This document shows, piece by piece, positions 1 to 64,000 of a stretch of 64,000 bases of DNA. A model generated the notes under the pieces. The model saw only the letters and a program-made list of their open reading frames with translations. It ran no database searches and had not been told where the DNA came from. Both the position numbers and the translations under genes were made by a program. This stretch comes from Lachnospiraceae bacterium. Lineage in GTDB: Bacteria > Bacillota > Clostridia > Lachnospirales > Lachnospiraceae. How positions within the stretch are numbered: position 1 is the first letter of the stretch; the number at the start of each line of letters is the position of its first letter. Where the stretch lies: NCBI GenBank assembly GCA_022652545.1, contig JALCRM010000002.1, forward strand, positions 124,001 to 188,000. Direction: 5' to 3'.

Positions 1-1
1 G

Positions 2-82
2 GCAGCGCACATCGCCGACACGGCCAATGCGCAGGCTGTGTTTGAGCAGTGGCGCGATTACCTCGGCTCCCTCGTCCGGTGA
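2..82 (+). CDS. 3' end of an upstream gene (partial, unidentified)
   Basis: An open frame enters from the left edge and ends at TGA 80-82. The visible 26 residues end in QWRDYLGSLVR. This is too little to name a family. The position just ahead of a glycan cluster suggests another glycosyltransferase or cluster gene, but that is inference only. Confidence 0.5.
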   Translation, partial: AAHIADTANAQAVFEQWRDYLGSLVR

Positions 83-96
83 ATGCCGCGCACTTA

Positions 97-105
97 TGAT
101 ATAAT
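97..105 (+). promoter_or_regulatory. Extended -10 promoter candidate
   Basis: TGATATAAT is a perfect extended -10 element (TGn plus TATAAT) about 40 bases ahead of the first complete gene at 145. No good -35 hexamer lies 17 bases upstream, which is tolerated for extended -10 promoters. It lies in the short gap after the preceding stop codon and could start transcription of the glycan cluster. Confidence 0.5.
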
Positions 106-144
106 GACCGAAACAGGAAGAGGCGGCAGGCGAAAGGAAGGCAT

Positions 145-936
145 ATGTTTTCCTATGAAGATTATCGTGAGATCCTGAGACTGATCAGGGAGAGCGGCAG
201 GCAGGCGACCTATGAGGAAGCCCTGCACCGCGATGAATTCATCATCATGCGGCATGACGTGGAGTATTCCGTGGACCGGGCGTTCGAACTCTCCAAAGTG
301 GAAGAGAGCATGGATTTCCGCTCCACCTTTTTCTTTCAGTGGACGAACAACTCCTACAACATCCTGTCGCGCAGAAACAGGGATATCCTGACCGAGATGC
401 ACGAGCGCGGACAGTACATCGGGCTGCATTTCGCCCTGAACGGAATGACCGACATGGATCTGGTGCGGTCCCGCATCATACAGGAGATGGACATGCTCAG
501 CAACATGCTGGGCTTTGAAGTGAAGTGGTTTTCCATCCACCGCCCGTCCCCGGACGTGCTCGCTGCGGATATACGCATCCCGGGCCTCATCAACGCCTAT
601 CAGGATGAGTTCTTCAGTTTTGACCCGAAGGCGACCCCGGAATCAAAGCTCGACGTCAAGTACATGTCGGACGCCAACCACATCTGGCGCTACGGCTATC
701 CGGATGCAGCGACCATCGCTTCGCACCGGAAGATCCAGATCCTGGCCCATCCGTTTGCATGGACGCGGCAGGGCTATGACAATGAAAACAATTTCCGCAC
801 GCTGATCGACGAGAAGTACGCAGAAATGATCGACTCCATCGACGGCGAATGCAAGGATTTCAACCGGTACCGCGACCGCTTCGAAGCTTCGCCGAGCGAG
901 CTGCGCGGCAGGGCGGAAACCGGAAAGCAGGGTTAG
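145..936 (+). CDS. Polysaccharide deacetylase-like (NodB-fold) protein
   Basis: A 263-residue protein resembling the polysaccharide deacetylase-like proteins found in O-antigen and capsule clusters. The RHDVE motif at residues 36-40 sits where the metal-binding and catalytic aspartates of NodB-fold enzymes lie, and GLHF at 93-96 resembles the following histidine motif. There is no signal peptide, so it would act in the cytosol on a sugar or lipid-linked intermediate rather than on finished polymer. The start is an ATG preceded by AAAGGAAGG. It is the first complete gene of the cluster and lies 4 bases ahead of an amidotransferase gene. The exact substrate is unknown; the fold call is fairly secure, the activity less so. 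Confidence 0.7.
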   Translation: MFSYEDYREILRLIRESGRQATYEEALHRDEFIIMRHDVEYSVDRAFELSKVEESMDFRSTFFFQWTNNSYNILSRRNRDILTEMHERGQYIGLHFALNGMTDMDLVRSRIIQEMDMLSNMLGFEVKWFSIHRPSPDVLAADIRIPGLINAYQDEFFSFDPKATPESKLDVKYMSDANHIWRYGYPDAATIASHRKIQILAHPFAWTRQGYDNENNFRTLIDEKYAEMIDSIDGECKDFNRYRDRFEASPSELRGRAETGKQG

Positions 937-940
937 GATT

Positions 941-2872
941 ATGTGCGGGATCTGCGGCTATGTAAGCAGGAACATCATCACGAAGGAAATTCTCTCCGCC
1001 ATGAACGACAGCATGGAGCACCGCGGTCCGGACGATGCGGGCGTGGAACTCTATGACGCGGGCGGCGGATATACCGTGGGCTTTGCGCAGCGGCGTCTGT
1101 CCATTCTGGATCTGTCGCCTCTCGGGCACCAGCCCATGCATTCGGCGGACGGCAGGGTCACGATCACCTATAACGGGGAGATCTACAACTTCCGGGAACT
1201 GCGCGAAGAGCTGAAGGACTATCCGTTCCGCTCGAACTGCGATACGGAAGTCATCCTCGCCGCTTACCTGAAGTGGGGCATTGCCTGCCTCGGGCACCTG
1301 AACGGCATGTTTGCGATCGCGCTTTATGACCGCGCTGAAAAGAAGATCTTTCTCGCCCGCGACCGCATCGGGAAAAAGCCGCTCTATTACTGGCAGCAGG
1401 GTTCCCAGCTTGTTTTTGCTTCGGAACTGAAGCCGGTCATGCTCTGTCCGGGCTTTCCGAGGGAGATCGCGAGGGACGTGCTCGCGCGCTACCTGTTCCA
1501 GCAGTACGTCAATGCACCCGAATCGGTCTTCCGCGGCGTGTACAAACTGGAGCCGGGCAGCTGGCTGTGCTGGCACATCGGGGCGCCTGACGGCGGCGTG
1601 GAGAAACAGCGCTACTGGGACATCGCGGACGTGTATGCGGAACAGTCCGGCAGTCCCGTCACGGATTACGCCGAAGCGAAGAGCGGCCTGAAGGACAGAC
1701 TGCGCAAGGCTACGGCGGCCCGCATGATCGCGGACGTGCCCCTCGGGTGTTTCCTGAGCGGCGGCTACGATTCGTCGCTCATTTCGGCGATCGCCCAGGA
1801 ACAGCTGGGATCGGAGCCTCTCAAGACCTTTTCGATCGGCTTTTCCGAGAAACAGTACGACGAGGCACAGTACGCAAAACAGGTCGCGTCGCACCTCGGG
1901 ACAGACCATACGGAACTTTATATCGACGAGCCGCAGATGTTCGAGCTGGTCGCGAGCCTGCCGAAGTATTTTGACGAGCCCTTTGCGGACAGCTCCGAGA
2001 TCCCGACCATGCTGGTCTCGATGCTGGCCAGGCAGAAGGTCACGGTCGCGCTCTCCGGCGACGGTGGCGACGAGTTTTTCTGCGGCTACAACATCTATGA
2101 GACGGTCCGGCAGGCCCAGAAACTTGATCTTGCGGGCAGCGTGGCACATGCGCTCGGGCAGCTACCTGTCGGGCACGGCAGACTGGAGTCGCACTATCCG
2201 TTCCGCGTGCGCGTGGTGGCGGCGAACCGCGACAGGGAAACGGCGACACAGTTCGGCGCAGGCAGCTATGTGGAGCATGCGCAGGCCATGGTGAGAAAAG
2301 ATGCGGACGGCACGTTCGGCGGGCGCGAAGGACTGCCCGTGAACTATCCCGTGGAGAGCCGCTATCATGTGAAGGACTGGCAGATCCGCAGGATGCTGCT
2401 CGACATGGACACCTATCTGCCGGGAGACATCCTCTGCAAGGTGGACCGCGCTTCCATGAAGTATTCGCTGGAAGCACGCTGCCCGATCCTGGACACGGAA
2501 GTGATGGAGTATTCCTTCCGCATCCCGCACGCGTTCAAGTTCCGCGGCGGGGAAAAGAAGGCGATCCTGAAGGACATTGCCTACGATTACATCCCGAAGG
2601 AACTGCTTGAGCGGCCGAAGACCGGTTTCGGCGTGCCGCTCGACAAATGGCTGCGCGGACCTCTGCGCGGTCAGCTCACCGATTTTTCCGACAGGGGCTT
2701 CCTGGCTTCGCAGGGGCTTTTCGATGCGGACTATACGTCGAAGTTCGTTGCGGAATATCTGAAGAACGGCGACGGAGGACCGGCGACGGGAGCCAACTGG
2801 TCCAAGCTCTGCTGGTCGTTCTTCGTGTTTGAACAGTGGTATGACGCCTATATCCGCGGCGCCGCAAGGTGA
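941..2872 (+). CDS. asnB: Asparagine synthase (glutamine-hydrolysing) family amidotransferase
   Basis: A 643-residue class II glutamine amidotransferase fused to an ATP-pyrophosphatase synthetase domain. MCGICGY places the N-terminal nucleophile Cys2 directly after the start, which fixes the ATG at 941. The HRGPDD and YNGEIYN motifs belong to the glutaminase half, and SGGYDSS at residues 273-279 is the PP-loop that binds ATP. A housekeeping asparagine synthetase is possible. However, its place inside a glycan cluster, with a second paralogue at 5154, suggests amidation of a uronic acid or another carboxylate in the polysaccharide, as known for WbpS-type proteins. The family call is secure; the substrate is inference. 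Confidence 0.9.
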   Translation: MCGICGYVSRNIITKEILSAMNDSMEHRGPDDAGVELYDAGGGYTVGFAQRRLSILDLSPLGHQPMHSADGRVTITYNGEIYNFRELREELKDYPFRSNCDTEVILAAYLKWGIACLGHLNGMFAIALYDRAEKKIFLARDRIGKKPLYYWQQGSQLVFASELKPVMLCPGFPREIARDVLARYLFQQYVNAPESVFRGVYKLEPGSWLCWHIGAPDGGVEKQRYWDIADVYAEQSGSPVTDYAEAKSGLKDRLRKATAARMIADVPLGCFLSGGYDSSLISAIAQEQLGSEPLKTFSIGFSEKQYDEAQYAKQVASHLGTDHTELYIDEPQMFELVASLPKYFDEPFADSSEIPTMLVSMLARQKVTVALSGDGGDEFFCGYNIYETVRQAQKLDLAGSVAHALGQLPVGHGRLESHYPFRVRVVAANRDRETATQFGAGSYVEHAQAMVRKDADGTFGGREGLPVNYPVESRYHVKDWQIRRMLLDMDTYLPGDILCKVDRASMKYSLEARCPILDTEVMEYSFRIPHAFKFRGGEKKAILKDIAYDYIPKELLERPKTGFGVPLDKWLRGPLRGQLTDFSDRGFLASQGLFDADYTSKFVAEYLKNGDGGPATGANWSKLCWSFFVFEQWYDAYIRGAAR

Positions 2873-2890
2873 CGGGGACAGGTAAAACGA

Positions 2891-4042
2891 ATGCCGAAGA
2901 TCGCAGTTTTCATCAGTTCTCTGCATAAGTCCGGCGCGGAGCGCGTCGCCGCGAACCTCATCGACTACCTGGCGGACGCCGGGTGGGACGTGATGCTCGT
3001 GACGCAGCAGCTCGACCCCGATGAATATACGCTGCAGCACGATGTGCCGAGATACATTTCCGACATAGAAGGCGCAGAGATCACGGGCAGCCGGCTCGTG
3101 AACCTGGTGCGCCGGTACCGGAAGCTTTCGGCGGTCTGGAAGAGCGGGAAACCGGATCTCATCCTCAGCTTCATCGGCAAGAACAACGTCATGGCGATGG
3201 CCACGTCGGGGAAGTACAGGATCCCCTGCGTTGTTTCCGTGCGCGGAAATCCGGCCCGCGAATATGCGGACCCGCGGGTGCGCCGGGAGGCCTTCCGCCT
3301 GTTTCCGAAGGCTGCGGGCGTGATCCTGCAGACGGAGCGGGCGGCGGAATATTTTCCGGATAACATCCGCCGGCGTGCGGTCGTTCTGCCGAATCCGCTG
3401 AATCCCCGTTTCCTGCGTCCGCTCAGGGAAGGGGCGCGCAGCCATGTGATCCTGTCGGTCGGCAGGCTGGACGCCAACAAGAACCAGGCCATGATGATCG
3501 ATGCCTTTGCACGCATCCGGACCCGTTTCCCCGACTACACGCTCGAACTGCTCGGAGACGGCGAAGACCGGGAAAAACTCGCCGCGAAGATCGCCGCGGA
3601 CGGCCTTGCCGGCAGCGTGTTCCTGCGAGGCAGTGTGGACGATGTGCCGGAACGGCTGGAAAAGGCCTCGCTCTGCCTGCTCACTTCGAATTCGGAGGGC
3701 CTGCCGAATGCGCTTATCGAGGCGATGGCACTGGGCGTTCCCTGCATCGCGACGGACTGCCCCTGCGGCGGCCCGGCGTATCTTTTCCGCGGCGGCACCT
3801 GCGGACTTCTCGTGCCCTGCGGGGATACGGAGGCTCTTGCCGGGGCCATGGAGAAGGTACTGTCCGATCCGGCGCTCGCGGCACGGCTCTCCCAAAACGG
3901 GCTGTATGTGCGCGAAAGCTTTTCGCCTGACGGCGCGCTGGCTGCGTGGGAAAAGTATCTGCGAAGCGCACTCGATAAGGGCAGGAACGCACAGGCAGCG
4001 CATTGTACGGAGCATGACAGGACCGGAAGGATGACAGGTTGA
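2891..4042 (+). CDS. Glycosyltransferase family 4
   Basis: A 383-residue GT-B fold transferase. The N-terminus (VFISSLHKSGAERVAANL) is the acceptor-side Rossmann start typical of GT4. The C-terminal half has SVGRLDANKNQ, GDGEDREKL and the donor-binding region TSNSEGLPNALIEAMALG with the EX7E-type pattern. It is expected to be cytosolic or membrane-associated and to add a sugar from a nucleotide donor to the growing lipid-linked repeat unit. The donor and linkage cannot be read from sequence. Its stop codon overlaps the TTG start of the next gene. Confidence 0.88.
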   Translation: MPKIAVFISSLHKSGAERVAANLIDYLADAGWDVMLVTQQLDPDEYTLQHDVPRYISDIEGAEITGSRLVNLVRRYRKLSAVWKSGKPDLILSFIGKNNVMAMATSGKYRIPCVVSVRGNPAREYADPRVRREAFRLFPKAAGVILQTERAAEYFPDNIRRRAVVLPNPLNPRFLRPLREGARSHVILSVGRLDANKNQAMMIDAFARIRTRFPDYTLELLGDGEDREKLAAKIAADGLAGSVFLRGSVDDVPERLEKASLCLLTSNSEGLPNALIEAMALGVPCIATDCPCGGPAYLFRGGTCGLLVPCGDTEALAGAMEKVLSDPALAARLSQNGLYVRESFSPDGALAAWEKYLRSALDKGRNAQAAHCTEHDRTGRMTG

Positions 4043-5142
4043 ACCGCAGACAGGCAGTCAGATCAATTGCATTTATCGCGCTTTTCCTGGCGTGCGTCAC
4101 GATGCTGACGTACTGCCTGCGCACGAACGGGGCGGTGAAGGACCGCTTCGCGGGTTTTTATGCGGAAAAGAAGAACACGCTGGATGTCGTGATGATCGGG
4201 TCGAGCCCTGTTTTTCCCTACTATTCAACGCCGGAGATGTACGGCGAGGAGGGCATAGTGTGCTACCCGCTGTCCACGAACCTGCAGCGCCCGATCGCGC
4301 AGCTTTACCTCGCGAAGGAAGCGCTGAAATACCAGAAGCCGGCCCTGATGATCTTCGAGGTGCGCATGTACACGGGGCGCGAGGGGGATATGACGCAGAA
4401 CATGGCCTACACGCGCGGTGTCACGGACAACCTGCGCTATTCGCTGAACAGGATCGATGCGATCAACGCCATGACCGACCCTAAGTATCTGGACAGCTCC
4501 GCGACGGACACGGAGAAGTACACCTATTATTTTGACATCTTCAAGTACCATGCAAACTGGCGCTCTCTTTACCTGTTCAGCCAGTGGCAGGATTTTCTCT
4601 ATTGTGTGCCGGACAGGCACAAGGGCTATGAGGCTTCGACCGACGTCTGCAGGGCGCAGCTCCCGGATTATTCGGGCGTGACACAGACCAGCGCCATCGA
4701 GGCGGACCAGGACCTGCACCTGACCGAACTGATGGACTGGCTCAGGCAGAACAACCAGCAGGCGCTGTTCATTGTTTCTCCCTACAACATGCTCGAGGAA
4801 GAAAAGGAAAAGAACTACAACTACATCGGGCAGAGGGTGACTGCGGAGGGCTTCGGCTTCCTCAATATGAACCTTTATTACAGCGGGATCGGCCTCGACC
4901 CGGACACGGATTTCAAGGACAACGGCAACCATACGAACGCTTCCGGCGCCGCCAAGGTGACGAAGTGGTTCGAAGCCTGGCTGAAAGAGCACTACGACCT
5001 GCCCGACAGGAGAGGCGACAGCACCTATGCGTCCTGGCAGCAGGCCTACGAGCTCTGGCAGACGGAACAGACTGCCGGCCTGCAGACGATCTCGGATCAC
5101 ATCGCCAAAGGGGAGTATGCTGTCCCCGGCGAAGAAAACTGA
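4039..5142 (+). CDS. Membrane-anchored SGNH-type hydrolase/acyltransferase-like protein
   Basis: A 367-residue protein with one N-terminal membrane segment (about residues 9-26) and an extracytoplasmic domain. VVMIGSSP at about 50-57 resembles the catalytic serine block of SGNH proteins, and DNGNHTNASGA near residue 300 resembles the closing Asp-x-x-His block. DltD and AlgJ/AlgX-like proteins share this layout. It may add or remove O-acyl groups on the exported glycan. The start is TTG at 4039, overlapping the previous TGA by four bases; no better start is nearby. The fold is an inference from motifs, and the substrate is unknown. Confidence 0.6.
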   Translation: MNRRQAVRSIAFIALFLACVTMLTYCLRTNGAVKDRFAGFYAEKKNTLDVVMIGSSPVFPYYSTPEMYGEEGIVCYPLSTNLQRPIAQLYLAKEALKYQKPALMIFEVRMYTGREGDMTQNMAYTRGVTDNLRYSLNRIDAINAMTDPKYLDSSATDTEKYTYYFDIFKYHANWRSLYLFSQWQDFLYCVPDRHKGYEASTDVCRAQLPDYSGVTQTSAIEADQDLHLTELMDWLRQNNQQALFIVSPYNMLEEEKEKNYNYIGQRVTAEGFGFLNMNLYYSGIGLDPDTDFKDNGNHTNASGAAKVTKWFEAWLKEHYDLPDRRGDSTYASWQQAYELWQTEQTAGLQTISDHIAKGEYAVPGEEN

Positions 5143-5153
5143 AGGGAGCTCCC

Positions 5154-7064
5154 ATGTGCGGCATAGCTGGCCTCATTCATTTCGGCAGGAATTCCAGGGA
5201 AAACATGGAACGCATGAAGGCGCGCATGGCACACCGCGGGCCGGACGCGGACGGGACGTGGCTCTCGGACGACGGGGAAGTGTGCCTCGGGCACCAGCGC
5301 CTTTCCATACTGGATCTTTCGGAAGCCGGCGCGCAGCCCATGACATCCCGTTCCGGCCGCTCCGTCATCGTCTACAACGGGGAGATCTACAACTACCGCG
5401 AACTCAGGGACCGCCTGCTCCGGGAGAAAAAGGTGCCCGCCTTCCGCAGCACATCGGACACGGAAGTGCTGCTCGAGGGGATCGAAGCATACGGCACGGA
5501 GGAGACGCTCCGGCAGTGCAAGGGCATGTTCGCGTTCGCGGTATTTGACAGGGAGAGCGGCACCCTTACGCTTGCGCGCGACCGCATCGGTGAAAAGCCG
5601 CTCTACTGCGGCTTTGTGGGCAGCGCCTTTGTTTTTGCCTCCGACGTCGGCAGCATCGCGGCCCTGGACGGCTTCCGAGGGGAAGTGGACAGGGGCGTGC
5701 TGGACATTTATTTCACACACGGCTATATCCCCGCACCCTACTCGATCTACCGGGGCATCCGCAAGCTGCGGCCGGGCACGATCCTGCGCCTCGCGCGGCC
5801 CTACACGGAGCAGACGTTGACTGAATCGGTCTACTGGTCCGTTACGGAAAGTGCCCTGAAGGGCAGGCAAAACAGCTTCAAAGGTACGCGTACCGAAGCC
5901 TCCGAAGAACTGGAGAGGCTGCTGCGCGAGGCGATCCGCGGCCAGATGATCGCCGATGTGCCGGTGGGCGCCTTCCTTTCCGCGGGCATAGACAGCAGCA
6001 CCGTCGTTTCCCTCATGCAGGCGGAGAGCGCCGGCAGGGTACGGACCTTCACGATCGGCATGGAGGATGCAAAGTACAACGAAGCGGACGCGGCCCGCGC
6101 AATTGCCGCGCACCTCGGCACGGACCACACGGAACTGACCATTTCGGACCGCGATGCCCGGGCGGTGATCCCGCTGCTGCCGCACATGTTTTCCGAGCCT
6201 TTTGCGGACTCCTCGCAGATCCCGACCTACCTGGTGAGCAGGATGACGCGCAGGTACGTCACCGTGTCGCTGTCGGGGGACGCGGGGGACGAACTGTTCT
6301 GCGGCTACCGCAGCTATGCTTCCGTGGAGCGGATCTGGGGGAAACTCTCGAGGGTGCCGTACGGGCTGCGCAGCCCGGCAGGACACCTGCTCGGCCGTAC
6401 ACCGGCTTCGGCGGAGGACGTGAAGGCGATCAAGGCACGGCTCCTCACTGCTTCCTGTCCGGAGGAGGTCTACAGGCAGTCCTATGAAACGGATCCGCTC
6501 ACGGAGCGGATCGCGGCGGATCATCCGGGATACCCGTACGCGTATACGGAGACCGGCCGCGATGTGCTCGGCGAACCGAACAGGGACGCCATGCTCATGG
6601 ATATGCGGATGTACCACCCGGATGATATCCTGGTGAAGGTAGACCGCACCGCAATGGCGGTCTCGCTGGAGAGCCGTATCCCCATGCTGGACCGGGACGT
6701 GGTTGAGTTTGCCTGGACGCTGCCGGTGGATTATCTGCGCGGTACGGACGGCGCGGGCGTAAGGACCGGCAAGCTGGTGCTGCGCGACGTGCTTTACCGG
6801 CACGTGCCGAAGGAACTGATGGACCGTCCGAAGAAGGGCTTTTCGGTGCCGGTATCCAGATGGCTGAAGGAGCCGGAGCTGCGTCCCTGGGCGGAAGGTC
6901 TGCTGGATCCCTCTGCCCTGGCGCGGCAGGACCTGCTCGATCCCGTCACGGTGCGCCGGATCTGGGAAGACTATACGGAGCGGGGGATATGGCGGGTGCA
7001 GATCTGGTATATCCTGATGTTCCTGCAGTGGATGGAAAGCGAGGCAGTCCTTGGAAACGTATAG
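5154..7064 (+). CDS. asnB: Asparagine synthase family amidotransferase, second copy
   Basis: A 636-residue paralogue of the protein at 941. The start at ATG 5154 is chosen because it puts the essential nucleophile at Cys2 (MCGIAG) and follows GAAGGGAG; longer in-frame extensions upstream have no support. HRGPDADG, YNGEIYN and the PP-loop SAGIDSS at residues 276-282 are present; the second position of the loop is Ala rather than the usual Gly. Two such enzymes in one glycan cluster point to amide decoration of the polymer at two sites or on two sugars. It overlaps the next gene by 14 bases. Confidence 0.9.
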   Translation: MCGIAGLIHFGRNSRENMERMKARMAHRGPDADGTWLSDDGEVCLGHQRLSILDLSEAGAQPMTSRSGRSVIVYNGEIYNYRELRDRLLREKKVPAFRSTSDTEVLLEGIEAYGTEETLRQCKGMFAFAVFDRESGTLTLARDRIGEKPLYCGFVGSAFVFASDVGSIAALDGFRGEVDRGVLDIYFTHGYIPAPYSIYRGIRKLRPGTILRLARPYTEQTLTESVYWSVTESALKGRQNSFKGTRTEASEELERLLREAIRGQMIADVPVGAFLSAGIDSSTVVSLMQAESAGRVRTFTIGMEDAKYNEADAARAIAAHLGTDHTELTISDRDARAVIPLLPHMFSEPFADSSQIPTYLVSRMTRRYVTVSLSGDAGDELFCGYRSYASVERIWGKLSRVPYGLRSPAGHLLGRTPASAEDVKAIKARLLTASCPEEVYRQSYETDPLTERIAADHPGYPYAYTETGRDVLGEPNRDAMLMDMRMYHPDDILVKVDRTAMAVSLESRIPMLDRDVVEFAWTLPVDYLRGTDGAGVRTGKLVLRDVLYRHVPKELMDRPKKGFSVPVSRWLKEPELRPWAEGLLDPSALARQDLLDPVTVRRIWEDYTERGIWRVQIWYILMFLQWMESEAVLGNV

Positions 7065-8205
7065 CGGATACGAGCTGAGGAAGGCGAAGGAAGGCGACGG
7101 CCTTGTCACGGTCGTCGTCACCTGCCGCGACCTTGAAAAGTACATAGGACGCTGCCTGGATTCCGTCTGCGGGCAGACGTACCGGGACCTGGAGATCCTG
7201 GTCGTCGACGACGGGTCGAAGGACGGCTCGGTGCGGATCTGCGAAAAACGGGCTGCGGAGGATCCCCGCGTCCGCGTCCTGCATACGGACGGCGGCGGGC
7301 CGGGCACGGCCAGGAACGCGGCGATCCGCGAGGCACGCGGCGAATACATCGGCTTTGTGGACGGGGACGATTTCATCGAGCCGCAGATGTTCGAGATCAT
7401 GGTCACCTGCCTTGCGGATACGGGCTCGGATCTTGCGGTCTGCGCCTACCGCAGCCTTTCGCAGGAAGACCCGGCTTCGCGCAGGGGCATGAAGCCGGCA
7501 CTTGCAGCCATGCGTTTCATGGGCCCGGGTCCCGCGATCCCCAGGGTCGGGACCACGGACCTCACGGTCATGGACAGGGATGAGCTCCTCACGCTCTATG
7601 TCCAGGAGGATGAGAAGATCCCGGTACGAAATGCGGTCTGGAACAAGCTCTGCCGCCGCACCCTCATCGGGGAGCAGCGCATGCCGGACAGGATGTGCTA
7701 CGAGGATATCCTTTTCACGGTGAAGCTTCTTTCGGCAGTGCAGAAGGCCTGTTTCATTGACACCCCTTTATATAATTATATAATTGACAGAAAAGACAGC
7801 ATCATGAACAGGGGCGTGAACAGCGCCATCCTGACGGAACAGCTGCCCGCCTACGAGGCCAAGAACAGGTTTCTTGTATCCATCGGCCGCACGGACCTGA
7901 TGTACACCCATCGCTATCTGGAATACAAAAAACTGCTGGTGCTCTGCACGGAGGCCCGCAGGTCAGGCGATCCGGAAAAGCGCGCCGCGCTCCCGGGGCT
8001 GGTGGCGGCGCTCCGCACGGCGAAGGACGGTTTCGACAGGATCTATGCGTGCCCGATCGCGGATCCGCACCAGAAGCTGCGGATGCGGCTGTTCCTGTGG
8101 AATCCCGTGCTGTTTTATCTCTTCACGGACCTGAACGACGGGATCGTGATGCCGCTGCGCAGGGCGCTGGCCGGCAGGAAGGCAGCGGACGGGGAGAAGC
8201 CATGA
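7051..8205 (+). CDS. Glycosyltransferase family 2
   Basis: A 384-residue GT-A fold transferase. VTVVVTCRDLEKYIGRCLDSV opens the domain at residue 19, VVDDGSKDGS follows at about 51, and FVDGDDF at about 102 supplies the DxD-like metal and nucleotide-sugar site. The start is TTG at 7051, inside the end of the preceding gene, so translation is probably coupled. The C-terminal part ends in a hydrophobic patch (LRMRLFLWNPVLFYLF) that may hold it to the membrane. The donor is unknown. The next gene starts within its stop codon. Confidence 0.87.
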   Translation: METYSGYELRKAKEGDGLVTVVVTCRDLEKYIGRCLDSVCGQTYRDLEILVVDDGSKDGSVRICEKRAAEDPRVRVLHTDGGGPGTARNAAIREARGEYIGFVDGDDFIEPQMFEIMVTCLADTGSDLAVCAYRSLSQEDPASRRGMKPALAAMRFMGPGPAIPRVGTTDLTVMDRDELLTLYVQEDEKIPVRNAVWNKLCRRTLIGEQRMPDRMCYEDILFTVKLLSAVQKACFIDTPLYNYIIDRKDSIMNRGVNSAILTEQLPAYEAKNRFLVSIGRTDLMYTHRYLEYKKLLVLCTEARRSGDPEKRAALPGLVAALRTAKDGFDRIYACPIADPHQKLRMRLFLWNPVLFYLFTDLNDGIVMPLRRALAGRKAADGEKP

Positions 8206-9173
8206 TCATTATCCGCATGAAGGGCGGCCTCGGCAACCAGCTGTTTCAGTATGCGCTGTACCTGGAACTGGCACGGCGCGGCCGGGAAGTGAAAATGGAT
8301 GAGACGGGCGGTTTCCGCGAAGACAGTCAGCGGGACCCGGCTCTTTCTGTATTCGGGATCGACTATGAGAGGGCTTCGGACAAAGAGATCCGCACCATGT
8401 GCGACGCGTTCATGGACCCGCTCAGCCGCATCCGCAGGAAGCTCACCGGCAGGAAAAGCCGCGAGTTCGACGAACGGGAGCACGACGGATGTTTTGACCC
8501 CCGCGTCTTTGAACTGGAAGACGCCTACCTGGCAGGGTACTGGCAGACGGCAAAATACTTTCCGGACCCGCAGCTGCAGGCGGAACTGTACGGACAGCTG
8601 ACCGCCCGGGAGAGCAGCCTGCTTTCCGGCTGCCGGGGCAGGGCCGGCACGGCGGGGGACCTGCTCGGGAAACTCGCGGGCCGGGATTCCGTTGCCGTGC
8701 ACATCCGCAGGGGCGACTATCTGCAGGTAGGCACGGCCGAGACTTTCGGCGGCATCTGTACGGAGGATTACTACAGAAGCGCGGTTGACCTTGTTGGTCA
8801 AAGCAACGGAACACCCGTATTTTACGCATTTTCCAACGATCCGGCCTGGGTGCGTGAAAGTCTCCCGGACATGCTCCCGAAGGGAGCGGAACTGGTGGTC
8901 GCGGACGATTACGCAGCCGCGGCGGAAGCGGGGGACGACGCCCGGGACAGCGGCGCGGCGGACGCCGTGCGGGTGGATGCGGCGCAGCTTCTTCTCATGA
9001 GCCACTGCCGGCACAGGATCCTGGCGAACAGCAGCTTCTCCTGGTGGGGAAACTGGATCGCACGCCGGCGCGGGGACGGGAATGCGGCACAGGGGCTCAC
9101 TGTGGCGCCGAAGTACTGGATCAACGGCAAAAAGATGGACGATATTTATACGGCTGACATGATACGGCTGTAA
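8202..9173 (+). CDS. Alpha-1,2-fucosyltransferase family (GT11)
   Basis: A 323-residue GT11 protein. It has the family N-terminus IIIRMKGGLGNQLFQYA, the donor-binding motif VHIRRGDYL near residue 165, and a C-terminal SSFSWWGNW block. These are the three conserved motifs of bacterial alpha-1,2-fucosyltransferases, which use GDP-fucose. The ATG at 8202 overlaps the TGA of the preceding GT2 gene. The actual sugar could be another deoxyhexose. No GDP-fucose synthesis genes are in the window, so the donor must come from elsewhere. Confidence 0.85.
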   Translation: MIIIRMKGGLGNQLFQYALYLELARRGREVKMDETGGFREDSQRDPALSVFGIDYERASDKEIRTMCDAFMDPLSRIRRKLTGRKSREFDEREHDGCFDPRVFELEDAYLAGYWQTAKYFPDPQLQAELYGQLTARESSLLSGCRGRAGTAGDLLGKLAGRDSVAVHIRRGDYLQVGTAETFGGICTEDYYRSAVDLVGQSNGTPVFYAFSNDPAWVRESLPDMLPKGAELVVADDYAAAAEAGDDARDSGAADAVRVDAAQLLLMSHCRHRILANSSFSWWGNWIARRRGDGNAAQGLTVAPKYWINGKKMDDIYTADMIRL

Positions 9174-9202
9174 CGGAAGACACCGCGGCACACGGAGGCA
9201 GC

Positions 9203-11101
9203 ATGGACCTGAAGAAAAAGCAGGCAAAGGCGGAGGAAGCGCGCAGGATGGAGAAGGAAGACAGCCGGAACAGCGGCTTCAATACGCTTTCGGCAAAGGA
9301 ATCGACGGCCAGGCTCGGCCTGTTCCGCAAGATCTCCTATGTTTTTGACAGCCGCCAGAAACGCCGCTTTTACGGACTCGGCCTGCTGATCCTCATCGGC
9401 GCGGCCTTCGAGACCCTGGGCGTTTCCATGCTGATCCCCATCGTGACGGTGATCATCGACCCGAACTCGCTCGAAAACTATCTCGGGAAGATCGAGAAAC
9501 ACCTGCCCTGGGTAAAGGGACTGCTGAACAGTCTGCACCTTAGTACCTACAGGCAGATCGTGATCGCGCTCCTCGTTGCCCTCATGCTCATCTATGTCAT
9601 CAAGAACCTGTATCTGCTCTGGCTCACCTGGGTGCAGAACACGTTCATTTCCTATTCCCGCAACGATATGATCAGCCGCGTCATGCGCGACTTCCTGAAC
9701 CGGCCATACGAAGATTATCTGGGTGCCGACATTCCGACCGTTTTCCGGATCACCGACAGCGATATCCCGCACACCTTTTCCCTGATCCTCTCGCTGCTGC
9801 AGCTCATTACGGAACTGGTGGTCTCCATCTTCCTGTGCGCGCTGCTCCTGGCGGTGAACTGGCAGATGACGGTGGCCATCATCGGCGTGCTGCTCATTCT
9901 TACCATGCTCAACACAAAATTCATGAAGCCGCGGCTGAACAGCATCGGCAAGAAGAACCAGGAAATACAGTCGCGGATCGCCAAGTGGCGCCTGCAGGCC
10001 ATCTACGGGCTGAAGGATGTCAAGGTGCTGCACCGGGAAGACTTCTTCATCCGCAATTATTATGAGAGCGGAAAGATCGGCGCAGACACGGACCGCAGCT
10101 ACACGGTGCTGAACAACCTGCCCCGGCTCCTCATCGAGACGGTCTTCATGGTGACGATCCTCGGCTATGTGGCCGTGTTTTTCGTGAACGGCGGCGACGT
10201 TACGAAGCTGATCCCCCAGCTGACCGCCTTCGGCGTGGCGGCGGTGCGTATCATGCCGAGCGCCAACCGCATCAACACCTACATCACGGAGATCGCGTAC
10301 CAGGAACCCAGCCTCAATTTCCTCTACGACAATCTGTCGGAGACCAACAAGCAGGCGGGCAGGATGCGCGCCGAGGCGGAGGGCAAGGCGGGTCCCGAGC
10401 TGCACCTCACGGCAGCCATTGAGATGAAGGACATCACCTTCCGGTATCCGGACAGCGAGAAAAACATCTTCACCGGTGCCTGCATGACCGTGCCGAAGGG
10501 AAAGTCGGTCGGGATCATCGGTTCGTCCGGCGCGGGAAAGTCCACGATCGTGGATATCCTGCTGGGGCTCCTGCACGTGCAGGAGGGGCAGATCCTCTGC
10601 GACGGGCACGATATTTTTTCCAACTATGCTTCCTGGCTGGGGCAGATCGGCTACATTCCGCAGTCGATCTACATGATCGACGAGTCCATCCGCAGCAACA
10701 TCGCGTTCGGCATCGACGAGGACAAGATCAGCGAGGAGCGGATCTGGGCGGTCATGGACGAAGCGCAGCTCTCAGATTTTGTGCGCAGCCTTCCCGAGGG
10801 CCTCGACACGCGCATCGGCGACCGCGGCGTGCGGCTGTCCGGCGGGCAGCGCCAGCGTATCGGCATCGCGCGGGCCCTGTACCACAACCCGGAGATCCTC
10901 GTCTTTGACGAGGCCACCAGCGCGCTCGACAATGAGACCGAGGCAGCGGTCATGGAAGCCGTCAACAGTTTCCACGGCAGGAAGACCATGATCATCATCG
11001 CGCACCGGCTCAACACCATAGAGAAGTGCGATATCATATACGAAGTAAAGGACGAAAAGATCGTGCAGACGTCACTGGAAGGGCGCAGGATCATACACTG
11101 A
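9203..11101 (+). CDS. ABC exporter, fused permease and ATPase (lipid-linked glycan flippase-like)
   Basis: A 632-residue half-transporter. Residues 1-50 are a charged cytosolic lead. Hydrophobic segments lie at about 58-86, 117-140, 192-235 and 308-328, giving a six-helix type IV ABC domain. The nucleotide-binding domain from about 405 has Walker A GSSGAGKST (440-448), signature LSGGQRQRIG, Walker B LVFDEATSALD and a switch histidine (IIIAHRL). It would work as a homodimer. The context fits an oligosaccharide-lipid flippase of the PglK/MsbA kind. A Wzx-type flippase is also present at 21021, so the division of labour is unclear. Confidence 0.88.
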   Translation: MDLKKKQAKAEEARRMEKEDSRNSGFNTLSAKESTARLGLFRKISYVFDSRQKRRFYGLGLLILIGAAFETLGVSMLIPIVTVIIDPNSLENYLGKIEKHLPWVKGLLNSLHLSTYRQIVIALLVALMLIYVIKNLYLLWLTWVQNTFISYSRNDMISRVMRDFLNRPYEDYLGADIPTVFRITDSDIPHTFSLILSLLQLITELVVSIFLCALLLAVNWQMTVAIIGVLLILTMLNTKFMKPRLNSIGKKNQEIQSRIAKWRLQAIYGLKDVKVLHREDFFIRNYYESGKIGADTDRSYTVLNNLPRLLIETVFMVTILGYVAVFFVNGGDVTKLIPQLTAFGVAAVRIMPSANRINTYITEIAYQEPSLNFLYDNLSETNKQAGRMRAEAEGKAGPELHLTAAIEMKDITFRYPDSEKNIFTGACMTVPKGKSVGIIGSSGAGKSTIVDILLGLLHVQEGQILCDGHDIFSNYASWLGQIGYIPQSIYMIDESIRSNIAFGIDEDKISEERIWAVMDEAQLSDFVRSLPEGLDTRIGDRGVRLSGGQRQRIGIARALYHNPEILVFDEATSALDNETEAAVMEAVNSFHGRKTMIIIAHRLNTIEKCDIIYEVKDEKIVQTSLEGRRIIH

Positions 11102-11144
11102 GGCATACCTGCCCGGTACGCGGGCACGGAAACGGGGAGACCGG

Positions 11145-12188
11145 ATGATAGGAACGGAATTTATCAAAGGCTTTGGCCTCGGGAACCAGCTGTTCTGCTA
11201 CGTTACGGCGCGGGCGATCGCGGCCGAGCGCGGCTGCGCGTTCGGCACCGCCAACCAGAAACAGTTTGCCAACGTCGTCCACAGCCAGCAGGGCATGTAT
11301 TTCATGGACATCGACCTGGGCGGAGAGATCACGGAGGAGATGAAGGCCTCCTACGGACGCTTTGACGACGCAGACGACCGTCTGTACATGGGAAATTCAA
11401 AACACGACATGGAGCGGGGGTGCTATATCAGCGGCGCGAAGGAGAGCATCCACAGCGTGCCGGACAACACGATCCTGTACGGAAACCTGCAGGACGAGAG
11501 TTATTTCGCATCCTGCAGGGGGCAGCTGCGCGACTGGCTGCATGTGAAGCCGGAATATGATTCGCACGAGTATACGAAGGACGATCTGTGCATCATCAAC
11601 ATGCGCGGCGGCGAGTACACGGACCATCCGGAGCTCTACCTCGACAGGGGATACTGGCTGCGTGCCATCGCGAATATGAAACAGCGCAGGCCCGATATGC
11701 GGTTCATGATCGTGACCGAGGACGTGGAGGCGGCGCGCAAGGTGCTGCCTGAGTACGAGGCCCACCATTTCGACATGGGCAGGGACTACGTGACGATCCG
11801 GAACGCGCGCTGGCTCATTCTTTCGAATTCTTCCTTTGCGGTGCTGCCGGTCATGACGAGCGATACCGTGCGGGCTGTCATCGCCCCGAAATACTGGGCG
11901 CGCCACAATGTTTCGGACGGCTTCTGGTCGAGTGAGCAGAACATTTACGACCTTTTCGAATACCAGGACCGCGCCGGCCGGCTCTTCACGGCGGCCGAGT
12001 GCCGGGCGGAGCTTGCGGCCTACAAGCGGACCTCCGGCCTGTATGCGCGGCGGAACGTGCGCCCGGAGGGCGCGGCGCTCTGCCTGCAGACGGTACGCCG
12101 GAAAGCGGTCTACGGGGCTTTTTATACGCGCAAGATCTGGCGCTCCCTGGAGAGGCGCACCGGTATCATCAGGAGCTATGGTTCATGA
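11145..12188 (+). CDS. Divergent fucosyltransferase-like protein (GT11-like)
   Basis: A 347-residue protein. The N-terminus FIKGFGLGNQLFCYVTARAIA matches the GT11 opening motif. INMRGGEYTDH at about 147 corresponds to the HxRRGD donor motif but with Asn-Met-Arg-Gly-Gly-Glu in place. SNSSFAVLPVM at about 226 matches the third GT11 block. The sequence is clearly more distant from the family core than the proteins at 8202 and 23584. It probably transfers fucose or a related sugar. The start is ATG 11145 after GGGGAGACCGG. Confidence 0.68.
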   Translation: MIGTEFIKGFGLGNQLFCYVTARAIAAERGCAFGTANQKQFANVVHSQQGMYFMDIDLGGEITEEMKASYGRFDDADDRLYMGNSKHDMERGCYISGAKESIHSVPDNTILYGNLQDESYFASCRGQLRDWLHVKPEYDSHEYTKDDLCIINMRGGEYTDHPELYLDRGYWLRAIANMKQRRPDMRFMIVTEDVEAARKVLPEYEAHHFDMGRDYVTIRNARWLILSNSSFAVLPVMTSDTVRAVIAPKYWARHNVSDGFWSSEQNIYDLFEYQDRAGRLFTAAECRAELAAYKRTSGLYARRNVRPEGAALCLQTVRRKAVYGAFYTRKIWRSLERRTGIIRSYGS

Positions 12189-12218
12189 CGGAAGCAGGGG
12201 GACGGCATCGGGACGGGA

Positions 12219-12983
12219 ATGGAAAGCGTTAAGAAACGGAAGCTCGCGAACGTTACGCTCGCGGCCATGAGCAGCGTCAATATGTACGAGACGGTAAAGG
12301 CGCTCGAATACAGCATGCGGGGGATCGACTTCGGCGAAGTCGTGCTCATTACGGACAGAAAGCCTCTCTTTCTGCCGAAGGAGATCCATTTCCGGAAGAC
12401 GTCGAAGCTTACGGGCATCGATGAATTCAACCGGAAGATGGTGTACGAGCTGAAGGATTACATCCGCACGGACTACGTGCTGCTTGTGCATGCGGACGGT
12501 TTTGTCATACATCCGGAGAACTGGTCGGACGATTTCCTGAAGTACGATTACATCGGCGCACCCTGGCCGCTGCCGCAGAACGACTACGCGTACCGCGACG
12601 CGGCGGGCAGGATCTGCCGCGTCGGCAACAGTGTGTCGATCAGGAGCCGCCGGCTGCTGGAGTATCCCTCCGCACACGGTCTGCCCTGGGTGCCGGTTTT
12701 CGACGGCTTTTACAACGAGGACATTTTCCTGTGCTGCGCGTGCAGGGACAGGCTGGAGGCGGACGGCCTTTCGATCGCGCCGCTCGAAACGGCGGTGCGT
12801 TTCGGACGCGAACATCCCATCCCCGAGAACCGCGGCGTAGAACCTTTCACGTTCCATAAGTGGAGAGGGGAGAACGCCGGCTATCCGCGCTTTGTCTCCC
12901 CGGGGAAGCGCCTGCGCGCCGCACTGCGCCCGCTGCTGTTCTGGAGAAAGACGGCAGGATGGAAGGCAAAACATGGTTTATGA
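12219..12983 (+). CDS. DUF5672-family putative glycosyltransferase
   Basis: A 254-residue protein resembling the DUF5672 proteins seen in glycan clusters. Recognisable parts are LANVTLAAMSSVNMYETVKALEYS near the start, a VLLVHADGFV segment at about 88, which may provide the nucleotide-sugar site, YDYIGAPWP at about 109, and an FYNEDIFLCC stretch near 167. DUF5672 proteins are thought to be GT-A-like transferases, so this role is inference. It overlaps the following gene by 11 bases. Confidence 0.65.
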   Translation: MESVKKRKLANVTLAAMSSVNMYETVKALEYSMRGIDFGEVVLITDRKPLFLPKEIHFRKTSKLTGIDEFNRKMVYELKDYIRTDYVLLVHADGFVIHPENWSDDFLKYDYIGAPWPLPQNDYAYRDAAGRICRVGNSVSIRSRRLLEYPSAHGLPWVPVFDGFYNEDIFLCCACRDRLEADGLSIAPLETAVRFGREHPIPENRGVEPFTFHKWRGENAGYPRFVSPGKRLRAALRPLLFWRKTAGWKAKHGL

Positions 12984-13923
12984 CTGCATTCCCTTTTTCA
13001 ACGAACTGGATATCCTGGACCTGAGGCTGCACATTCTGGATCCTTACGTGGACCGCTTTGTGATCGAAGAGTCGACCATGACCTTCTCCGGCGAGCCCAA
13101 GGAGCTGTGTTTTGAAAAACACCGCGACAGGTTCCGGGAATTTCTGCCGAAGATCACGTACATCGTCGTGCGCGATACACCGGTGCACGCGATCACGCAC
13201 GAGCGGGACTATTTTCAGAAGAACCGCCTGATCGAAGGCCTCTCCGGCGCGGGACCGGAGGACGTCATCCTGTTCGGGGACTGCGACGAGATCCCGGATC
13301 CCGGCACGCTGCAGAAGCTGCTCGCGGATTTTGACGGCAGCCGCGTCTATCATTTTGCACAGCGCAACTTCTACGCCTTCCTCAATATGGAGGAGAAGTC
13401 GGGCTCGCTCCTCTCCATCACCGGGGAGTTCCCGGGGATCGAAGGCGGGGAGAGAAAGTGGCTCGGGACCAAGGCGTGCACTTTGAAAAACATACCGCAG
13501 GAAGGGCTCGTGCGGCTCCGTGACCTCGTGCCCGTGACGGATCCGAGGTCGGTGCGGGTCGCGGACGGCGGCTGGCACTTCGGCTACATGGGCGGGGACC
13601 GCGAGACGAATGCCGCGAAGCGGATCGGCGTCAAGGTGAAGGCGGCCGCACACCAGGAATACAACGAGAAAGAGATCCTTGCGGAGACGATGGACCGCCT
13701 CGTGCTGGGACAGGACATCTTCGGGCGCAGCGCACATTTCGTGCGCGTTCCGATCGACGGCACTTACCCGCTGTATCTCCGGGACCACCTTGCGCAGTAT
13801 GCGCACCTTGTCATGCCGGAGATCACGCCGTGGATGAAGTTTACGCACAGACTGGACCTGACCGCGGGACGCTTTGTCCGCAGGGCGGTCCGGCACGTGC
13901 GCAGAAAGCTGGCAGGGAAATGA
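12973..13923 (+). CDS. GT17-family glycosyltransferase-like protein
   Basis: A 316-residue protein that resembles family 17, the family of eukaryotic beta-1,4-mannosyl-glycoprotein N-acetylglucosaminyltransferase (MGAT3) and its bacterial relatives. Its features are the short start VYDCIPFFNELDILDLRL, a FVIEESTMTFSGEPK segment, and GDCDEIPD near residue 97, a likely metal-binding acidic motif. GGWHFGYMGG near 200 is also typical of the family. The ATG at 12973 lies inside the end of the DUF5672 gene, and the stop overlaps the next ATG, so the three genes form a translational chain. Confidence 0.75.
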   Translation: MVYDCIPFFNELDILDLRLHILDPYVDRFVIEESTMTFSGEPKELCFEKHRDRFREFLPKITYIVVRDTPVHAITHERDYFQKNRLIEGLSGAGPEDVILFGDCDEIPDPGTLQKLLADFDGSRVYHFAQRNFYAFLNMEEKSGSLLSITGEFPGIEGGERKWLGTKACTLKNIPQEGLVRLRDLVPVTDPRSVRVADGGWHFGYMGGDRETNAAKRIGVKVKAAAHQEYNEKEILAETMDRLVLGQDIFGRSAHFVRVPIDGTYPLYLRDHLAQYAHLVMPEITPWMKFTHRLDLTAGRFVRRAVRHVRRKLAGK

Positions 13924-15095
13924 CGGACACAGGGAAACGCAGCGCTAAGGCAGCCGCGGTCCTGTTCCGGATCGGGCTCACATGCGAACTTGCCATCGTG
14001 CTCCTGCAGCTTTCCGACTATTCGCTGCAGAATGAGGGCATGCTTTTCCGGGGGACCTTCGTCCTTTTCTTCCTGAGCGCGCTCCTTTCGTGGGTGCCGG
14101 AAATCAGAGGCGGCAGGACGGGGCGCGGGGAACTGCTTTTCCTTGCTGCCTTTCTGGCGCTCGGCGCCGTATCCTGGCGCTGCTCCGGGCGCAGCGAGAT
14201 CCTGCGGACAGTGACCTTCCTCGCCGCCCTGCGCGGTACCGATATCCGCAGGGAGGCGCGCTATGCCTTCTTCGTCACGCTTTCGGGCTGTCTGCTCCTG
14301 CTGTTCCTTGCGGCTGCCGGGATCTTCGGCCGCCTTTCGCTCACCATGGACTACGGGAGGGGCAGCGTGGAAACGCGCTGGTGCTTCGGTCTGGGCCATC
14401 CGAATGCGGCGCACTGCATGGCGGCCATGCTCGTTATTTTTGCCCTGTATCTGTTCGGGGAGCATATGCGCCTGACGGTATATGCCGCGCTCCTTGCGGG
14501 GAACGCGGTCCTTTTCCTGTTTACGAAGTCCAACACCGGCGTCCTCGTTACGGCCTTTGCCCTGCTCCTGTCGCTGCTGTTCCGGGAAGTGCCGAAAGCG
14601 GGGAAGGGCAATACAGTCTATATCCTGACGGAACTTATGCTTGCCGCGCTCCTTTTCCTTTCGTTCGCGGCCGCGGTGTGGGGGGACGCACTGCCGCTCC
14701 TTGCCCGCCTCGACGGGCCGCTCAACGGCCGGATCGCCACGCTGCGGGACACCACCTTCCACGAAGGCACGCTGTTTACCTGGCGCTGGTTCTCGGACCG
14801 GAGCAACGACAGTTATTTTGACCTCGGCTGGGTGCGTCTGTTTTACTGGTACGGCGTCATTCCGGGACTTTCGGCGGTGGCGCTGCTGTACGCGCTGCTG
14901 CGGCGCGTGCGGATACGCAAAGATACGGCATCCCTGGTGATGCTCGCCTCATTTTTCGTGTATACTTTTATGGAGGCACACCTTGTTTCGGTGTACCTCG
15001 GCAGAAACTACGGACTGTTTGTCCTGGCCTGCTACGCGCCGGAGCTTTTCGGAGGCGCCGCGCAGAGAGCCGGGACAGGAAGAGAACATGAATAA
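13920..15095 (+). CDS. Wzy-like polysaccharide polymerase / O-antigen ligase-like membrane protein
   Basis: A 391-residue, very hydrophobic protein with about ten predicted membrane segments, starting at about residue 13 and ending near residue 375. A longer, less hydrophobic loop around residues 255-300 contains RWFSDRSNDSYFDLGWVRLFYWYG and would lie outside the membrane; this resembles the large periplasm-side loop of Wzy and WaaL proteins. FGLGHPNAAHCMA is also typical of this group. Polymerases are poorly conserved, so the call rests on topology and context beside the sugar transferase gene. The ATGA overlap with the GT17 gene sets the start. Confidence 0.7.
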   Translation: MTDTGKRSAKAAAVLFRIGLTCELAIVLLQLSDYSLQNEGMLFRGTFVLFFLSALLSWVPEIRGGRTGRGELLFLAAFLALGAVSWRCSGRSEILRTVTFLAALRGTDIRREARYAFFVTLSGCLLLLFLAAAGIFGRLSLTMDYGRGSVETRWCFGLGHPNAAHCMAAMLVIFALYLFGEHMRLTVYAALLAGNAVLFLFTKSNTGVLVTAFALLLSLLFREVPKAGKGNTVYILTELMLAALLFLSFAAAVWGDALPLLARLDGPLNGRIATLRDTTFHEGTLFTWRWFSDRSNDSYFDLGWVRLFYWYGVIPGLSAVALLYALLRRVRIRKDTASLVMLASFFVYTFMEAHLVSVYLGRNYGLFVLACYAPELFGGAAQRAGTGREHE

Positions 15096-16512
15096 GACTG
15101 ACAAGATCATACAGACATACGGACTCTGGTTCGCGGACATGGTCTGCATCCTGGCTTCCTATATGCTGGCGACGTACGTGCGCTTCGGACACCGCAACGA
15201 CTACGGGAACGTGCTGCTGCATTACATGGTCGTCGTTGTGTTCCTGCTGTTCTGTACGGCGTACAGCTTTTTCGCCGACTGGAACAGGGACTTTCTCGTG
15301 CGCGGCGCCTTCCGCGAGCTGATGGCGGTCCTGCGGTTCAACGTGCTCATGATCGTCGTAGGCATGGCGTTCGTGTTCTTTGCGCAGTGGGCCTACGCGC
15401 TTTCCCGTATCGTGATCCTCTGGTTCTTTATCTTCAACTTCGTGCTGATGATGGCGGTGCACCTCATCCTGAAGCGTATCCTGCACAAGGTGCTTTCGAC
15501 GGATCAGCTCGTTTCGAAGATCATAGTGATCGCCGGCCGCAAGGTGATGGACGACACCCTGACCCGCCTGCTCGGGCGCAATGACATCAGCTATCAGATC
15601 ATCGCGGCGTTTTATGCGGATCCCGAGGCCGAGGCCTCCGGGGAGACAGGGAAAAAGGAAGAGGTGCCGATCTACTCCGGCACGAAGGGACTTACCGATT
15701 TCATGACGACGGTGCCCTTTGACGAGGTGTTCATCAATACGCCGGACACGCCGCAGAGCAGGATGTACGATCTCATCAACGGCTTCGAGGAAATGGGCGT
15801 CATCGTGCACTACAACCTGGAACTGCCGGATCTCGGGGAGGCGACGGCACGCGCGGATTCCTTCGGGGACTACACGGTCATCACCTACACACGGTTCCGG
15901 AGCAGCTACAAGCGGCTGCTCATCAAGCGGCTGGCCGATATCGCAGGCGGCATTGTCGGCCTTGCGATCACCGGGATCCTTACGCTGTTCATCGCGCCGG
16001 CCATACTGATCGATTCCAAGGGACCGGTGTTTTTCTCACAGACGCGCGTCGGCAAGAACGGGCGCCGCTTCCGTATATACAAATTCCGCTCGATGTACCG
16101 CGACGCAGAGGCGCGCCTGAAGGAACTGCAGGACCGGAACCAGATGAACGGTCTCATGTTCAAGATGGACAATGACCCGCGCATTACAAAGGTCGGCGCG
16201 TTCCTGCGCAGGACCAGCCTCGACGAATTTCCGCAGTTTCTCAACGTGCTGCTGGGGGACATGAGTCTCGTGGGCACCAGGCCTCCGACGGAGCAGGAAT
16301 TCGAACAGTACAACGAGCATTACCGCAGGAGACTGTCCATGAAGCCGGGGCTCACGGGCCTCTGGCAGGTGAGCGGCCGCAGCGAGATCACCGATTTTGA
16401 CGAGGTGGTGAAGCTCGATCTGCAGTACATCGACAACTGGAGCCTTTCTCTGGATTTCAAGATCCTTCTCAAGACGGTCGCCGTTGTCTTCAGGGGCCGG
16501 GGGGCCAGGTAG
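15088..16512 (+). CDS. Undecaprenyl-phosphate sugar-1-phosphate transferase (polyprenyl glycosylphosphotransferase)
   Basis: A 474-residue initiating transferase that loads the first sugar phosphate onto undecaprenyl phosphate. The N-terminal half has about four membrane segments (residues 14-32, 47-66, 84-102, 110-132) and a CoA-binding-like Rossmann region. A further membrane segment near 285-305 leads into the catalytic domain with KFRSMY, RRTSLDEFPQFLNVL, GDMSLVGTRPP and MKPGLTGLWQVSGR. These are the hallmark motifs of the WbaP/PglC family. It should commit the first step of repeat-unit assembly. The ATG at 15088 overlaps the end of the polymerase gene by 8 bases. Confidence 0.92.
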   Translation: MNKTDKIIQTYGLWFADMVCILASYMLATYVRFGHRNDYGNVLLHYMVVVVFLLFCTAYSFFADWNRDFLVRGAFRELMAVLRFNVLMIVVGMAFVFFAQWAYALSRIVILWFFIFNFVLMMAVHLILKRILHKVLSTDQLVSKIIVIAGRKVMDDTLTRLLGRNDISYQIIAAFYADPEAEASGETGKKEEVPIYSGTKGLTDFMTTVPFDEVFINTPDTPQSRMYDLINGFEEMGVIVHYNLELPDLGEATARADSFGDYTVITYTRFRSSYKRLLIKRLADIAGGIVGLAITGILTLFIAPAILIDSKGPVFFSQTRVGKNGRRFRIYKFRSMYRDAEARLKELQDRNQMNGLMFKMDNDPRITKVGAFLRRTSLDEFPQFLNVLLGDMSLVGTRPPTEQEFEQYNEHYRRRLSMKPGLTGLWQVSGRSEITDFDEVVKLDLQYIDNWSLSLDFKILLKTVAVVFRGRGAR

Positions 16513-16532
16513 GGATGGCAGGAGACCGGACA

Positions 16533-17627
16533 GTGCCAAAACATAAGATCGTGATGATCGTGCCACAGCCGGACGTGCAGGGCGGTATCGCCGCCGTTGT
16601 GAACGGCTACCGCGGCAGCCGCCTGGAGCGGGACTATGACATCCGCTATGTGGAATCCTACTGCGACGGCTCGAAGTGGGACAAATTCCTCAAAGCCGTC
16701 CGCGCTTACCGCACTTTCCGCCGCATGCTGCGGGAAGATGCGCCTGAACTCGTACACATCCATTCTTCCTTCGGCCCGAGCTTCTGGAGAAAACTGCCCT
16801 TCATACGTATGTGCAGCGCGCGGGGGATCCCTGTCGTGAACCACATCCACGGCTCGGAGTTCGGCCGCTTCTATGCAGATGCCGGCGCCCTGAAACGCAG
16901 GGCGGTACGGAAGGCCTATGCGCAGTGCGCCGCCATTATCGTGCTGAATGAAACCGCTGCGGACAACATCGCGACGATCGTGCCGCGCAGCCGCATCAGC
17001 GTGATCATGAACTATGCCGTGTGCCGCAGGGAGATGGCGGATCCGGCGGTGCAGCAGCGGCGTGCGGAAAAAAAGCAGGTGCTGATCCTGGGGAAGATCG
17101 ACCGCATGAAGGGCTCCTACGATCTCCCGGCCGTCGTCTCGAAGGTGCGGCACAGTGTGCCGCAGGCGCGGTTCGTTGCGGCGGGCTACGGGGAGATCGA
17201 AGAGGTGAAAGCCTGTTTTGACAGGGAGACGCTGGCCGGCGTGGACTTCCCGGGCTGGATACGGGGTGCCGATAAGGACCGTGCCCTGCGGGAGAGCGCC
17301 GTGTTTTTCCTGCCTTCCTATTCGGAGGGCATGCCGATGTCGGTCCTCGAGGCGATGGGCAGTGCGCTGCCGGTTGTTTCGACGAACGTGGGCGGCATCC
17401 CGCGCCTCGTGACGGACGGCGTGAGCGGAAGGCTCCTTGCGCCGGGCGATACGGACGGCATGGCGTCTGCGGTGACGGAGTATCTCACGGACGAAGCGGC
17501 GCGCGAAAAAGCAGGCCTTGCGGGCCTTGCCGCGGCCGGCGCATTCGGACTGGACGCACATCTCGATAAGATAGAAAAGGTCTGGGAGGCAGTGCTTGGG
17601 GGAAGCGGAAGAGAGCGGAAAAACTGA
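16533..17627 (+). CDS. Glycosyltransferase family 4
   Basis: A GT-B transferase of about 364 residues. KIVMIVPQPDVQGGIAAVVNGY is the acceptor-side start, followed by HIHSSFGPSFWRKLPFI and NHIHGSEF. The donor side has LILGKIDRMKGSYDL and LPSYSEGMPMSVLEAMGSALPVV with the paired glutamates of family 4. I prefer the GTG at 16533, which has CAGGAG eight bases upstream; an ATG at 16515 in the same frame has its purine run touching the codon. It is probably the second or third transferase acting after the sugar transferase encoded just upstream. Confidence 0.87.
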   Translation: MPKHKIVMIVPQPDVQGGIAAVVNGYRGSRLERDYDIRYVESYCDGSKWDKFLKAVRAYRTFRRMLREDAPELVHIHSSFGPSFWRKLPFIRMCSARGIPVVNHIHGSEFGRFYADAGALKRRAVRKAYAQCAAIIVLNETAADNIATIVPRSRISVIMNYAVCRREMADPAVQQRRAEKKQVLILGKIDRMKGSYDLPAVVSKVRHSVPQARFVAAGYGEIEEVKACFDRETLAGVDFPGWIRGADKDRALRESAVFFLPSYSEGMPMSVLEAMGSALPVVSTNVGGIPRLVTDGVSGRLLAPGDTDGMASAVTEYLTDEAAREKAGLAGLAAAGAFGLDAHLDKIEKVWEAVLGGSGRERKN

Positions 17628-18657
17628 ACGGATCGCGGTCATCGTGCCCGTTTACAACAATGAAGACACGCTGCGGCGGTGTGCGGACAGCATCCTGGGG
17701 CAGAGCCGGAAGGAACTGTCCCTCTATCTTGTGGATGACGGGTCGACGGACGGCGGCGCAGCGCTGTGCGACGGGATCGCGGCGGCAGACCCGCGCGTGC
17801 ATGTGATCCATAAGGCGAACGAAGGACTGGTGGCCAGCTGGATGCGCGGCGTGAAGGAGAGCAGTGAGCCCTGGCTGTGTTTTGTGGATGCGGACGACTG
17901 GATAGACGGCGGGATGCTGGCGGCCCTGGCGGGGCAGCTGCCCTGCCCGGAGCACCCGGAGGCGGAGAAGCGGGAGATCATCTGCTGCAGCTATCTGATC
18001 GACCGGGAGTGGAACGGTACCTCGGAGAAGAAGGGACACGGTGCGCCCGCAGGGATCTACGAAGGGGAAAAGCTGCGGAAGGAGATCAGGGAGAAGCTCC
18101 TCGGCAACGAGGAGCGCACGGTGATCCTGTCGCGCTGCATGAAGCTGTTTTCGCGGCAGCTGATCGAAGACAACCTCCGCTACTGCGATCCTTCGATCCG
18201 CATGGGCGAGGACGTCAGCATCACGGTGCCGGCGCTGCTCGATGCGGAGAGGGTCGTCATCCTTCCGGAGGCGTATTATTATCATTACACTTTCCGGGCG
18301 CAGTCGATGGTGCACCGCTATGACAGCGCGATGTTCGAAAACATCCGTCGGCTGCGGGAGCTGCTGCGCAGGATCCTGGCGGCCAAGCATGTTCCGGACG
18401 CTGCACAGATGCTGCGCAGGGAATATCTGTTCCTGTTTTTCATAGCGATGAAAAACGAGCTGCGGAATCCGGCGGGGGGAGCTGTCGAACGGATACGGCG
18501 GCTGTGCATCGAGGAAGGCTCGCCGGCGCTCCTCAAAAGCTACCCGCAGCCTTTACGGGACAGGGCGGACAGGCTGATCGCCTTTTTCATGAGGAGACCG
18601 GTCGCGGCAAGGATCGCGCCGGTGCGGGCGATCTTTCTTATACAGGGCAGACACTGA
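17596..18657 (+). CDS. Glycosyltransferase family 2
   Basis: A 353-residue GT-A transferase. RIAVIVPVYNNEDTLRRCADSI begins the domain, LVDDGSTDGG and FVDADDW supply the nucleotide-sugar and metal-binding residues. The start is TTG 17596 after GGGAGG, 32 bases inside the preceding GT4 gene. The C-terminal third (about 230-340) is helical and basic and may contact membrane. The donor and acceptor are unknown. Confidence 0.87.
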   Translation: MGEAEESGKTERIAVIVPVYNNEDTLRRCADSILGQSRKELSLYLVDDGSTDGGAALCDGIAAADPRVHVIHKANEGLVASWMRGVKESSEPWLCFVDADDWIDGGMLAALAGQLPCPEHPEAEKREIICCSYLIDREWNGTSEKKGHGAPAGIYEGEKLRKEIREKLLGNEERTVILSRCMKLFSRQLIEDNLRYCDPSIRMGEDVSITVPALLDAERVVILPEAYYYHYTFRAQSMVHRYDSAMFENIRRLRELLRRILAAKHVPDAAQMLRREYLFLFFIAMKNELRNPAGGAVERIRRLCIEEGSPALLKSYPQPLRDRADRLIAFFMRRPVAARIAPVRAIFLIQGRH

Positions 18658-18672
18658 AGAAGGGGGACAGCC

Positions 18673-19776
18673 ATGGGGGAAGAACTGATCAGTCCGGCGG
18701 CGGAAGACAGGATCAGCATCATCGTACCGTTCTACAACGCGGAAAGCACGCTGGAGACCTGCGTGCAGAGCGTGCTGCTGCAGACCTGGGACAACTGGGA
18801 GCTGCTGCTGGTGGACGACGGCTCGGCCGACGGATCGCCGGACCTTGCGGATACGCTGGCGGACAGCGACGGGCGGATCCGCGTGCGCCACACCGAAAAC
18901 CACGGCGTTTCGAGGGCCAGGAACGAAGGCCTGAAGATGGCGGGCGGCAGGTATGTGACCTTTCTCGACGCGGACGACAGGATGGCCCCGGATATGCTGA
19001 AGAAGCTCCACGCCGTGATCATAAAGAGCGGGGCGGAGATCGCGGGCTGCAGCTTCCACACCTTCACGGATTTCAAGGCACAGCCGCCGGAGGAAACGGA
19101 GGAGCAGGAGGAAGGAAAAGAGGCAGTCATGGACGGTACGATGTTCGTGCGGAGGCGGCTGCTGCGCGGCGATACCCGCATCTGGAGCAAACTTTTCCTG
19201 CGTGAAAAATTAGGCGGCGGACAGTTCCGCGAGGATATGACGATCGGGGAGGACATGCTGTTCCTGCTTTCGTGCATGGAGAACTGCACGAAGGTGGCTG
19301 CGATCCCGGACCGCCTGTATTACTATTACGTCAACCCGAAGGGCGCCATGGAAAAGCCCTTCACACCGGACTATATGGACCAGATCCGCTGCTGGGACGA
19401 GGCAGTGTCGAGGATACGCACGAACATGCCGCTGCTTCTGAAGGAAGAGGACACCGCCGCACGCCTTGCCGCGGTGCGCTGTACCACGGCCATGCTCGTC
19501 GCGGGCAAGATCGCGGTGCTGCCGGCCTCCGAACGCCGGAAGTACGCCGACTGTACAAAGATCATCCTGGAGAGGGTGAAGGCAGCCCGGAAGGTCACAG
19601 GCATGACGGAGGAACTCCCGGCGGGATACGGCCTGAAGTCGGGCCTGTTCCGTCTGTCCCCTTCGGTGTATTATGACTGTTACGGGCCGCACAGGCGCGG
19701 GCAGCAGAGGCGGAAGGCAGGACGGGCCGGAGCAGCCGAAAAACGGAAGAGCGGAGGACAGGATGCACGTTCTTGA
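18673..19776 (+). CDS. Glycosyltransferase family 2
   Basis: A 367-residue relative of the preceding protein. RISIIVPFYNAESTLETCVQSV, LLVDDGSADGSPDL, HGVSRARNEGL and FLDADDRM follow the standard GT2 order. Adjacent GT2 genes of similar layout suggest an old duplication followed by divergence. It ends in a basic tail rich in Arg, Gly and Lys and overlaps the pyruvyltransferase gene by 14 bases. Confidence 0.87.
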   Translation: MGEELISPAAEDRISIIVPFYNAESTLETCVQSVLLQTWDNWELLLVDDGSADGSPDLADTLADSDGRIRVRHTENHGVSRARNEGLKMAGGRYVTFLDADDRMAPDMLKKLHAVIIKSGAEIAGCSFHTFTDFKAQPPEETEEQEEGKEAVMDGTMFVRRRLLRGDTRIWSKLFLREKLGGGQFREDMTIGEDMLFLLSCMENCTKVAAIPDRLYYYYVNPKGAMEKPFTPDYMDQIRCWDEAVSRIRTNMPLLLKEEDTAARLAAVRCTTAMLVAGKIAVLPASERRKYADCTKIILERVKAARKVTGMTEELPAGYGLKSGLFRLSPSVYYDCYGPHRRGQQRRKAGRAGAAEKRKSGGQDARS

Positions 19777-20989
19777 CGGGATCGCTTTCTATATGCATGC
19801 AGGCAGCGGCAACCACGGCTGCGAGGCCATTACGGTGAGCCTGCTGCGGCAGCTTGCAAAACAGGACGGCATTCCGCTGCCTGTCAGACTCGTGACCAAC
19901 AGTGCGGCCGAGGATGCCCGCTACGGGCTCTCTTCGCTGGACGGTATCGTCGCTCTTGCGCAGGAGCGCCGCATCGCGGAGCACCCGCCGGTACACGCGG
20001 CTTACTATGCCTGGCGCAGACTGACAGGCGACAGGGAATCCTTCCTGCGCTACCGGCTGGCCCCGATCACCGGAAAAGACAGGCCCAGGCTGGCCGTTTC
20101 CGTGGGCGGGGACAATTACTGTTATCCTGACATGGTGCCGGATCTGGTCCTGGCGGATCACATGCTGGAAAGACAGGGCACGGCGACCATGCTGCTCGGC
20201 TGTTCGATCGAACCGGAAGTTCTTAAGGAAAACACGAACATGCGGGATGACATGCGGCAGTACCGCCGCATCGTCGCCCGGGAGAGCAGGACATACGAGG
20301 CACTGTACAAAGCGGGTGTACCGGAGGAAAGGCTTGTCCTGCTGCCGGATCCCGCCTTTACCCTGCAGGCGGCCGACGACGCGCCGCTATGCGAACGCCT
20401 TGCGAAGGAAAGCGGCGGCGCGCCCCTCATTGGACTCAACCTGAGCCCCATGGCGGAGAATTACGCTCATTCAAAGGACGCGGTGCTGAACGGCTGCAGA
20501 CAGCTCGTCCGGCACATCCTGGAGGATACGGACTGTACGGTAGCGCTCATCCCGCACGTGGTGTGGGAGCGCAGCAATGACCGCACCCCGCTTGCGGAGC
20601 TGTACAGGGAATTCCGGGATACCGGCCGCGTGCTGCTGGTGCCGGATGCGCCGGCCGCGGAACTGAAGGCAGTCATTGCGCGCTGCAGCCTGTTTGTCGG
20701 TGCACGTACGCACGCCACGATCGCGGCCTATTCTTCCTGTGTTCCCACGCTCGTTCTCGGCTACTCCGTCAAAGCAGCGGGTATCGCGGAGGATCTCTTC
20801 GGCACGGACGGGCACTATGTGCTGCCGGTGCAGCAGATCAGCGGGGACAGCCAGATCACGGACGCCTTTGAGTGGCTCCGCACAAACAGCGGCGGCATAC
20901 GGGAAAAGCTGCGCGCCGTGATGCCGGATTATCTCAGGCGCGCAGGAAGGAACGGCGCCGAGATCGCAGGACTTTACAGGACATTGTGA
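19763..20989 (+). CDS. Polysaccharide pyruvyl transferase family protein
   Basis: A 408-residue protein of the family that transfers pyruvate from phosphoenolpyruvate to sugar hydroxyls, forming a ketal. AGSGNHGCEAITVSLL near the start, AVSVGGDNYCYPD at about 111, and GARTHATIAAYS in the C-terminal half are the recognisable family blocks. The pyruvyl ketal would give the polymer negative charge. It acts in the cytosol on the lipid-linked unit. The ATG at 19763 follows GGAGGACAGG and lies within the end of the preceding gene. Confidence 0.83.
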   Translation: MHVLDGIAFYMHAGSGNHGCEAITVSLLRQLAKQDGIPLPVRLVTNSAAEDARYGLSSLDGIVALAQERRIAEHPPVHAAYYAWRRLTGDRESFLRYRLAPITGKDRPRLAVSVGGDNYCYPDMVPDLVLADHMLERQGTATMLLGCSIEPEVLKENTNMRDDMRQYRRIVARESRTYEALYKAGVPEERLVLLPDPAFTLQAADDAPLCERLAKESGGAPLIGLNLSPMAENYAHSKDAVLNGCRQLVRHILEDTDCTVALIPHVVWERSNDRTPLAELYREFRDTGRVLLVPDAPAAELKAVIARCSLFVGARTHATIAAYSSCVPTLVLGYSVKAAGIAEDLFGTDGHYVLPVQQISGDSQITDAFEWLRTNSGGIREKLRAVMPDYLRRAGRNGAEIAGLYRTL

Positions 20990-21020
20990 AGAAGGCCGCT
21001 GCCGCGGCCGGGAGCATAGA

Positions 21021-22541
21021 TTGGGAAGAGTGAAATACGCGGCAAAAAACATCGCCTGGGGCTATATCGGCAGCATAGCCACGGCGATCATGGGCTTTGT
21101 GCTGAAGCAGGTCTTCATTGCGCACCTGGACGCGACACTGCTCGGTGTGAACGGCCTCTATACGGGGATACTCTCTCTTCTCAACATGGCGGAACTCGGC
21201 ATCGGGACAGCGTTGAATTTCAGCCTTTACGCCCCTGTTGCGCGCGGTGATACGCAGAAGATCAAGTCGTACATGCAGATGTACCGCAAGGCCTACTATG
21301 CCATCGCACTCGTGGTGGCGGGCATAGGACTTGCCCTCGTGCCGTTCCTGCGCGTCTTTATAAAAAAGCCGGGGAACAACACGCTCCGCGACCTCACGCT
21401 GTACTATTTCATCTTCCTTTTCAATACCGTGAGCTCGTACTTTGTCGCTTACAAGTACAGCCTTGTCAATGCGGAGCAGAAGAACTACATCCAGACCAAC
21501 ATCAACACGGCCACCAAGATCGTTTCCGAGGCGCTGCAGATCGCCGTCCTGATCTTCACGGAGAACTTCTACTGCTATCTGCTCGCGGACTGCGTGGTAC
21601 AGCTCATCCAGAAATTCTGGGTCAACAGCTACCTCAACAGGCGCTACCCCTATCTTACGGAAAAGGATGTGGTGCCGCTGTCGAAGGAGGAGAGCGGCGA
21701 GGTCTGGAAGAAGACCGGTGCGCTCGTATGGCACAAGATCGGCGACGTCGCCCGCCTGCAGACGGATTCGCTCATCATTTCCTCGTTCATCGAGGTGACG
21801 GTCGTCGGCGTGGTGGACAATTACAACCTCGTCATCAGCACCGTTTCCTCTTTCGTGAACACGATCTTCAACTCCGTGATCTCCGGCTTCGGGAACCTGA
21901 TCGCGACGGAGTCAAAACAGAAGCAGTACGACATGTTCTGCATCTACCGCTTTTTTGCCTGTTGGATCTACGGCTTCTCGGCGGTGGCTTTCTATATCCT
22001 GCTCACGCCGCTCGTGCGGCTGTGGCTCGGCGACGCGTGGATCCTGTCGGCGGCTTCCGTGAACCTCATCCTGCTCGATTACTATTTCAAGGGCGAGCGC
22101 GTGGTGCTGTCCAACTATAAGACGGCAGCCGGCGTGTTCGAGCCGGACAAGTACCTCGCCGTGATCCAGGGCGCGGTGAACCTCGTGCTTTCGATCTGGC
22201 TGGTCCTGAAGATCGGCCTGCCGGGCGTATACATCGGCACGGTGATCTCCGGTCTGATCGCCAACGTGACGAAACCGATCATTATCTACCACGTGTGTTT
22301 TGACCAGAAGTCCTGGCACTACTTCCTGGACTCGGCAAAACATCTTGCTTACTCTGCACTGATGCTCGTGCTGATGGAGGCCGCGGGGCGGCGCGTGCTC
22401 ACGCACCTGTCTCTCGGCAGTTTCCTCGGGATGGCGCTCCTCATTACCGCCGCCTACAACGCGGGCTTTGTCCTGCTGTTCGGCCGCACGAAGGAATTCC
22501 GCTACCTGCGCGGCATGATCGCCGGGCGGTTCGGAAAATAG
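21021..22541 (+). CDS. Wzx-type oligosaccharide flippase
   Basis: A 506-residue integral membrane protein of the MOP/polysaccharide-transport superfamily with about twelve to fourteen segments spread from residue 10 to 500. The N-terminus (AAKNIAWGYIGSIATAIMGFVLKQVFI) and the loop LNMAELGIGTALNFSLYAPVA are typical of Wzx/RfbX. It would flip undecaprenyl-linked repeat units to the outer face of the membrane, where the polymerase acts. The start is TTG 21021 after GGGAGC. The presence of an ABC flippase in the same cluster is unusual. Confidence 0.85.
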   Translation: MGRVKYAAKNIAWGYIGSIATAIMGFVLKQVFIAHLDATLLGVNGLYTGILSLLNMAELGIGTALNFSLYAPVARGDTQKIKSYMQMYRKAYYAIALVVAGIGLALVPFLRVFIKKPGNNTLRDLTLYYFIFLFNTVSSYFVAYKYSLVNAEQKNYIQTNINTATKIVSEALQIAVLIFTENFYCYLLADCVVQLIQKFWVNSYLNRRYPYLTEKDVVPLSKEESGEVWKKTGALVWHKIGDVARLQTDSLIISSFIEVTVVGVVDNYNLVISTVSSFVNTIFNSVISGFGNLIATESKQKQYDMFCIYRFFACWIYGFSAVAFYILLTPLVRLWLGDAWILSAASVNLILLDYYFKGERVVLSNYKTAAGVFEPDKYLAVIQGAVNLVLSIWLVLKIGLPGVYIGTVISGLIANVTKPIIIYHVCFDQKSWHYFLDSAKHLAYSALMLVLMEAAGRRVLTHLSLGSFLGMALLITAAYNAGFVLLFGRTKEFRYLRGMIAGRFGK

Positions 22542-22564
22542 CCCGGGCGGGGGAAAGGTACGAA

Positions 22565-23587
22565 ATGGATGCTGTTTTGTCTGCCATCGCCGGTGAGGCG
22601 GTGCGGGAACTGAAGACATACGGGACAAAGACGCCCGGAGAGCGTGCCAGGGATCTTGCACGGCGTCTCTGCGGCCGGCGCGTGCCGGCCCCGGACCCGG
22701 TATTCTGGCCGGCGGGGCTCCTCGGCCTCGGTCTTACGGAATATGACGGCGACCGGGAGGGCGCTGTGCGCGCCCGTCTCGATGCCTGGCTGCGCGGCGG
22801 GGGCAGGACAGCCTGCGCGGACGACGCGGTGATGCTGTACTCCGCGGTCCGCATCGACACCGCAGAGCACAATGTGCCGTACAGGGAAGCTGCGGACCGG
22901 ATGGCGCGCAGCCTCATGGATGCGCCGAAGGATGCCGCCGGCACGCTGATCTACAGACCCGGCCGCGCGCACGATTACGTTTTTGCGGACGGGATCGGGA
23001 TGGCTGCGCTGTTTCTCGATGCCTACGGCCGTGCATACGGCGATGAGCGCGCTTCCGGAGAAGCGGCAAAACAGCTGAAGGCCTATCTTTCCATGGCGAC
23101 CGATGCGCGCACCGGCCTGCCGTACCACGGCTATGAGACAGCGGCGGGCACGAAGAACGGACTCGTCGGCTGGGGCCGTGCCGTCGGCTGGCTGATGATG
23201 GGCATGAGCGGCACGCAGGATGCCGGGCTGCGTCTGCGTCTGCGGGACCTCGCGCGCAGTGCGGAGGAACTCTGCGGAGAGGACGGCCTTTTTCCCTGGC
23301 TCCTTACGGCGCCGCAGGGCCCCCGCGATGTTTCCGCGACGGCCATGATCCGCTGGGCGGAGGCGCGTGCGCTCGAAAACGGCGCGCTGCCGGCTTCCGA
23401 CAGGGAGAAATTCTCCGCCGGGTTTTCTGCTTCGGCGGAAGGGATCCTGGCGCATACCGCGGACGGCCGCGTCGGGCAGTCTCTTTCGGAATGTGCGGGT
23501 TTCGCCGAACATCCGCAGATCTACGGCTGCTATCCCTGGGGGCAGGGGGCAGCCCTGGCTTTTCTGTCCCTGTGGAGGAGACCATGA
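22565..23587 (+). CDS. GH88/GH105-like (unsaturated uronyl hydrolase-type) protein
   Basis: A 340-residue alpha/alpha-barrel protein resembling glycoside hydrolase families 88 and 105, which cleave unsaturated uronic acids left by polysaccharide lyases. DYVFADGIGMAALFLD at about 138 resembles the catalytic Asp region, and LVGWGRAVGWLMMGM at about 201 corresponds to the family WxRGxGW motif. The protein lacks a signal peptide, so it would be cytosolic. A degradative enzyme is odd in a biosynthetic cluster; it may trim intermediates, or have been recruited to a different role. The next gene starts in its stop codon. Confidence 0.72.
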   Translation: MDAVLSAIAGEAVRELKTYGTKTPGERARDLARRLCGRRVPAPDPVFWPAGLLGLGLTEYDGDREGAVRARLDAWLRGGGRTACADDAVMLYSAVRIDTAEHNVPYREAADRMARSLMDAPKDAAGTLIYRPGRAHDYVFADGIGMAALFLDAYGRAYGDERASGEAAKQLKAYLSMATDARTGLPYHGYETAAGTKNGLVGWGRAVGWLMMGMSGTQDAGLRLRLRDLARSAEELCGEDGLFPWLLTAPQGPRDVSATAMIRWAEARALENGALPASDREKFSAGFSASAEGILAHTADGRVGQSLSECAGFAEHPQIYGCYPWGQGAALAFLSLWRRP

Positions 23588-24564
23588 TCATCGTAAGACT
23601 GGCCGGGGGACTCGGAAATCAGATGCAGCAGTACGCCCTGGCCCGCAGCCTGGAAGCCCGCGGACGGGAGGTAAAGCTGGATCCCTCCTGGTTCCGGGAC
23701 GAGGAGAACCAGGGGCGCGTGCTTGCGCCGCGCCGGCTGGAACTCGAGCGCTTTGCGGGACTCCCGCTGCACTATGCAACGGAAGCGGAGCTGCGCAGGT
23801 ACGGGGACCGCTCCTTCTTTTCCCGGCTGGCCGGGCACTTCGGCCGCACGAAGAGCGGCATTTTCACGGAGCATGAAATGTACAGCCCGGAGATCTTTGA
23901 CCTCGAGGACGGGTATCTGACGGGATATTTCGCCTGTGAAAAATACTATGCGGACATTCTGCCCGCGCTGCGGCGGGAATTTGTTTTTCCGGAGGCGTCT
24001 TCGGAAAAGGCCAGAGCCTTCAACGAGGCTGCGGCTGCGGACATCCGCGAAGAGAATGCGCAGGGCGTCTGCACGGTCAGTGTGCATCTGCGCCGGGGCG
24101 ACTATCTGGACGCCGCCAACGCGGCCCTGCTCGGGGGCATCTGCACGGACGCCTATTACCGGGGAGCGGCGGAGGCCGCACGGCAGGCAGGCGCGCAGCA
24201 CACAGGGAAAACAGCGGACACAGCGGAGCTGCATTTCTATGTTTTTTCCGACGACACCGAGTATGCGAAAACCTGCCGCTTCGGCAGGGAAGGCGACAGG
24301 ACGACGGTTCCGGAAGGCAACACGGGGGAGGATGCGATGCTGGACATGTACCTCATGAGCCTTTGCCGCGTGAACATTTGCGCAAATTCCACCTTCAGTT
24401 TCTGGGGCGCGCGCCTGAACGCCGCGCCCTTTGCAAAAATACGGCCTTCGGTCCACCGCAGCGACCAGTCTGCGCCGCCGGAAGTCATGCGCACCCTGTG
24501 GGAGGGGTGGACGCTGGTCGACCGGGACGGCGGCATTTTCTGCGCGCCGGATCCGCAGATCTGA
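23584..24564 (+). CDS. Alpha-1,2-fucosyltransferase family (GT11)
   Basis: A 326-residue GT11 protein. IIVRLAGGLGNQMQQYALARSL is the N-terminal block, SVHLRRGDYLDAANAALLGGIC holds the donor-binding motif, and CANSTFSFWGARLN is the third block. It is similar in length and order to the protein at 8202 but clearly diverged, so the two probably make different linkages or use different acceptors. The ATGA overlap with the preceding gene implies coupled translation. Confidence 0.85.
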   Translation: MIIVRLAGGLGNQMQQYALARSLEARGREVKLDPSWFRDEENQGRVLAPRRLELERFAGLPLHYATEAELRRYGDRSFFSRLAGHFGRTKSGIFTEHEMYSPEIFDLEDGYLTGYFACEKYYADILPALRREFVFPEASSEKARAFNEAAAADIREENAQGVCTVSVHLRRGDYLDAANAALLGGICTDAYYRGAAEAARQAGAQHTGKTADTAELHFYVFSDDTEYAKTCRFGREGDRTTVPEGNTGEDAMLDMYLMSLCRVNICANSTFSFWGARLNAAPFAKIRPSVHRSDQSAPPEVMRTLWEGWTLVDRDGGIFCAPDPQI

Positions 24565-24600
24565 AAGCAGACCGTGCATGTCGGCACGGGCCCGGCGGCA

Positions 24601-24629
24601 TGGACAGAGCCGGGAGAATCGTATAGAAT
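24601..24629 (+). promoter_or_regulatory. Sigma-A promoter candidate ahead of the WecG-GT4 fusion gene
   Basis: TGGACA (24601-24606), a 17-base spacer and TAGAAT (24624-24629) match the vegetative consensus at ten of twelve positions. The predicted transcript start, about seven bases downstream, falls next to the ATG at 24637, so the message might be almost leaderless. The site lies in the only sizeable gap in this half of the cluster. It is not shown to be active. Confidence 0.4.
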
Positions 24630-24636
24630 AGGGCCT

Positions 24637-26634
24637 ATGGACGTAAAGGCGGGACTGCCGCACTGCAGTATACTCGGCACCGAAATCAGTGTCACGGATA
24701 TGAGGAAGACGACGGAATACCTCGGGGAGAATCTGGATTCTCTGCGGGGACAGTATATCTGCGTTTCCAATGTCCACACGACGGTGATGGCCTCCCGCGA
24801 TGAAAGATACCGCGCTGTCCAGAACGGCGCCGCCCTGGCGCTGCCTGACGGCAAGCCTCTTTCTTTTGTCAGCCGCCGCCGCGGCTTTCCGGAAGCCAGG
24901 CGGGTAGCCGGTCCCGACCTGATGACGGAGATCTTTAAGGCATCCAGGGAAAAAGGGTACCGGCATTATTTTTACGGAGCGACGCAGAGTACGCTGGACA
25001 TCCTGCGCGAAAAGCTGCAGGAGCGCTATCCGTACCTTGTGATCGCCGGCATGTACGCCCCGCCGTTTTATGCATCGGCGGACGAAATCCCGGCTGCCGA
25101 TGACGCCGCCGACATCGACAGGATCAATGCGGCCCGCCCGGACTTCATCTGGGTCGGGCTGGGCGCGCCGAAGCAGGAATACTGGATGGCGGCTCACGAG
25201 GGAAAACTGTGCGGCGTCATGATCGGCGTGGGAGCGGGTTTTGACTTTCATGCAGGTACGGTGAAGCGCGCCCCGCGCTGGATGCAGGAGAGCTATCTCG
25301 AATGGCTGTTCCGCATCATGCAGGATCCGAAGCGCCTGCTGAAGCGCTATATTACGACGAATTTTGCCTTTGTGGCCGAAGTGCGCAAAGAAAGCCGCAG
25401 ACTGCGCAGGGAACGCAGAAACGGGCATCTCCGGCTGGCGATGATCGGACATAAAAGGATCCCGGGCAGGGAAGGCGGCGTGGAAGTCGTGGTGGGAGAG
25501 CTTGCCGTGCGTCTGGCGCAGGGCGGCGATGACGTGACTGCCTACAACCGCAGGAGCGGCAAACACCACGCGGACGAGCCCTGCGAGCAGAAGGAATACT
25601 GCGGTGTGCGCCTCGTTCAGGTGCCTACCTTTGAAAACAGCAGACTCAACGCGATCGTCTATTCGGCCTTCGCTTCGGTCCGCATGCTGTTCGGCAGATA
25701 CGATGTCGTGCATTATCACGCGGAGGGTCCCTGCATCATGCTCTGGCTCCCGAAGCTGTTCGGTATCCCCACGGTGGCGACCATCCACGGACTGGACTGG
25801 CAGCGCTCGAAGTGGGGGAACTTTGCTTCGAAGATGCTGAAAAAGGGGGAGAAGCGCGCTGCCCGCAGGGCGGATGCGCTCATTGTGCTCTCCCGCAACA
25901 TGCAGCAGTATTTCCGGGACACGTACGGGCGCAGTACGATCTTCATCCCCAACGGGATCGAAAGACCGGAATACAGAAACGCTGATTTCATACGGCAGAA
26001 GTGGGGACTTGAAAAGGACGGCTACGTGCTTTTCCTGGCGCGGCTCGTGCCTGAAAAGGGGATCCACTATCTGATCGATGCCTTCAAGGGCGTGCATACG
26101 GACAAAAAACTTGTGATCGCAGGCGGCGCAGGCGGTGCCGCAGATTATGCCGCGAAGATCCGGGAGAGCGCTGCGGAGGATCCGCGCATTCTTTTCACGG
26201 ATTTTGTCGGCGGGACACCGCTCGAAGAACTGTATTCCAACTGCGCGGTCTTTGTCCTGCCGAGCGATGTGGAGGGCATGGCGATGAGCCTGCTCGAGGC
26301 CATGAGCTACGGCAGGTGCTGCGTTGTGAGCGACATTCCGGAGAATACGGAAGTTACGGGAACCCACGCTCTCACATTTCCGAAGGGAGACGTGGGAAAA
26401 CTTCGTGAACTGCTGCAGCGGCTGCTTGACGACCCTGCCGAGCGGGCGCGCTATGAGCAGGGAGCCGCGGACTATATCTGCAGCCGCTATTCGTGGGATG
26501 CGAGCGCAAAGGCGACAAGGGAGGTCTATCTGTCGGTGCTGAAGCCGGCGCGCCGCGCACAGCTTGCGCAGGCGCAGCGGACAGGCTCCGCGCAGGAGCG
26601 GACGCAGCCCGGGGAGGTCGGAGAGGCAAAATGA
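24637..26634 (+). CDS. WecG/TagA-type transferase fused to a GT4 glycosyltransferase
   Basis: A 665-residue two-domain protein. Residues about 8-245 are a WecG/TagA/CpsF (GT26) domain with ISVTDMRKTTEYL, ALPDGKPL, VAGPDLMTEIF, FYGATQSTLDILREKL and FIWVGLGAPKQEYWM. After a basic linker (about 250-265) comes a complete GT4 domain: GGVEVVVGELAVRLAQGG, IHGLDWQRSKWG, LFLARLVPEKGIHYLIDAF and LPSDVEGMAMSLLEAMSYG. Both domains keep their core motifs, so both could be active and add two sugars in succession on lipid carrier. The ATG at 24637 is preferred; a GTG at 24574 would add 21 residues without family match. Confidence 0.85.
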   Translation: MDVKAGLPHCSILGTEISVTDMRKTTEYLGENLDSLRGQYICVSNVHTTVMASRDERYRAVQNGAALALPDGKPLSFVSRRRGFPEARRVAGPDLMTEIFKASREKGYRHYFYGATQSTLDILREKLQERYPYLVIAGMYAPPFYASADEIPAADDAADIDRINAARPDFIWVGLGAPKQEYWMAAHEGKLCGVMIGVGAGFDFHAGTVKRAPRWMQESYLEWLFRIMQDPKRLLKRYITTNFAFVAEVRKESRRLRRERRNGHLRLAMIGHKRIPGREGGVEVVVGELAVRLAQGGDDVTAYNRRSGKHHADEPCEQKEYCGVRLVQVPTFENSRLNAIVYSAFASVRMLFGRYDVVHYHAEGPCIMLWLPKLFGIPTVATIHGLDWQRSKWGNFASKMLKKGEKRAARRADALIVLSRNMQQYFRDTYGRSTIFIPNGIERPEYRNADFIRQKWGLEKDGYVLFLARLVPEKGIHYLIDAFKGVHTDKKLVIAGGAGGAADYAAKIRESAAEDPRILFTDFVGGTPLEELYSNCAVFVLPSDVEGMAMSLLEAMSYGRCCVVSDIPENTEVTGTHALTFPKGDVGKLRELLQRLLDDPAERARYEQGAADYICSRYSWDASAKATREVYLSVLKPARRAQLAQAQRTGSAQERTQPGEVGEAK

Positions 26635-27893
26635 GGGTACTCATTGTCAATAAATTCCTCTACCCGAACGGCGGCTCCGAGACATATATCTTCAAGCTGG
26701 GGCAGGAACTGGAACGGCAGGGGCACAGAGTCGAGTATTTCGGCATGGAGCACGAGGGCCGGATCGTCGGCAACCGTGCGGACAGCTACACGCAGCCGAT
26801 GGACTTTCACGGCAGCGGGGCGGCTGCGCTGACCTACCCTTTCCGCATCATCTACTCCCGTGAGGCGCGGGAAAAAATGCGCCCGGTGCTGGAAGAACTG
26901 CAGCCGGATGTCGTGCACCTGAACAACATCAACTTCCAGTTGACTCCATCGGTCATCGATGAAGCGCGTGACTTTGAAAGAAAACATCCGGATCTGTACG
27001 CCTACGCGGGCAGATCCCTGAAAATATTCTGCACCGCGCACGACGCGCAGTGGGTCTGTCCCAACCATGAGCTCAGGGTACCTTCGACCGGAGAACTCTG
27101 CATGCGCTGTATCGACGGATCCTTTGACGGCTGCATCCGCAACCGCTGCATCCACGGCTCAAAACTGCGCAGCCTGCTCGGCGCCCGGGAAGCCGCCTTT
27201 TATGAAAAGAGGGGCACCTACGCCGAAGTGGACAGGGTCATCTGTCCGAGCGCTTTCCTGGAAGGCGTGCTGCAGCACAACAGACACCTGAAGGGCCGCA
27301 CGATCGCCATGCACAACTTCATGGATATTCCGGAAGCGCAGGGAGAACAGACGAAGACGCCGGACAGGGCGGCCGGCGGACAGGGATATGTCCTCTATTT
27401 CGGCCGGTATGCGCCGGAAAAGGGAATCGCCACCCTGATGAAGGCAGCGGGCGCCCTGCCGGAGATCCCGTTTGTATTCGCCGGTTCGGGGCCGCTGCGT
27501 GATCTTATCAGGGGCGGCAATGTGACCGAGAAGGGATTCCTTACCGGCGGTGCGCTGCAGGAGGTGATCCGCGGTGCGCGTTTTGTCGTCTATCCTTCCG
27601 AATGGTACGAGAACTGTCCGTTTTCGGTGATGGAAGCGCAGGGCTACGGGGTACCGGTGCTGGCCAGCGATATCGGCGGCACGCCGGAACTGATCTGCAG
27701 GACGCCGGGGCAGGAAACCGGCGAACTCTTCCGGGAAGGCGATGCGGAAGACCTGACAGCCAGGATCCGGGAACTGTACGGCGATGCGGCGCGCACGGAC
27801 CGGATGTCCGCGAACTGCGCAGCCTGGACGGCGGGACATTTTGACACCCTGGAGACCTATGTGCGTAAACTGACACGGCTGTACGCGATGTAA
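26631..27893 (+). CDS. Glycosyltransferase family 4 with a cysteine-rich insert
   Basis: A 420-residue GT-B protein. RVLIVNKFLYPNGGSETYIF opens the acceptor domain, YFGRYAPEKGIATLM and YPSEWYENCPFSVMEAQGYG form the donor side. Between them, residues about 132-180 contain HDAQWVCPNHEL and a cluster of cysteines (CMRC, DGCIRNRC) typical of a subgroup of GT4 proteins that may bind zinc. The start ATG 26631 sits in the preceding stop codon. The next gene follows after 14 bases, with AAGGAG overlapping the stop. Confidence 0.86.
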   Translation: MRVLIVNKFLYPNGGSETYIFKLGQELERQGHRVEYFGMEHEGRIVGNRADSYTQPMDFHGSGAAALTYPFRIIYSREAREKMRPVLEELQPDVVHLNNINFQLTPSVIDEARDFERKHPDLYAYAGRSLKIFCTAHDAQWVCPNHELRVPSTGELCMRCIDGSFDGCIRNRCIHGSKLRSLLGAREAAFYEKRGTYAEVDRVICPSAFLEGVLQHNRHLKGRTIAMHNFMDIPEAQGEQTKTPDRAAGGQGYVLYFGRYAPEKGIATLMKAAGALPEIPFVFAGSGPLRDLIRGGNVTEKGFLTGGALQEVIRGARFVVYPSEWYENCPFSVMEAQGYGVPVLASDIGGTPELICRTPGQETGELFREGDAEDLTARIRELYGDAARTDRMSANCAAWTAGHFDTLETYVRKLTRLYAM

Positions 27894-27907
27894 GGAGCAG
27901 AGGCATA

Positions 27908-28939
27908 ATGGCAAAGAGGACATTATACGGTACGGTGATCGTGACCTACCGGTGCAACGCGCACTGCAACATGTGCAATGTTTTCAAATATCCGACGAAG
28001 CCGGCGGAAGAGATCCCGCTGGAGGTCATCCGCAAGCTGCCGGAGATGGAGTTCACGAACATTACGGGCGGAGAGCCTTTTCTCAGGGATGACATCGAGG
28101 AGATCGTCGGCATTCTCATGGAAAAGACCAATCGCATCGTGATCTCGACGAACGGCTATTTCACTGACCGCATTCTCTCGCTCTGCCGCAAGTTCCCGAA
28201 GGTCGGCATCCGGATCAGCATCGAAGGCCTGCAGGAGACAAACGACAGAATCAGGGGGATCCCGGACGGGTTCGCCCACGGGTACGGCACGCTGCAGAAG
28301 CTCGTCGAGATGGGACATCCGGACGTGGGCTTCGGTATGACGGTACAGGATATCAATGCGGACGATCTTGTGCCGCTCTATAAGATCTCGGATAAAATGG
28401 GAATGGAGTTCGCGACGGCGACCCTCCACAACTCCTTTTATTTTCACAAGTCGGACAACAGGATCGACGACCGCCTGCACGTGGCGGAAAACTTTGCAAA
28501 ACTGAATAACGAGCTGCTTTCGAGCCGTTCGCCGAAGAAGTGGTTCCGCGCCTATTTCAACCACGGGCTGATTAATTACATATACGGCAACAAACGGCTG
28601 CTGCCCTGCGACATGAGCCGCGATGCGTTCTTCATCGACCCGTTCTGCGATGTCGTGCCTTGCAACGGCACGGAGGAGAAGATGGTGATGGGCAACCTGC
28701 GGGAGCAGAGCTGGGAAGAGCTCTGGCATTCCGAGCAGGCCGAGAGCGTGCGCCGGGTGATCCGCAAATGTCCCCGCAACTGCTGGATGATCGGCAGTGC
28801 TTCGCCGGCGATGCACAGGTACATCTGGGTGCCGGCCTGGTGGGTCATAAAGCACAAGCTGCTCAAAGGAGGCAGGTATTCGCTTTCGGAGAACAGGTTC
28901 ATATCCGGCGCGCCGGATGAAAAGAGCAGAGGCACCTGA
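27908..28939 (+). CDS. Radical SAM protein with C-terminal cysteine motif
   Basis: A 343-residue radical SAM enzyme. The CxxxCxxC motif (Cys16, Cys20, Cys23) binds the 4Fe-4S cluster, and GGEPFLRDD at about 54 is the SAM-binding GGE motif. A C-terminal set of cysteines (LPCDMSR, FCDVVPCNG, CPRNC) resembles a SPASM or twitch region holding auxiliary clusters, and LREQSWEELWHSEQ is common in that part of the family. It is the last gene of the cluster and separated from trpS by a 164-base structured gap. The function is unknown: it could modify a sugar or lipid precursor, or a peptide. Confidence 0.8.
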   Translation: MAKRTLYGTVIVTYRCNAHCNMCNVFKYPTKPAEEIPLEVIRKLPEMEFTNITGGEPFLRDDIEEIVGILMEKTNRIVISTNGYFTDRILSLCRKFPKVGIRISIEGLQETNDRIRGIPDGFAHGYGTLQKLVEMGHPDVGFGMTVQDINADDLVPLYKISDKMGMEFATATLHNSFYFHKSDNRIDDRLHVAENFAKLNNELLSSRSPKKWFRAYFNHGLINYIYGNKRLLPCDMSRDAFFIDPFCDVVPCNGTEEKMVMGNLREQSWEELWHSEQAESVRRVIRKCPRNCWMIGSASPAMHRYIWVPAWWVIKHKLLKGGRYSLSENRFISGAPDEKSRGT

Positions 28940-29103
28940 AGCGGCGCCGGCTGCAACAGCGGCACGAAGTGTTGCCGATGTTCATTTCGGAGAATCTGAA
29001 GATTCTCCTCATGGAGGTGTTAATGCGAAAGTGTCGCTGATGCTCCACTTTCGTATCGCGGCAACGGCGCTTCGCGCCGGCCGCCCATTTTATGGAGGTA
29101 GAT
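28940..29103 (+). other. Structured leader upstream of trpS
   Basis: This 164-base gap contains three strong inverted repeats: GAGAATCT/AGATTCTC around 28990-29010, CGAAAGTG/CACTTTCG at about 29027-29054, and CGGCGC/GCGCCG near 29065-29080. A ribosome binding site GGAGGTG precedes a five-codon frame (ATG CGA AAG TGT CGC TGA), and a near copy of the same site then serves trpS. No T-box consensus for aminoacyl-tRNA sensing is present. The layout suggests translational or attenuation control, but this is inference. Confidence 0.4.
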
Positions 29104-30198
29104 ATGGAAAAGATCATTCTGACGGGCGACCGGCCGACGGGACGCCTGCACATCGGACACTATGTCGGCTCTCTGCGCAGACGCGTGGAACTGCAGAACT
29201 CGGGCGAGTTTTCGGAGATCTACATTCTGATCGCGGACGCCCAGGCGCTTACGGACAACGCGGACAATCCGGAGAAGGTGCGCAGCAACATCATCGAGGT
29301 GGCACTCGACTACCTTGCCTGCGGCATCGACCCGGACAAAAGCAGCATCGTGATCCAGTCTGCCCTGCCGCAGCTGCCGGAGCTCACTTTCTACTATGCA
29401 AATCTGGTCACCGTGCCGAGGCTGCAGCGCAACCCGACGGTGAAGAGCGAGATCGAGATGCGCAAGTTCGGCGAGGGCATCCCCGTCGGTTTCTTCACCT
29501 ATCCGATCAGCCAGGCTGCCGATATCACGGCGTTCAAGGCCACCACGGTGCCGGTAGGCGAGGACCAGGAGCCCATGCTGGAGCAGACGCGCGAGATCGT
29601 GCGGAAATTCAACTCTGTCTACGGGGACACACTGGTGGAGCCGAACATCCTGCTCTCCACCAACAAGGCGTGTCTGCGGCTGCCCGGCACCGACGGACAG
29701 GCCAAGATGAGCAAGTCTCTCGGCAACTGCATCTACCTTTCCGACACCCCGGAAGAGGTGCGCAGGAAAGTCATGAACATGTATACGGACCCTGACCACC
29801 TGAAGGTGACGGATCCCGGCAAAACAGAGGGCAACACGGTATTTACCTATCTTGACGCCTTCTGCTACGACGGATGTTTTGCCGAGTTCCTGCCGGAGTA
29901 TGCAGACCTCGAAGAACTGAAAGAGCACTACCGCAGGGGCGGGCTGGGCGATGTCAAGGTGAAGAAGTTCCTGTACAGCGTGCTCGAGGAGACGCTTGAG
30001 CCGATCCGGCAGCGGCGCCTTGCACTGCAGAAGGACATTCCGGCGATCTACGATATTCTCCGCAAGGGCACGGAGGAAGGCAGCAGGAAAGCGGCTTCCA
30101 CGCTGAATGAAGTCAGGAATGCCATGAAGATCAACTATTTTGACGATGCGGATTACATCAGACGTCAGTCTGAGGAATATGCAAAACAGGACAAGTGA
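29104..30198 (+). CDS. trpS: Tryptophanyl-tRNA synthetase
   Basis: A 364-residue class I synthetase that charges tRNA-Trp. [10 protein letters not shown] carries the HIGH motif at residues 16-19, AKMSKSLGN the KMSKS loop near residue 200, and [15 protein letters not shown] and [10 protein letters not shown] belong to the tryptophan and ATP site. ATG 29104 is chosen; an upstream in-frame ATG at 29092 overlaps the GGAGG sequence that serves as ribosome binding site. A UDP-sugar pyrophosphorylase gene follows after 16 bases, so the two are probably cotranscribed. Confidence 0.96.
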
Positions 30199-30214
30199 CA
30201 GGGAGGGAATGGCT

Positions 30215-31444
30215 ATGTTTACGTATGAGCAGGCAGCGGAAAAACTGAACAGGTACGGACAGGGGCATGTGCTGAAGTATTATGACGGGTTAAGCGCGGA
30301 GGAAAAACAGGCGCTGCTCAGTCAGATCGAGGCAACGGACTTTTCCATGCTGCACTACGCAAAGGAACGCGGGAATCTGGGCCGCAGGGGCGTGATCACC
30401 CCGCTCGGCGCGATGGAGGTGCCGGAGATCGAGGCGCACCGCGAGGAGTTTGAGAAAGCGGGCCTTGAGGAGATCCGCAAAGGCAGGGTCGGCGCCGTGC
30501 TGCTGGCAGGCGGCATGGGCACGAGGCTGGGCAGCGACGATCCCAAGTGCATGTACGATATCGGCATCACAAAGCATGTATACATCATGCAGCGGCTGAT
30601 CGAAAACCTGCAGGAAGTGGTGAAAAAGGCAGGCGTTTCCATCCCGCTGTTCATCATGACCTCCGACAAGAACGATGCGAAGACGCGGCAGTTCATGAAA
30701 GACATGAACTGTTTCGGATACGATCCTTCGATGATCACATATTTTATCCAGGATATGGCTCCGGCTTCCGATTACGAGGGCAGGGTCTATATGGAGAGCC
30801 GCGGCAGGATCGCTACTTCCCCGAACGGCAACGGCGGCTGGTTTGTATCCATGGCCAAGACGGGTGTTTTGAAAAAGGTGCAGGAAATGGGCATCGAATG
30901 GCTGGATGCGTTCGCGGTGGACAACGTGCTGCAGCGTATCTGCGATCCCTGCTTCATAGGCGCGACGATCACCCGGAACTGCGCCTGCGGCGCCATGGTG
31001 GTCAGGAAGGCCGCACCTGACGAGAAGGTGGGCGCGATGTGTCTGGAAGACGGGAAGCCGTCCATCGTGGAATACTATGACATGACGCCCGAACTTATGG
31101 AAGCCAGAAACGAGAAGGGAGATCCCGCCTATAATTTCGGCGTCATCATGAATTATCTGTTCCGGGAGAAGGACCTCGAGCGCATCATGAATGAACAGCT
31201 CCCGCTGCACGTCGTGGAGAAGAAGATCGCGCACATCGATGAAAACGGGGAACTGATCAAACCGGAAGCGCCGAACGGCTGTAAATACGAGCAGCTCGTG
31301 CTGGATATGATCCATGAGCTGGATTCCTGCCTTCCCTACGAAGTCGTGCGGGAGCATGCCTTCGCACCGATCAAGAACAAGACAGGCATCGATTCGGTGG
31401 AATCTGCCAGGGAACTCTGCAGACAGAACGGCATCGAACTGTAA
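30215..31444 (+). CDS. UDP-sugar pyrophosphorylase (UDPGP family)
   Basis: A 409-residue nucleotidyltransferase of the eukaryote-like UDPGP family, which includes UDP-N-acetylglucosamine and UDP-glucose pyrophosphorylases. VGAVLLAGGMGTRLGSDDPKCMYD is the nucleotide-binding loop with the GGxGTRxG signature; MTSDKNDAKTRQF and NGNGGWF are substrate-side motifs. It makes UDP-sugars from UTP and sugar 1-phosphate, so it could feed cell wall or the glycan cluster nearby. The start at ATG 30215 has GGGAGG eight bases upstream; an ATG at 30209 is too close to it. It shares one base with the next gene. Confidence 0.87.
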   Translation: MFTYEQAAEKLNRYGQGHVLKYYDGLSAEEKQALLSQIEATDFSMLHYAKERGNLGRRGVITPLGAMEVPEIEAHREEFEKAGLEEIRKGRVGAVLLAGGMGTRLGSDDPKCMYDIGITKHVYIMQRLIENLQEVVKKAGVSIPLFIMTSDKNDAKTRQFMKDMNCFGYDPSMITYFIQDMAPASDYEGRVYMESRGRIATSPNGNGGWFVSMAKTGVLKKVQEMGIEWLDAFAVDNVLQRICDPCFIGATITRNCACGAMVVRKAAPDEKVGAMCLEDGKPSIVEYYDMTPELMEARNEKGDPAYNFGVIMNYLFREKDLERIMNEQLPLHVVEKKIAHIDENGELIKPEAPNGCKYEQLVLDMIHELDSCLPYEVVREHAFAPIKNKTGIDSVESARELCRQNGIEL

Positions 31445-31707
31445 TGCGGATCTGGTTCCGGGAATGGAAGGACAACCATCTCTTGAGGGATACGGTGGTG
31501 GAAGACTGGTCGGATGACACAAGGACGCACAAGGTCCTGCATGCCCTGGACAGTGCGTGCGCCGAACTGGATCTGGCAAGGCCGATCTGGCTGGACTTCA
31601 CCATAAAGGATTTTGCGGCACATGCCAGGGCGCGCTTTTCTCAGGACGCCTTCATTGAGACGATCCCGTTTGACTATCTGGAGATCCTGGTGATCGAGGA
31701 GGACTGA
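31444..31707 (+). CDS. Small conserved-type protein of unknown function
   Basis: An 87-residue acidic protein starting in the stop codon of the pyrophosphorylase gene (TAATG). It has no signal peptide, membrane segment or metal motif. Sequence features include WFREWKDNHLLRDTVVED and PFDYLEILVIEED at the end. The overlap and shared terminator make it a likely real third gene of this small operon. I do not recognise a function. Confidence 0.7.
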   Translation: MRIWFREWKDNHLLRDTVVEDWSDDTRTHKVLHALDSACAELDLARPIWLDFTIKDFAAHARARFSQDAFIETIPFDYLEILVIEED

Positions 31708-31805
31708 CTGCGCGCAGGCTGCCGCGGGTGTCAGATGCCCCGCCCTTTGTGAGGAGTATTTGAATTACGGCAGGAAGACACAATTATAACGAAAATGCGG
31801 GATAA

Positions 31806-31847
31806 AGCGGCTCTCGGCGGCGTTTGCCTGTCAGGGAGCCGCTTTTT
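31806..31847 (+). terminator. Rho-independent terminator
   Basis: AGCGGCTC pairs with GAGCCGCT around an 18-20 base loop, followed by a run of T. It ends the trpS operon. The rest of the 308-base gap to htrA (31708-32015) holds only this hairpin, AT-rich promoter-like DNA at 31855-31905, and no other gene I can support. Confidence 0.8.
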
Positions 31848-31868
31848 CGCTTCATAGTTTTTAAAGAA

Positions 31869-31897
31869 TTCAAACACATTTTCAACACAATTATCTT
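31869..31897 (+). promoter_or_regulatory. Possible htrA promoter
   Basis: In the AT-rich stretch between the terminator and htrA, TTCAAA and TATCTT are 17 bases apart and match the vegetative consensus at four positions each. The position, about 120 bases ahead of the gene, is plausible, but other spacings exist nearby. Confidence 0.3.
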
Positions 31898-32015
31898 TTA
31901 ATCTGAATAGCGTAGACAGGGAAGGAACCCTGTGATCATGATCAGCACAAACGACAGACGGCTGAAGAATCTTCGGGAAAAGGTGGAACGGCCGGATCGA
32001 CAGAAAGGAAAAACA

Positions 32016-33869
32016 ATGAGCGACGAAAGAAATGACTGGAACATGAACGGAAACGGACAGAACGAAAACGGCACTGCAGGGGACCAGACGGGATCCAGCA
32101 GCATGAATGCCGGCAGCTCCGGGAACAACAACGCGAACGCAACCGGCGGGAGCAACGCCAATGCAGGAGGAGGTTATCAGAATCCCTACTCGAGCACGTA
32201 CGGATCAAATCCGACAGGCGGCAGCAACGGCGGAAACGGGTACGGCAGCTACAACACAGGAAACAATGCCGGATACAACAATGCCGGGTACAATAACGCA
32301 GGCTACAATGCCGGCTACAACGCGGCGAACAACACCGGCTACAACGCTTCAAACAGCGCAGGAAACAATGCCGGGAACGGAAACAAAAAGCAGCGCGGCA
32401 AGATGGGCACGGGGGCGAAGGTGGTTCTGGCGATCGCCCTGGCGGCGGTCTTCGGGATCTGCGCCGGTGTAGGCGCTGTCGGGATCGGCAATGCGGTGCA
32501 CAGAGTCGAAAAGACGACTGAAAAGTCCGGTACGGAGGCGACCCTGAATTCATCCGCGGACAGCACGGCGGAATCTTCTTCCGCATCAGCTTCGAAGGAA
32601 ACGGCAGCTTCCGGCGAGACTGCTTCGGAAGCTTCTTCGGACGGTGCTACCGTGACACTCAAAACTTCGGAATCAACTGCCTCGGGCACGATAAATGACG
32701 TATCCGGTATCGTGGCGTCGGCAATGCCGTCGATCGTATCGGTCTACAATAACTTTACCGAGAGTACGGACTATTTCGGACAGACATACAGCCAGCAGGA
32801 AACGGCGACCGGTTCCGGCATCATCGTGGCCAAGACGGACACAGAGCTGCTGATCGCGACCAACAACCATGTTGTGGACAGTGCGGACAGCCTGAAAGTC
32901 CAGTTTATCGATGACAAGACAGCGGATGCTTCCATCAAGGGCACCGATTCGAACAATGACCTGGCAGTCATCGCGGTCAAACTGTCCGATATCGATTCGG
33001 AAACGCTGAGCAAGATCGCGGTCGCGACCATCGGCGATTCGGATTCCCTGAAGGTCGGTGAGCCTGCCATCGTGATCGGCAATGCACTGGGCTATGGGCA
33101 GTCGGCTACGACAGGTATCATCAGTGCGGTGAACCGTGAAATACAGATGTCCGACAGCGAGACCGGCACCTTCATCCAGACCGATGCGGCGATCAACCCC
33201 GGCAATTCGGGCGGCGCGCTCCTCAACGACAAGGGCGAGGTAGTCGGCATTACATCCAACAAGATCGGTGCCACGATCGTCGAAGGCATGGGCTATGCGA
33301 TCCCGATGTCCAGAGCGGAACCTATCATCACCAAGCTTATGAATGAAGAAACCAAGACTAAGGTCGATTCGTCCGAGCAGGGCTATCTCGGGATCAGCGG
33401 TGTGAGTGTCACAGAACAGGTGGCCAGCGCCTACAATATGCCGCAGGGCGTCTACATTGCCCAGATCATTTCAGGCACCGGCGCGGAGAAATCCGACCTC
33501 CAGAAGGGCGATGTCATCACAGCCATTGACGGCAATTCCGTCTCCAGTATGGATGAACTGAAGAGCCAGCTGGAATACTATAAGGCAGGAACGGAAGTTA
33601 CGCTGACGGTACAGCGCAGCGACGGCTCGAAGTACAGCGAGACGGAGGTTAAGGTCACGCTGAGCAGCAAGTCGACGGTGGAGTCCAGCCAGAATGACCA
33701 GGGCAGCCAGGACAGCCAAAACAGTCAGGACAGCCAAAACAGTCAGAACAGTCAGGACGGCCAGAACAGTCAGGATGGTCAGAACAGCCAGAATGACCAG
33801 AACAGCCAGCAGATCGATCCGTTCTCCTATATCTTCGGCAACAGCCAGAGCAGCGGAAGCGGCAACTGA
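32016..33869 (+). CDS. htrA: Membrane-anchored HtrA-type serine protease with low-complexity tails
   Basis: A 617-residue trypsin-like protease of the DegP/HtrA family. Residues 1-125 are a Gly/Asn/Tyr-rich cytosolic tail, 135-158 a membrane anchor, and 165-225 a Ser/Ala/Thr-rich linker. The protease domain carries His285 (NNHVV), Asp315 (NNDLAVI) and Ser398 (NPGNSGGAL). One PDZ domain spans about 455-550 (QKGDVITAIDGNSV). The end, 555-610, is a Ser-Gln-Asp-Asn repeat. It would sit outside the membrane and degrade or refold damaged proteins. I choose ATG 32016 with AAAGGA upstream; GTG 31932 and ATG 31938 lie in the same frame with a weaker site. Confidence 0.93.
   Translation: MSDERNDWNMNGNGQNENGTAGDQTGSSSMNAGSSGNNNANATGGSNANAGGGYQNPYSSTYGSNPTGGSNGGNGYGSYNTGNNAGYNNAGYNNAGYNAGYNAANNTGYNASNSAGNNAGNGNKKQRGKMGTGAKVVLAIALAAVFGICAGVGAVGIGNAVHRVEKTTEKSGTEATLNSSADSTAESSSASASKETAASGETASEASSDGATVTLKTSESTASGTINDVSGIVASAMPSIVSVYNNFTESTDYFGQTYSQQETATGSGIIVAKTDTELLIATNNHVVDSADSLKVQFIDDKTADASIKGTDSNNDLAVIAVKLSDIDSETLSKIAVATIGDSDSLKVGEPAIVIGNALGYGQSATTGIISAVNREIQMSDSETGTFIQTDAAINPGNSGGALLNDKGEVVGITSNKIGATIVEGMGYAIPMSRAEPIITKLMNEETKTKVDSSEQGYLGISGVSVTEQVASAYNMPQGVYIAQIISGTGAEKSDLQKGDVITAIDGNSVSSMDELKSQLEYYKAGTEVTLTVQRSDGSKYSETEVKVTLSSKSTVESSQNDQGSQDSQNSQDSQNSQNSQDGQNSQDGQNSQNDQNSQQIDPFSYIFGNSQSSGSGN
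32250..32375 (+). repeat. Degenerate tandem repeat coding for Asn-Ala-Gly-Tyr units
   Basis: About 12-base units (AACAATGCCGGATAC and variants) repeat within the start of htrA and encode NNAGYNNAGYNAGYN-like units. Unit sequences have drifted at third positions, so the repeat is kept by protein selection or is old. Slippage could alter its length between strains. Confidence 0.7.
33687..33811 (+). repeat. Tandem repeat coding for Ser-Gln-Asp/Asn units
   Basis: Nine-base units (AGCCAGAAC, AGTCAGGAC and variants) repeat about a dozen times at the end of htrA and encode SQN, SQD, DGQN units. The tail is polar, uncharged to acidic, and would be extracytoplasmic. Length variation between strains is likely. 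Confidence 0.75.
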
Positions 33870-33954
33870 AGGAACAGAATGCAGTGAACAGAACGCCGGA
33901 CATTAACAAAGCCGCAGCAGGCTTCTCTGCTCTGATCCGGCAATAGAAAAAGAA

Positions 33955-33996
33955 AAGACATCGGACCTGCGAAAACGGGCCGGATGTCTTTTTTTT
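33955..33996 (+). terminator. Rho-independent terminator after htrA
   Basis: AAGACATC pairs with GATGTCTT, extended by GGACC/GGCCG-type pairs, and is followed by eight T. It separates htrA from clpX. Confidence 0.88.
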
Positions 33997-34028
33997 ACTT
34001 TCTTTTATTCTTTTCATAATTACTTAAC

Positions 34029-34074
34029 TTGTCTGTCCCCGCAGTGCGGGAATATACTTGAACACGACAGACAA
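34029..34074 (+). promoter_or_regulatory. clpX promoter with nested inverted repeats
   Basis: TTGTCT (34029-34034) and TATACT (34053-34058) are 18 bases apart. The spacer contains the perfect inverted repeat CCCGCA-G-TGCGGG (34038-34050). A second perfect repeat, TTGTCTGTC (34029-34037) and GACAGACAA (34066-34074), brackets the whole promoter. Either could be a repressor or activator site. Confidence 0.55.
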
Positions 34075-34118
34075 ATGCGGGTCAGGGAACGGACGGGCCA
34101 CAGGACGGGAAGGACAAA

Positions 34119-35879
34119 ATGGAAAACAGGACAGACAACTTTACAGATAACATTACGGACCGGAGCACCGGGGATGATTTAGATCACGGTACAAAGACGG
34201 ACCAGGCGGCATCTGCGGGACGGACACAGGAAGACAATGAAGGGCGGACGGAAGAATACTGTGCGCTCTGCAGAAGATCCACTTCGTCAGCAGGCAGGAT
34301 GATCCATCTTCCCAACGGCATGGCGGTCTGCAATGACTGCATGCAGAATATGATGAATATGGCTTCGCGCATCGACTACTCCTCGATCCTGCGCGATCCC
34401 TCGAAGCTGCAGGATATGCTGGACAGCATGAAGGGGATTCCGGATCCGTACGGCACAGCCGGTGCAAAGCCTGCGCCTTCCGCGGACGGGAACATCGCGC
34501 CGCTTCCGGAAAGCCGGAAGGAAGACGCCGCGCTTAAGGCGGATGCTGCCGCCGGAGACGGCGGGGAAGGCGGCAAAGACGGAGAAGACGGGAAGAAGCC
34601 GGAAGGGGAGAACAGGAAAGAACCTACGATCAGCTTCTTCAATCTGGGAGATATTTTCGGCGGCGGCGCTGCGAATACGCCCAAGGTGAAAAAGAAAAAA
34701 GAAGCGGGTCCGAAGCCTGTTTTCTCGATCGACGACATACCCGCTCCCCACAAGATCAAGGAAAAACTCGACGAATATGTGATCGGACAGGAAAAGGCCA
34801 AGAAGACACTGTCCGTCGCGGTATACAATCACTACAAGCGCGTGAAGACCGGCCACATGGATGACATCGACATTGAAAAGTCCAACATCCTGATGATCGG
34901 TCCCACAGGCTGCGGCAAAACATATCTCGTGCGTACGCTGGCGCGCCTCCTGGACGTGCCGCTGGCGATCGCCGATGCGACCTCGATCACCGAAGCGGGC
35001 TATATCGGAGACGATATCGAAAGTGTGATCAGCAAGCTGCTCGATGCTGCGGACAACGACATCGAGAAGACCGAGCGCGGCATCGTGTTCATAGATGAGA
35101 TCGACAAAATCGCGAAAAAGAAGAACAACACCTCGCGCGACATCAACGGCGAATCCGTGCAGCAGGGCATGCTCAAGCTCCTCGAAGGAGCGGATGTGGA
35201 AGTGCCTGTCGGCGCAAGTTCCAAAAACGCCATGGTGCCGATGACCACAGTCAACACGCGCAACATCCTGTTCATCTGCGGCGGCGCTTTCCCGGACCTC
35301 GGGGATATCATCAAGCAGCGCCTCACGAAGCAGAGCGGCTTCGGCTACAACGCCGAGCTGAAGGACAAATACGACGATGATCCCGATATTCTTTCGCACG
35401 TCACGAATGAGGACCTGCGTACGTTCGGCTTCATTCCGGAATTTATCGGCAGACTGCCTGTGATCTGCACCCTGCAGGGTCTGGACCGCGAGATGCTGGT
35501 GAAGATCCTGACCGAGCCCAGGAATGCGATCACGAAGCAGTATCAGAAGCTGCTGGAGCTGGACGAAGTGGATCTTGAGTTCGACAGGGACGCTCTCGAA
35601 GCGATCGCGGACAAGGCCATGGAAAAACAGACCGGTGCCCGTGCGCTGCGCGCGATCATCGAGGAATTCATGATGGAGATCATGTACGAGGTGCCCAAGG
35701 ACGAAAACATCGGCACCGTTACGATCACCAAAGAATATGTGGAAGGAAAGGGCGGGCCGCGCATAGGGATACGCATGGAGATGCCGGAGACGGAAACGAA
35801 GAGACTTCCGCAGCACCAGGCGGCAGACCAGGCGGCAAAGCAGGCTGCATATCCGGGCGCGGCAGGGAGCGTGGTATGA
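34119..35879 (+). CDS. clpX: ATP-dependent Clp protease ATP-binding subunit ClpX, long form
   Basis: A 586-residue AAA+ unfoldase that feeds substrates to ClpP; the usual length is about 420. The zinc-binding domain uses Cys48, Cys51, Cys71 and Cys74 but is preceded by about 45 extra polar residues rich in Asp and Thr. A charged Gly/Glu/Lys linker (about 110-200) then leads to the AAA+ module with VIGQEKAKKTLSVAVYNHY, Walker A GPTGCGKT (261-268), Walker B IVFIDEIDKIAKK and the RLPVICTL region. The C-terminus carries a Gln/Ala-rich extension. lspA starts in its stop codon, an unusual partner. Confidence 0.95.
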   Translation: MENRTDNFTDNITDRSTGDDLDHGTKTDQAASAGRTQEDNEGRTEEYCALCRRSTSSAGRMIHLPNGMAVCNDCMQNMMNMASRIDYSSILRDPSKLQDMLDSMKGIPDPYGTAGAKPAPSADGNIAPLPESRKEDAALKADAAAGDGGEGGKDGEDGKKPEGENRKEPTISFFNLGDIFGGGAANTPKVKKKKEAGPKPVFSIDDIPAPHKIKEKLDEYVIGQEKAKKTLSVAVYNHYKRVKTGHMDDIDIEKSNILMIGPTGCGKTYLVRTLARLLDVPLAIADATSITEAGYIGDDIESVISKLLDAADNDIEKTERGIVFIDEIDKIAKKKNNTSRDINGESVQQGMLKLLEGADVEVPVGASSKNAMVPMTTVNTRNILFICGGAFPDLGDIIKQRLTKQSGFGYNAELKDKYDDDPDILSHVTNEDLRTFGFIPEFIGRLPVICTLQGLDREMLVKILTEPRNAITKQYQKLLELDEVDLEFDRDALEAIADKAMEKQTGARALRAIIEEFMMEIMYEVPKDENIGTVTITKEYVEGKGGPRIGIRMEMPETETKRLPQHQAADQAAKQAAYPGAAGSVV

Positions 35880-36346
35880 GCGGCCGTCCGGGAAATGCGG
35901 ACAGGATCGTTTTTCCCGCTCTTGCAGCCGGGGTCTTTACAGTCGACCGCCTGGCGAAGCGCAGGGCAAAACAGCTTGCGCCCGGTGAGGAACACAGGGC
36001 AGCAGGCGGGCACATCTTGCTGCGGAACGTGCAAAACAGCGGCGCGATGCTCAATGCAGGGGAAAAGGATCCGGAGACCGTAAGGAAACTTTCACTGGGA
36101 CTGACTGCCGTCATGACCGTTGTTTTTGCTGCATCGCTGGGACACAGCGGTAAAAAAATGCTGAAGGCGGGCCTCGCGCTTCTTCTCGGAGGTTCCTTCA
36201 GCAATCTTTACGACAGGTACAGGGACGGCGCAGTCACGGACTATATCAGTTTTGACGTCGGGATCCCGGAACTGCGCAACGTCGTGTTCAATATCGCGGA
36301 TTTTGCGATCATAACGGGGGCCGGGCTGACTGCCGTCAGGCAGTGA
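35876..36346 (+). CDS. lspA: Signal peptidase II (LspA family)
   Basis: A 156-residue membrane aspartyl protease that removes signal peptides from lipoproteins. NVQNSGAMLN at 51-60 matches the conserved NxGxxF region, GGSFSNLYDRYRDGAVTDYI contains catalytic Asp113, and NVVFNIADFAIITG contains catalytic Asp142. Hydrophobic segments lie near 11-26, 72-89, 95-109 and 136-153. It starts by ATGA overlap with clpX and its 3' end overlaps the convergent arcC gene by 11 bases. Confidence 0.88.
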   Translation: MSGRPGNADRIVFPALAAGVFTVDRLAKRRAKQLAPGEEHRAAGGHILLRNVQNSGAMLNAGEKDPETVRKLSLGLTAVMTVVFAASLGHSGKKMLKAGLALLLGGSFSNLYDRYRDGAVTDYISFDVGIPELRNVVFNIADFAIITGAGLTAVRQ

Positions 36347-37280
36347 TGACGGTGCCTGCCCTGCCGGCCAGTGCTTCGTCGACTTTTTCCAGGGATGTGA
36401 TGAGCGCGCGTCCGTCCGGGCAGCCCCTGAGGTAAGCCACGGCCGCCTCGACTTTGGGCTTCATGTCGTTTTCACCGAACTGCCCTTCGTTCATCAGCGT
36501 TTCCGCTTCTTTTACATTCATACGCGCTATGGGTGCCTGCGTATCCCTGCCGAAATCGCGGTAGCAGCAGGGCACCGAAGTCAGGATCATCAGCTCGTCG
36601 GCCCGCAGATCTTCCGCCAGCTTGCCGGCGATCGCATCTTTTTCGATAACGGCGGAGGCGCCCTTCAGCGCATTTTCCTGCACGATCACGGGGATACCGC
36701 CGCCGCCGCAGGCGATGACTACTTCGCCGGCATCGGCGAGCGTGCGGATGGATTCGATCTCCAGGATCTCCAGCGGGCGCGGAGCTGCGACAATGCGCAG
36801 ATATCCCCTGCCGGGTTCTTCTTCCACAAAGTTCCCCTTTTTGATCTCATTGTCGGCGTCTTCCCTGGACATGTAGCGGCCGATCTTTTTGGTGGGCGTA
36901 TAGAAGGCTTCATCATAAGGATCCACCGATACCTGCGTGAGGACGGTGCAGACCGGTGTCGGATTGCCCCTTGAAAGCAGTTCGGCGCGCAGCGCATTCT
37001 GGATGTCGAAGCCTACATAGCCCTGGCTCATTGCGCTGCAGACGCACATCGGGGCGGGGGTGTAATCGATATAGACACGCCGCAGCTCGGTCATGGCCTT
37101 GTGGATCATGGAGACCTGCGGACCGTTGCTGTGCGTGATGGTGAGCTGGTAGCCTGCCTCCACAAGATCTGCAAGGGCGGAAGCCGTTACTTTGACGGCA
37201 TCCCACTGTTCGGTGGTCGTATAGCCGAGTGCGTTGTGGCCGAGCGCCACGACGACTTTTTTCTGTTTTGTCTCGCTCAT
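36336..37280 (-). CDS. arcC: Carbamate kinase
   Basis: A 314-residue amino acid kinase-fold enzyme that makes ATP and carbamate from carbamoyl phosphate and ADP. VVVALGHNALGY replaces the usual GGNAL with GHNAL. THSNGPQVS, VACGGGGIPV and EKDAIAGKLAEDL are the substrate and nucleotide motifs. The start is ATG at 37280 with AAAGGA upstream; longer frames do not align with the family. No arginine deiminase or ornithine transcarbamylase gene is adjacent, so it may work with agmatine, allantoin or xanthine breakdown encoded elsewhere. Confidence 0.9.
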   Translation of the reverse strand: MSETKQKKVVVALGHNALGYTTTEQWDAVKVTASALADLVEAGYQLTITHSNGPQVSMIHKAMTELRRVYIDYTPAPMCVCSAMSQGYVGFDIQNALRAELLSRGNPTPVCTVLTQVSVDPYDEAFYTPTKKIGRYMSREDADNEIKKGNFVEEEPGRGYLRIVAAPRPLEILEIESIRTLADAGEVVIACGGGGIPVIVQENALKGASAVIEKDAIAGKLAEDLRADELMILTSVPCCYRDFGRDTQAPIARMNVKEAETLMNEGQFGENDMKPKVEAAVAYLRGCPDGRALITSLEKVDEALAGRAGTVITA

Positions 37281-37378
37281 AGATGGCTGATTCCTTTCGC
37301 TGCTTCTGTGCGGCTGTGTGCCGGGCATCGCCGCAGGCCCCGGGAACTCTCCTGCCGCTGTGCGGCGGCGACAAGGAA

Positions 37379-37407
37379 AGTATAGCAAAATACCGCTTCT
37401 TTGTACA
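37379..37407 (-). promoter_or_regulatory. arcC promoter candidate
   Basis: On the minus strand, TGTACA and TATACT are 17 bases apart, and TGC directly before TATACT gives an extended -10. It lies about 100 bases ahead of arcC and back to back with the cysK promoter. Confidence 0.5.
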
Positions 37408-37414
37408 TCGGCGC

Positions 37415-37443
37415 TTGACACGGAAGTCAGGCGGATGTAACAT
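37415..37443 (+). promoter_or_regulatory. cysK promoter candidate
   Basis: TTGACA (37415-37420) is a perfect -35, followed after 17 bases by TAACAT. Downstream, the stretch near 37470-37488 (ATATCGAATTAGTAGGAAT) looks like part of an Rrf2/CymR-type operator, which would fit cysteine control; this resemblance is from memory and weak. Confidence 0.5.
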
Positions 37444-37500
37444 ACAGTCAATGAAAGCACTACAAGCATATCGAATTAGTAGGAATAAGAGGAGGACGAA

Positions 37501-38442
37501 ATGGCAGACATCAAGGAAAATGTATCGGAACTGATCGGGCATACCCCGCTGCTGCATGCGGCAAACTATGAAAAGAAGGCCGGTGTGACAGGCGCGAAGA
37601 TCCTCGTGAAGCTGGAATACCTGAATCCGGCCGGATCCGTTAAGGACCGCATTGCCCTGGCCATGATCGAAGATGCCGAAAAGAGCGGCAGGCTGCAGCC
37701 GGGTGCCACCATTATCGAGCCTACCTCCGGCAATACCGGGATCGGGATCGCTTCGGTGGCAGCCGCAAAGGGCTACAAGGCCATCCTTACGCTTCCTGAC
37801 ACCATGAGCGTGGAGAGACGGAATCTTCTGCGTGCATACGGCGCGGAGCTGGTGCTGACGGAAGGGGCGCAGGGAATGAAGGGCGCCATAGCCAAAGCGG
37901 AAGAACTGAACAAAAGCATTCCGGGATCCGTAGTCCTGGGCCAGTTCGACAACCCGGCCAATCCGGAGGCGCACTATGAGACCACGGGGCCGGAGATCTG
38001 GGATGAGACAGACGGCAAAGTGGATGTGTTCCTGGCAGGCGTGGGCACAGGCGGCACGCTGAGCGGTGTCGGCAGATATCTGAAGGAGAAAAACAGCGCT
38101 GTGAAGATCGTCGCGATCGAGCCTGAAACGTCCGCGGTGCTTTCCGGAAACAAGCCAGGTCCGCATAAGATCCAGGGCATAGGGGCAGGCTTCATCCCGA
38201 AGACGCTCGACACAAAGATCTATGATGAGATCGTGAAGGTGCCCAACGAGGCAGCCTTTGAGGAGGGACGCCTGTTCGCCGTTTCCGAAGGCATCCTGGT
38301 CGGTATTTCCTCCGGCGCCGCACTGTGGGCGGCAAAACAGCTCGCAGCGCGCCCTGCGTATGCAGGTAAGACGATCGTGGCCCTGCTTCCCGACTCGGGG
38401 GACCGCTATCTTTCCACGCCTCTGTTCAATCCGGAGAACTGA
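37501..38442 (+). CDS. cysK: Cysteine synthase (O-acetylserine sulfhydrylase)
   Basis: A 313-residue PLP enzyme that makes cysteine from O-acetylserine and sulfide. [10 protein letters not shown] contains the PLP lysine Lys48, [11 protein letters not shown] binds the substrate and phosphate, and [17 protein letters not shown] binds the cofactor phosphate. ATG 37501 follows AGAGGAGGACGA. It is single-gene, with a bidirectional hairpin immediately downstream and an apparently strong promoter of its own. Confidence 0.95.
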
Positions 38443-38471
38443 GCCGGGAGAAAGTGATCCTGACATGCCGC

Positions 38472-38501
38472 GACAGCGGCCGCGGAACTGCGGCCGCTGT
38501 C
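38472..38501 (+). terminator. Bidirectional terminator between cysK and the LacI gene
   Basis: GACAGCGGCCGC and GCGGCCGCTGTC form a perfect 12-base-pair stem around GGAACT. The T run on the plus side is short (ATATGTTTT). The hairpin overlaps the stop codon of the convergent regulator gene. Confidence 0.65.
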
Positions 38502-39519
38502 ATATGTTTTCACGGATCCGGATCTCGGAATCGACATAGTTGATCTCACGGGCGGGCCGTTCGCCGGTCGTGAGGAAGGAAAACAGAAGGTCGAGGGGGA
38601 GAGAACCCTGCAGTTCAGGATGCTGGCAGATCGTGGCGGAGATGACTCCTTCGTTCAGCAGGCGTACCGTGGTGTCCACCGCATCGTGCGTAACGACGCG
38701 CACGACCCCGCTGCGCCCTGCGTCGGTCAGGGCCCTGCATCCTCCGTATACGCCGGCTGCCGCAAAGTACAGCGCGTTGATCTCGGGATGCGCCTGCAGC
38801 ATTGCAGCTGTCCGGTTGTAACTTTCAATCTCGTCGTCGCCGTTGTAGACGATGTCGGCCACGGTGATGCCGGGAGAAGCGGCACGCAGCTGCGAGGTAA
38901 AGCCTGCGATGCGCTGTGTGTGGCAGAGGATGCGTTCCGAACCTGCAATGATCCCTACGTGCACCGGTCCCGATGTGATGATGCGCATGAGCCCGGCGGC
39001 GATCCTGCCGCTTTCGAGGTAGTTGCTGCCGACGTAGGCGATGCGGCGTGAATTTTCGATATCCGTGTTGAGCGTGACGCAGGGAATGCCGTTCTCGGCG
39101 AGTTCGTCGATCTTCCGGCGGATGCGGTCGTCATTGCCGGGGGCGATGGCCAGTCCGTGGATACCTTCCTTCGCCAGTTCGTCGATCGCGGAAAGCTGTT
39201 CACCGGCATCCACACCCACCCGCCGTACAGTGACGGTGCAGTTGTAGCACCGCAGTTCCTCCGATTTTTCACGCACGCCGTTCAGCACTTTGTCGAAGAA
39301 CGGGTTGTTGTAGCCGAAAACCACGACGCCGAGGCGGATGTTCTTTTTCTGCGCGGCCAGTACGATACCGGCGCGGTTGGGCCGGTAGTTGACGGCCTTG
39401 GCAATGCTCCGGATCTTGTCTTCGGTCTCTTTCCTGACGTTGCCGCGCCCGTTCAGGACGCGGTCCACGGTGCCGCGGGAAACTCCGGCGAGTTCGGCGA
39501 TCTCCCTGATCGTAGCCAT
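38500..39519 (-). CDS. LacI-family transcriptional regulator
   Basis: A 339-residue regulator. Residues 1-50 form the helix-turn-helix and hinge (TIREIAELAGVSRGTVDRVLNG). The rest is a periplasmic-binding-like sensor domain with VVVFGYNNPFFDKVLNGV and VGIIAGSERILCH that resembles ribose-binding proteins. It is divergent from the xylB operon and so probably controls that operon in response to a sugar. ATG 39519 follows GGAGC. Confidence 0.9.
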   Translation of the reverse strand: MATIREIAELAGVSRGTVDRVLNGRGNVRKETEDKIRSIAKAVNYRPNRAGIVLAAQKKNIRLGVVVFGYNNPFFDKVLNGVREKSEELRCYNCTVTVRRVGVDAGEQLSAIDELAKEGIHGLAIAPGNDDRIRRKIDELAENGIPCVTLNTDIENSRRIAYVGSNYLESGRIAAGLMRIITSGPVHVGIIAGSERILCHTQRIAGFTSQLRAASPGITVADIVYNGDDEIESYNRTAAMLQAHPEINALYFAAAGVYGGCRALTDAGRSGVVRVVTHDAVDTTVRLLNEGVISATICQHPELQGSLPLDLLFSFLTTGERPAREINYVDSEIRIRENI

Positions 39520-39536
39520 TTTACAGCTCCATCTGT

Positions 39537-39566
39537 CCGGTGCACACTCTGCACCGGGCTTTTTTG
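39537..39566 (+). terminator. Plus-strand terminator in the regulator-xylB gap
   Basis: CCGGTGCA and TGCACCGG form an eight-base-pair hairpin followed by GCTTTTTT on the plus strand. It lies in the 5' leader of the minus-strand LacI gene, so on the plus strand it could only stop read-through or antisense transcripts heading into the sugar operon. The 323-base gap (39520-39842) otherwise holds the palindrome TTCCCGGGAA near 39580, the xylB promoter and an operator-like repeat. Confidence 0.6.
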
Positions 39567-39763
39567 TTCCCGCCTATATTTCCCGGGAATATATCTGAAA
39601 ATATAGTAAGGCGCCGGAAGGGCGAAGTCAATGAAAAATGTGCGCAGGCACGGAAAGGCACAAGGCACATTGCGGACAGGCGGAAAAGAAGTAATGTTTA
39701 CCAAAACAGGAGGGCGTGTTTTGACATTTCACACAATTTTCAGAGAAATGTGCGGGGCGGCAC

Positions 39764-39792
39764 TTGAAGTTCGGCGGAAGGCGCTCTATGAT
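39764..39792 (+). promoter_or_regulatory. Sugar operon promoter
   Basis: TTGAAG (39764-39769) and TATGAT (39787-39792) are 17 bases apart, about 50 bases ahead of xylB. A TTGACA at 39721 has no good partner at 17 bases. Confidence 0.5.
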
Positions 39793-39797
39793 GATAG

Positions 39798-39811
39798 TGT
39801 GCACGGGCACA
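39798..39811 (+). promoter_or_regulatory. LacI-type operator candidate
   Basis: TGTGC-ACGG-GCACA is an inverted repeat lying just after the -10 element, where bound repressor would block transcription. A related GTGCA/TGCAC arrangement occurs in the hairpin at 39537, in the leader of the regulator gene itself. Confidence 0.45.
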
Positions 39812-39842
39812 TAATATAGCCGCAGACAGTGGAGGTGTCGGA

Positions 39843-41309
39843 ATGCTTTACATCGGTGTCGATCTGGGAACTTCGGCAGTCAAGCTGCTGCTGATGGATG
39901 AAAAAGGCGTGATCCACAAGGTGGTGACGAAAGAGTACCCTCTCTCTTTCCCGCACCCGGGCTGGTCGGAGCAGGATCCCGAGGACTGGTACGACAGGAC
40001 CATGGAAGGACTGAAGGAACTGATCGCGGGGGAAGACGCGGCCCGCATTGCAGGCATGAGCTTCGGCGGTCAGATGCACGGACTTGTCATTCTGGACGCC
40101 GACGACCGCGTGATCCGTCCGGCGATCCTGTGGAATGACGGCCGCACCACGAAAGAGACGGACTATCTGAACAATACGATCGGCAGGGACAGGCTTTCCG
40201 GATACACTGCCAATATCGCGTTTGCAGGCTTTACGGCACCCAAGATCCTCTGGGTGAAAAACAACGAGCCGGAGAATTTTGCCAGGATCCGCAAGATCAT
40301 GCTTCCGAAGGACTATCTGTGCTACAGGCTGACAGGCGTGTTTTCGACGGATCTGTCCGATGCGTCGGGCATGCTGCTGCTCGATGTGAAAAACCGCACC
40401 TGGTCTCAGGAGATGCTGGATATCTGCGGCGTGAAGAAGGAACAGCTGCCGCGGCTGTTCGAAAGCTATGAAAAGGTGGGAACGCTGAAGCCGGAGATCG
40501 CGGAGGCTCTCGGTCTCGGCAGTGTCACCGTGGCGGCGGGCGCCGGAGACAATGCGGCGGCAGCCGTAGGCACCGGCACGGTCGGCGACAATATGTGCAA
40601 TATTTCGCTCGGGACGAGCGGCACGATCTTCATTTCCTCCGAACAGTTCAGGGTGGACAGCCACAATGCGCTCCATTCCTTCGACCATGCGGACGGGCAT
40701 TACCATCTTATGGGCTGCATGCTGAGCGCAGCCAGCTGCAACAAGTGGTGGATGGACGATATCCTGAAGACGAAGGATTACGCGCAGGAGCAGAAGGCCA
40801 TAGAAAAACTGGGCGAGAACCACGTGTTTTTCCTGCCTTACCTTATGGGCGAGCGTTCGCCCTGGAATGATCCGGGCGCACGTGCCACTTTCACAGGTAT
40901 GACGATGGACACGACGCGTGCGGATATGACGCAGGCGGTCCTCGAAGGCGTGGCTTTTGCAACGAGGGACATGTATGAGGTGGCCAGGTCGCTGGGCATC
41001 CGCCTCGAGCGCACCAAGATCTGCGGCGGCGGTGCCAAGAGCCCGCTGTGGCGGAAGATGATCGCCAATATCCTGAATATCCGTGTCGATGTGCCGGCCA
41101 ACGAACAGGGCCCGGGCATGGGCGGCGCCATGCTGGCCATGGTGGCCTGCGGCGAGTACGCGAGCGTAGAGGAAGCGGCTGCCGCGATCGTACGCGTGGA
41201 GAGGACCGAAGAGCCGGATCCGGAGCTTTCCGCAAAGTATGAGGAAAAATACAGGCAGTTCAGGCTGCTGTATCCGGCAATGAAGCCGGTTTTTGACAAA
41301 CTGTCGTGA
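39843..41309 (+). CDS. xylB: Xylulokinase-type FGGY sugar kinase
   Basis: A 488-residue kinase. IGVDLGTSAVKLLLMDEKG is the N-terminal phosphate-binding region, MSFGGQMHGLVILD and RPAILWNDGRT are typical of xylulokinases, and GGGAKSPLWRKMIANI is the C-terminal adenosine motif. It phosphorylates a ketose such as D-xylulose or a related pentulose. It is the first gene of an operon with DUF4867 and an isomerase. ATG 39843 follows GGAGGTGTCGGA. Confidence 0.9.
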   Translation: MLYIGVDLGTSAVKLLLMDEKGVIHKVVTKEYPLSFPHPGWSEQDPEDWYDRTMEGLKELIAGEDAARIAGMSFGGQMHGLVILDADDRVIRPAILWNDGRTTKETDYLNNTIGRDRLSGYTANIAFAGFTAPKILWVKNNEPENFARIRKIMLPKDYLCYRLTGVFSTDLSDASGMLLLDVKNRTWSQEMLDICGVKKEQLPRLFESYEKVGTLKPEIAEALGLGSVTVAAGAGDNAAAAVGTGTVGDNMCNISLGTSGTIFISSEQFRVDSHNALHSFDHADGHYHLMGCMLSAASCNKWWMDDILKTKDYAQEQKAIEKLGENHVFFLPYLMGERSPWNDPGARATFTGMTMDTTRADMTQAVLEGVAFATRDMYEVARSLGIRLERTKICGGGAKSPLWRKMIANILNIRVDVPANEQGPGMGGAMLAMVACGEYASVEEAAAAIVRVERTEEPDPELSAKYEEKYRQFRLLYPAMKPVFDKLS

Positions 41310-41349
41310 ATGATTCTGAGTGAGGAATGTTCTTCCACGGAGGTGTACA

Positions 41350-41979
41350 ATGAAAATATACAATGTCAGTGATCCGGAATTTGCACAGTATGGCTGTATT
41401 ATTGAAGACCCGTCTTATGCCGGCCTTATCGAAGCGCTGAAATCGCGTCCGATGCCGAAGGGCAGCGTGATCTATGTGCCGTCCGATGCGGAACTGGAAG
41501 CCACGGAAGGCGGAAAGACGATGACCCGCAAAGGCTTCGGCGAACTTCCGGCGCAGGTGGGGTACTGCAACGGCGACAATACAAAGCTGAATGCGCTTGA
41601 GTACCACCGCAGCTCGGAGATCAACTATGCGGCGACCGACTGCGTGCTCCTGCTCGGCAAGCTGCAGGATGTCACCCCGGACATGACCTACGACACCTCC
41701 AAAGTCGAGGCGTTCCTTATTCCGGCCGGCACGGTGATCAACCTGTATGCGACTTCGCTGCATTACGCTCCCTGCAACGCACCCGGCAGGGATGGTTTCC
41801 AGGTCGGCGTGGTCCTGCCGAAGGGCACGAATCTGGAGCTGCATGAAAAACATGATGCGGGGATCGAGGACAGTCATCTGACAGCCGTCAACAAGTGGCT
41901 GCTCGGGCATCCCGAAGGAGGGCTTCCGGCAGGCAGCCCGATGGGACTGATCGGGAAAAACGTTGATATTGCCGGGTAA
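41350..41979 (+). CDS. DUF4867 family protein
   Basis: A 209-residue protein that resembles the DUF4867 family, seen in sugar catabolic operons. SYAGLIEALKSRPMPKGSVIYVPSDAELE and the middle region VEAFLIPAGTVINLYATSLHYAPCNAP suggest a cupin-like fold with a possible metal or sugar site. KWLLGHPEG occurs near the end. Lying between a kinase and an isomerase, it might be an epimerase or mutarotase-like helper; that is inference. ATG 41350 follows GGAGGTG. Confidence 0.75.
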   Translation: MKIYNVSDPEFAQYGCIIEDPSYAGLIEALKSRPMPKGSVIYVPSDAELEATEGGKTMTRKGFGELPAQVGYCNGDNTKLNALEYHRSSEINYAATDCVLLLGKLQDVTPDMTYDTSKVEAFLIPAGTVINLYATSLHYAPCNAPGRDGFQVGVVLPKGTNLELHEKHDAGIEDSHLTAVNKWLLGHPEGGLPAGSPMGLIGKNVDIAG

Positions 41980-42099
41980 GGCGGAAGGCTGTGTCCGGAC
42001 AGGCAGCACCGCAAGGCAGACATCGTGAACTATGGGAGACCCGCCGCCAGGCGGCTTTCCTGCGGAATTCATAAAGCACAACAATCAGGAGGAAAAATC

Positions 42100-43584
42100 A
42101 TGAACAACGTTCCGAAGATCAAGATCGGTATCGTGGCCGTGAGCCGCGACTGTTTCCCGGCTTCGCTGGCTGAGAACAGGAGAAAGGCACTTGTAGCGGC
42201 TTACTCGAAGAAATACGATGCAGCGGACATCTATGAATGCCCTGTCACCATCATCGAGAGCGAGACCGATATGCAGGCTGCGCTGGAGGACGTGAAGAAG
42301 GCCGGCTGCGAAGCACTCTGCGTATATCTCGGCAACTTCGGTCCCGAGATCTCCGAGACCATGCTGGCACAGAAATTTGAAGGCCCGAAGATGTTCTGCG
42401 CGGCAGCTGAGGAGTCACAGAACGACCTCGGCGACGGCCGCGGCGATGCTTTCTGCGGTATGCTGAATGCCAGCTACAACCTGGCACTGCGCAATGTAAA
42501 GGCCTATATCCCGGAGTATCCGGTAGGCGATGCGGAAGACTGCGCCGACATGATCCATGATTTCCTGCCGGTAGCGCGCACAGTATATGCGCTGCAGAAC
42601 CTCAAGATCTTTACGTTCGGGCCGAGACCGCTGAACTTCCTGGCCTGCAACGCGCCGATCAAGCAGCTCTACAACCTGGGCGTCGAGATCGAGGAAAACT
42701 CCGAACTCGATCTGTTCGAAGCTTATCACAAGCATGACAACGATCCCCGCATCGCGGATGTCGTCGCGGATATGGCAAAGGAACTGGGAGCCGGCAACAA
42801 GGTCTCCGAAGTGCTTCCCAAGCTTGCACAGTATGAGCTGACACTTAAGGACTGGGTAGAACAGCACAAGGGCACCCGCAAGTACTTTGCGATCGCCGGC
42901 AAGTGCTGGCCAGCATTCCAGACGCAGTTCGGCTTTGTGCCCTGCTACGTGAACAGCCGTCTCACCGGCAGCGGACTTCCGGTATCCTGCGAAGTCGATA
43001 TCTACGGCGCTCTTTCGGAATTCATCGGGACCTGCATCAGCGAACAGAGCGTGACGCTTCTCGACATCAACAACTCCGTGCCGAAGGATATGTATGAACA
43101 GTCGATCAAGGGCAAGTTCGACTACAAGCACACCGATACGTTCATGGGCTTCCACTGCGGCAATACCTGCAGCTCCAGGCTGTCCCATTTCGAGATGAAG
43201 TACCAGAAGATCATGGCCCGCAACCTTCCGAGAGAAGTAACGAACGGCACACTGGAAGGCACCATCGAGCCCGGCCAGATCACGTTCTACCGTCTGCAGT
43301 CCACGGCTGACAACATCCTGCGCGCTTATGAGGCGGAAGGCGAAGTACTGCCCGTTGAGCCCATGAGCTTCGGCGGCATCGGTGTTTTCGCCATCAAGGA
43401 GATGGGCCGTTTCTACAGGCACGTACTGATCCAGAAGAACTTCCCGCACCACGGCGCAGTCATGTTCGGCCACTATGCGAAACCGCTCTACGAAGTCTTC
43501 AAGTACATCGGAGTGGACGTGAGCGAGATCGGCTACAACCAGCCGGCGGAAGTCAGATATCCTACGGAGAACCCGTTCGCCTGA
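42100..43584 (+). CDS. L-fucose/L-arabinose isomerase family protein
   Basis: A 494-residue sugar isomerase-like protein. IGIVAVSRDCFPASLAENRRK and ALCVYLGNFGPEISET resemble the N-terminal fucose/arabinose isomerase domains. GKCWPAFQTQFGFVPCYVNSRL, CEVDIYGALSEFIG and the late GFHCGNTCSS are typical of the substrate and metal region of this family. With the kinase upstream it would convert an aldose to a ketose for phosphorylation. Which sugar is not readable. ATG 42100 follows CAGGAGG. Confidence 0.83.
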   Translation: MNNVPKIKIGIVAVSRDCFPASLAENRRKALVAAYSKKYDAADIYECPVTIIESETDMQAALEDVKKAGCEALCVYLGNFGPEISETMLAQKFEGPKMFCAAAEESQNDLGDGRGDAFCGMLNASYNLALRNVKAYIPEYPVGDAEDCADMIHDFLPVARTVYALQNLKIFTFGPRPLNFLACNAPIKQLYNLGVEIEENSELDLFEAYHKHDNDPRIADVVADMAKELGAGNKVSEVLPKLAQYELTLKDWVEQHKGTRKYFAIAGKCWPAFQTQFGFVPCYVNSRLTGSGLPVSCEVDIYGALSEFIGTCISEQSVTLLDINNSVPKDMYEQSIKGKFDYKHTDTFMGFHCGNTCSSRLSHFEMKYQKIMARNLPREVTNGTLEGTIEPGQITFYRLQSTADNILRAYEAEGEVLPVEPMSFGGIGVFAIKEMGRFYRHVLIQKNFPHHGAVMFGHYAKPLYEVFKYIGVDVSEIGYNQPAEVRYPTENPFA

Positions 43585-43610
43585 CGGTTGCTTTGCTGAA
43601 GAAATCATGT

Positions 43611-43652
43611 AAAAGAGCTGCCATGCACGTAAGTGCACGGCAGCTCTTTTTT
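43611..43652 (+). terminator. Strong terminator after the sugar operon
   Basis: AGAGCTGCC-TGCAC and GTGCA-GGCAGCTCT form a stem of about 14 pairs followed by six T. It reads as a terminator on the minus strand as well (GCTCTTTTAC), serving the convergent genes. Confidence 0.92.
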
Positions 43653-43725
43653 GGAAGTACGCCTGACGGGCGCACATATATTTCCTCGCGGTGTTCGGAT
43701 TCACGGCAGCACAGCCGGTAAGCTG

Positions 43726-44472
43726 TTAATTCTGCGGAACCTCCTGCTTTTTCTGCGGCGCCGCTGCTTTTATGCGGTAGAAGGCGGCGAAGGACGACAG
43801 CTGGTAGGCGGCGACCCACAGGTTCGCAATGCCCAGAGAGATGGCGCCCAGCAGCCACAGGGGAAGGAAGCCGATGCAGAGCCGGAAGAGCCGGCCCTTT
43901 TCGCCGCCGGTCATACGGCGGCTCGTGCGCAGTACATCCGACGCACCGAGCTGCGGGAAATCGATCATCACAAAATAGCTCATGGAAAACATGAGGTCAA
44001 AATAGACCTCAGCAGCCGTGCCGCCTGCGTACAGCAGAATGGTGACCGGAATGCCGGCCTGTGAGAAGGGTGTTTTTACGGTCTGCATCCAGATCATTGC
44101 CGGCAGCATGCACACAAGGCTTATGCCGGAAAGCACGGCCTGCACACGGATGATGCGGTCAGGGGCACCGTTTGTAAAACCGCGGAAAAGGTCGGCGATC
44201 ACAGCCGGCTGCCCGTAGGAAAGGCTCATATAAATATAGAACAGGCCGTACAGCACGATGCCGAGGAACAGAGCGATCAGGTAGGATACGGCCTCCGCCC
44301 CCAGAAAGGAGATCACGGAAGTGCCCGGAAACAGGACGATCCCGATCTGCAGAAGAACGGCGGAAATGAGCAGGGTGAGCAGATTGGCACCGACCGTTAC
44401 GCCCAGGTTGCCGAGCAGCGCGCCGCGCGCTTCAGATTTTATGGAAGCTGCAAATTCAGAGTATCTGGCCAT
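43726..44472 (-). CDS. DUF975-family membrane protein
   Basis: A 248-residue protein with about six membrane segments, for example 21-45, 58-82, 107-130 and 195-222. The N-terminus (YSEFAASIKSEARGALLGNLG) and the central DVLRTSRRMTGGEKGRLF are typical of DUF975 proteins of Firmicutes. The function is unknown. The start at 44472 overlaps the end of the upstream gene by 17 bases, so they form a two-gene operon. Confidence 0.8.
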   Translation of the reverse strand: MARYSEFAASIKSEARGALLGNLGVTVGANLLTLLISAVLLQIGIVLFPGTSVISFLGAEAVSYLIALFLGIVLYGLFYIYMSLSYGQPAVIADLFRGFTNGAPDRIIRVQAVLSGISLVCMLPAMIWMQTVKTPFSQAGIPVTILLYAGGTAAEVYFDLMFSMSYFVMIDFPQLGASDVLRTSRRMTGGEKGRLFRLCIGFLPLWLLGAISLGIANLWVAAYQLSSFAAFYRIKAAAPQKKQEVPQN

Positions 44473-45160
44473 CGGTGGCTCCTTCTGTTCCATTGTCGGG
44501 TGCGGAGATGCCGCTGTCGCCGGATGAACTGCTTTCCCCGGCAGCGCTGCTGCTGTCCTGTCCGGAAGCATCGGAAGTGTCGGAAGACGCAGCGGGTTTT
44601 GCAAGGTGCGTTCCGAGGGCACTGTCGATACTGCGGAAGGTGTCTTCCAGGGAGACGCCGTAGAGGGATTCGGACATTTTGTCGGCGGCGCTGCGAGTCT
44701 GCGGATCTGCCACCACGCTGTAGAGAGAGAAGCAGATGATGCACGCATTGAGTATGAGGGAAGCGACCGCCAGGCGCAGGCCGCGTCTGGCCGCGTCCGG
44801 CATCTTCGTGCCTCTGCCCTTGGAAAAAACGGCAAAGATCACGGAGATCGGCGCGAGGATCATGGGGATGAACACAGTCATCATGACGGTGCTGACGACA
44901 GATGCGATCCCGAGGATGAAGGAATGCGTCGAAAGAGTAAGCCTTGCATCGTACGCCGGGGGAAAGCCGCTGCCGTTTCCGCTGCTGCCGTTCCCGCCGT
45001 TGCCGCCCTGACGGCTGCCGCTGCCGAGCGGTCCGTTTTCTCCGGACCGGTTATCGTCGCTGCCGCCCATGCCCCAGTCTCCCCAGAGGCCGCGGCTGTT
45101 CTCATCATCGCTGTCGTTCCAGTCGAATAAAAATATCCTGTTTTTACGAAAACCGCTCAT
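44456..45160 (-). CDS. Membrane protein of unknown function with low-complexity ends
   Basis: A 234-residue protein. Residues 1-65 are hydrophilic and rich in Gly, Asn, Ser and Asp. Membrane segments lie at about 78-112 and 126-150, an arrangement like DUF4190 proteins. The C-terminus is a Ser/Ala/Asp-rich tail that also covers the start of the downstream DUF975 gene. ATG 45160 has AGGAGC upstream. It probably works with DUF975 but no role can be assigned. Confidence 0.7.
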   Translation of the reverse strand: MSGFRKNRIFLFDWNDSDDENSRGLWGDWGMGGSDDNRSGENGPLGSGSRQGGNGGNGSSGNGSGFPPAYDARLTLSTHSFILGIASVVSTVMMTVFIPMILAPISVIFAVFSKGRGTKMPDAARRGLRLAVASLILNACIICFSLYSVVADPQTRSAADKMSESLYGVSLEDTFRSIDSALGTHLAKPAASSDTSDASGQDSSSAAGESSSSGDSGISAPDNGTEGATDGQIL

Positions 45161-45195
45161 ACCGGATTGCTCCTGCTGTTTACTCTGGTCAGCCT

Positions 45196-45201
45196 ATTAT
45201 A
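45196..45201 (-). promoter_or_regulatory. Consensus -10 upstream of the membrane protein operon
   Basis: TATAAT on the minus strand, 36 bases ahead of the start at 45160. No convincing -35 lies 16-18 bases upstream. Confidence 0.4.
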
Positions 45202-45286
45202 CATCGGGGGTGCGCAGGGCGCATTCGATTTTTCGGCGGTGCCTCCTGTTTTGGACAAAACGGGGAAAATGGGGGCCGGAGAGCGA

Positions 45287-45315
45287 TTGACACCCCCCGT
45301 GCCCGGTCGTATTAT
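45287..45315 (+). promoter_or_regulatory. metK promoter
   Basis: TTGACA (45287-45292), a 17-base spacer and TATTAT (45310-45315) match the vegetative consensus at eleven of twelve positions. Transcription would start about 45 bases before the riboswitch. Confidence 0.75.
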
Positions 45316-45368
45316 CATAAACGAATTCCGGAACAGATTCCGGAGTCGGCAAATTCCATATTGATATA

Positions 45369-45507
45369 CTCTTATTCAGAGTGGTGGAGATACATAGGAT
45401 CTGTGAAGCCACGGCAACCCCGAACTGTGCGGCCGCGAACAGCGGAAACACGGGTAAGAAGGTGCCTACCTGAGCGAGAGCCGATGAGGCGGGTCGAACA
45501 ATAAGAG
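45369..45507 (+). ncRNA. SAM-I riboswitch (S-box)
   Basis: The P1 helix pairs CTCTTAT with ATAAGAG. Conserved core pieces are AGAGTGGTGGAG, CTGTGAAGCCACGGCAACC, AAGGTGCC and GAGCGAGAGCCGATGAGGCG in the canonical order. It binds S-adenosylmethionine and favours premature termination when the ligand is abundant, giving feedback control of metK. Confidence 0.95.
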
Positions 45508-45525
45508 GATTTGCGCAGCAAGCCG

Positions 45526-45556
45526 AATCCGTCCGCACCATGCAGACGGATTTTTC
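45526..45556 (+). terminator. Riboswitch expression-platform terminator
   Basis: AATCCGTC and GACGGATT pair around an eleven-base loop and lead into a T run, between the SAM riboswitch and metK. The stem would form in the ligand-bound state. Confidence 0.85.
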
Positions 45557-45624
45557 GTTGGCAAAACAAGTTGAGGCGCCGGTCGACCGCCGGCAGCGAC
45601 AGACAAACCAAAGGAGGTTCCAAA

Positions 45625-46833
45625 TTGGAAAAGAAACTGTTCACTTCTGAATCCGTAACGGAAGGACATCCGGACAAGGTCTGTGATGCGATTTCCGATG
45701 CGATCCTGGACGAGTGCATGCGGCAGGACCCTATGAGCCGCGTAGCCTGCGAGACCGCGACCTGCACCGGCTTTGTGCTGGTGACCGGCGAGATCACGAC
45801 TGAGGCGAAGCTGGATATCCAGAAGATCGTCCGCGAGACCGTCAATGAGATCGGTTACAACAAATCCGAGTACGGCTTTGACGGCAACACCTGCGCAGTG
45901 CTGACGGCGATCGACCGCCAGTCCGAAGACATCGCGATGGGCGTTGACAATGCGCTGGAGACCAAGGCTGATCTGAAGGCACTGGAAAACAACATGAGCG
46001 ATGCGGAGATCGGTGCGATCGGCGCCGGCGACCAGGGCATGATGTTTGGTTTTGCCACGAACGAGACACCCGAATATATGCCGTATCCGATCGAACTGGC
46101 GCATAAGCTCTGTAGGCAGCTGGCCAAGGTAAGAAAGGACGGCACCCTGAAGTACCTCAGACCGGACGGAAAGTCCCAGGTGTCTGTCGAGTATGACGAG
46201 AACGGCAAGCCGAGCAGGCTGGAAGCCGTCGTTGTTTCGACACAGCACGATCCGGATGTGGACCAGGAACAGATCCACAAGGATATCCGCAAATACGTAT
46301 TTGATCCGATCCTGCCCGCCGAACTCATCGATGACAGGACCAAGTTCTTTGTAAATCCCACAGGGCGTTTTGTGATCGGCGGCCCTCACGGCGACGCAGG
46401 CCTCACCGGCCGCAAGATCATCGTCGACACCTATGGCGGATACGCTCGTCACGGCGGCGGTGCGTTCTCCGGGAAGGACTGCACAAAGGTCGACCGTTCC
46501 GCAGCCTATGCGGCGCGTTATGTAGCCAAGAATCTCGTGGCTGCAGGCCTCTGCGACCAGGCGGAGATCCAGCTTTCCTATGCGATCGGCGTGGCGGAAC
46601 CCACCTCGATCAATGTGGATACGAACGGGACCGGAAAACTGTCCGACGAAAAGATCACCGAGATCATCCGCAGACACTTTGACCTGCGTCCGGCAGGGAT
46701 CATCAAGATGCTGGATCTTCGCAGACCGATCTACAAGCAGACGGCAGCTTACGGCCACTTCGGACGCACGGATGTCGAACTGCCCTGGGAGAAACTGGAT
46801 AAGGTCGACGAACTGAAGGCCGAGCTGAACTGA
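45625..46833 (+). CDS. metK: S-adenosylmethionine synthetase
   Basis: A 402-residue enzyme that makes SAM from methionine and [24 protein letters not shown] binds ATP and metal, [15 protein letters not shown] is the central signature and [17 protein letters not shown] the glycine-rich phosphate loop. The start is TTG 45625, eight bases after AAGGAGG; the family always begins at this point. It is under a SAM-I riboswitch, closing a feedback loop. Confidence 0.96.
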
Positions 46834-46868
46834 ATTCTGAAACCTTTGTGAAATTCCGGCCATGCACC

Positions 46869-46897
46869 TTGTATCGGGGTCCTGCCCGCGCTATCAT
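46869..46897 (+). promoter_or_regulatory. Promoter candidate for the alarmone synthetase gene
   Basis: TTGTAT and TATCAT are separated by 17 bases. The -10 is good and the -35 partial. It lies 34 bases ahead of the gene. Confidence 0.4.
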
Positions 46898-46930
46898 CAG
46901 GGTAAATTTCGATATTGACCGGAGTACTCA

Positions 46931-47674
46931 ATGGAGACAGAGCAAAACAGAAAATCGGACTGTGCAGAGGAAATGCCGGATCACGTGCGGCTTCGGGAAA
47001 CAGAAGGGTACGGCAAACTGATGATGGAATATCAGTGTGCCCTGGACGAAGTGCAGACCAAGATGGAAGTGCTGAACAAAGAGCTTTCCATGCGCACGAA
47101 CCGCAATCCCTTTGAATCGATCAAATCACGAATCAAGACGCCTGAGAGCATCTGCGGGAAAATGCACCGGAAGGGCATGCCCTGCACGCTGGAGTCCATA
47201 GAGAAAAGCCTGACGGACATAGCCGGTATCCGCGTCATCTGCTCATTCATAGATGACATATACATGCTGGTGGAATGTCTGGAAAAGCAGGATGATCTCG
47301 AGGTCGTCGAGGTAAAGGATTATATACAGACGCCCAAACCGAGCGGTTACCGTTCCCTGCACGTAATTGTGCGGGTGCCGATCTTTCTGTCGGACGGGAA
47401 ACACTACCGCATCGTGGAAGTGCAGTTCCGCACCATTGCAATGGACTTCTGGGCCAGCCTGGAGCACAAGCTGAGATACAAGCAGGACATTGCCGTAGAG
47501 GATGCCCAGACCATCGCGGACGACCTGCGGTTCAACGCCGAGCTCATCAACCAGGTGGACAGGCGCATGCAGCAGATCCGGGAGCACATTGACAGCGGTG
47601 CAAACGGGCCGAACGGGCAGAAGTCTCAGGCACCGGTGAAGCGGCCGGCAGCCCCGCAGGGCAGTACCAGCTGA
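46931..47674 (+). CDS. Small alarmone synthetase (RelA/SpoT synthetase domain)
   Basis: A 247-residue single-domain (p)ppGpp synthetase of the YjbM/YwaC type. ESIKSRIKTPESICGKM, DIAGIRVICSF, KPSGYRSLHVIV and IVEVQFRTIAMDFWASLEHK are the synthetase motifs for GTP and ATP. There is no hydrolase, TGS or ACT domain. It would raise alarmone levels in response to transcription or allosteric cues. Its last 49 bases overlap the end of the convergent methyltransferase gene; the tail (about 215-247) is polar and disordered. Confidence 0.92.
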   Translation: METEQNRKSDCAEEMPDHVRLRETEGYGKLMMEYQCALDEVQTKMEVLNKELSMRTNRNPFESIKSRIKTPESICGKMHRKGMPCTLESIEKSLTDIAGIRVICSFIDDIYMLVECLEKQDDLEVVEVKDYIQTPKPSGYRSLHVIVRVPIFLSDGKHYRIVEVQFRTIAMDFWASLEHKLRYKQDIAVEDAQTIADDLRFNAELINQVDRRMQQIREHIDSGANGPNGQKSQAPVKRPAAPQGSTS

Positions 47675-48510
47675 CAGGAACTTACGGGAAGACCTATCTC
47701 ACCGGCTTCGATACTGCCGCGACAGACGGGATCCAGCGCTTTGTGCAGCATATAGGAAAGTACGGCGGGCTGCAGGCCTGTCGTATAGGAATTGATCAGA
47801 TAAAACAGCGGCTTCTCCGAAAGGAGGGCTGCTGTTTTTGTGATCAGGGGGTAGATGCAGTCTTCCATTTTCCAGATCTCACCCTTCGGCCCGCGGCCGT
47901 AGGAGGGCGGATCCATAATGACTGCATCGTAGCGGCTGCCCCTGCGGATCTCGCGTTCCACGAATTTCATGCAGTCGTCAGTGAGCCAGCGCACCGGCGC
48001 ATTCTGCAGCCCGGAAGCGGCTGCATTTTCCTTTGCCCAGAGCACCATTCCCTTTGAAGCGTCCACATGCGTGACGGAGGCGCCGGCCTTTGCGGCTGCC
48101 ACAGTCGCTCCGCCCGTGTAGGCAAACAGGTTCAGTACCCGCACATCGCGCCCCTGTCCTACGGCACTGCGGATCAGAGGAGAGAACCAGTCCCAGTTTG
48201 CGGCCTGCTCGGGAAACAGGCCGGTGTGTTTGAAACTGAACGGTTTGAGGTGAAAGCTCAGTTCACCGCACGCGCCCGGATAGGAGATCGTCCATTCATC
48301 CGGCAGGTCGAAGAATTCCCACTCTCCGCCGCCCTTGCTGCTGCGGTGGTAGTGCGCGTTCGGATGCTCCCAGCCTGCGGCAGCCTTCGGAGTCTGCCAG
48401 ATCACCTGGGGATCCGGCCGTATGAGCAGATACTTCCCCCAGCGTTCCAGTTTTTCCCCCTCCGTTGCATCGATCACTTCGTAGTCTTTCCAGTTTCCGG
48501 CTGTCCACAT
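47626..48510 (-). CDS. Class I SAM-dependent (rRNA-type) methyltransferase
   Basis: A 294-residue methyltransferase related to RlmI/YwbD-type 23S rRNA cytosine-5 enzymes but without the N-terminal PUA domain. VLNLFAYTGGATVAAAKAGASVTHVDASKGM is the SAM-binding motif I-II region, DDCMKFV lies at motif III and IMDPPSYGRG at motif IV. The substrate is not certain. ATG 48510 follows GGAGAGG. An inverted repeat CACAGT/ACTGTG lies upstream near 48553. Confidence 0.85.
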   Translation of the reverse strand: MWTAGNWKDYEVIDATEGEKLERWGKYLLIRPDPQVIWQTPKAAAGWEHPNAHYHRSSKGGGEWEFFDLPDEWTISYPGACGELSFHLKPFSFKHTGLFPEQAANWDWFSPLIRSAVGQGRDVRVLNLFAYTGGATVAAAKAGASVTHVDASKGMVLWAKENAAASGLQNAPVRWLTDDCMKFVEREIRRGSRYDAVIMDPPSYGRGPKGEIWKMEDCIYPLITKTAALLSEKPLFYLINSYTTGLQPAVLSYMLHKALDPVCRGSIEAGEIGLPVSSCQLVLPCGAAGRFTGA

Positions 48511-48607
48511 ATGGTATTCCTCTCCGATATATAACTTCTATATATAGTACACACAGTTCACATACTGTGATCATAGTTTAGCTTTTTGAAACGGGAAAGT
48601 AAATTGC

Positions 48608-48650
48608 AACCGCAGGCGCGGGTGCAGGTGCAGTTGCGGGTGTGGGAGCC
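48608..48650 (+). repeat. Short GGTGCA-type low-complexity repeat
   Basis: A non-coding stretch of imperfect six-base units (GCGGGT, GCAGGT, GCAGTT, GCGGGT) between the methyltransferase gene and putP. The Ala-Gly-like frame through it has a stop directly upstream, so it is not a gene on its own. Confidence 0.5.
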
Positions 48651-48713
48651 GGCAGCTGACTGCAGGACCTTCGGGAAAACGAAAAAACTTTTCTACAGCA
48701 AAGCGGTAACGAA

Positions 48714-48742
48714 TTGACGCGAAAGAATCCGTCGCGTATAAT
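48714..48742 (+). promoter_or_regulatory. putP promoter
   Basis: TTGACG, a 17-base spacer and TATAAT match the vegetative consensus at eleven of twelve positions, about 30 bases ahead of the start codon. Confidence 0.8.
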
Positions 48743-48772
48743 GACACATATTCAGCATACGGGAGGCGGAGA

Positions 48773-50293
48773 ATGTCTTCATCAATGACGGGATTTTTTA
48801 TTGCTTTTGTGCTCTATTTAGGGGTGATGATTCTGGTAGGCGTCAAGGACATGAAACACCAGAATACGACGGACGACTACTTCCTGGGCGGCCGCAGCCT
48901 GAACGCCTGGGTCGCGGCTTTTTCCGCGCAGGCTTCCGATATGAGCGGCTGGCTTCTTATGGGACTGCCGGGAGCCGTGTATGCGCTCGGGACCGGCCAG
49001 ATCTGGATCGCTGTCGGCCTCTTCATCGGGACAGTGCTGAACTGGCTGTTCGTTGCCACGCGCCTTCGCCGCTACACGATACGGGCCAACAATTCGATCA
49101 CGCTGCCGCGCTATTTTGAAAACCGGTTCCATGACGGGACAAGAGTCCTGCTGCTGGTCTCCTCCGTCGCGATCCTCATCTTTTTCCTCGTCTACACGGC
49201 GTCGGCATTTGCTTCCAGCGGCAAACTTTTCACAGCGGTGTTCGGCCTTGATTACCACATCGCACTCACGATAGGCATGGCCGTCATCCTGATCTACACG
49301 CTGCTGGGCGGGTTCGATGCCGTCTGCGATACGGATTTCATACAGGGGACGATCATGGTCATCGCACTGGTGGCCGTTCCGCTTGCGGGTATCATGCTCA
49401 CGGGGGATGTCGGGGCTTCGATCGCCGCCAGCACGGGTCCGGACAGCCATTTCCTGGATCCCATGTACAGCGGCGGTGAGAGGATATCCGCAGTGTCCAT
49501 CATTTCCCAGCTGGCCTGGGGGCTCGGCTACTGCGGCATGCCGCATATCATCGTACGTTTCATGGCCGTGAAGAGTGAACAGGAACTGAACAAGGCGAAG
49601 ATCATCGCCATCATCTGGGACATCATTTCCCTCGTGTTCGCGATCCTGATCGGCGTAGTGGGACGGGCCTGTCTGGCGGATGACCTGACAGCGACGGGCG
49701 ACCAGGAAAAAGTCTTTATCAGGATGATCATCCAGATCTTCACACAGGACATCAGAGTACCGATCATCGGAGGACTGTTCCTGTGCGGTATCCTCGCAGC
49801 GATCATGTCCACGGCAGATTCCCAGCTGCTGATCACGGCTTCCTCTGTTACGGAGGACATCTATATCGGATTTTTCCGCAAAAAACCTGACGACCGCAGC
49901 GCGATCCGGATCAGCAGGGTCACGGTGCTCTGTGTGGCAGTTGCGGCTTACTTTATCGCCTGGAACCCGGACAGCTCCATCATGGGACTAGTTTCCGATG
50001 CCTGGGCAGGGCTCGGCGCCTCCTTCGGCCCCACCGTCCTGATGTCGCTGTACTGGAAGCGTACCAACCGGCAGGGTGCAGTAGCCGGCATAGCATCCGG
50101 CGCCGCGACCGTGATCTTCTGGGACTACATCAGATGCTTCGGGGGCAAAACAGCAGGCGAAGTGACAGGTCTCTATTCCCTGGCAGTCGGCTTTGCGGTC
50201 AGCCTGCTCTTCATCTTTGCTGTCAGCCTTGCCACACCGGCGCCGGATCAGGAGATGCAGAAAGAATTTGAAGAGGTAAATACCGCTGCCTGA
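48773..50293 (+). CDS. putP: Sodium/proline symporter (SSS family)
   Basis: A 506-residue transporter with about thirteen membrane segments. YFLGGRSLNAWVAAFSAQASDMSGWLLMGLPGAVY is typical of PutP and includes Na-site residues. AIMSTADSQLLITASSVTEDIY carries the second sodium-site serines and is the SSS signature. It imports proline with sodium. It is flanked by its own promoter and a terminator, so is a single-gene unit. Confidence 0.92.
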   Translation: MSSSMTGFFIAFVLYLGVMILVGVKDMKHQNTTDDYFLGGRSLNAWVAAFSAQASDMSGWLLMGLPGAVYALGTGQIWIAVGLFIGTVLNWLFVATRLRRYTIRANNSITLPRYFENRFHDGTRVLLLVSSVAILIFFLVYTASAFASSGKLFTAVFGLDYHIALTIGMAVILIYTLLGGFDAVCDTDFIQGTIMVIALVAVPLAGIMLTGDVGASIAASTGPDSHFLDPMYSGGERISAVSIISQLAWGLGYCGMPHIIVRFMAVKSEQELNKAKIIAIIWDIISLVFAILIGVVGRACLADDLTATGDQEKVFIRMIIQIFTQDIRVPIIGGLFLCGILAAIMSTADSQLLITASSVTEDIYIGFFRKKPDDRSAIRISRVTVLCVAVAAYFIAWNPDSSIMGLVSDAWAGLGASFGPTVLMSLYWKRTNRQGAVAGIASGAATVIFWDYIRCFGGKTAGEVTGLYSLAVGFAVSLLFIFAVSLATPAPDQEMQKEFEEVNTAA

Positions 50294-50322
50294 ACTTCGG
50301 CACGGCAGTATCACAACAGAAA

Positions 50323-50369
50323 GAGGCCGCTGCACCGGTACCGAAATGCCGGAGCAGCGGTCTTTTTGT
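50323..50369 (+). terminator. Terminator after putP
   Basis: GAGGCCGCTGC and GCAGCGGTC pair, with an inner CCGG/CCGG pairing, and TTTTTG follows. Confidence 0.82.
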
Positions 50370-50456
50370 TTATACCCTTTGCGACATTCCGCGGACCGGG
50401 GGAAAAATCATGTCATAATTTACTTATAAAAATGCAATTTGTGCTTATTTTTAAAC

Positions 50457-50485
50457 TTCAAATATATTATTTTTGGGCATATAAT
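50457..50485 (+). promoter_or_regulatory. Promoter in an AT-rich island
   Basis: TTCAAA, 17 bases and TATAAT lie in a 100-base stretch (50405-50505) that is far richer in A and T than its surroundings. It would drive the following membrane protein gene. Confidence 0.55.
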
Positions 50486-50541
50486 TATTTTTTATTAAGC
50501 GCCGGTGAAGATCCGAACCGGTGCCGGAGAGGAAGCAGGAA

Positions 50542-52389
50542 ATGATCCAGCTGACCGGCTTGTTCCTTTGCCCGTTTCTTGCGGTAACAATATATGAAAA
50601 ATGCACAGGAAGCAGGGAGGACCGGTTCAGCCGCGCCATTGAATATTTTGTTTTTCTTGCGGTCATCTATCTGTCTGCTTCGTATTCTGTGAGGATCATG
50701 CTGGCAAAAACAGGGGCAGAAGCGGGGAGAGCAGCGATCACCTCCGTTCCTGCGGGCACCTGTGTCCTGACCGAATTGCTAATCGCCGTGCTTACACCTC
50801 TTTGCGCAGCTGCAATGCACAGAGTTCCGGCTTTGCATGAGATCAGGTGGCCAGGCGATGTGATCGGTATCTTCGGCCTCGCCATGATCGTCCTCGGCGT
50901 GTACACCAGCGTCGTCATGGATCTTACGGACCGTTCCCTCTGGCTGGATGAGTCGATGCTTGCGGTCAACATCGTCGGAAGGAGTCTGCGCGAACTTACG
51001 GCGACGCCTCTGGCACACCAGCAGACAGCGCCGGTGGTTTTTCTGTACATTTCAAAGATCGCGACGATCCTTTTCGGAAATACGGCATTCGTGCTCCGCT
51101 TTTTTTCCATTGTTTCCTACGCCCTTACGATCCTTCTGGTGTTTTTGCTGTCCAGGGATGCCCTGCATCTGCGCTTCCCGGTCCTGCCGGCAGCATTTGC
51201 CGTCAACATGACCGTATTTCTCAAGTATTCAAATGATTTCAAACAGTACATGGGTGAGGCGTTCTGGTGCCTGCTGGCGCTGTATGTTTACGGATGCTAT
51301 GCGGACAGGCAGGAAAAAACAAAGAAAGATGTTATTCTTCTGACACTGCTCTTTATGTTCCTCATTCTTGCAGCCAATCCGTCCTGCTTTGTCATCGGCG
51401 GGATACTGCTTTTTGAAATGCTCCGTGCAGTGATGAAAGCCGACAGGAAGCGCGCCGGGCGCTGTCTTGCGGCCGGCGCAGGCGCGGCTGCCTGTTTTGC
51501 GGCCTATTATTTCCTCTGGCTGAAGGGCGGGAACACCAGTTATATGCAGAACTACTGGAATAACATGGCGATACGTGTCCTGCCGGTAAACATGGATACA
51601 TGGGCGCAGGATGCGGCATTGTTCCGGCCCGCTCTGACCATGCTGGCGGGAGAAAGGTGGCTGCCTGTCTTCTGCGTGCTTGCGGGAGCGGGGATCATTT
51701 TGACGTTCTTCCGCAGGAACAGGCTGGGTCCGGTGATCGTACTGAGTCTGTTTCTGGCATGCGCCGCTTCTGTGCTGCACATGTTTCCGGTCACGGAGAG
51801 ACTGTGGGTATTCAGTTATCCGCTTCTTGTGCTGATGATCTTTTATGCGGCGGAAGAATTATCGGCGCTGCTGCAGAAAGCCCTGAAGGCGATACCGCAG
51901 AAAGAAAAAACGCGGGAGATGACGGCGGCGGCAATCTGCGCGGCGACGGCGGTCACGATGGCATTCATGGTCTTCGCAAACAGCGGCATCGTATATTATT
52001 CAGACACTGAAAATGTATACTGGGACGGTGAGGAAACTGCCTCGCTGATCAGGTATGTGCAGCAGCATGTCACGGACGGGGAAAAGGTATTCGTTTATAA
52101 CTTCTCGACATGCGCGTTCGACTTTTATGAAGGAAGTGCGACAAACCGAATCGGCAGTGTCAGCGAAGACAATGTGATCAGGTCGACCGGTTTTCCGACA
52201 AGCAGGAAAAGCCTGAGAAAGGATGTCAAAGCGATCCAGGAAGCCGGAAAGTGCTGGATCATTTCCTCGCATGTAATAAACGGCGGTCTGGGCTATTTCA
52301 CAAGGGCCCTGAAGAAATCCGGGACGATGGATGTCGCGTATGTTTCACACGGGACTTATCTGTATTATTATGAGGCGGCTGGGAAATAA
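50542..52389 (+). CDS. Polytopic membrane protein, GT39-like
   Basis: A 615-residue protein with about eleven or twelve membrane segments followed by a soluble extracytoplasmic domain (about 480-615). A loop after the third or fourth segment contains LTDRSLWLDESMLAVNI, and LWLDE resembles the acidic motif of PMT/ArnT-type GT39 and GT83 glycosyltransferases. The downstream LAHQQTAPVVFLYISK is also typical. It probably moves a sugar from a polyprenyl carrier to an acceptor outside the cell. ATG 50542 is preferred over GTG 50521. It lacks nearby partners. Confidence 0.65.
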   Translation: MIQLTGLFLCPFLAVTIYEKCTGSREDRFSRAIEYFVFLAVIYLSASYSVRIMLAKTGAEAGRAAITSVPAGTCVLTELLIAVLTPLCAAAMHRVPALHEIRWPGDVIGIFGLAMIVLGVYTSVVMDLTDRSLWLDESMLAVNIVGRSLRELTATPLAHQQTAPVVFLYISKIATILFGNTAFVLRFFSIVSYALTILLVFLLSRDALHLRFPVLPAAFAVNMTVFLKYSNDFKQYMGEAFWCLLALYVYGCYADRQEKTKKDVILLTLLFMFLILAANPSCFVIGGILLFEMLRAVMKADRKRAGRCLAAGAGAAACFAAYYFLWLKGGNTSYMQNYWNNMAIRVLPVNMDTWAQDAALFRPALTMLAGERWLPVFCVLAGAGIILTFFRRNRLGPVIVLSLFLACAASVLHMFPVTERLWVFSYPLLVLMIFYAAEELSALLQKALKAIPQKEKTREMTAAAICAATAVTMAFMVFANSGIVYYSDTENVYWDGEETASLIRYVQQHVTDGEKVFVYNFSTCAFDFYEGSATNRIGSVSEDNVIRSTGFPTSRKSLRKDVKAIQEAGKCWIISSHVINGGLGYFTRALKKSGTMDVAYVSHGTYLYYYEAAGK

Positions 52390-52450
52390 TGCTGTTGGAG
52401 GATTGCACTAAAAAAAATACAAAAAAAGTTGCTTTTCGGGAAAACGGCGC

Positions 52451-52479
52451 TTGCATGCGTCGTTTTCCTTGTGTATACT
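52451..52479 (+). promoter_or_regulatory. S10 operon promoter
   Basis: TTGCAT, 17 bases and TATACT. The -35 is partial and the -10 good. It lies about 275 bases ahead of rpsJ and after the preceding gene. Confidence 0.5.
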
Positions 52480-52485
52480 GACACT

Positions 52486-52753
52486 TGCTGTGACATGATA
52501 GCTGTGAAGCGCGAAGTTGCTGTCATCCGCAGGATGGCAGGTTTTCCGTGGAGCGAATGTCTGGAGGCGCCCGGGATACCGGGAAAGGCCCGATAATCTG
52601 ACGACAAGTCACTGTACGAACCGGTTGTCTGCATAATTGCAGAAACGACGTGTGCAAGCCCTCTTCCGCAGGGAAACAGGACACACACGGGAGTGTGTAC
52701 AGTCACCGCTTGCCGTACTTGCAAAAAAGTGCGAATAGGAGGCGACTTTTTTT
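52486..52753 (+). ncRNA. Structured leader of the S10 operon
   Basis: The leader of about 268 bases has no coding frame I can support and contains successive stems: CTGTCATCC/GGATGGCAG (52520-52540), CCCGG/CCGGG with GATA loop (52570-52583), TCTGCA/TGCAGA with TAAT loop (52628-52643), and ACACAC/GTGTGT with GGGA loop (52683-52698). No intrinsic terminator was seen. It is a candidate autoregulatory leader of the kind bound by L4 in other bacteria; I cannot match it to a known family. Confidence 0.5.
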
Positions 52754-53077
52754 ATGGCAAATCAGGTAATGAGAATCACATTGAAAGCATTCGATCACGA
52801 ACTGGTCGATGCATCCGCGAAGAAGATCATCGAGACCGTCCGCAAGAACGGCTCTGAGGTCAGCGGTCCCGTACCCCTTCCCACCAAGAAGGAAGTGGTT
52901 ACGATCCTGCGTGCGGTCCATAAGTATAAGGACAGCCGTGAACAGTTCGAACAGAGGACGCACAAGAGGCTGATCGATATCATCGATCCGACTCCCAAGA
53001 CGGTCGATGCCCTGCAGAGGCTCGAGATGCCTGCGGGTGTTTACATCGATATCAAGATGAAGTCCAAGGCAAAGTGA
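52754..53077 (+). CDS. rpsJ: 30S ribosomal protein S10
   Basis: A 107-residue S10, also the NusE partner of NusB in antitermination. [21 protein letters not shown] and the conserved [35 protein letters not shown] region are clear. The first gene of the operon; AGGAGG lies eleven bases before ATG. A 218-base structured spacer follows. Confidence 0.97.
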
Positions 53078-53295
53078 TCTGAGCGATCGGATCGGTTTGG
53101 CAAAGAAACGTTGACAGGACCTCTACTAGTATGACATCCCTCTCCTGCGGGGAGGAGCAGTTCTGACTGCGAGATCGGACGGGGGCACACAGCAGTCCCG
53201 TGGCCGGCATCGTAAGGAAAAGACCTGAGGCAGAACCGATGTCCGCTGTAGAAAATCGTCCCACCCGGATAAGCGGGGGACAGAAAGAGGCAGAA
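53078..53295 (+). other. Structured spacer between rpsJ and rplC
   Basis: The gap has stems CCTCTCC/GGGGAGG with TGC loop (53139-53155), GCAGT/ACTGC (53157-53170) and ACGGG/CCCGT (53179-53201). No frame in it looks coding. The usual distance between these two genes is a few tens of bases. Confidence 0.5.
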
Positions 53296-53976
53296 ATGAA
53301 GAAGGCTATACTTGCGACAAAAGTCGGCATGACGCAGATCTTCAAGGAAGACGGCACACTGGTACCGGTGACGGTGCTGGAGGCTGGTCCCTGTGTCGTG
53401 ACACAGGTCAAGACCGAGGCGAACGACGGCTATGAAGCCGTGCAGGTCGGATTCGGAGAAAAGAAAGAAAGACTGACACTCAAGGACAAGAGCGGCAAGA
53501 AGGAAGTCATTCACGAACACGGCACTGGCAAGGCCATGAAAGGGCATTTTGCAAAGGCCGGCACGAGCTGCAAGAGATTCGTCAGTGAATTCCGTTTTGA
53601 AAATTCTTCCGAGTATGAAGCAGGCAAGGAGATCAAGGCTGATATCTTCGCGGAAGGCGATCATGTGGATGCCACTGCGATCAGCAAGGGCAAGGGCTTC
53701 ATCAGCGCCATCCAGAAGGGCCAGTCCAGAGGACCCATGGCACATGGTTCCAAATTCCACCGCCACCAGGGCTCCAACAACTCCAGTTCCGATCCCAGCA
53801 GAGTGTTCAAGGGAAAGGTGATGCCCGGGCATGCAGGGACCGAACAGGTCACTGTGCGCAATCTCGAGATCGTGAGGGTCGATGCGGAAAAGAACCTGAT
53901 CCTCGTCAAGGGTGCGATCCCCGGACCCAAGAAAGGCCTGGTAACTCTCAAAGAGACGACCAAGGCTGATATCTGA
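53296..53976 (+). CDS. rplC: 50S ribosomal protein L3
   Basis: A 226-residue L3, an early assembly protein near the peptidyl transferase centre. [16 protein letters not shown] is the conserved start, fixing ATG 53296. [38 protein letters not shown] is the central extension; it has lysine and methionine-proline where many relatives have a longer RMAGHMG string. [15 protein letters not shown] ends the fold. Confidence 0.96.
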
Positions 53977-54008
53977 CCCGCACTGCGGCTGAAAGGAGGA
54001 CCATTCAG

Positions 54009-54632
54009 ATGGCAAAAGTATCTGTTGTAAATATGGAAGGCAAAGAGGTCGGTACGATCGATCTCAACGATGCGATCTTCGGCGTCGATGTCAATGAAAA
54101 TCTGGTTCATCTCGCTGTTGTTCAGCAGCTCGCGGACAATCGCCAGGGAACCCAGAAGGCCAAAACACGTTCCGAGGTTTCGGGGGGCGGCAAGAAGCCC
54201 TGGAGACAGAAGGGCACGGGCCATGCAAGACAGGGCTCAACGAGGGCTCCCCAGTGGACACACGGCGGCATCGTTTTTGCACCGGTCCCGAGAGACTATT
54301 CCTTCAAGCTCAACAAAAAGGAAAAGAGAGCCGCCCTGCAGTCTGCGCTTACAAACAGCGTAAAAGAGAACAGGCTCATCGTCCTTGATGAACTCAAGTT
54401 TGACGAGATCAAGACCAAAGACTTCAGCAAGGTGATGGAGAATATCAAGGCAGCAGGCACAGTGCTTGTAGTGATCAACGGCGCTGACAGGAATGTGGTT
54501 CTTTCCGCCCGCAATATTCCCGAAGTCACAACTACATCCACGGACCAGCTCAGCGTTTATGAGATCATGAAGGCGAAGACGCTCGTCCTGACAAAGGATG
54601 CGGTGGCCAGGATCGAGGAGGTATACGCATAA
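54009..54632 (+). CDS. rplD: 50S ribosomal protein L4
   Basis: A 207-residue L4. The exit-tunnel loop appears as RSEVSGGGKKPWRQKGTGHARQGSTRAPQW, and the C-terminal globular part includes VLDELKFDEIKTKDF. In Gammaproteobacteria L4 represses the S10 operon; whether it does so here through the leader is open. AAAGGAGG precedes ATG. Its stop overlaps the rplW start by one base. Confidence 0.97.
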   Translation: MAKVSVVNMEGKEVGTIDLNDAIFGVDVNENLVHLAVVQQLADNRQGTQKAKTRSEVSGGGKKPWRQKGTGHARQGSTRAPQWTHGGIVFAPVPRDYSFKLNKKEKRAALQSALTNSVKENRLIVLDELKFDEIKTKDFSKVMENIKAAGTVLVVINGADRNVVLSARNIPEVTTTSTDQLSVYEIMKAKTLVLTKDAVARIEEVYA

Positions 54633-54931
54633 TGGCATCGATGGAGTATTACAACATCATCCTGAAACCGGTTGTCACCGAGAAGTCGATGGCCGTCATG
54701 GGTGAGAAGAAGTACACGTTCTACGTCAATCCCGAAGCTACCAAGATCCAGATCCGGGACGCGGTGGAAAAAATGTTCGCAGGCACCAAGGTGGCGCGCG
54801 TCAACACGATGAACTGCCGCCCCAAGAAAAAGAGGAGAGGCATGGCGGTAGGCTACACGGCCAAGTCCAAGAAAGCAATCGTCACGCTGACTCCCGACAG
54901 CAAGGATATTGAGGTCTTTACCGGACTTTGA
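54632..54931 (+). CDS. rplW: 50S ribosomal protein L23
   Basis: A 99-residue L23, which lies at the tunnel exit and docks SRP and trigger factor. YNIILKPVVTEKSMAVMGEKKYTFYV, ATKIQIRDAVEKMF and NTMNCRPKKKRRGMAVGY are conserved blocks. A 142-base structured spacer follows before rplB. Confidence 0.97.
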   Translation: MASMEYYNIILKPVVTEKSMAVMGEKKYTFYVNPEATKIQIRDAVEKMFAGTKVARVNTMNCRPKKKRRGMAVGYTAKSKKAIVTLTPDSKDIEVFTGL

Positions 54932-55073
54932 TATAGACAGTAACTTTTAACTATGCATGTTTCCGCCGGCTTCCCAGCCGGTGAGGCCGCCGGGCAGACC
55001 CGAAAGTGAGCCGGGCGGAAAGGCTGAAAGGCCTTTCGAAAGCTTGCATGCGACAACAAGAAGGAGAACCGAA
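54932..55073 (+). other. Structured element in the rplW-rplB spacer
   Basis: Possible helices are an outer GCATG/CATGC (54955-54959 with 55047-55051), TTTCCGCC/GGCGGAAA (54960-54967 with 55014-55021), CCGGC/GCCGG hairpin (54966-54981), AAAGGC/GCCTTT (55019-55036) and the palindrome CTTTCGAAAG (55033-55042). The second and fourth share bases and cannot both form. The element ends about ten bases before the rplB ribosome binding site. Confidence 0.55.
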
Positions 55074-55919
55074 ATGGGAATCAAGAAGTATACAGCGTAT
55101 ACTCCGTCCAGAAGGAACATGACCGGTTCAGACTTCTCCGAGATCACCAAAGACAGCCCGGAGAAATCACTGATCAGATCCCTTAAGAAAAACGCAGGAC
55201 GGAACAACCAGGGCAAGATCACCGTCAGGCACAAGGGCGGCGGCAACAGGCAGAAATACAGACAGATCGATTTCAGGAGACTGAAGGACGATGTACCGGC
55301 AACGGTGCTCGGGATCGAATACGATCCTTCAAGAAGTGCCAACATTGCGCTGATCTGCTATGCAGACGGCGAGAAATCCTATATCCTTGCACCGCAGGGA
55401 CTGACGGACGGCATGAAGGTCATGAATGGACCGAAAGCTGAAGTAAAGACAGGCAACTGTCTTCCTCTTTCAGAGATCCCCGTCGGTGAGATCGTACACA
55501 ACATTGAACTCTATCCCGGCAAGGGCGGACAGCTTGTACGCGCAGCAGGAAACGGCGCACAGCTGATGGCGAAGGAAGGCCTCTATGCCACGCTTCGTCT
55601 TCCCTCCGGAGAAATGAGAATGGTTTCCCTGAACTGCAGGGCAACGATCGGTATTGTAGGAAACATCGACCACAACCTGATCAATTATGGCAAAGCAGGA
55701 CGTATCCGTCACATGGGCGTCCGTCCTACCGTCCGCGGTTCCGTCATGAACCCGAATGACCACCCGCACGGCGGCGGCGAAGGCAAGGCACCTGTAGGAC
55801 GTCCGGGTCCGTGCACACCGTGGGGCAAACCCGCACTTGGCTACAAGACCCGCAGGAAGAAAGCTTCCGACAAACTCATCGTCAGGAGAAGAAACAGCAA
55901 AGCTGCTGTTGTCAAATAA
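55074..55919 (+). CDS. rplB: 50S ribosomal protein L2
   Basis: A 281-residue L2, needed for subunit joining and peptidyl transfer. [17 protein letters not shown] is the expected start, so ATG 55074 (after AGAAGGAGAA) is used although the frame is open further upstream. [17 protein letters not shown] and the catalytic-site loop [21 protein letters not shown] are intact. Confidence 0.97.
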
Positions 55920-55934
55920 TCAGGAGGAGATAAG

Positions 55935-56270
55935 ATGTCCAGATCGATCAAAAAGGGACCTTTTGCGGATGAGAGTCTGCTGAAGAAGATAGACGCAATG
56001 AACGCAGCGGGCAGCAAACAGGTGATCAAGACCTGGTCCCGCCGTTCCACCATTTTCCCGTCATTCGTAGGTCACACGATTGCAGTCCACGACGGCAGGA
56101 AACATGTTCCGGTGTATATCACGGAAGACATGGTCGGGCACAAGCTCGGCGAGTTCGTCCAGACGAGAACTTTCCGCGGACACAACGGCAACAACAAGAC
56201 CGAGACAAAGTCGGGACCGGCACCTGCAGCAGCACCGGCAGCCGCACCTGCGGCAGCCGCCAAGCAGTAA
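55935..56270 (+). CDS. rpsS: 30S ribosomal protein S19 with Ala/Pro tail
   Basis: A 111-residue S19; relatives are about 92. [19 protein letters not shown] and the [27 protein letters not shown] region are conserved. The extra end, about residues 88-111, reads [11 protein letters not shown] then Ala/Pro repeats closing in AAAAKQ. S19 lies in the head of the 30S next to S13. AGGAGG precedes ATG. Confidence 0.96.
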
Positions 56271-56305
56271 GGCAGCCCGAACGAGACTGAAAGGAGTGTG
56301 TATCT

Positions 56306-56896
56306 ATGGCTAACGGACATAGATCTCAAATCAAGAGAGAGAGAAACAGCAAGAAAGACAACAGGCCCTCTGCAAAGCTCACTTATGCGAGGATCCCTGT
56401 TCAGAAAGCCTGCATCGTTATGGATGCGATCCGCGGCAAGGATCTGACAGTTGCGGAAGGGCTTCTTACTTACAGCAGCAGATATGCTTCGTCAGTGATC
56501 CTCAAGCTGCTGAAATCCGCTGCGGCAAACGCAGAGAACAACAACGGTATGAACCAGGCCAATCTCTTCGTGGCAGAGTGCTACGCTGACAACGGCCCGA
56601 TCATGAAGAGGATACAGCCCAGGGCACAGGGCAGGGCGTACAGGATCCTCAAGAGAGAAAGCCACCTGACGATCGTCCTCGACGAGAAGAAGGGCACGGC
56701 GGAAGCAAAGGCTGAAGATACCGGAGCCGAAGCTAAGGAGACCGCAGGCAGCAAGGCCGAAAAAGCTGAAAAGAAACCAGCAGCGAAGAAGCCCGCAGCC
56801 AAGACGGCTGCAGCAAAGAAACCGGCTGCAAAGAAGACAGCGGCAAAGAAACCGGCAGAGAAGACCGAAAAAGCCGCGGATGCGGACAAAGAGTAA
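56306..56896 (+). CDS. rplV: 50S ribosomal protein L22 with histone-like C-terminal tail
   Basis: A 196-residue L22; relatives are about 110-130. The body spans residues 21-127: PSAKLTYARIPVQKACIVMDAI, and RIQPRAQGRAYRILKRESHLTIVL, which includes the tunnel hairpin. Residues 1-20 are a basic lead. Residues about 130-196 are a Lys/Ala/Pro/Glu tail with AAKKPAAKTAAAKKP-type repeats like the H1-type histone tails. The tail would project from the subunit surface near the tunnel exit. ATG 56306 has AAAGGAG upstream. Confidence 0.95.
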   Translation: MANGHRSQIKRERNSKKDNRPSAKLTYARIPVQKACIVMDAIRGKDLTVAEGLLTYSSRYASSVILKLLKSAAANAENNNGMNQANLFVAECYADNGPIMKRIQPRAQGRAYRILKRESHLTIVLDEKKGTAEAKAEDTGAEAKETAGSKAEKAEKKPAAKKPAAKTAAAKKPAAKKTAAKKPAEKTEKAADADKE

Positions 56897-56911
56897 GGAA
56901 AGGAGCCTTTT

Positions 56912-57595
56912 ATGGGACAGAAAGTTAATCCACACGGCCTGAGAGTCGGCGTTATCAAGGACTGGGATTCCAGATGGTATGCCGAGAGCGATTTCTCCGA
57001 CCTGCTTGTGGAAGACTACAACATCAGAAAATATCTGAAAAAGAAACTGATGGCTTCGGGCGTTTCCAAGATCGAGATCGAGAGAACGACCGACAGAGTA
57101 AAGGCCACCGTCTATTCTGCAAAACCCGGCCTGATCATCGGCAAGGGCGGCGAAGAGATCGAGAAGACCAAGAACGAACTCTGCAAGATGACCGGCAAGA
57201 AGGTACAGCTGGACATCAAAGAGATCAAGCGCCCCGACAGAGATGCACAGCTTGTTGCGGAAAACATCGCACAGCAGCTGGAGCAGCGTGTTTCCTTCAG
57301 AAGGGCAATGAAGCAGGCTATGGGCAGGACGATGAAGTCCGGTGCGCTCGGGATCAAGGCATCCTGCGGCGGCCGTCTCGGCGGTGCCGATATCGCACGT
57401 ACCGAGACCTATGCTGACGGCACGATCCCGCTGCAGACACTGCGTGCAGACATTGATTACGGCTTTGCGGAAGCAGCCACCACATATGGCAGGGTCGGCG
57501 TGAAGGTCTGGATCTACAAGGGCGAAGTACTTCCCGTCAAGCCCGCTGACAAAGCAGCCGCCACCACTGCGGATACGGAAGGGAGCGAACAATAA
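56912..57595 (+). CDS. rpsC: 30S ribosomal protein S3
   Basis: A 227-residue S3. [24 protein letters not shown], the KH-domain loop [13 protein letters not shown] and the C-terminal [26 protein letters not shown] block are present. A short Ala/Thr-rich end (about 213-227) follows. S3 lies at the mRNA entry and has helicase activity with S4 and S5. The next gene starts in its stop codon. Confidence 0.97.
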
Positions 57596-58074
57596 TGTTA
57601 ATGCCGAAGAGAGTAAAACACCGTAAACAGTTCCGTGGCAACATGTCCGGCACGATCGTTCGCGGCACCACGGTGACTTACGGCAATTTTGGCCTTGTAT
57701 CCACGGAGCCCTGCTGGATCCGTTCCAACCAGATCGAGGCAGCCCGTGTCGCAATGAGCCGTTATGTAAAAAGAGGCGGCAAGATCTGGATCAAGATCTT
57801 CCCGGACAAGCCGGTAACCAAGAAGCCCGCTGAAGTCCGAATGGGCTCAGGAAAAGGTGCTGTAGAATTCTGGGTAGCTGTCGTAAAGCCCGGCAGAGTT
57901 ATGTTCGAGATCTCCGGAGTTCCTGATGAAGATGCCAAGGAAGCCCTTCGTCTTGCAGGAAACAAGCTTCCCTGCAAATGGAAGATCATAGCGAAGGAAA
58001 AGGCGCCGGAAAAGGCGCCGGTAAAGGCGCAGGGCAAGGCGCCGGCAGAAGGCGGTGCAGCAGATGAAAACTAA
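57595..58074 (+). CDS. rplP: 50S ribosomal protein L16 with Lys/Ala/Pro tail
   Basis: A 159-residue L16; relatives are about 137-145. [15 protein letters not shown] is the family start. [23 protein letters not shown] is the tRNA-side loop. The extra end, about residues 135-159, has [15 protein letters not shown] followed by a Gly/Ala/Glu stretch and is encoded by a short tandem repeat of AAGGCGCCGG units at 57995-58045. The last 11 bases overlap rpmC. Confidence 0.96.
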
Positions 58075-58270
58075 GACTTATGTGGAAGAACTGAATAACA
58101 AGTCCGTGGATGAACTGGCGGAAGAACTTGTTTCTGCCAAAAAGGAGCTCTTCAACCTGAGATTCCAGAACGCCACCAATCAGTTGGACAATACGTCGCG
58201 TATCCGTGAAGTTAGAAGAAATATCGCACGTATCCAGACAGTTTTGACTCAGAAGAAGGCTGCTGACTGA
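58064..58270 (+). CDS. rpmC: 50S ribosomal protein L29
   Basis: A 68-residue L29, two helices forming a hairpin near the tunnel exit beside L23. [19 protein letters not shown] and [32 protein letters not shown] are conserved. ATG 58064 is used; a GTG at 58055 adds three residues with no family match. It overlaps rplP, so translation is coupled. Confidence 0.95.
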
Positions 58271-58292
58271 GGCGCCCGGAAAGGATATGAAC

Positions 58293-58550
58293 ATGGAAGA
58301 GAGAAACCTTAGAAAAGTCCGTGTTGGCAAGGTTGTCAGCAACAAGATGGACAAGACGATCGTGGTGGCCATCCAGGATAATGTCAAGCATCCCGTCATC
58401 GGAAAGATCGTTAAGAAAACATATACTCTGTATGCTCATGACGAGAATAACGAAGCAGGCGTCGGGGACACCGTGAAGGTCATGGAGACCCGTCCGCTTT
58501 CCAAGACCAAGAGATGGAGACTCGTTTCCGTCGTAGAGAAGGCCCGCTAA
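58293..58550 (+). CDS. rpsQ: 30S ribosomal protein S17
   Basis: An 85-residue S17. [26 protein letters not shown] and [21 protein letters not shown] are the conserved RNA-binding parts. ATG 58293 sits seven bases after AAGGA; an ATG at 58287 is one base away from it and less likely. Confidence 0.95.
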
Positions 58551-58585
58551 TTCGCTGTTGAGGATCAGAGAGGAAGGAAAGCACT

Positions 58586-58954
58586 ATGGTTCAGCAGGAA
58601 AGCAGATTGAAAGTTGCCGACAATACCGGCGCCAGGGAGCTTCTGGTCATCCGCGTCAACGGCGGTTCAACGAGAAGATATGCCCGTATCGGCGATGTCG
58701 TCGTTTGTGCAGTCAAAGAAGCAACACCGGGCGGCATTGTCAAAAAGGGCGATGTAGTCAAGGCAGTCGTGGTCCGCACAGTCAACAAGACCCGCAGGAA
58801 AGACGGCTCCTATATTTGTTTTGACGAGAACGCAGCAGTCATCATCAAAGATGATCTGACACCCACAGGGACCCGTATCTTCGGGCCCGTTGCCAGAGAG
58901 CTCCGTGAGAAGCAGTTCATGAAGATCCTTTCCCTGGCTCCGGAAGTACTGTAA
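58586..58954 (+). CDS. rplN: 50S ribosomal protein L14
   Basis: A 122-residue L14, part of a bridge to the 30[34 protein letters not shown] and the [24 protein letters not shown] region are conserved. GAGGAAGG precedes ATG. Length is standard, with no tail. Confidence 0.97.
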
Positions 58955-58965
58955 GGAGGAGAGCA

Positions 58966-59277
58966 ATGGCTACGAGTAAGATCAAGAAGGGCGACACCGT
59001 ACAGGTCATCGCCGGGAAAAACAAGGGCCAGACCGGAAAAGTTTCCGCTGTGGACAGCAAGAACCACAAGGTAACGGTCGAAGGGCTCAACAAGGTGACA
59101 AAGCACACCAAACCCTCTGCAGGTCATCCGGACGGCGGGCTGATCCAGGAAGAAGCTCCGCTCGACAGTTCGAACGTCATGCTTGTGGTCGATGGTAAGA
59201 CGACCCGCGTAGGCTTCAGCATCAAAGACGGCAAAAAGGTCCGCATCGCAAAAAAGACCGGTGCGGCTATCGATTGA
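58966..59277 (+). CDS. rplX: 50S ribosomal protein L24
   Basis: A 103-residue L24, an initiator of 50S assembly. [21 protein letters not shown] is the KOW motif, and [14 protein letters not shown] follows. Length is standard. AAGGAGG lies directly upstream; the next gene starts 26 bases later. Confidence 0.97.
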
Positions 59278-59303
59278 TTCTCAGGGAAAGGAGGTCTGGA
59301 ACA

Positions 59304-59843
59304 TTGAGCAGACTGAAAGATCAGTACAATGACGAGATTCGTGAACAGTTGACCAAGAAGTTCGGCTATAAGAATACCATGCAGGTACCGAAGCTGGACA
59401 AGATCACTGTGAACATGGCAGTCGGTGAAGCAAAGGAAAACGAAAAGCTTCTCGAGGCGGCAGCCGGGGACATGACCATGATCACCGGCCAGAAACCTGT
59501 TTATACCAAAGCCAAGAAGTCGATCGCAAACTTCAAGATCAGGGAAGGCATGCCGATCGGCTGCAAAGTAACGCTCCGCGGTGACAGGATGTATGAATTC
59601 CTGGACAGGCTTGTAAACCTGGCACTCCCCCGCGTGCGTGACTTCCGCGGTGTGAATCCTAATTCCTTTGACGGAAGAGGAAACTACGCGCTGGGCATCA
59701 AAGAGCAGATCATATTCCCTGAGATCGATTACGACAAGGTCGACAAAGTGAGAGGCATGGACATCATTTTTACCACTACGGCAAAAACCGACGAGGAAGC
59801 AAGGGAACTTCTGAGACTGTTCGGTATGCCTTTCTCAAAGTGA
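59304..59843 (+). CDS. rplE: 50S ribosomal protein L5
   Basis: A 179-residue L5, which binds 5S rRNA and touches the P-site t[32 protein letters not shown] and [30 protein letters not shown] are conserved. The start is TTG 59304, ten bases after AAAGGAGG; the family start matches here. A hairpin GATGCC-GCT-GGCATC overlaps the stop codon. Confidence 0.95.
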
Positions 59844-59887
59844 TGCCGCTGGCATCCGCTGAATAATCAGGAGGAGAATAAAAGAAC

Positions 59888-60073
59888 ATGGCAAAGAAAT
59901 CCATGAAGATCAAGCAGCAGATGAAACCCAAGTTCTCCACCAGGGAATATACCCGCTGCAAAATATGCGGCAGGCCGCATGCTGTGCTGAAGAAATACGG
60001 CATCTGCAGAATTTGCTTCCGTGAACTGGCCTACAGGGGAGAGATCCCGGGCGTAAGGAAAGCAAGCTGGTAA
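59888..60073 (+). CDS. rpsZ: 30S ribosomal protein S14, zinc-ribbon type
   Basis: A 61-residue S14 of the short zinc-binding type. CKIC and CRIC provide the four zinc cysteines, and FSTREYTRC and [17 protein letters not shown] are family motifs. The zinc form is standard in Gram-positive bacteria, supporting the lineage assignment. AGGAGG is upstream. Confidence 0.96.
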
Positions 60074-60097
60074 TCTTCGAGAAGGAGGCAAATGATA

Positions 60098-60502
60098 ATG
60101 AATACCACGAATGATCCCATTTCGGATATGCTTACGAGAATTCGTAATGCAAATACCGCTAAGCATGATACGGTAGATATCCCTTCATCCAGGATGAAGC
60201 TTGCGATCGCGCAGATCCTGCTGGACGAGGGCTATATCAAGAGTGTAGACACCGTCGAGAACGGCAGTTTCAAGGATATCCGCATCACGCTGAAGTACGG
60301 TGCGGATAAGAACGACAGGATCCTGACCGGCCTGAAGAGAATCTCCAAGCCCGGCCTGCGCGTTTATGCGAGCAAGGACCAGCTGCCCAGGGTACTGGAC
60401 GGCATGGGCACTGCGATCCTTTCCACCAACCAGGGTGTGATCACTGACCGCAAGGCCAGGGAACTCAAGGTCGGCGGTGAAGTACTGGCATTTATCTGGT
60501 AA
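60098..60502 (+). CDS. rpsH: 30S ribosomal protein S8
   Basis: A 134-residue S8, central for 30S platform assembly and repressor of the spc operon in Escherichia coli. [30 protein letters not shown] and [29 protein letters not shown] are conserved. ATG 60098 is nine bases after GGAGG; ATG 60092 is too near. A 118-base spacer with three hairpins follows. Confidence 0.95.
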
Positions 60503-60620
60503 TTGAAGCATACGGCGGCAATGCCGCCGGACAGAGCGGGAGATGTTTTGGCCATCCCGCTGCGATCGGGCCGCGCTGCGGTCCGGGAAACCGAAAACAA
60601 AAACTACAGGAGGTACGGGC
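60503..60620 (+). other. Three-hairpin spacer between rpsH and rplF
   Basis: CGGCGGC-AAT-GCCGCCG (60513-60529), AGCGGGA/TCCCGCT (60535-60561) and GGGCCGC-GCT-GCGGTCC (60568-60584) follow one another, then an A-rich stretch and AGGAGG. No T run follows any of them, so they are unlikely to be terminators. They may shape or protect the mRNA or control rplF translation. Confidence 0.55.
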
Positions 60621-61163
60621 ATGTCACGTATAGGGAAGATGCCAATCGCCGTACCGGCGGGCGTTACCGTCGATATTGCAGAAAATAACACAGTGACTGT
60701 AAAAGGACCCAAGGGGACACTCGTAAGAACTTTCCCGGCGGAGATGAAGATCAGCCAGGAAGAGGGAAAGATCGAAATTTCCAGACCGAATGACCTGAAG
60801 AAGGAAAAATCTCTTCACGGCCTGACGAGAAGCCTGCTCAACAATATGGTCCACGGCGTTACGGAAGGATTCGAGAAGAAACTGGAAGTGAACGGCGTCG
60901 GTTACAGAGCGGCCAAGCAGGGCAAAAAGCTGGTTCTGACATTGGGATATTCGCACCCGGTGGAGATGGAGGATCCTGAAGGACTGGAGACAGTCGTGGA
61001 AGGTCAGATCATCACCGTCAAGGGTATTGATAAAGAGCGTGTCGGTCAGCTCGCAGCGGAGATCAGGGACAAGCGCAGACCTGAACCTTACAAGGGCAAA
61101 GGCATCAAGTATACAGATGAGAAGATCCGCCGCAAGGTTGGCAAGACCGGCAAGAAGGCATAA
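60621..61163 (+). CDS. rplF: 50S ribosomal protein L6
   Basis: A 180-residue L6. [39 protein letters not shown] and [28 protein letters not shown] are conserved. L6 lies near the sarcin-ricin loop and factor-binding site. ATG 60621 follows AGGAGG. Confidence 0.97.
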
Positions 61164-61233
61164 GGATTTGACTTGAGGCGCGGGTAACCGGCATAAGGAA
61201 TATGCCGCGTGTCCGGCCCGGAGAGGACGAAAG
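61164..61233 (+). other. Hairpin spacer upstream of rplR
   Basis: CGGCATA-AGGAA-TATGCCG (61189-61207) is a perfect seven-base-pair stem, set within GC-rich flanks, just before the purine-rich ribosome binding site of rplR. Confidence 0.5.
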
Positions 61234-61602
61234 ATGATCACAAAGGAATGCAGAAAGGATGTTCGTGAAAAGAAACATCTGAAGACGCGCAACCGCTTCA
61301 GCGGTACTGCCGAAAGACCGCGTCTGTCTTTTTACAGAAGCAATAAACACATCTATGCCCAGATCATCGACGATGTAAAGCAGCAGACTCTGGTCGCTGC
61401 ATCCACCGTTGAAAAGGATATCAGCAGCGGGCTGAAGAATACCGACGATGTAGAGGCGGCAGCAAAGATCGGCGAGATCATTGCAAAGAGAGCAGCCGAT
61501 AAGGGAATCACGAAAGTCGTGTTCGACCGCGGTGGCTTCATCTATCTGGGCAAAGTAGCAGCCCTTGCCGAGGCAGCCCGTAAGGGCGGCCTGGAATTCT
61601 GA
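61234..61602 (+). CDS. rplR: 50S ribosomal protein L18
   Basis: A 122-residue L18, a 5S rRNA-binding protein. [33 protein letters not shown] and [28 protein letters not shown] are conserved. Standard length with a basic N-terminus. AGGACGAAAG precedes ATG. Confidence 0.97.
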
Positions 61603-61619
61603 GGAGGGAGAAGGGTATC

Positions 61620-62129
61620 ATGAAGCGTTCAACGATTGATGCAAGTCAGATGGAACTCAACGATAAAGTCGTTACCATTAAGCGTGTTACGAAGGTCGTA
61701 AAGGGCGGTCGTAATATGCGTTTTACGGCTCTCGTAGTCGTAGGTGACGGCAACGGCCACGTAGGCGTAGGCCTCGGAAAAGCAACAGAAATCCCCGAAG
61801 CGATCCGCAAGGGCAAGGAAGATGCAGCCAAGAATCTTGTCAGCGTGGCACTCGATGAGAATGCAAGTATTTCTCATGATTACACGGGCAAGTTCGGTTC
61901 TGCCTCCGTCCTTCTCAAGAAATCCCCCGACGGCACCGGCATCATAGCCGGCGGCCCGGCACGTATGGTCTGCGAACTTGCGGGCATCAAGAATATACGT
62001 ACCAAGTCCCTCGGCTCCAACAACAAGCAGAATGTTGTCCTGGCGACGATCAACGGACTCGGACAGCTCAAGGTTCCGGAAGAAGTAGCTGCAAGACGCG
62101 GCAAGGATGTTGCGGATTTCAAGAACTGA
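61620..62129 (+). CDS. rpsE: 30S ribosomal protein S5
   Basis: A 169-residue S5, needed for decoding accuracy. [39 protein letters not shown] is the double-stranded RNA-binding domain, and [19 protein letters not shown] the C-terminal motif. GGAGGGAGAAGG is upstream. Confidence 0.97.
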
Positions 62130-62166
62130 GAGACAGGAGCGCGACATCAGCGCGAAGGAGGTTAAT

Positions 62167-62535
62167 ATGCCTGAGAATACCGAAGAAGTAAAGGCAGTGA
62201 AGGCAGAAGAGGAAAAGGCGGAGAAGGCTGTCAAAAAGGCCGCTCCCAAAAAGACTGCCAAGGCTGCGGATAGCACGAAGAAAGCAGCACCCAGGAAGGC
62301 TGCTCCGGCTGCGAAAGCTGCCAGGGCACCCAAGGCTGAAAAGTCAGCAGAAGCTTCCAAGATGCTCAAGATCACCCTGGTAAAGTCCACGATCGGTGCG
62401 GTTCCGAAGAACAAGGCCATCGTGAAGTCCATGGGCTTCAAGAAGCTTAACAGCAGCGTCATTCTTCCCGACAATGCGGCAACAAGAGGACAGATCCGTC
62501 TGATTGCTCCCATGCTGAAAGTCGAAGAGCTGTAA
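62167..62535 (+). CDS. rpmD: 50S ribosomal protein L30 with histone-like N-terminal extension
   Basis: A 122-residue protein; bacterial L30 is usually about 60. The L30 domain begins at Met66 (MLKITLVKSTIGAVPKNKAI) and ends with RGQIRLIAPMLKVEEL. Residues 1-65 are Lys/Ala/Glu/Pro-rich, with KKAAPKKTAKAADSTKKAA-type repeats that resemble H1-type histone tails and the L22 tail in this operon. AAGGAGG eight bases before ATG 62167 supports the long form; the internal ATG at 62362 has no good ribosome binding site. Confidence 0.92.
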   Translation: MPENTEEVKAVKAEEEKAEKAVKKAAPKKTAKAADSTKKAAPRKAAPAAKAARAPKAEKSAEASKMLKITLVKSTIGAVPKNKAIVKSMGFKKLNSSVILPDNAATRGQIRLIAPMLKVEEL

Positions 62536-62603
62536 ACAACGTAGAAACCGCATGAGCGGATTTCTTTTCGGGTGCCGCTGTATATGCGGCAAGGAGGAAA
62601 GAG
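62536..62603 (+). other. Hairpin spacer between rpmD and rplO
   Basis: AAACCGC-ATGA-GCGG(A)TTT is followed by CTTTTC, and GCCGC/GCGGC forms a second stem (62574-62590) just before AAGGAGG. The first could be a weak terminator or attenuator. Confidence 0.45.
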
Positions 62604-63050
62604 ATGGAGTTATCGAATATCAGACCTGCTGATGGTTCCAAACACAGCAGTTTCAGAAGGGGCCGCGGTACGGGATCCGGAAACGGAAAGACCGCCGGCT
62701 TCGGAAGCAAGGGCCAGAAGGCACGTTCCGGGAGACCCAGGCCCGGTTTTGAAGGCGGCCAGATGCCTTTGTACAGAAGACTTCCCAAGAGAGGATTCAA
62801 GGACATCAACAGCAGGGAGATCATGACCGTCAATGTGAGCGTTCTTGAGAAATTCGAAGACGGCACAACGGTAGATACCGCCAAGCTGCTCGAGTCCGGT
62901 GCTGTCAGTAAGACTGCTGACGGGATCAAGATCCTCGGCCACGGCGAACTCACCAAGAAGCTTACCGTCAGGGCAAATGCCTTCAGCGCATCAGCGAAGG
63001 AAAAGATCGAGAAGGCAGGCGGAACGGCTGAAGTGATCGACGCCAAATAA
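62604..63050 (+). CDS. rplO: 50S ribosomal protein L15
   Basis: A 148-residue L15. [41 protein letters not shown] is the conserved Gly/Arg-rich start that threads through the 50S, and the C-terminal domain includes [27 protein letters not shown] is upstream. secY follows after 20 bases. Confidence 0.97.
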
Positions 63051-63070
63051 GTCTCTTTCCGGAGGTAACT

Positions 63071-64000
63071 ATGTTCGAAACCGTGAAAAAGGCATTTCAG
63101 ATCAAAGAGATCCGCATGAGGATATTTTTCACCCTGCTGATGCTGGTCGTGATTCGTTTCGGCTCGCAGCTGCCCGTACCGGGCGTTGACAGGAACTACT
63201 TTTCACAGTGGTTCGAGTCACAGCAGACAGGAGATGCATTCAGCCTTTTTGATGCATTTACGGGCGGATCCTTTCTGAATATGTCAGTTTTGGCGCTGAA
63301 CATTACGCCGTATATCACATCGTCGATCATTATGCAGCTTCTTACGATCGCGATACCGAAACTGGAAGAGATGCAGCATGAAGGCGAAGAAGGCCGGAAG
63401 ATGATCGTATCGATCACCCGTTATCTGACCATTGCGCTTTCCCTCATCGAGTCCGGTGCCATGGCGATCGGATTCGGCCGCCAGGGACTTCTCCAGACCT
63501 ACGATGCGATCAATGTTATCACCGTCATTACCACGCTGACAGCGGGTTCTGCATTCCTGATGTGGCTGGGCGAGCGTATTACGGAAAACGGAGTCGGCAA
63601 CGGCATATCCATCGTGCTGACCATCAACATCATTTCCCGTATCCCGCAGGACATGACGACACTGTTCAAGCAGTTCGTTTCAGGACAGTCTGTGGCCAAT
63701 GCCACGATCGCATGTGTGATCATCATAGCGGTCATTCTGGGCATGGTACTGCTTGTCATCCTGCTGAATGATGCCGAGCGTCATATCCCGGTGCAGTATG
63801 CCAAGAAGATACAGGGCAGAAAGACGATGGGCGGCAACAGCACGAACATCCCGCTCAAGGTCAACACTGCCGGCGTTATGCCGATCATCTTCGCAGCATC
63901 CATCATGGAATTCCCGGTCATCATTTCCACACTGGTGGGCTATAAGGGAACAGGCTGGTGGGCTGAAGCGCTGAAGTATCTCAGCTCCAGTTACTGGTGC
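63071..64000 (+). CDS. secY: Protein translocase subunit SecY (partial, 5' part)
   Basis: The first 310 residues of SecY, cut by the window edge. MFETVKKAFQIKEIRMRIFFTLLMLVVIRFGSQLPVPGV is the first membrane segment region, ITPYITSSIIMQLLTIAIPKLEEMQHEGEEGRKMI the plug and second segment region, and MWLGERITENGVGNGISIVL a hallmark. VKVNTAGVMPIIFA-type sequence follows. It forms the membrane pore with SecE. GGAGGTAACT precedes ATG. Confidence 0.97.
   Translation, partial: MFETVKKAFQIKEIRMRIFFTLLMLVVIRFGSQLPVPGVDRNYFSQWFESQQTGDAFSLFDAFTGGSFLNMSVLALNITPYITSSIIMQLLTIAIPKLEEMQHEGEEGRKMIVSITRYLTIALSLIESGAMAIGFGRQGLLQTYDAINVITVITTLTAGSAFLMWLGERITENGVGNGISIVLTINIISRIPQDMTTLFKQFVSGQSVANATIACVIIIAVILGMVLLVILLNDAERHIPVQYAKKIQGRKTMGGNSTNIPLKVNTAGVMPIIFAASIMEFPVIISTLVGYKGTGWWAEALKYLSSSYWC

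What the first reader, a model, noticed from the sequence alone, without database searches (positions are those of the whole stretch)
62167..62361. L30 carries a 65-residue histone-like N-terminal tail
The sequence shows a strong ribosome binding site ahead of a Lys/Ala/Pro-rich extension that doubles the length of L30. Bacterial L30 is normally a minimal protein of about 60 residues. The tail is basic and low in complexity like the H1-type histone or polyA-lysine tails seen in some DNA-binding proteins. It could bind rRNA or polyphosphate, or act away from the ribosome.
Basis: partly seen in the sequence, partly recalled or inferred. Interest (0 to 1): 0.75.

Follow-up and report, generated by a model that had tools for sequence, protein, structure and literature searches.

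The report
Lysine-alanine tail on ribosomal protein L30
One bacterium has added a long, floppy, lysine-rich arm to the small ribosomal protein L30, and similar arms to three neighbouring ribosomal proteins; it is real and unusual, but ribosomal proteins with such tails are already known.

Summary
ATG 62167 to stop 62535 encodes a 122-residue L30: 65 residues rich in Ala, Lys, Glu and Pro, then a normal 57-residue core. A strong Shine-Dalgarno site precedes ATG 62167 and none precedes the internal Met 62362. Among genomes examined the tail is private: 28 genus relatives read start 3-14 residues before the core, and no other L30 found in the genus has a comparable open frame (44 of 62 genomes gave an L30, this one included). 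It looks inserted into a short linker. It is not alone: S19, L22 and L16 upstream also carry Ala/Lys/Pro C-terminal extensions. L22 tails like it in two relatives are under purifying selection (dN/dS 0.23). HU, S16 and L17 have no such tail, so 'histone-like' is a likeness of composition only. Similar L30 N-tails occur in two Gammaproteobacteria and a Thermoanaerobaculales genome. Most likely it is a disordered polycationic arm touching rRNA; near-neutral expansion is the main rival. Bacterial r-protein tails and a helical uL30 N-extension (Borrelia) are in print, so this is a new variant of a known kind.

The parts
62155..62161 (+). Shine-Dalgarno AAGGAGG, 5 nt before ATG 62167
   Evidence: sequence
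62167..62361 (+). N-terminal Ala/Lys/Glu/Pro-rich tail of L30 (65 aa)
   Evidence: AlphaFold2 coil, 10-residue blocks of pLDDT 47-54 over residues 1-60
62362..62535 (+). L30 (rpmD) core, 57 aa, and stop
   Evidence: TIGR01308 and PF00327; pLDDT blocks of 92-93 for most of the core
62182..62228 (+). 24-nt imperfect tandem duplication inside the tail, two copies
   Evidence: 82% matches; one search also shows a 36-nt direct repeat, 72% identical, 62233-62268 / 62278-62313
56681..56893 (+). C-terminal Ala/Lys/Pro-rich tail of L22 (71 aa beyond residue 125)
56190..56267 (+). C-terminal Ala/Pro-rich extension of S19 (26 aa beyond residue 85, against 4-20 in 25 relatives)
58000..58071 (+). C-terminal [20 protein letters not shown] extension of L16 (24 aa beyond residue 135, against 6-10 in 28 relatives)

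Best explanation
The 65 residues are the genuine N-terminus of a ribosomal L30. They form a disordered, lysine-rich arm that expanded, partly by internal duplication, inside the short linker that relatives have before the L30 core. The arm is most likely a surface-exposed polycation tethered to the 50S subunit that makes loose, sequence-unspecific contacts with rRNA phosphates, helping rRNA fold during assembly or stabilising the mature particle. The L22 tail (and in a small way those of S19 and L16) would do the same elsewhere on the ribosome. Shown: the ORF and its start context, restriction to this genome among those examined, the parallel tails on S19, L22 and L16, predicted disorder, and purifying selection on the like L22 tail in two relatives. 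Inferred: that the tail is translated, exposed, contacts rRNA and helps assembly or stability.
For: ORF and Shine-Dalgarno. The L30 core is normal and folds as solved L30s do. Relatives have a 3-14 residue linker at the same place (starts chosen by me), including MAENK-MLKI in G057 and MPENTKKAADK-MLKI in G053, against MPEN-[tail]-SK-MLKI here. Four r-proteins of one gene cluster are extended; at the C-terminus the others examined are not. In 421,123 bases of this genome the strict screen found only L22 and L30. The like L22 tail of G021 and G052 has 16 synonymous and 15 non-synonymous differences, dN/dS 0.23, Fisher p 1.6e-4. AKP N-tails arose on L30 in unrelated bacteria (L049, L050, L052). 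Disordered repeats of Lys/Arg clusters bind and anneal RNA in yeast Loc1p (PMC11662656, passages seen).
Against: No direct evidence of translation, RNA binding or presence in ribosomes. The tail has only two matches to the RNA-binding 'PUN' pattern, no more than shuffles of itself (2 against a mean of 2.39). Its first 20 residues are acidic. No relative read has the L30 tail, so selection on the L30 tail itself cannot be measured. Its Ala codons lean to GCT (9 of 21, against 14 of 106 in seven r-protein genes of the window) and its GC3 is lower than the core's (0.52 against 0.72), which fits a recent expansion.
Confidence: 0.48

Rival explanations
1. Near-neutral expansion: the termini of S19, L22, L16 and L30 tolerate low-complexity growth, and duplication plus drift lengthened them in this lineage with no gain of function.
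For: Lengths vary widely in the genus (L22 C-overhang 4-76 in 27 relatives, with both acidic and basic tails). Internal duplications. The L30 tail is private to one species among those examined. PUN matches are no more than composition gives. Ala codons skewed to GCT within the tail.
Against: Purifying selection on the like L22 tail (dN/dS 0.23). Synonymous codons are mixed and Lys codons are as elsewhere (AAG 12 of 16, against 100 of 136). AKP tails also appear on L30 in distant bacteria. Only L22 and L30 in the sampled 421 kb pass the strict screen.
Confidence: 0.34
2. The tail is a counterpart of the Borrelia uL30 N-terminal extension, which fills the bL37 pocket formed by H39-H42, H89 and 5S rRNA near the peptidyl transferase centre.
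For: Same protein and terminus. The Borrelia extension is N-terminal and helical, and the authors report such extensions in other bacteria in a supplementary figure that I did not see (PMC10618245, abstract and passages seen; solved chain 8fmw_Ab is 100 aa). The first 25 residues here hold one Pro only and are rich in Glu and Lys.
Against: AlphaFold2 gives coil at pLDDT about 50 over the tail; four Pro fall in the rest. Parallel tails on S19, L22 and L16 are not explained.
Confidence: 0.1
3. The tail works away from the ribosome, binding DNA, polyphosphate or mRNA.
For: H1-like Lys/Ala/Pro composition. Fly eRpL22 has an N-terminal extension homologous to the histone H1 C-terminus (PMC11883427, one passage seen).
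Against: The HU match and S16 of this genome have no such tail. The other tailed proteins found are r-proteins of the same gene cluster. Nothing in the sequence points off the ribosome.
Confidence: 0.06

Closest known systems
Borrelia burgdorferi uL30 N-terminal extension (8FMW; PMC10618245)
   Same: bacterial L30 lengthened at its N-terminus (100-aa chain; core matched at 39-98)
   Different: Borrelia's is a bent helix in the bL37 pocket; this one is Pro-containing, low in complexity and predicted disordered
Terminal extensions of Mycobacterium smegmatis r-proteins (among them S3, S5, S16, L17, L22, L25; PMC3286452, passages and part of Table 1)
   Same: several r-proteins of one bacterium carry long terminal extensions, L22 among them
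   Different: L30 does not appear in the part of that table I saw; here the tailed set is S19, L22, L16 and L30, and S16 and L17 are not tailed
Eukaryotic uL30 (RPL7) with an N-terminal extension
   Same: extension at the same terminus; TIGR01310 aligns over residues 5-116 (E 0.0013), and solved eukaryote-sized uL30 chains align over the tail too
   Different: 18.3 bits against a cut-off of 254; the alignment over the tail probably rests on composition
AKP N-tails of L30 in Gammaproteobacteria (L049, L050) and Thermoanaerobaculales (L052)
   Same: Ala/Lys/Pro N-tail of about 50-105 aa on L30
   Different: more regular repeats (KKAAPKK), more basic (net +14 to +27); L22 in those genomes is not tailed by open-frame length (113, 113 and 121); inferred to be of independent origin
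Drosophila eRpL22 with an H1-like N-terminal extension (PMC11883427)
   Same: an H1-like tail on a ribosomal protein
   Different: a eukaryotic protein unrelated to L30

Membership tests
Bacterial ribosomal protein L30 (TIGR01308 / PF00327) | score over the curated cut-off | tested here: met
   58.1 bits against 44.65 and 56.5 against 23
Bacterial ribosomal protein L30 (TIGR01308 / PF00327) | place between S5 and L15 in the spc operon | tested here: met
   S5 61620-62129, L15 62604-63050 (both found beside L30 in nearly all relatives' loci)
Bacterial ribosomal protein L30 (TIGR01308 / PF00327) | L30 fold | tested here: met
   pLDDT 92-93 for most of the core; best PDB matches are L30 chains, best hit TMt 0.95
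Histone H1 / histone-like DNA-binding protein | DNA binding or a histone domain | not testable with these tools
   no histone or HU family among the four Pfam matches up to E 10; binding cannot be tested
Borrelia-type uL30 extension | helical extension filling the bL37 pocket | tested here: inconclusive
   AlphaFold2 shows no helix in the tail, at low confidence; pocket occupancy cannot be tested
PUN-motif RNA annealers (Loc1p-like) | at least five PUN motifs, three in close proximity | tested here: not met
   two non-overlapping matches by my own regular expression of the published consensus, shuffles 2.39; only the tail was counted
Eukaryotic uL30 (TIGR01310) | score over the cut-off | tested here: not met
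   18.3 against 254 bits

The most novel reading that the evidence does not exclude
This lineage is building a basic, disordered coat on its ribosome: four neighbouring r-protein genes (S19, L22, L16, L30) gained Ala/Lys/Pro tails together. The tails act jointly to condense ribosomes or pre-ribosomes with RNA, or to anchor them, in the way histone tails act on nucleosomes.
Probability: 0.1. Interest if true: 0.7.

Novelty: new variant of a known kind. Interest (0 to 1): 0.36.

Why it matters
If the arms are functional, they show how a minimal bacterial ribosome can gain eukaryote-like basic extensions within one genus, with tailed and untailed sister species available as a natural comparison. 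It also warns that an automated start-site call could cut such a tail off, since the core begins with its own Met.

Tried and rejected
Wrong start codon: rejected as the less likely reading, because the Shine-Dalgarno site fits 62167 and nothing fits 62362; relatives also start before the core at the matching place. Frameshift or assembly chimera: unlikely, since the tail is in frame, the contig is 399 kb and three other r-proteins show kindred tails; reads were not available. Shared DNA source for the L30 and L22 tails: only a 33-nt, 79% match (E 0.001 in a two-sequence comparison) between two repetitive coding stretches; not taken as evidence. Other copies of the tail in the genome: the L30 tail as query found only itself, the L22 tail itself and one weak match (E 0.2). 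As neither found the other, these searches are insensitive and show little. Tail-specific hypermutation in L22 of G021/G052: at first the core showed 0 differences in 128 codons and the tail 31, but the divergent tract runs on into S3, so it is a recombination mosaic. The simulation assumes random substitution and is weaker than the dN/dS. PUN motifs as a signature: no excess over shuffles. Reciprocal-best-hit overhang comparison of G000 and G051: too many antisense ORFs among the pairs; dropped. Literature: eight searches, read as listings; six papers opened for passages only. None of what I saw describes a lysine/alanine tail on bacterial L30; searches had no hits. The library is partial, so this is not proof of absence.

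Limits: 18 of 62 genus genomes gave no L30 match; 14 of these 18 are under 90% complete. The window's own genome is rated 81% complete. In one search, 364 of 397 family genomes matched but only the best-scoring rows (to E 3.6e-24) were printed, none with an open frame above 104; the window's own L30 was among the unprinted rows. In one search rows were dropped where the match stopped more than 25 residues short of the query's end; n runs from 2 (S10) to 30 (L14, L24). N-terminal extensions of r-proteins other than L30 were not compared. Of the two genus open frames of 102 I read one (G011). The genus is not named by the tools; the family Lachnospiraceae is inferred from record titles of relatives.

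Full report
What is there. Window 62167-62532 encodes a 122-residue protein with its stop at 62533-62535. Residues 67-121 are a standard bacterial L30. The first 65 residues hold 21 Ala, 16 Lys, 9 Glu and 5 Pro, net charge +8; the first 20 are net -3 and the other 45 net +11. AAGGAGG ends 5 nt before ATG 62167, and no such site precedes the internal Met 62362. AlphaFold2 on an 11-sequence alignment gives a confident L30 core (blocks of 92-93, the last 85) and a featureless tail (blocks of 47-54). The core matches solved L30 chains with TMt up to 0.96.

Relatives. In the genus, 44 of 62 genomes, this one included, gave an L30 match. The window's open frame is 148 residues; the next longest is 102 (G011 and G073). 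In G011, the one of the two I read, that is upstream frame without a start before a short linker. Of 30 relative regions read closely, 28 contain L30, starting 3-14 residues before the core by my choice of start. G057 reads MAENK-MLKI and G053 reads MPENTKKAADK-MLKI, so the tail sits as an insertion between a common start and the core. In a sample of the phylum, 121 of 139 genomes, this one included, matched; two others had open frames over 104. On reading, one (G541) has an Ala/Pro-rich C-terminal tail and the other (G607) no tail. In the family, 364 of 397 matched; of the rows printed, none exceeded 104.

Not L30 alone. Screening 338 window ORFs for Ala/Lys/Pro stretches returned four, S19, L22, L16 and L30, all ribosomal. 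Beyond a common core point, S19 has 26 residues here against 4-20 in 25 relatives, L22 71 against 4-76 in 27, and L16 24 against 6-10 in 28. The L16 extension keeps the genus-typical EGGA near its end, so it too looks inserted. The other r-proteins of the stretch differ from relatives by medians of at most 3 residues at the C-terminus, with ranges to -12 in S3 and -22 in S8; their N-termini were not compared. S13, S11, S4 and L17 downstream show no such terminal tail by eye. S16 and the HU match have none; S2 has an acidic C-terminus. With a stricter threshold over 421,123 bases of this genome only L22 and L30 passed, and over 400,000 bases of relative G051 one unrelated protein did.

History. 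A tree of 31 species from 17 r-proteins, some of them partial, puts the window's genome (G000) in a clade with G057, G065, G021/G052 and G006/G068/G059 (support 1.0; its exact place inside is less sure, 0.617 for the group next to it). L30 was read in all eight members and the tail is in G000 only. A basic Ala/Lys/Pro L22 tail is in G000 and in G021/G052 but not in G065, which is nearer to the latter; G059 has an acidic one of 46 residues. So such tails come and go. G021 and G052 allow a test on L22: 16 synonymous changes on 50 sites against 15 non-synonymous on 166, dN/dS 0.23, Fisher p 1.6e-4. The neighbouring S3 gives 0.02, so the tail is constrained but about ten times less than S3. The difference between the two genomes is a recombination tract that runs from the tail into S3, not mutation confined to the tail. 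Within the L30 tail there are an imperfect 24-nt tandem duplication and a 36-nt direct repeat, which suggests growth by duplication. Its Ala codons lean to GCT (9 of 21, against 14 of 106 in seven r-protein genes of the window) and its GC3 is 0.52 against 0.72 in the core; both fit a fairly recent origin.

Convergence. A scan of named genomes found L30s with Ala/Lys/Pro N-tails in two Gammaproteobacteria (107 and 118 aa) and a Thermoanaerobaculales genome (164 aa); a further gammaproteobacterial locus is partly masked. In the five distant genomes so reached L22 is not tailed by open-frame length (93-133, the 93 cut by a contig end). One of the five is an Actinomycetaceae genome in which L15 carries a long Ala/Lys/Pro N-terminal tail and L30 none.

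Mechanism. The most economical reading is a disordered polycationic arm acting on rRNA from the ribosome surface. Its support is the restriction to r-proteins in what was screened, convergence, and constraint on the like L22 tail. Its weakness is that nothing here measures RNA binding, and the tail shows no excess of the published RNA-annealing motif over shuffles. Near-neutral growth of a tolerated terminus remains a strong rival. I lowered the main reading from 0.50 to 0.48 and raised this rival from 0.32 to 0.34 when the codon skew was noted on re-checking.

Known or new. Long extensions on several r-proteins, L22 included, are known in Mycobacterium smegmatis (PMC3286452, passages seen). 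An N-terminal extension of bacterial uL30 is known in Borrelia and reported there for other bacteria (PMC10618245, abstract and passages seen). The analogy between r-protein tails and histone tails is itself the subject of a review (PMC11764897, passages seen). The solved L30 chains that I take to be bacterial (the output names no organism) are 55-65 aa, except the Borrelia chain of 100 aa and one of 105 aa labelled L33 plus L30; longer chains I take to be mitochondrial, eukaryotic or archaeal. What is new is the low-complexity Ala/Lys/Pro kind on L30 in this family, as far as my searches reach, and its appearance together with tails on S19, L22 and L16.

Noticed in passing
window 56306-56896: L22 carries a 71-residue Ala/Lys/Pro-rich C-terminal tail; among the relatives read, similar basic tails only in G021 and G052.
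   Followed up: yes
window 55935-56270 and 57595-58074: S19 and L16 carry shorter Ala/Pro and Ala/Lys/Pro C-terminal extensions.
   Followed up: yes
L162 / L163 (G021, G052): r-protein genes of two near relatives are a mosaic: no differences in the L22 core, many in the L22 tail and early S3, few after.
   Followed up: partly
L051:3281-4165: Actinomycetaceae L15 with a long Ala/Lys/Pro-rich N-terminal tail (294-residue ORF).
   Followed up: no
L022 (G028, same order) and L177 (G541): L30 with an Ala/Lys/Pro- or Ala/Pro-rich C-terminal tail instead of an N-terminal one.
   Followed up: no
G050: two L30 matches over the cut-off in one genome of the genus, on different contigs.
   Followed up: no
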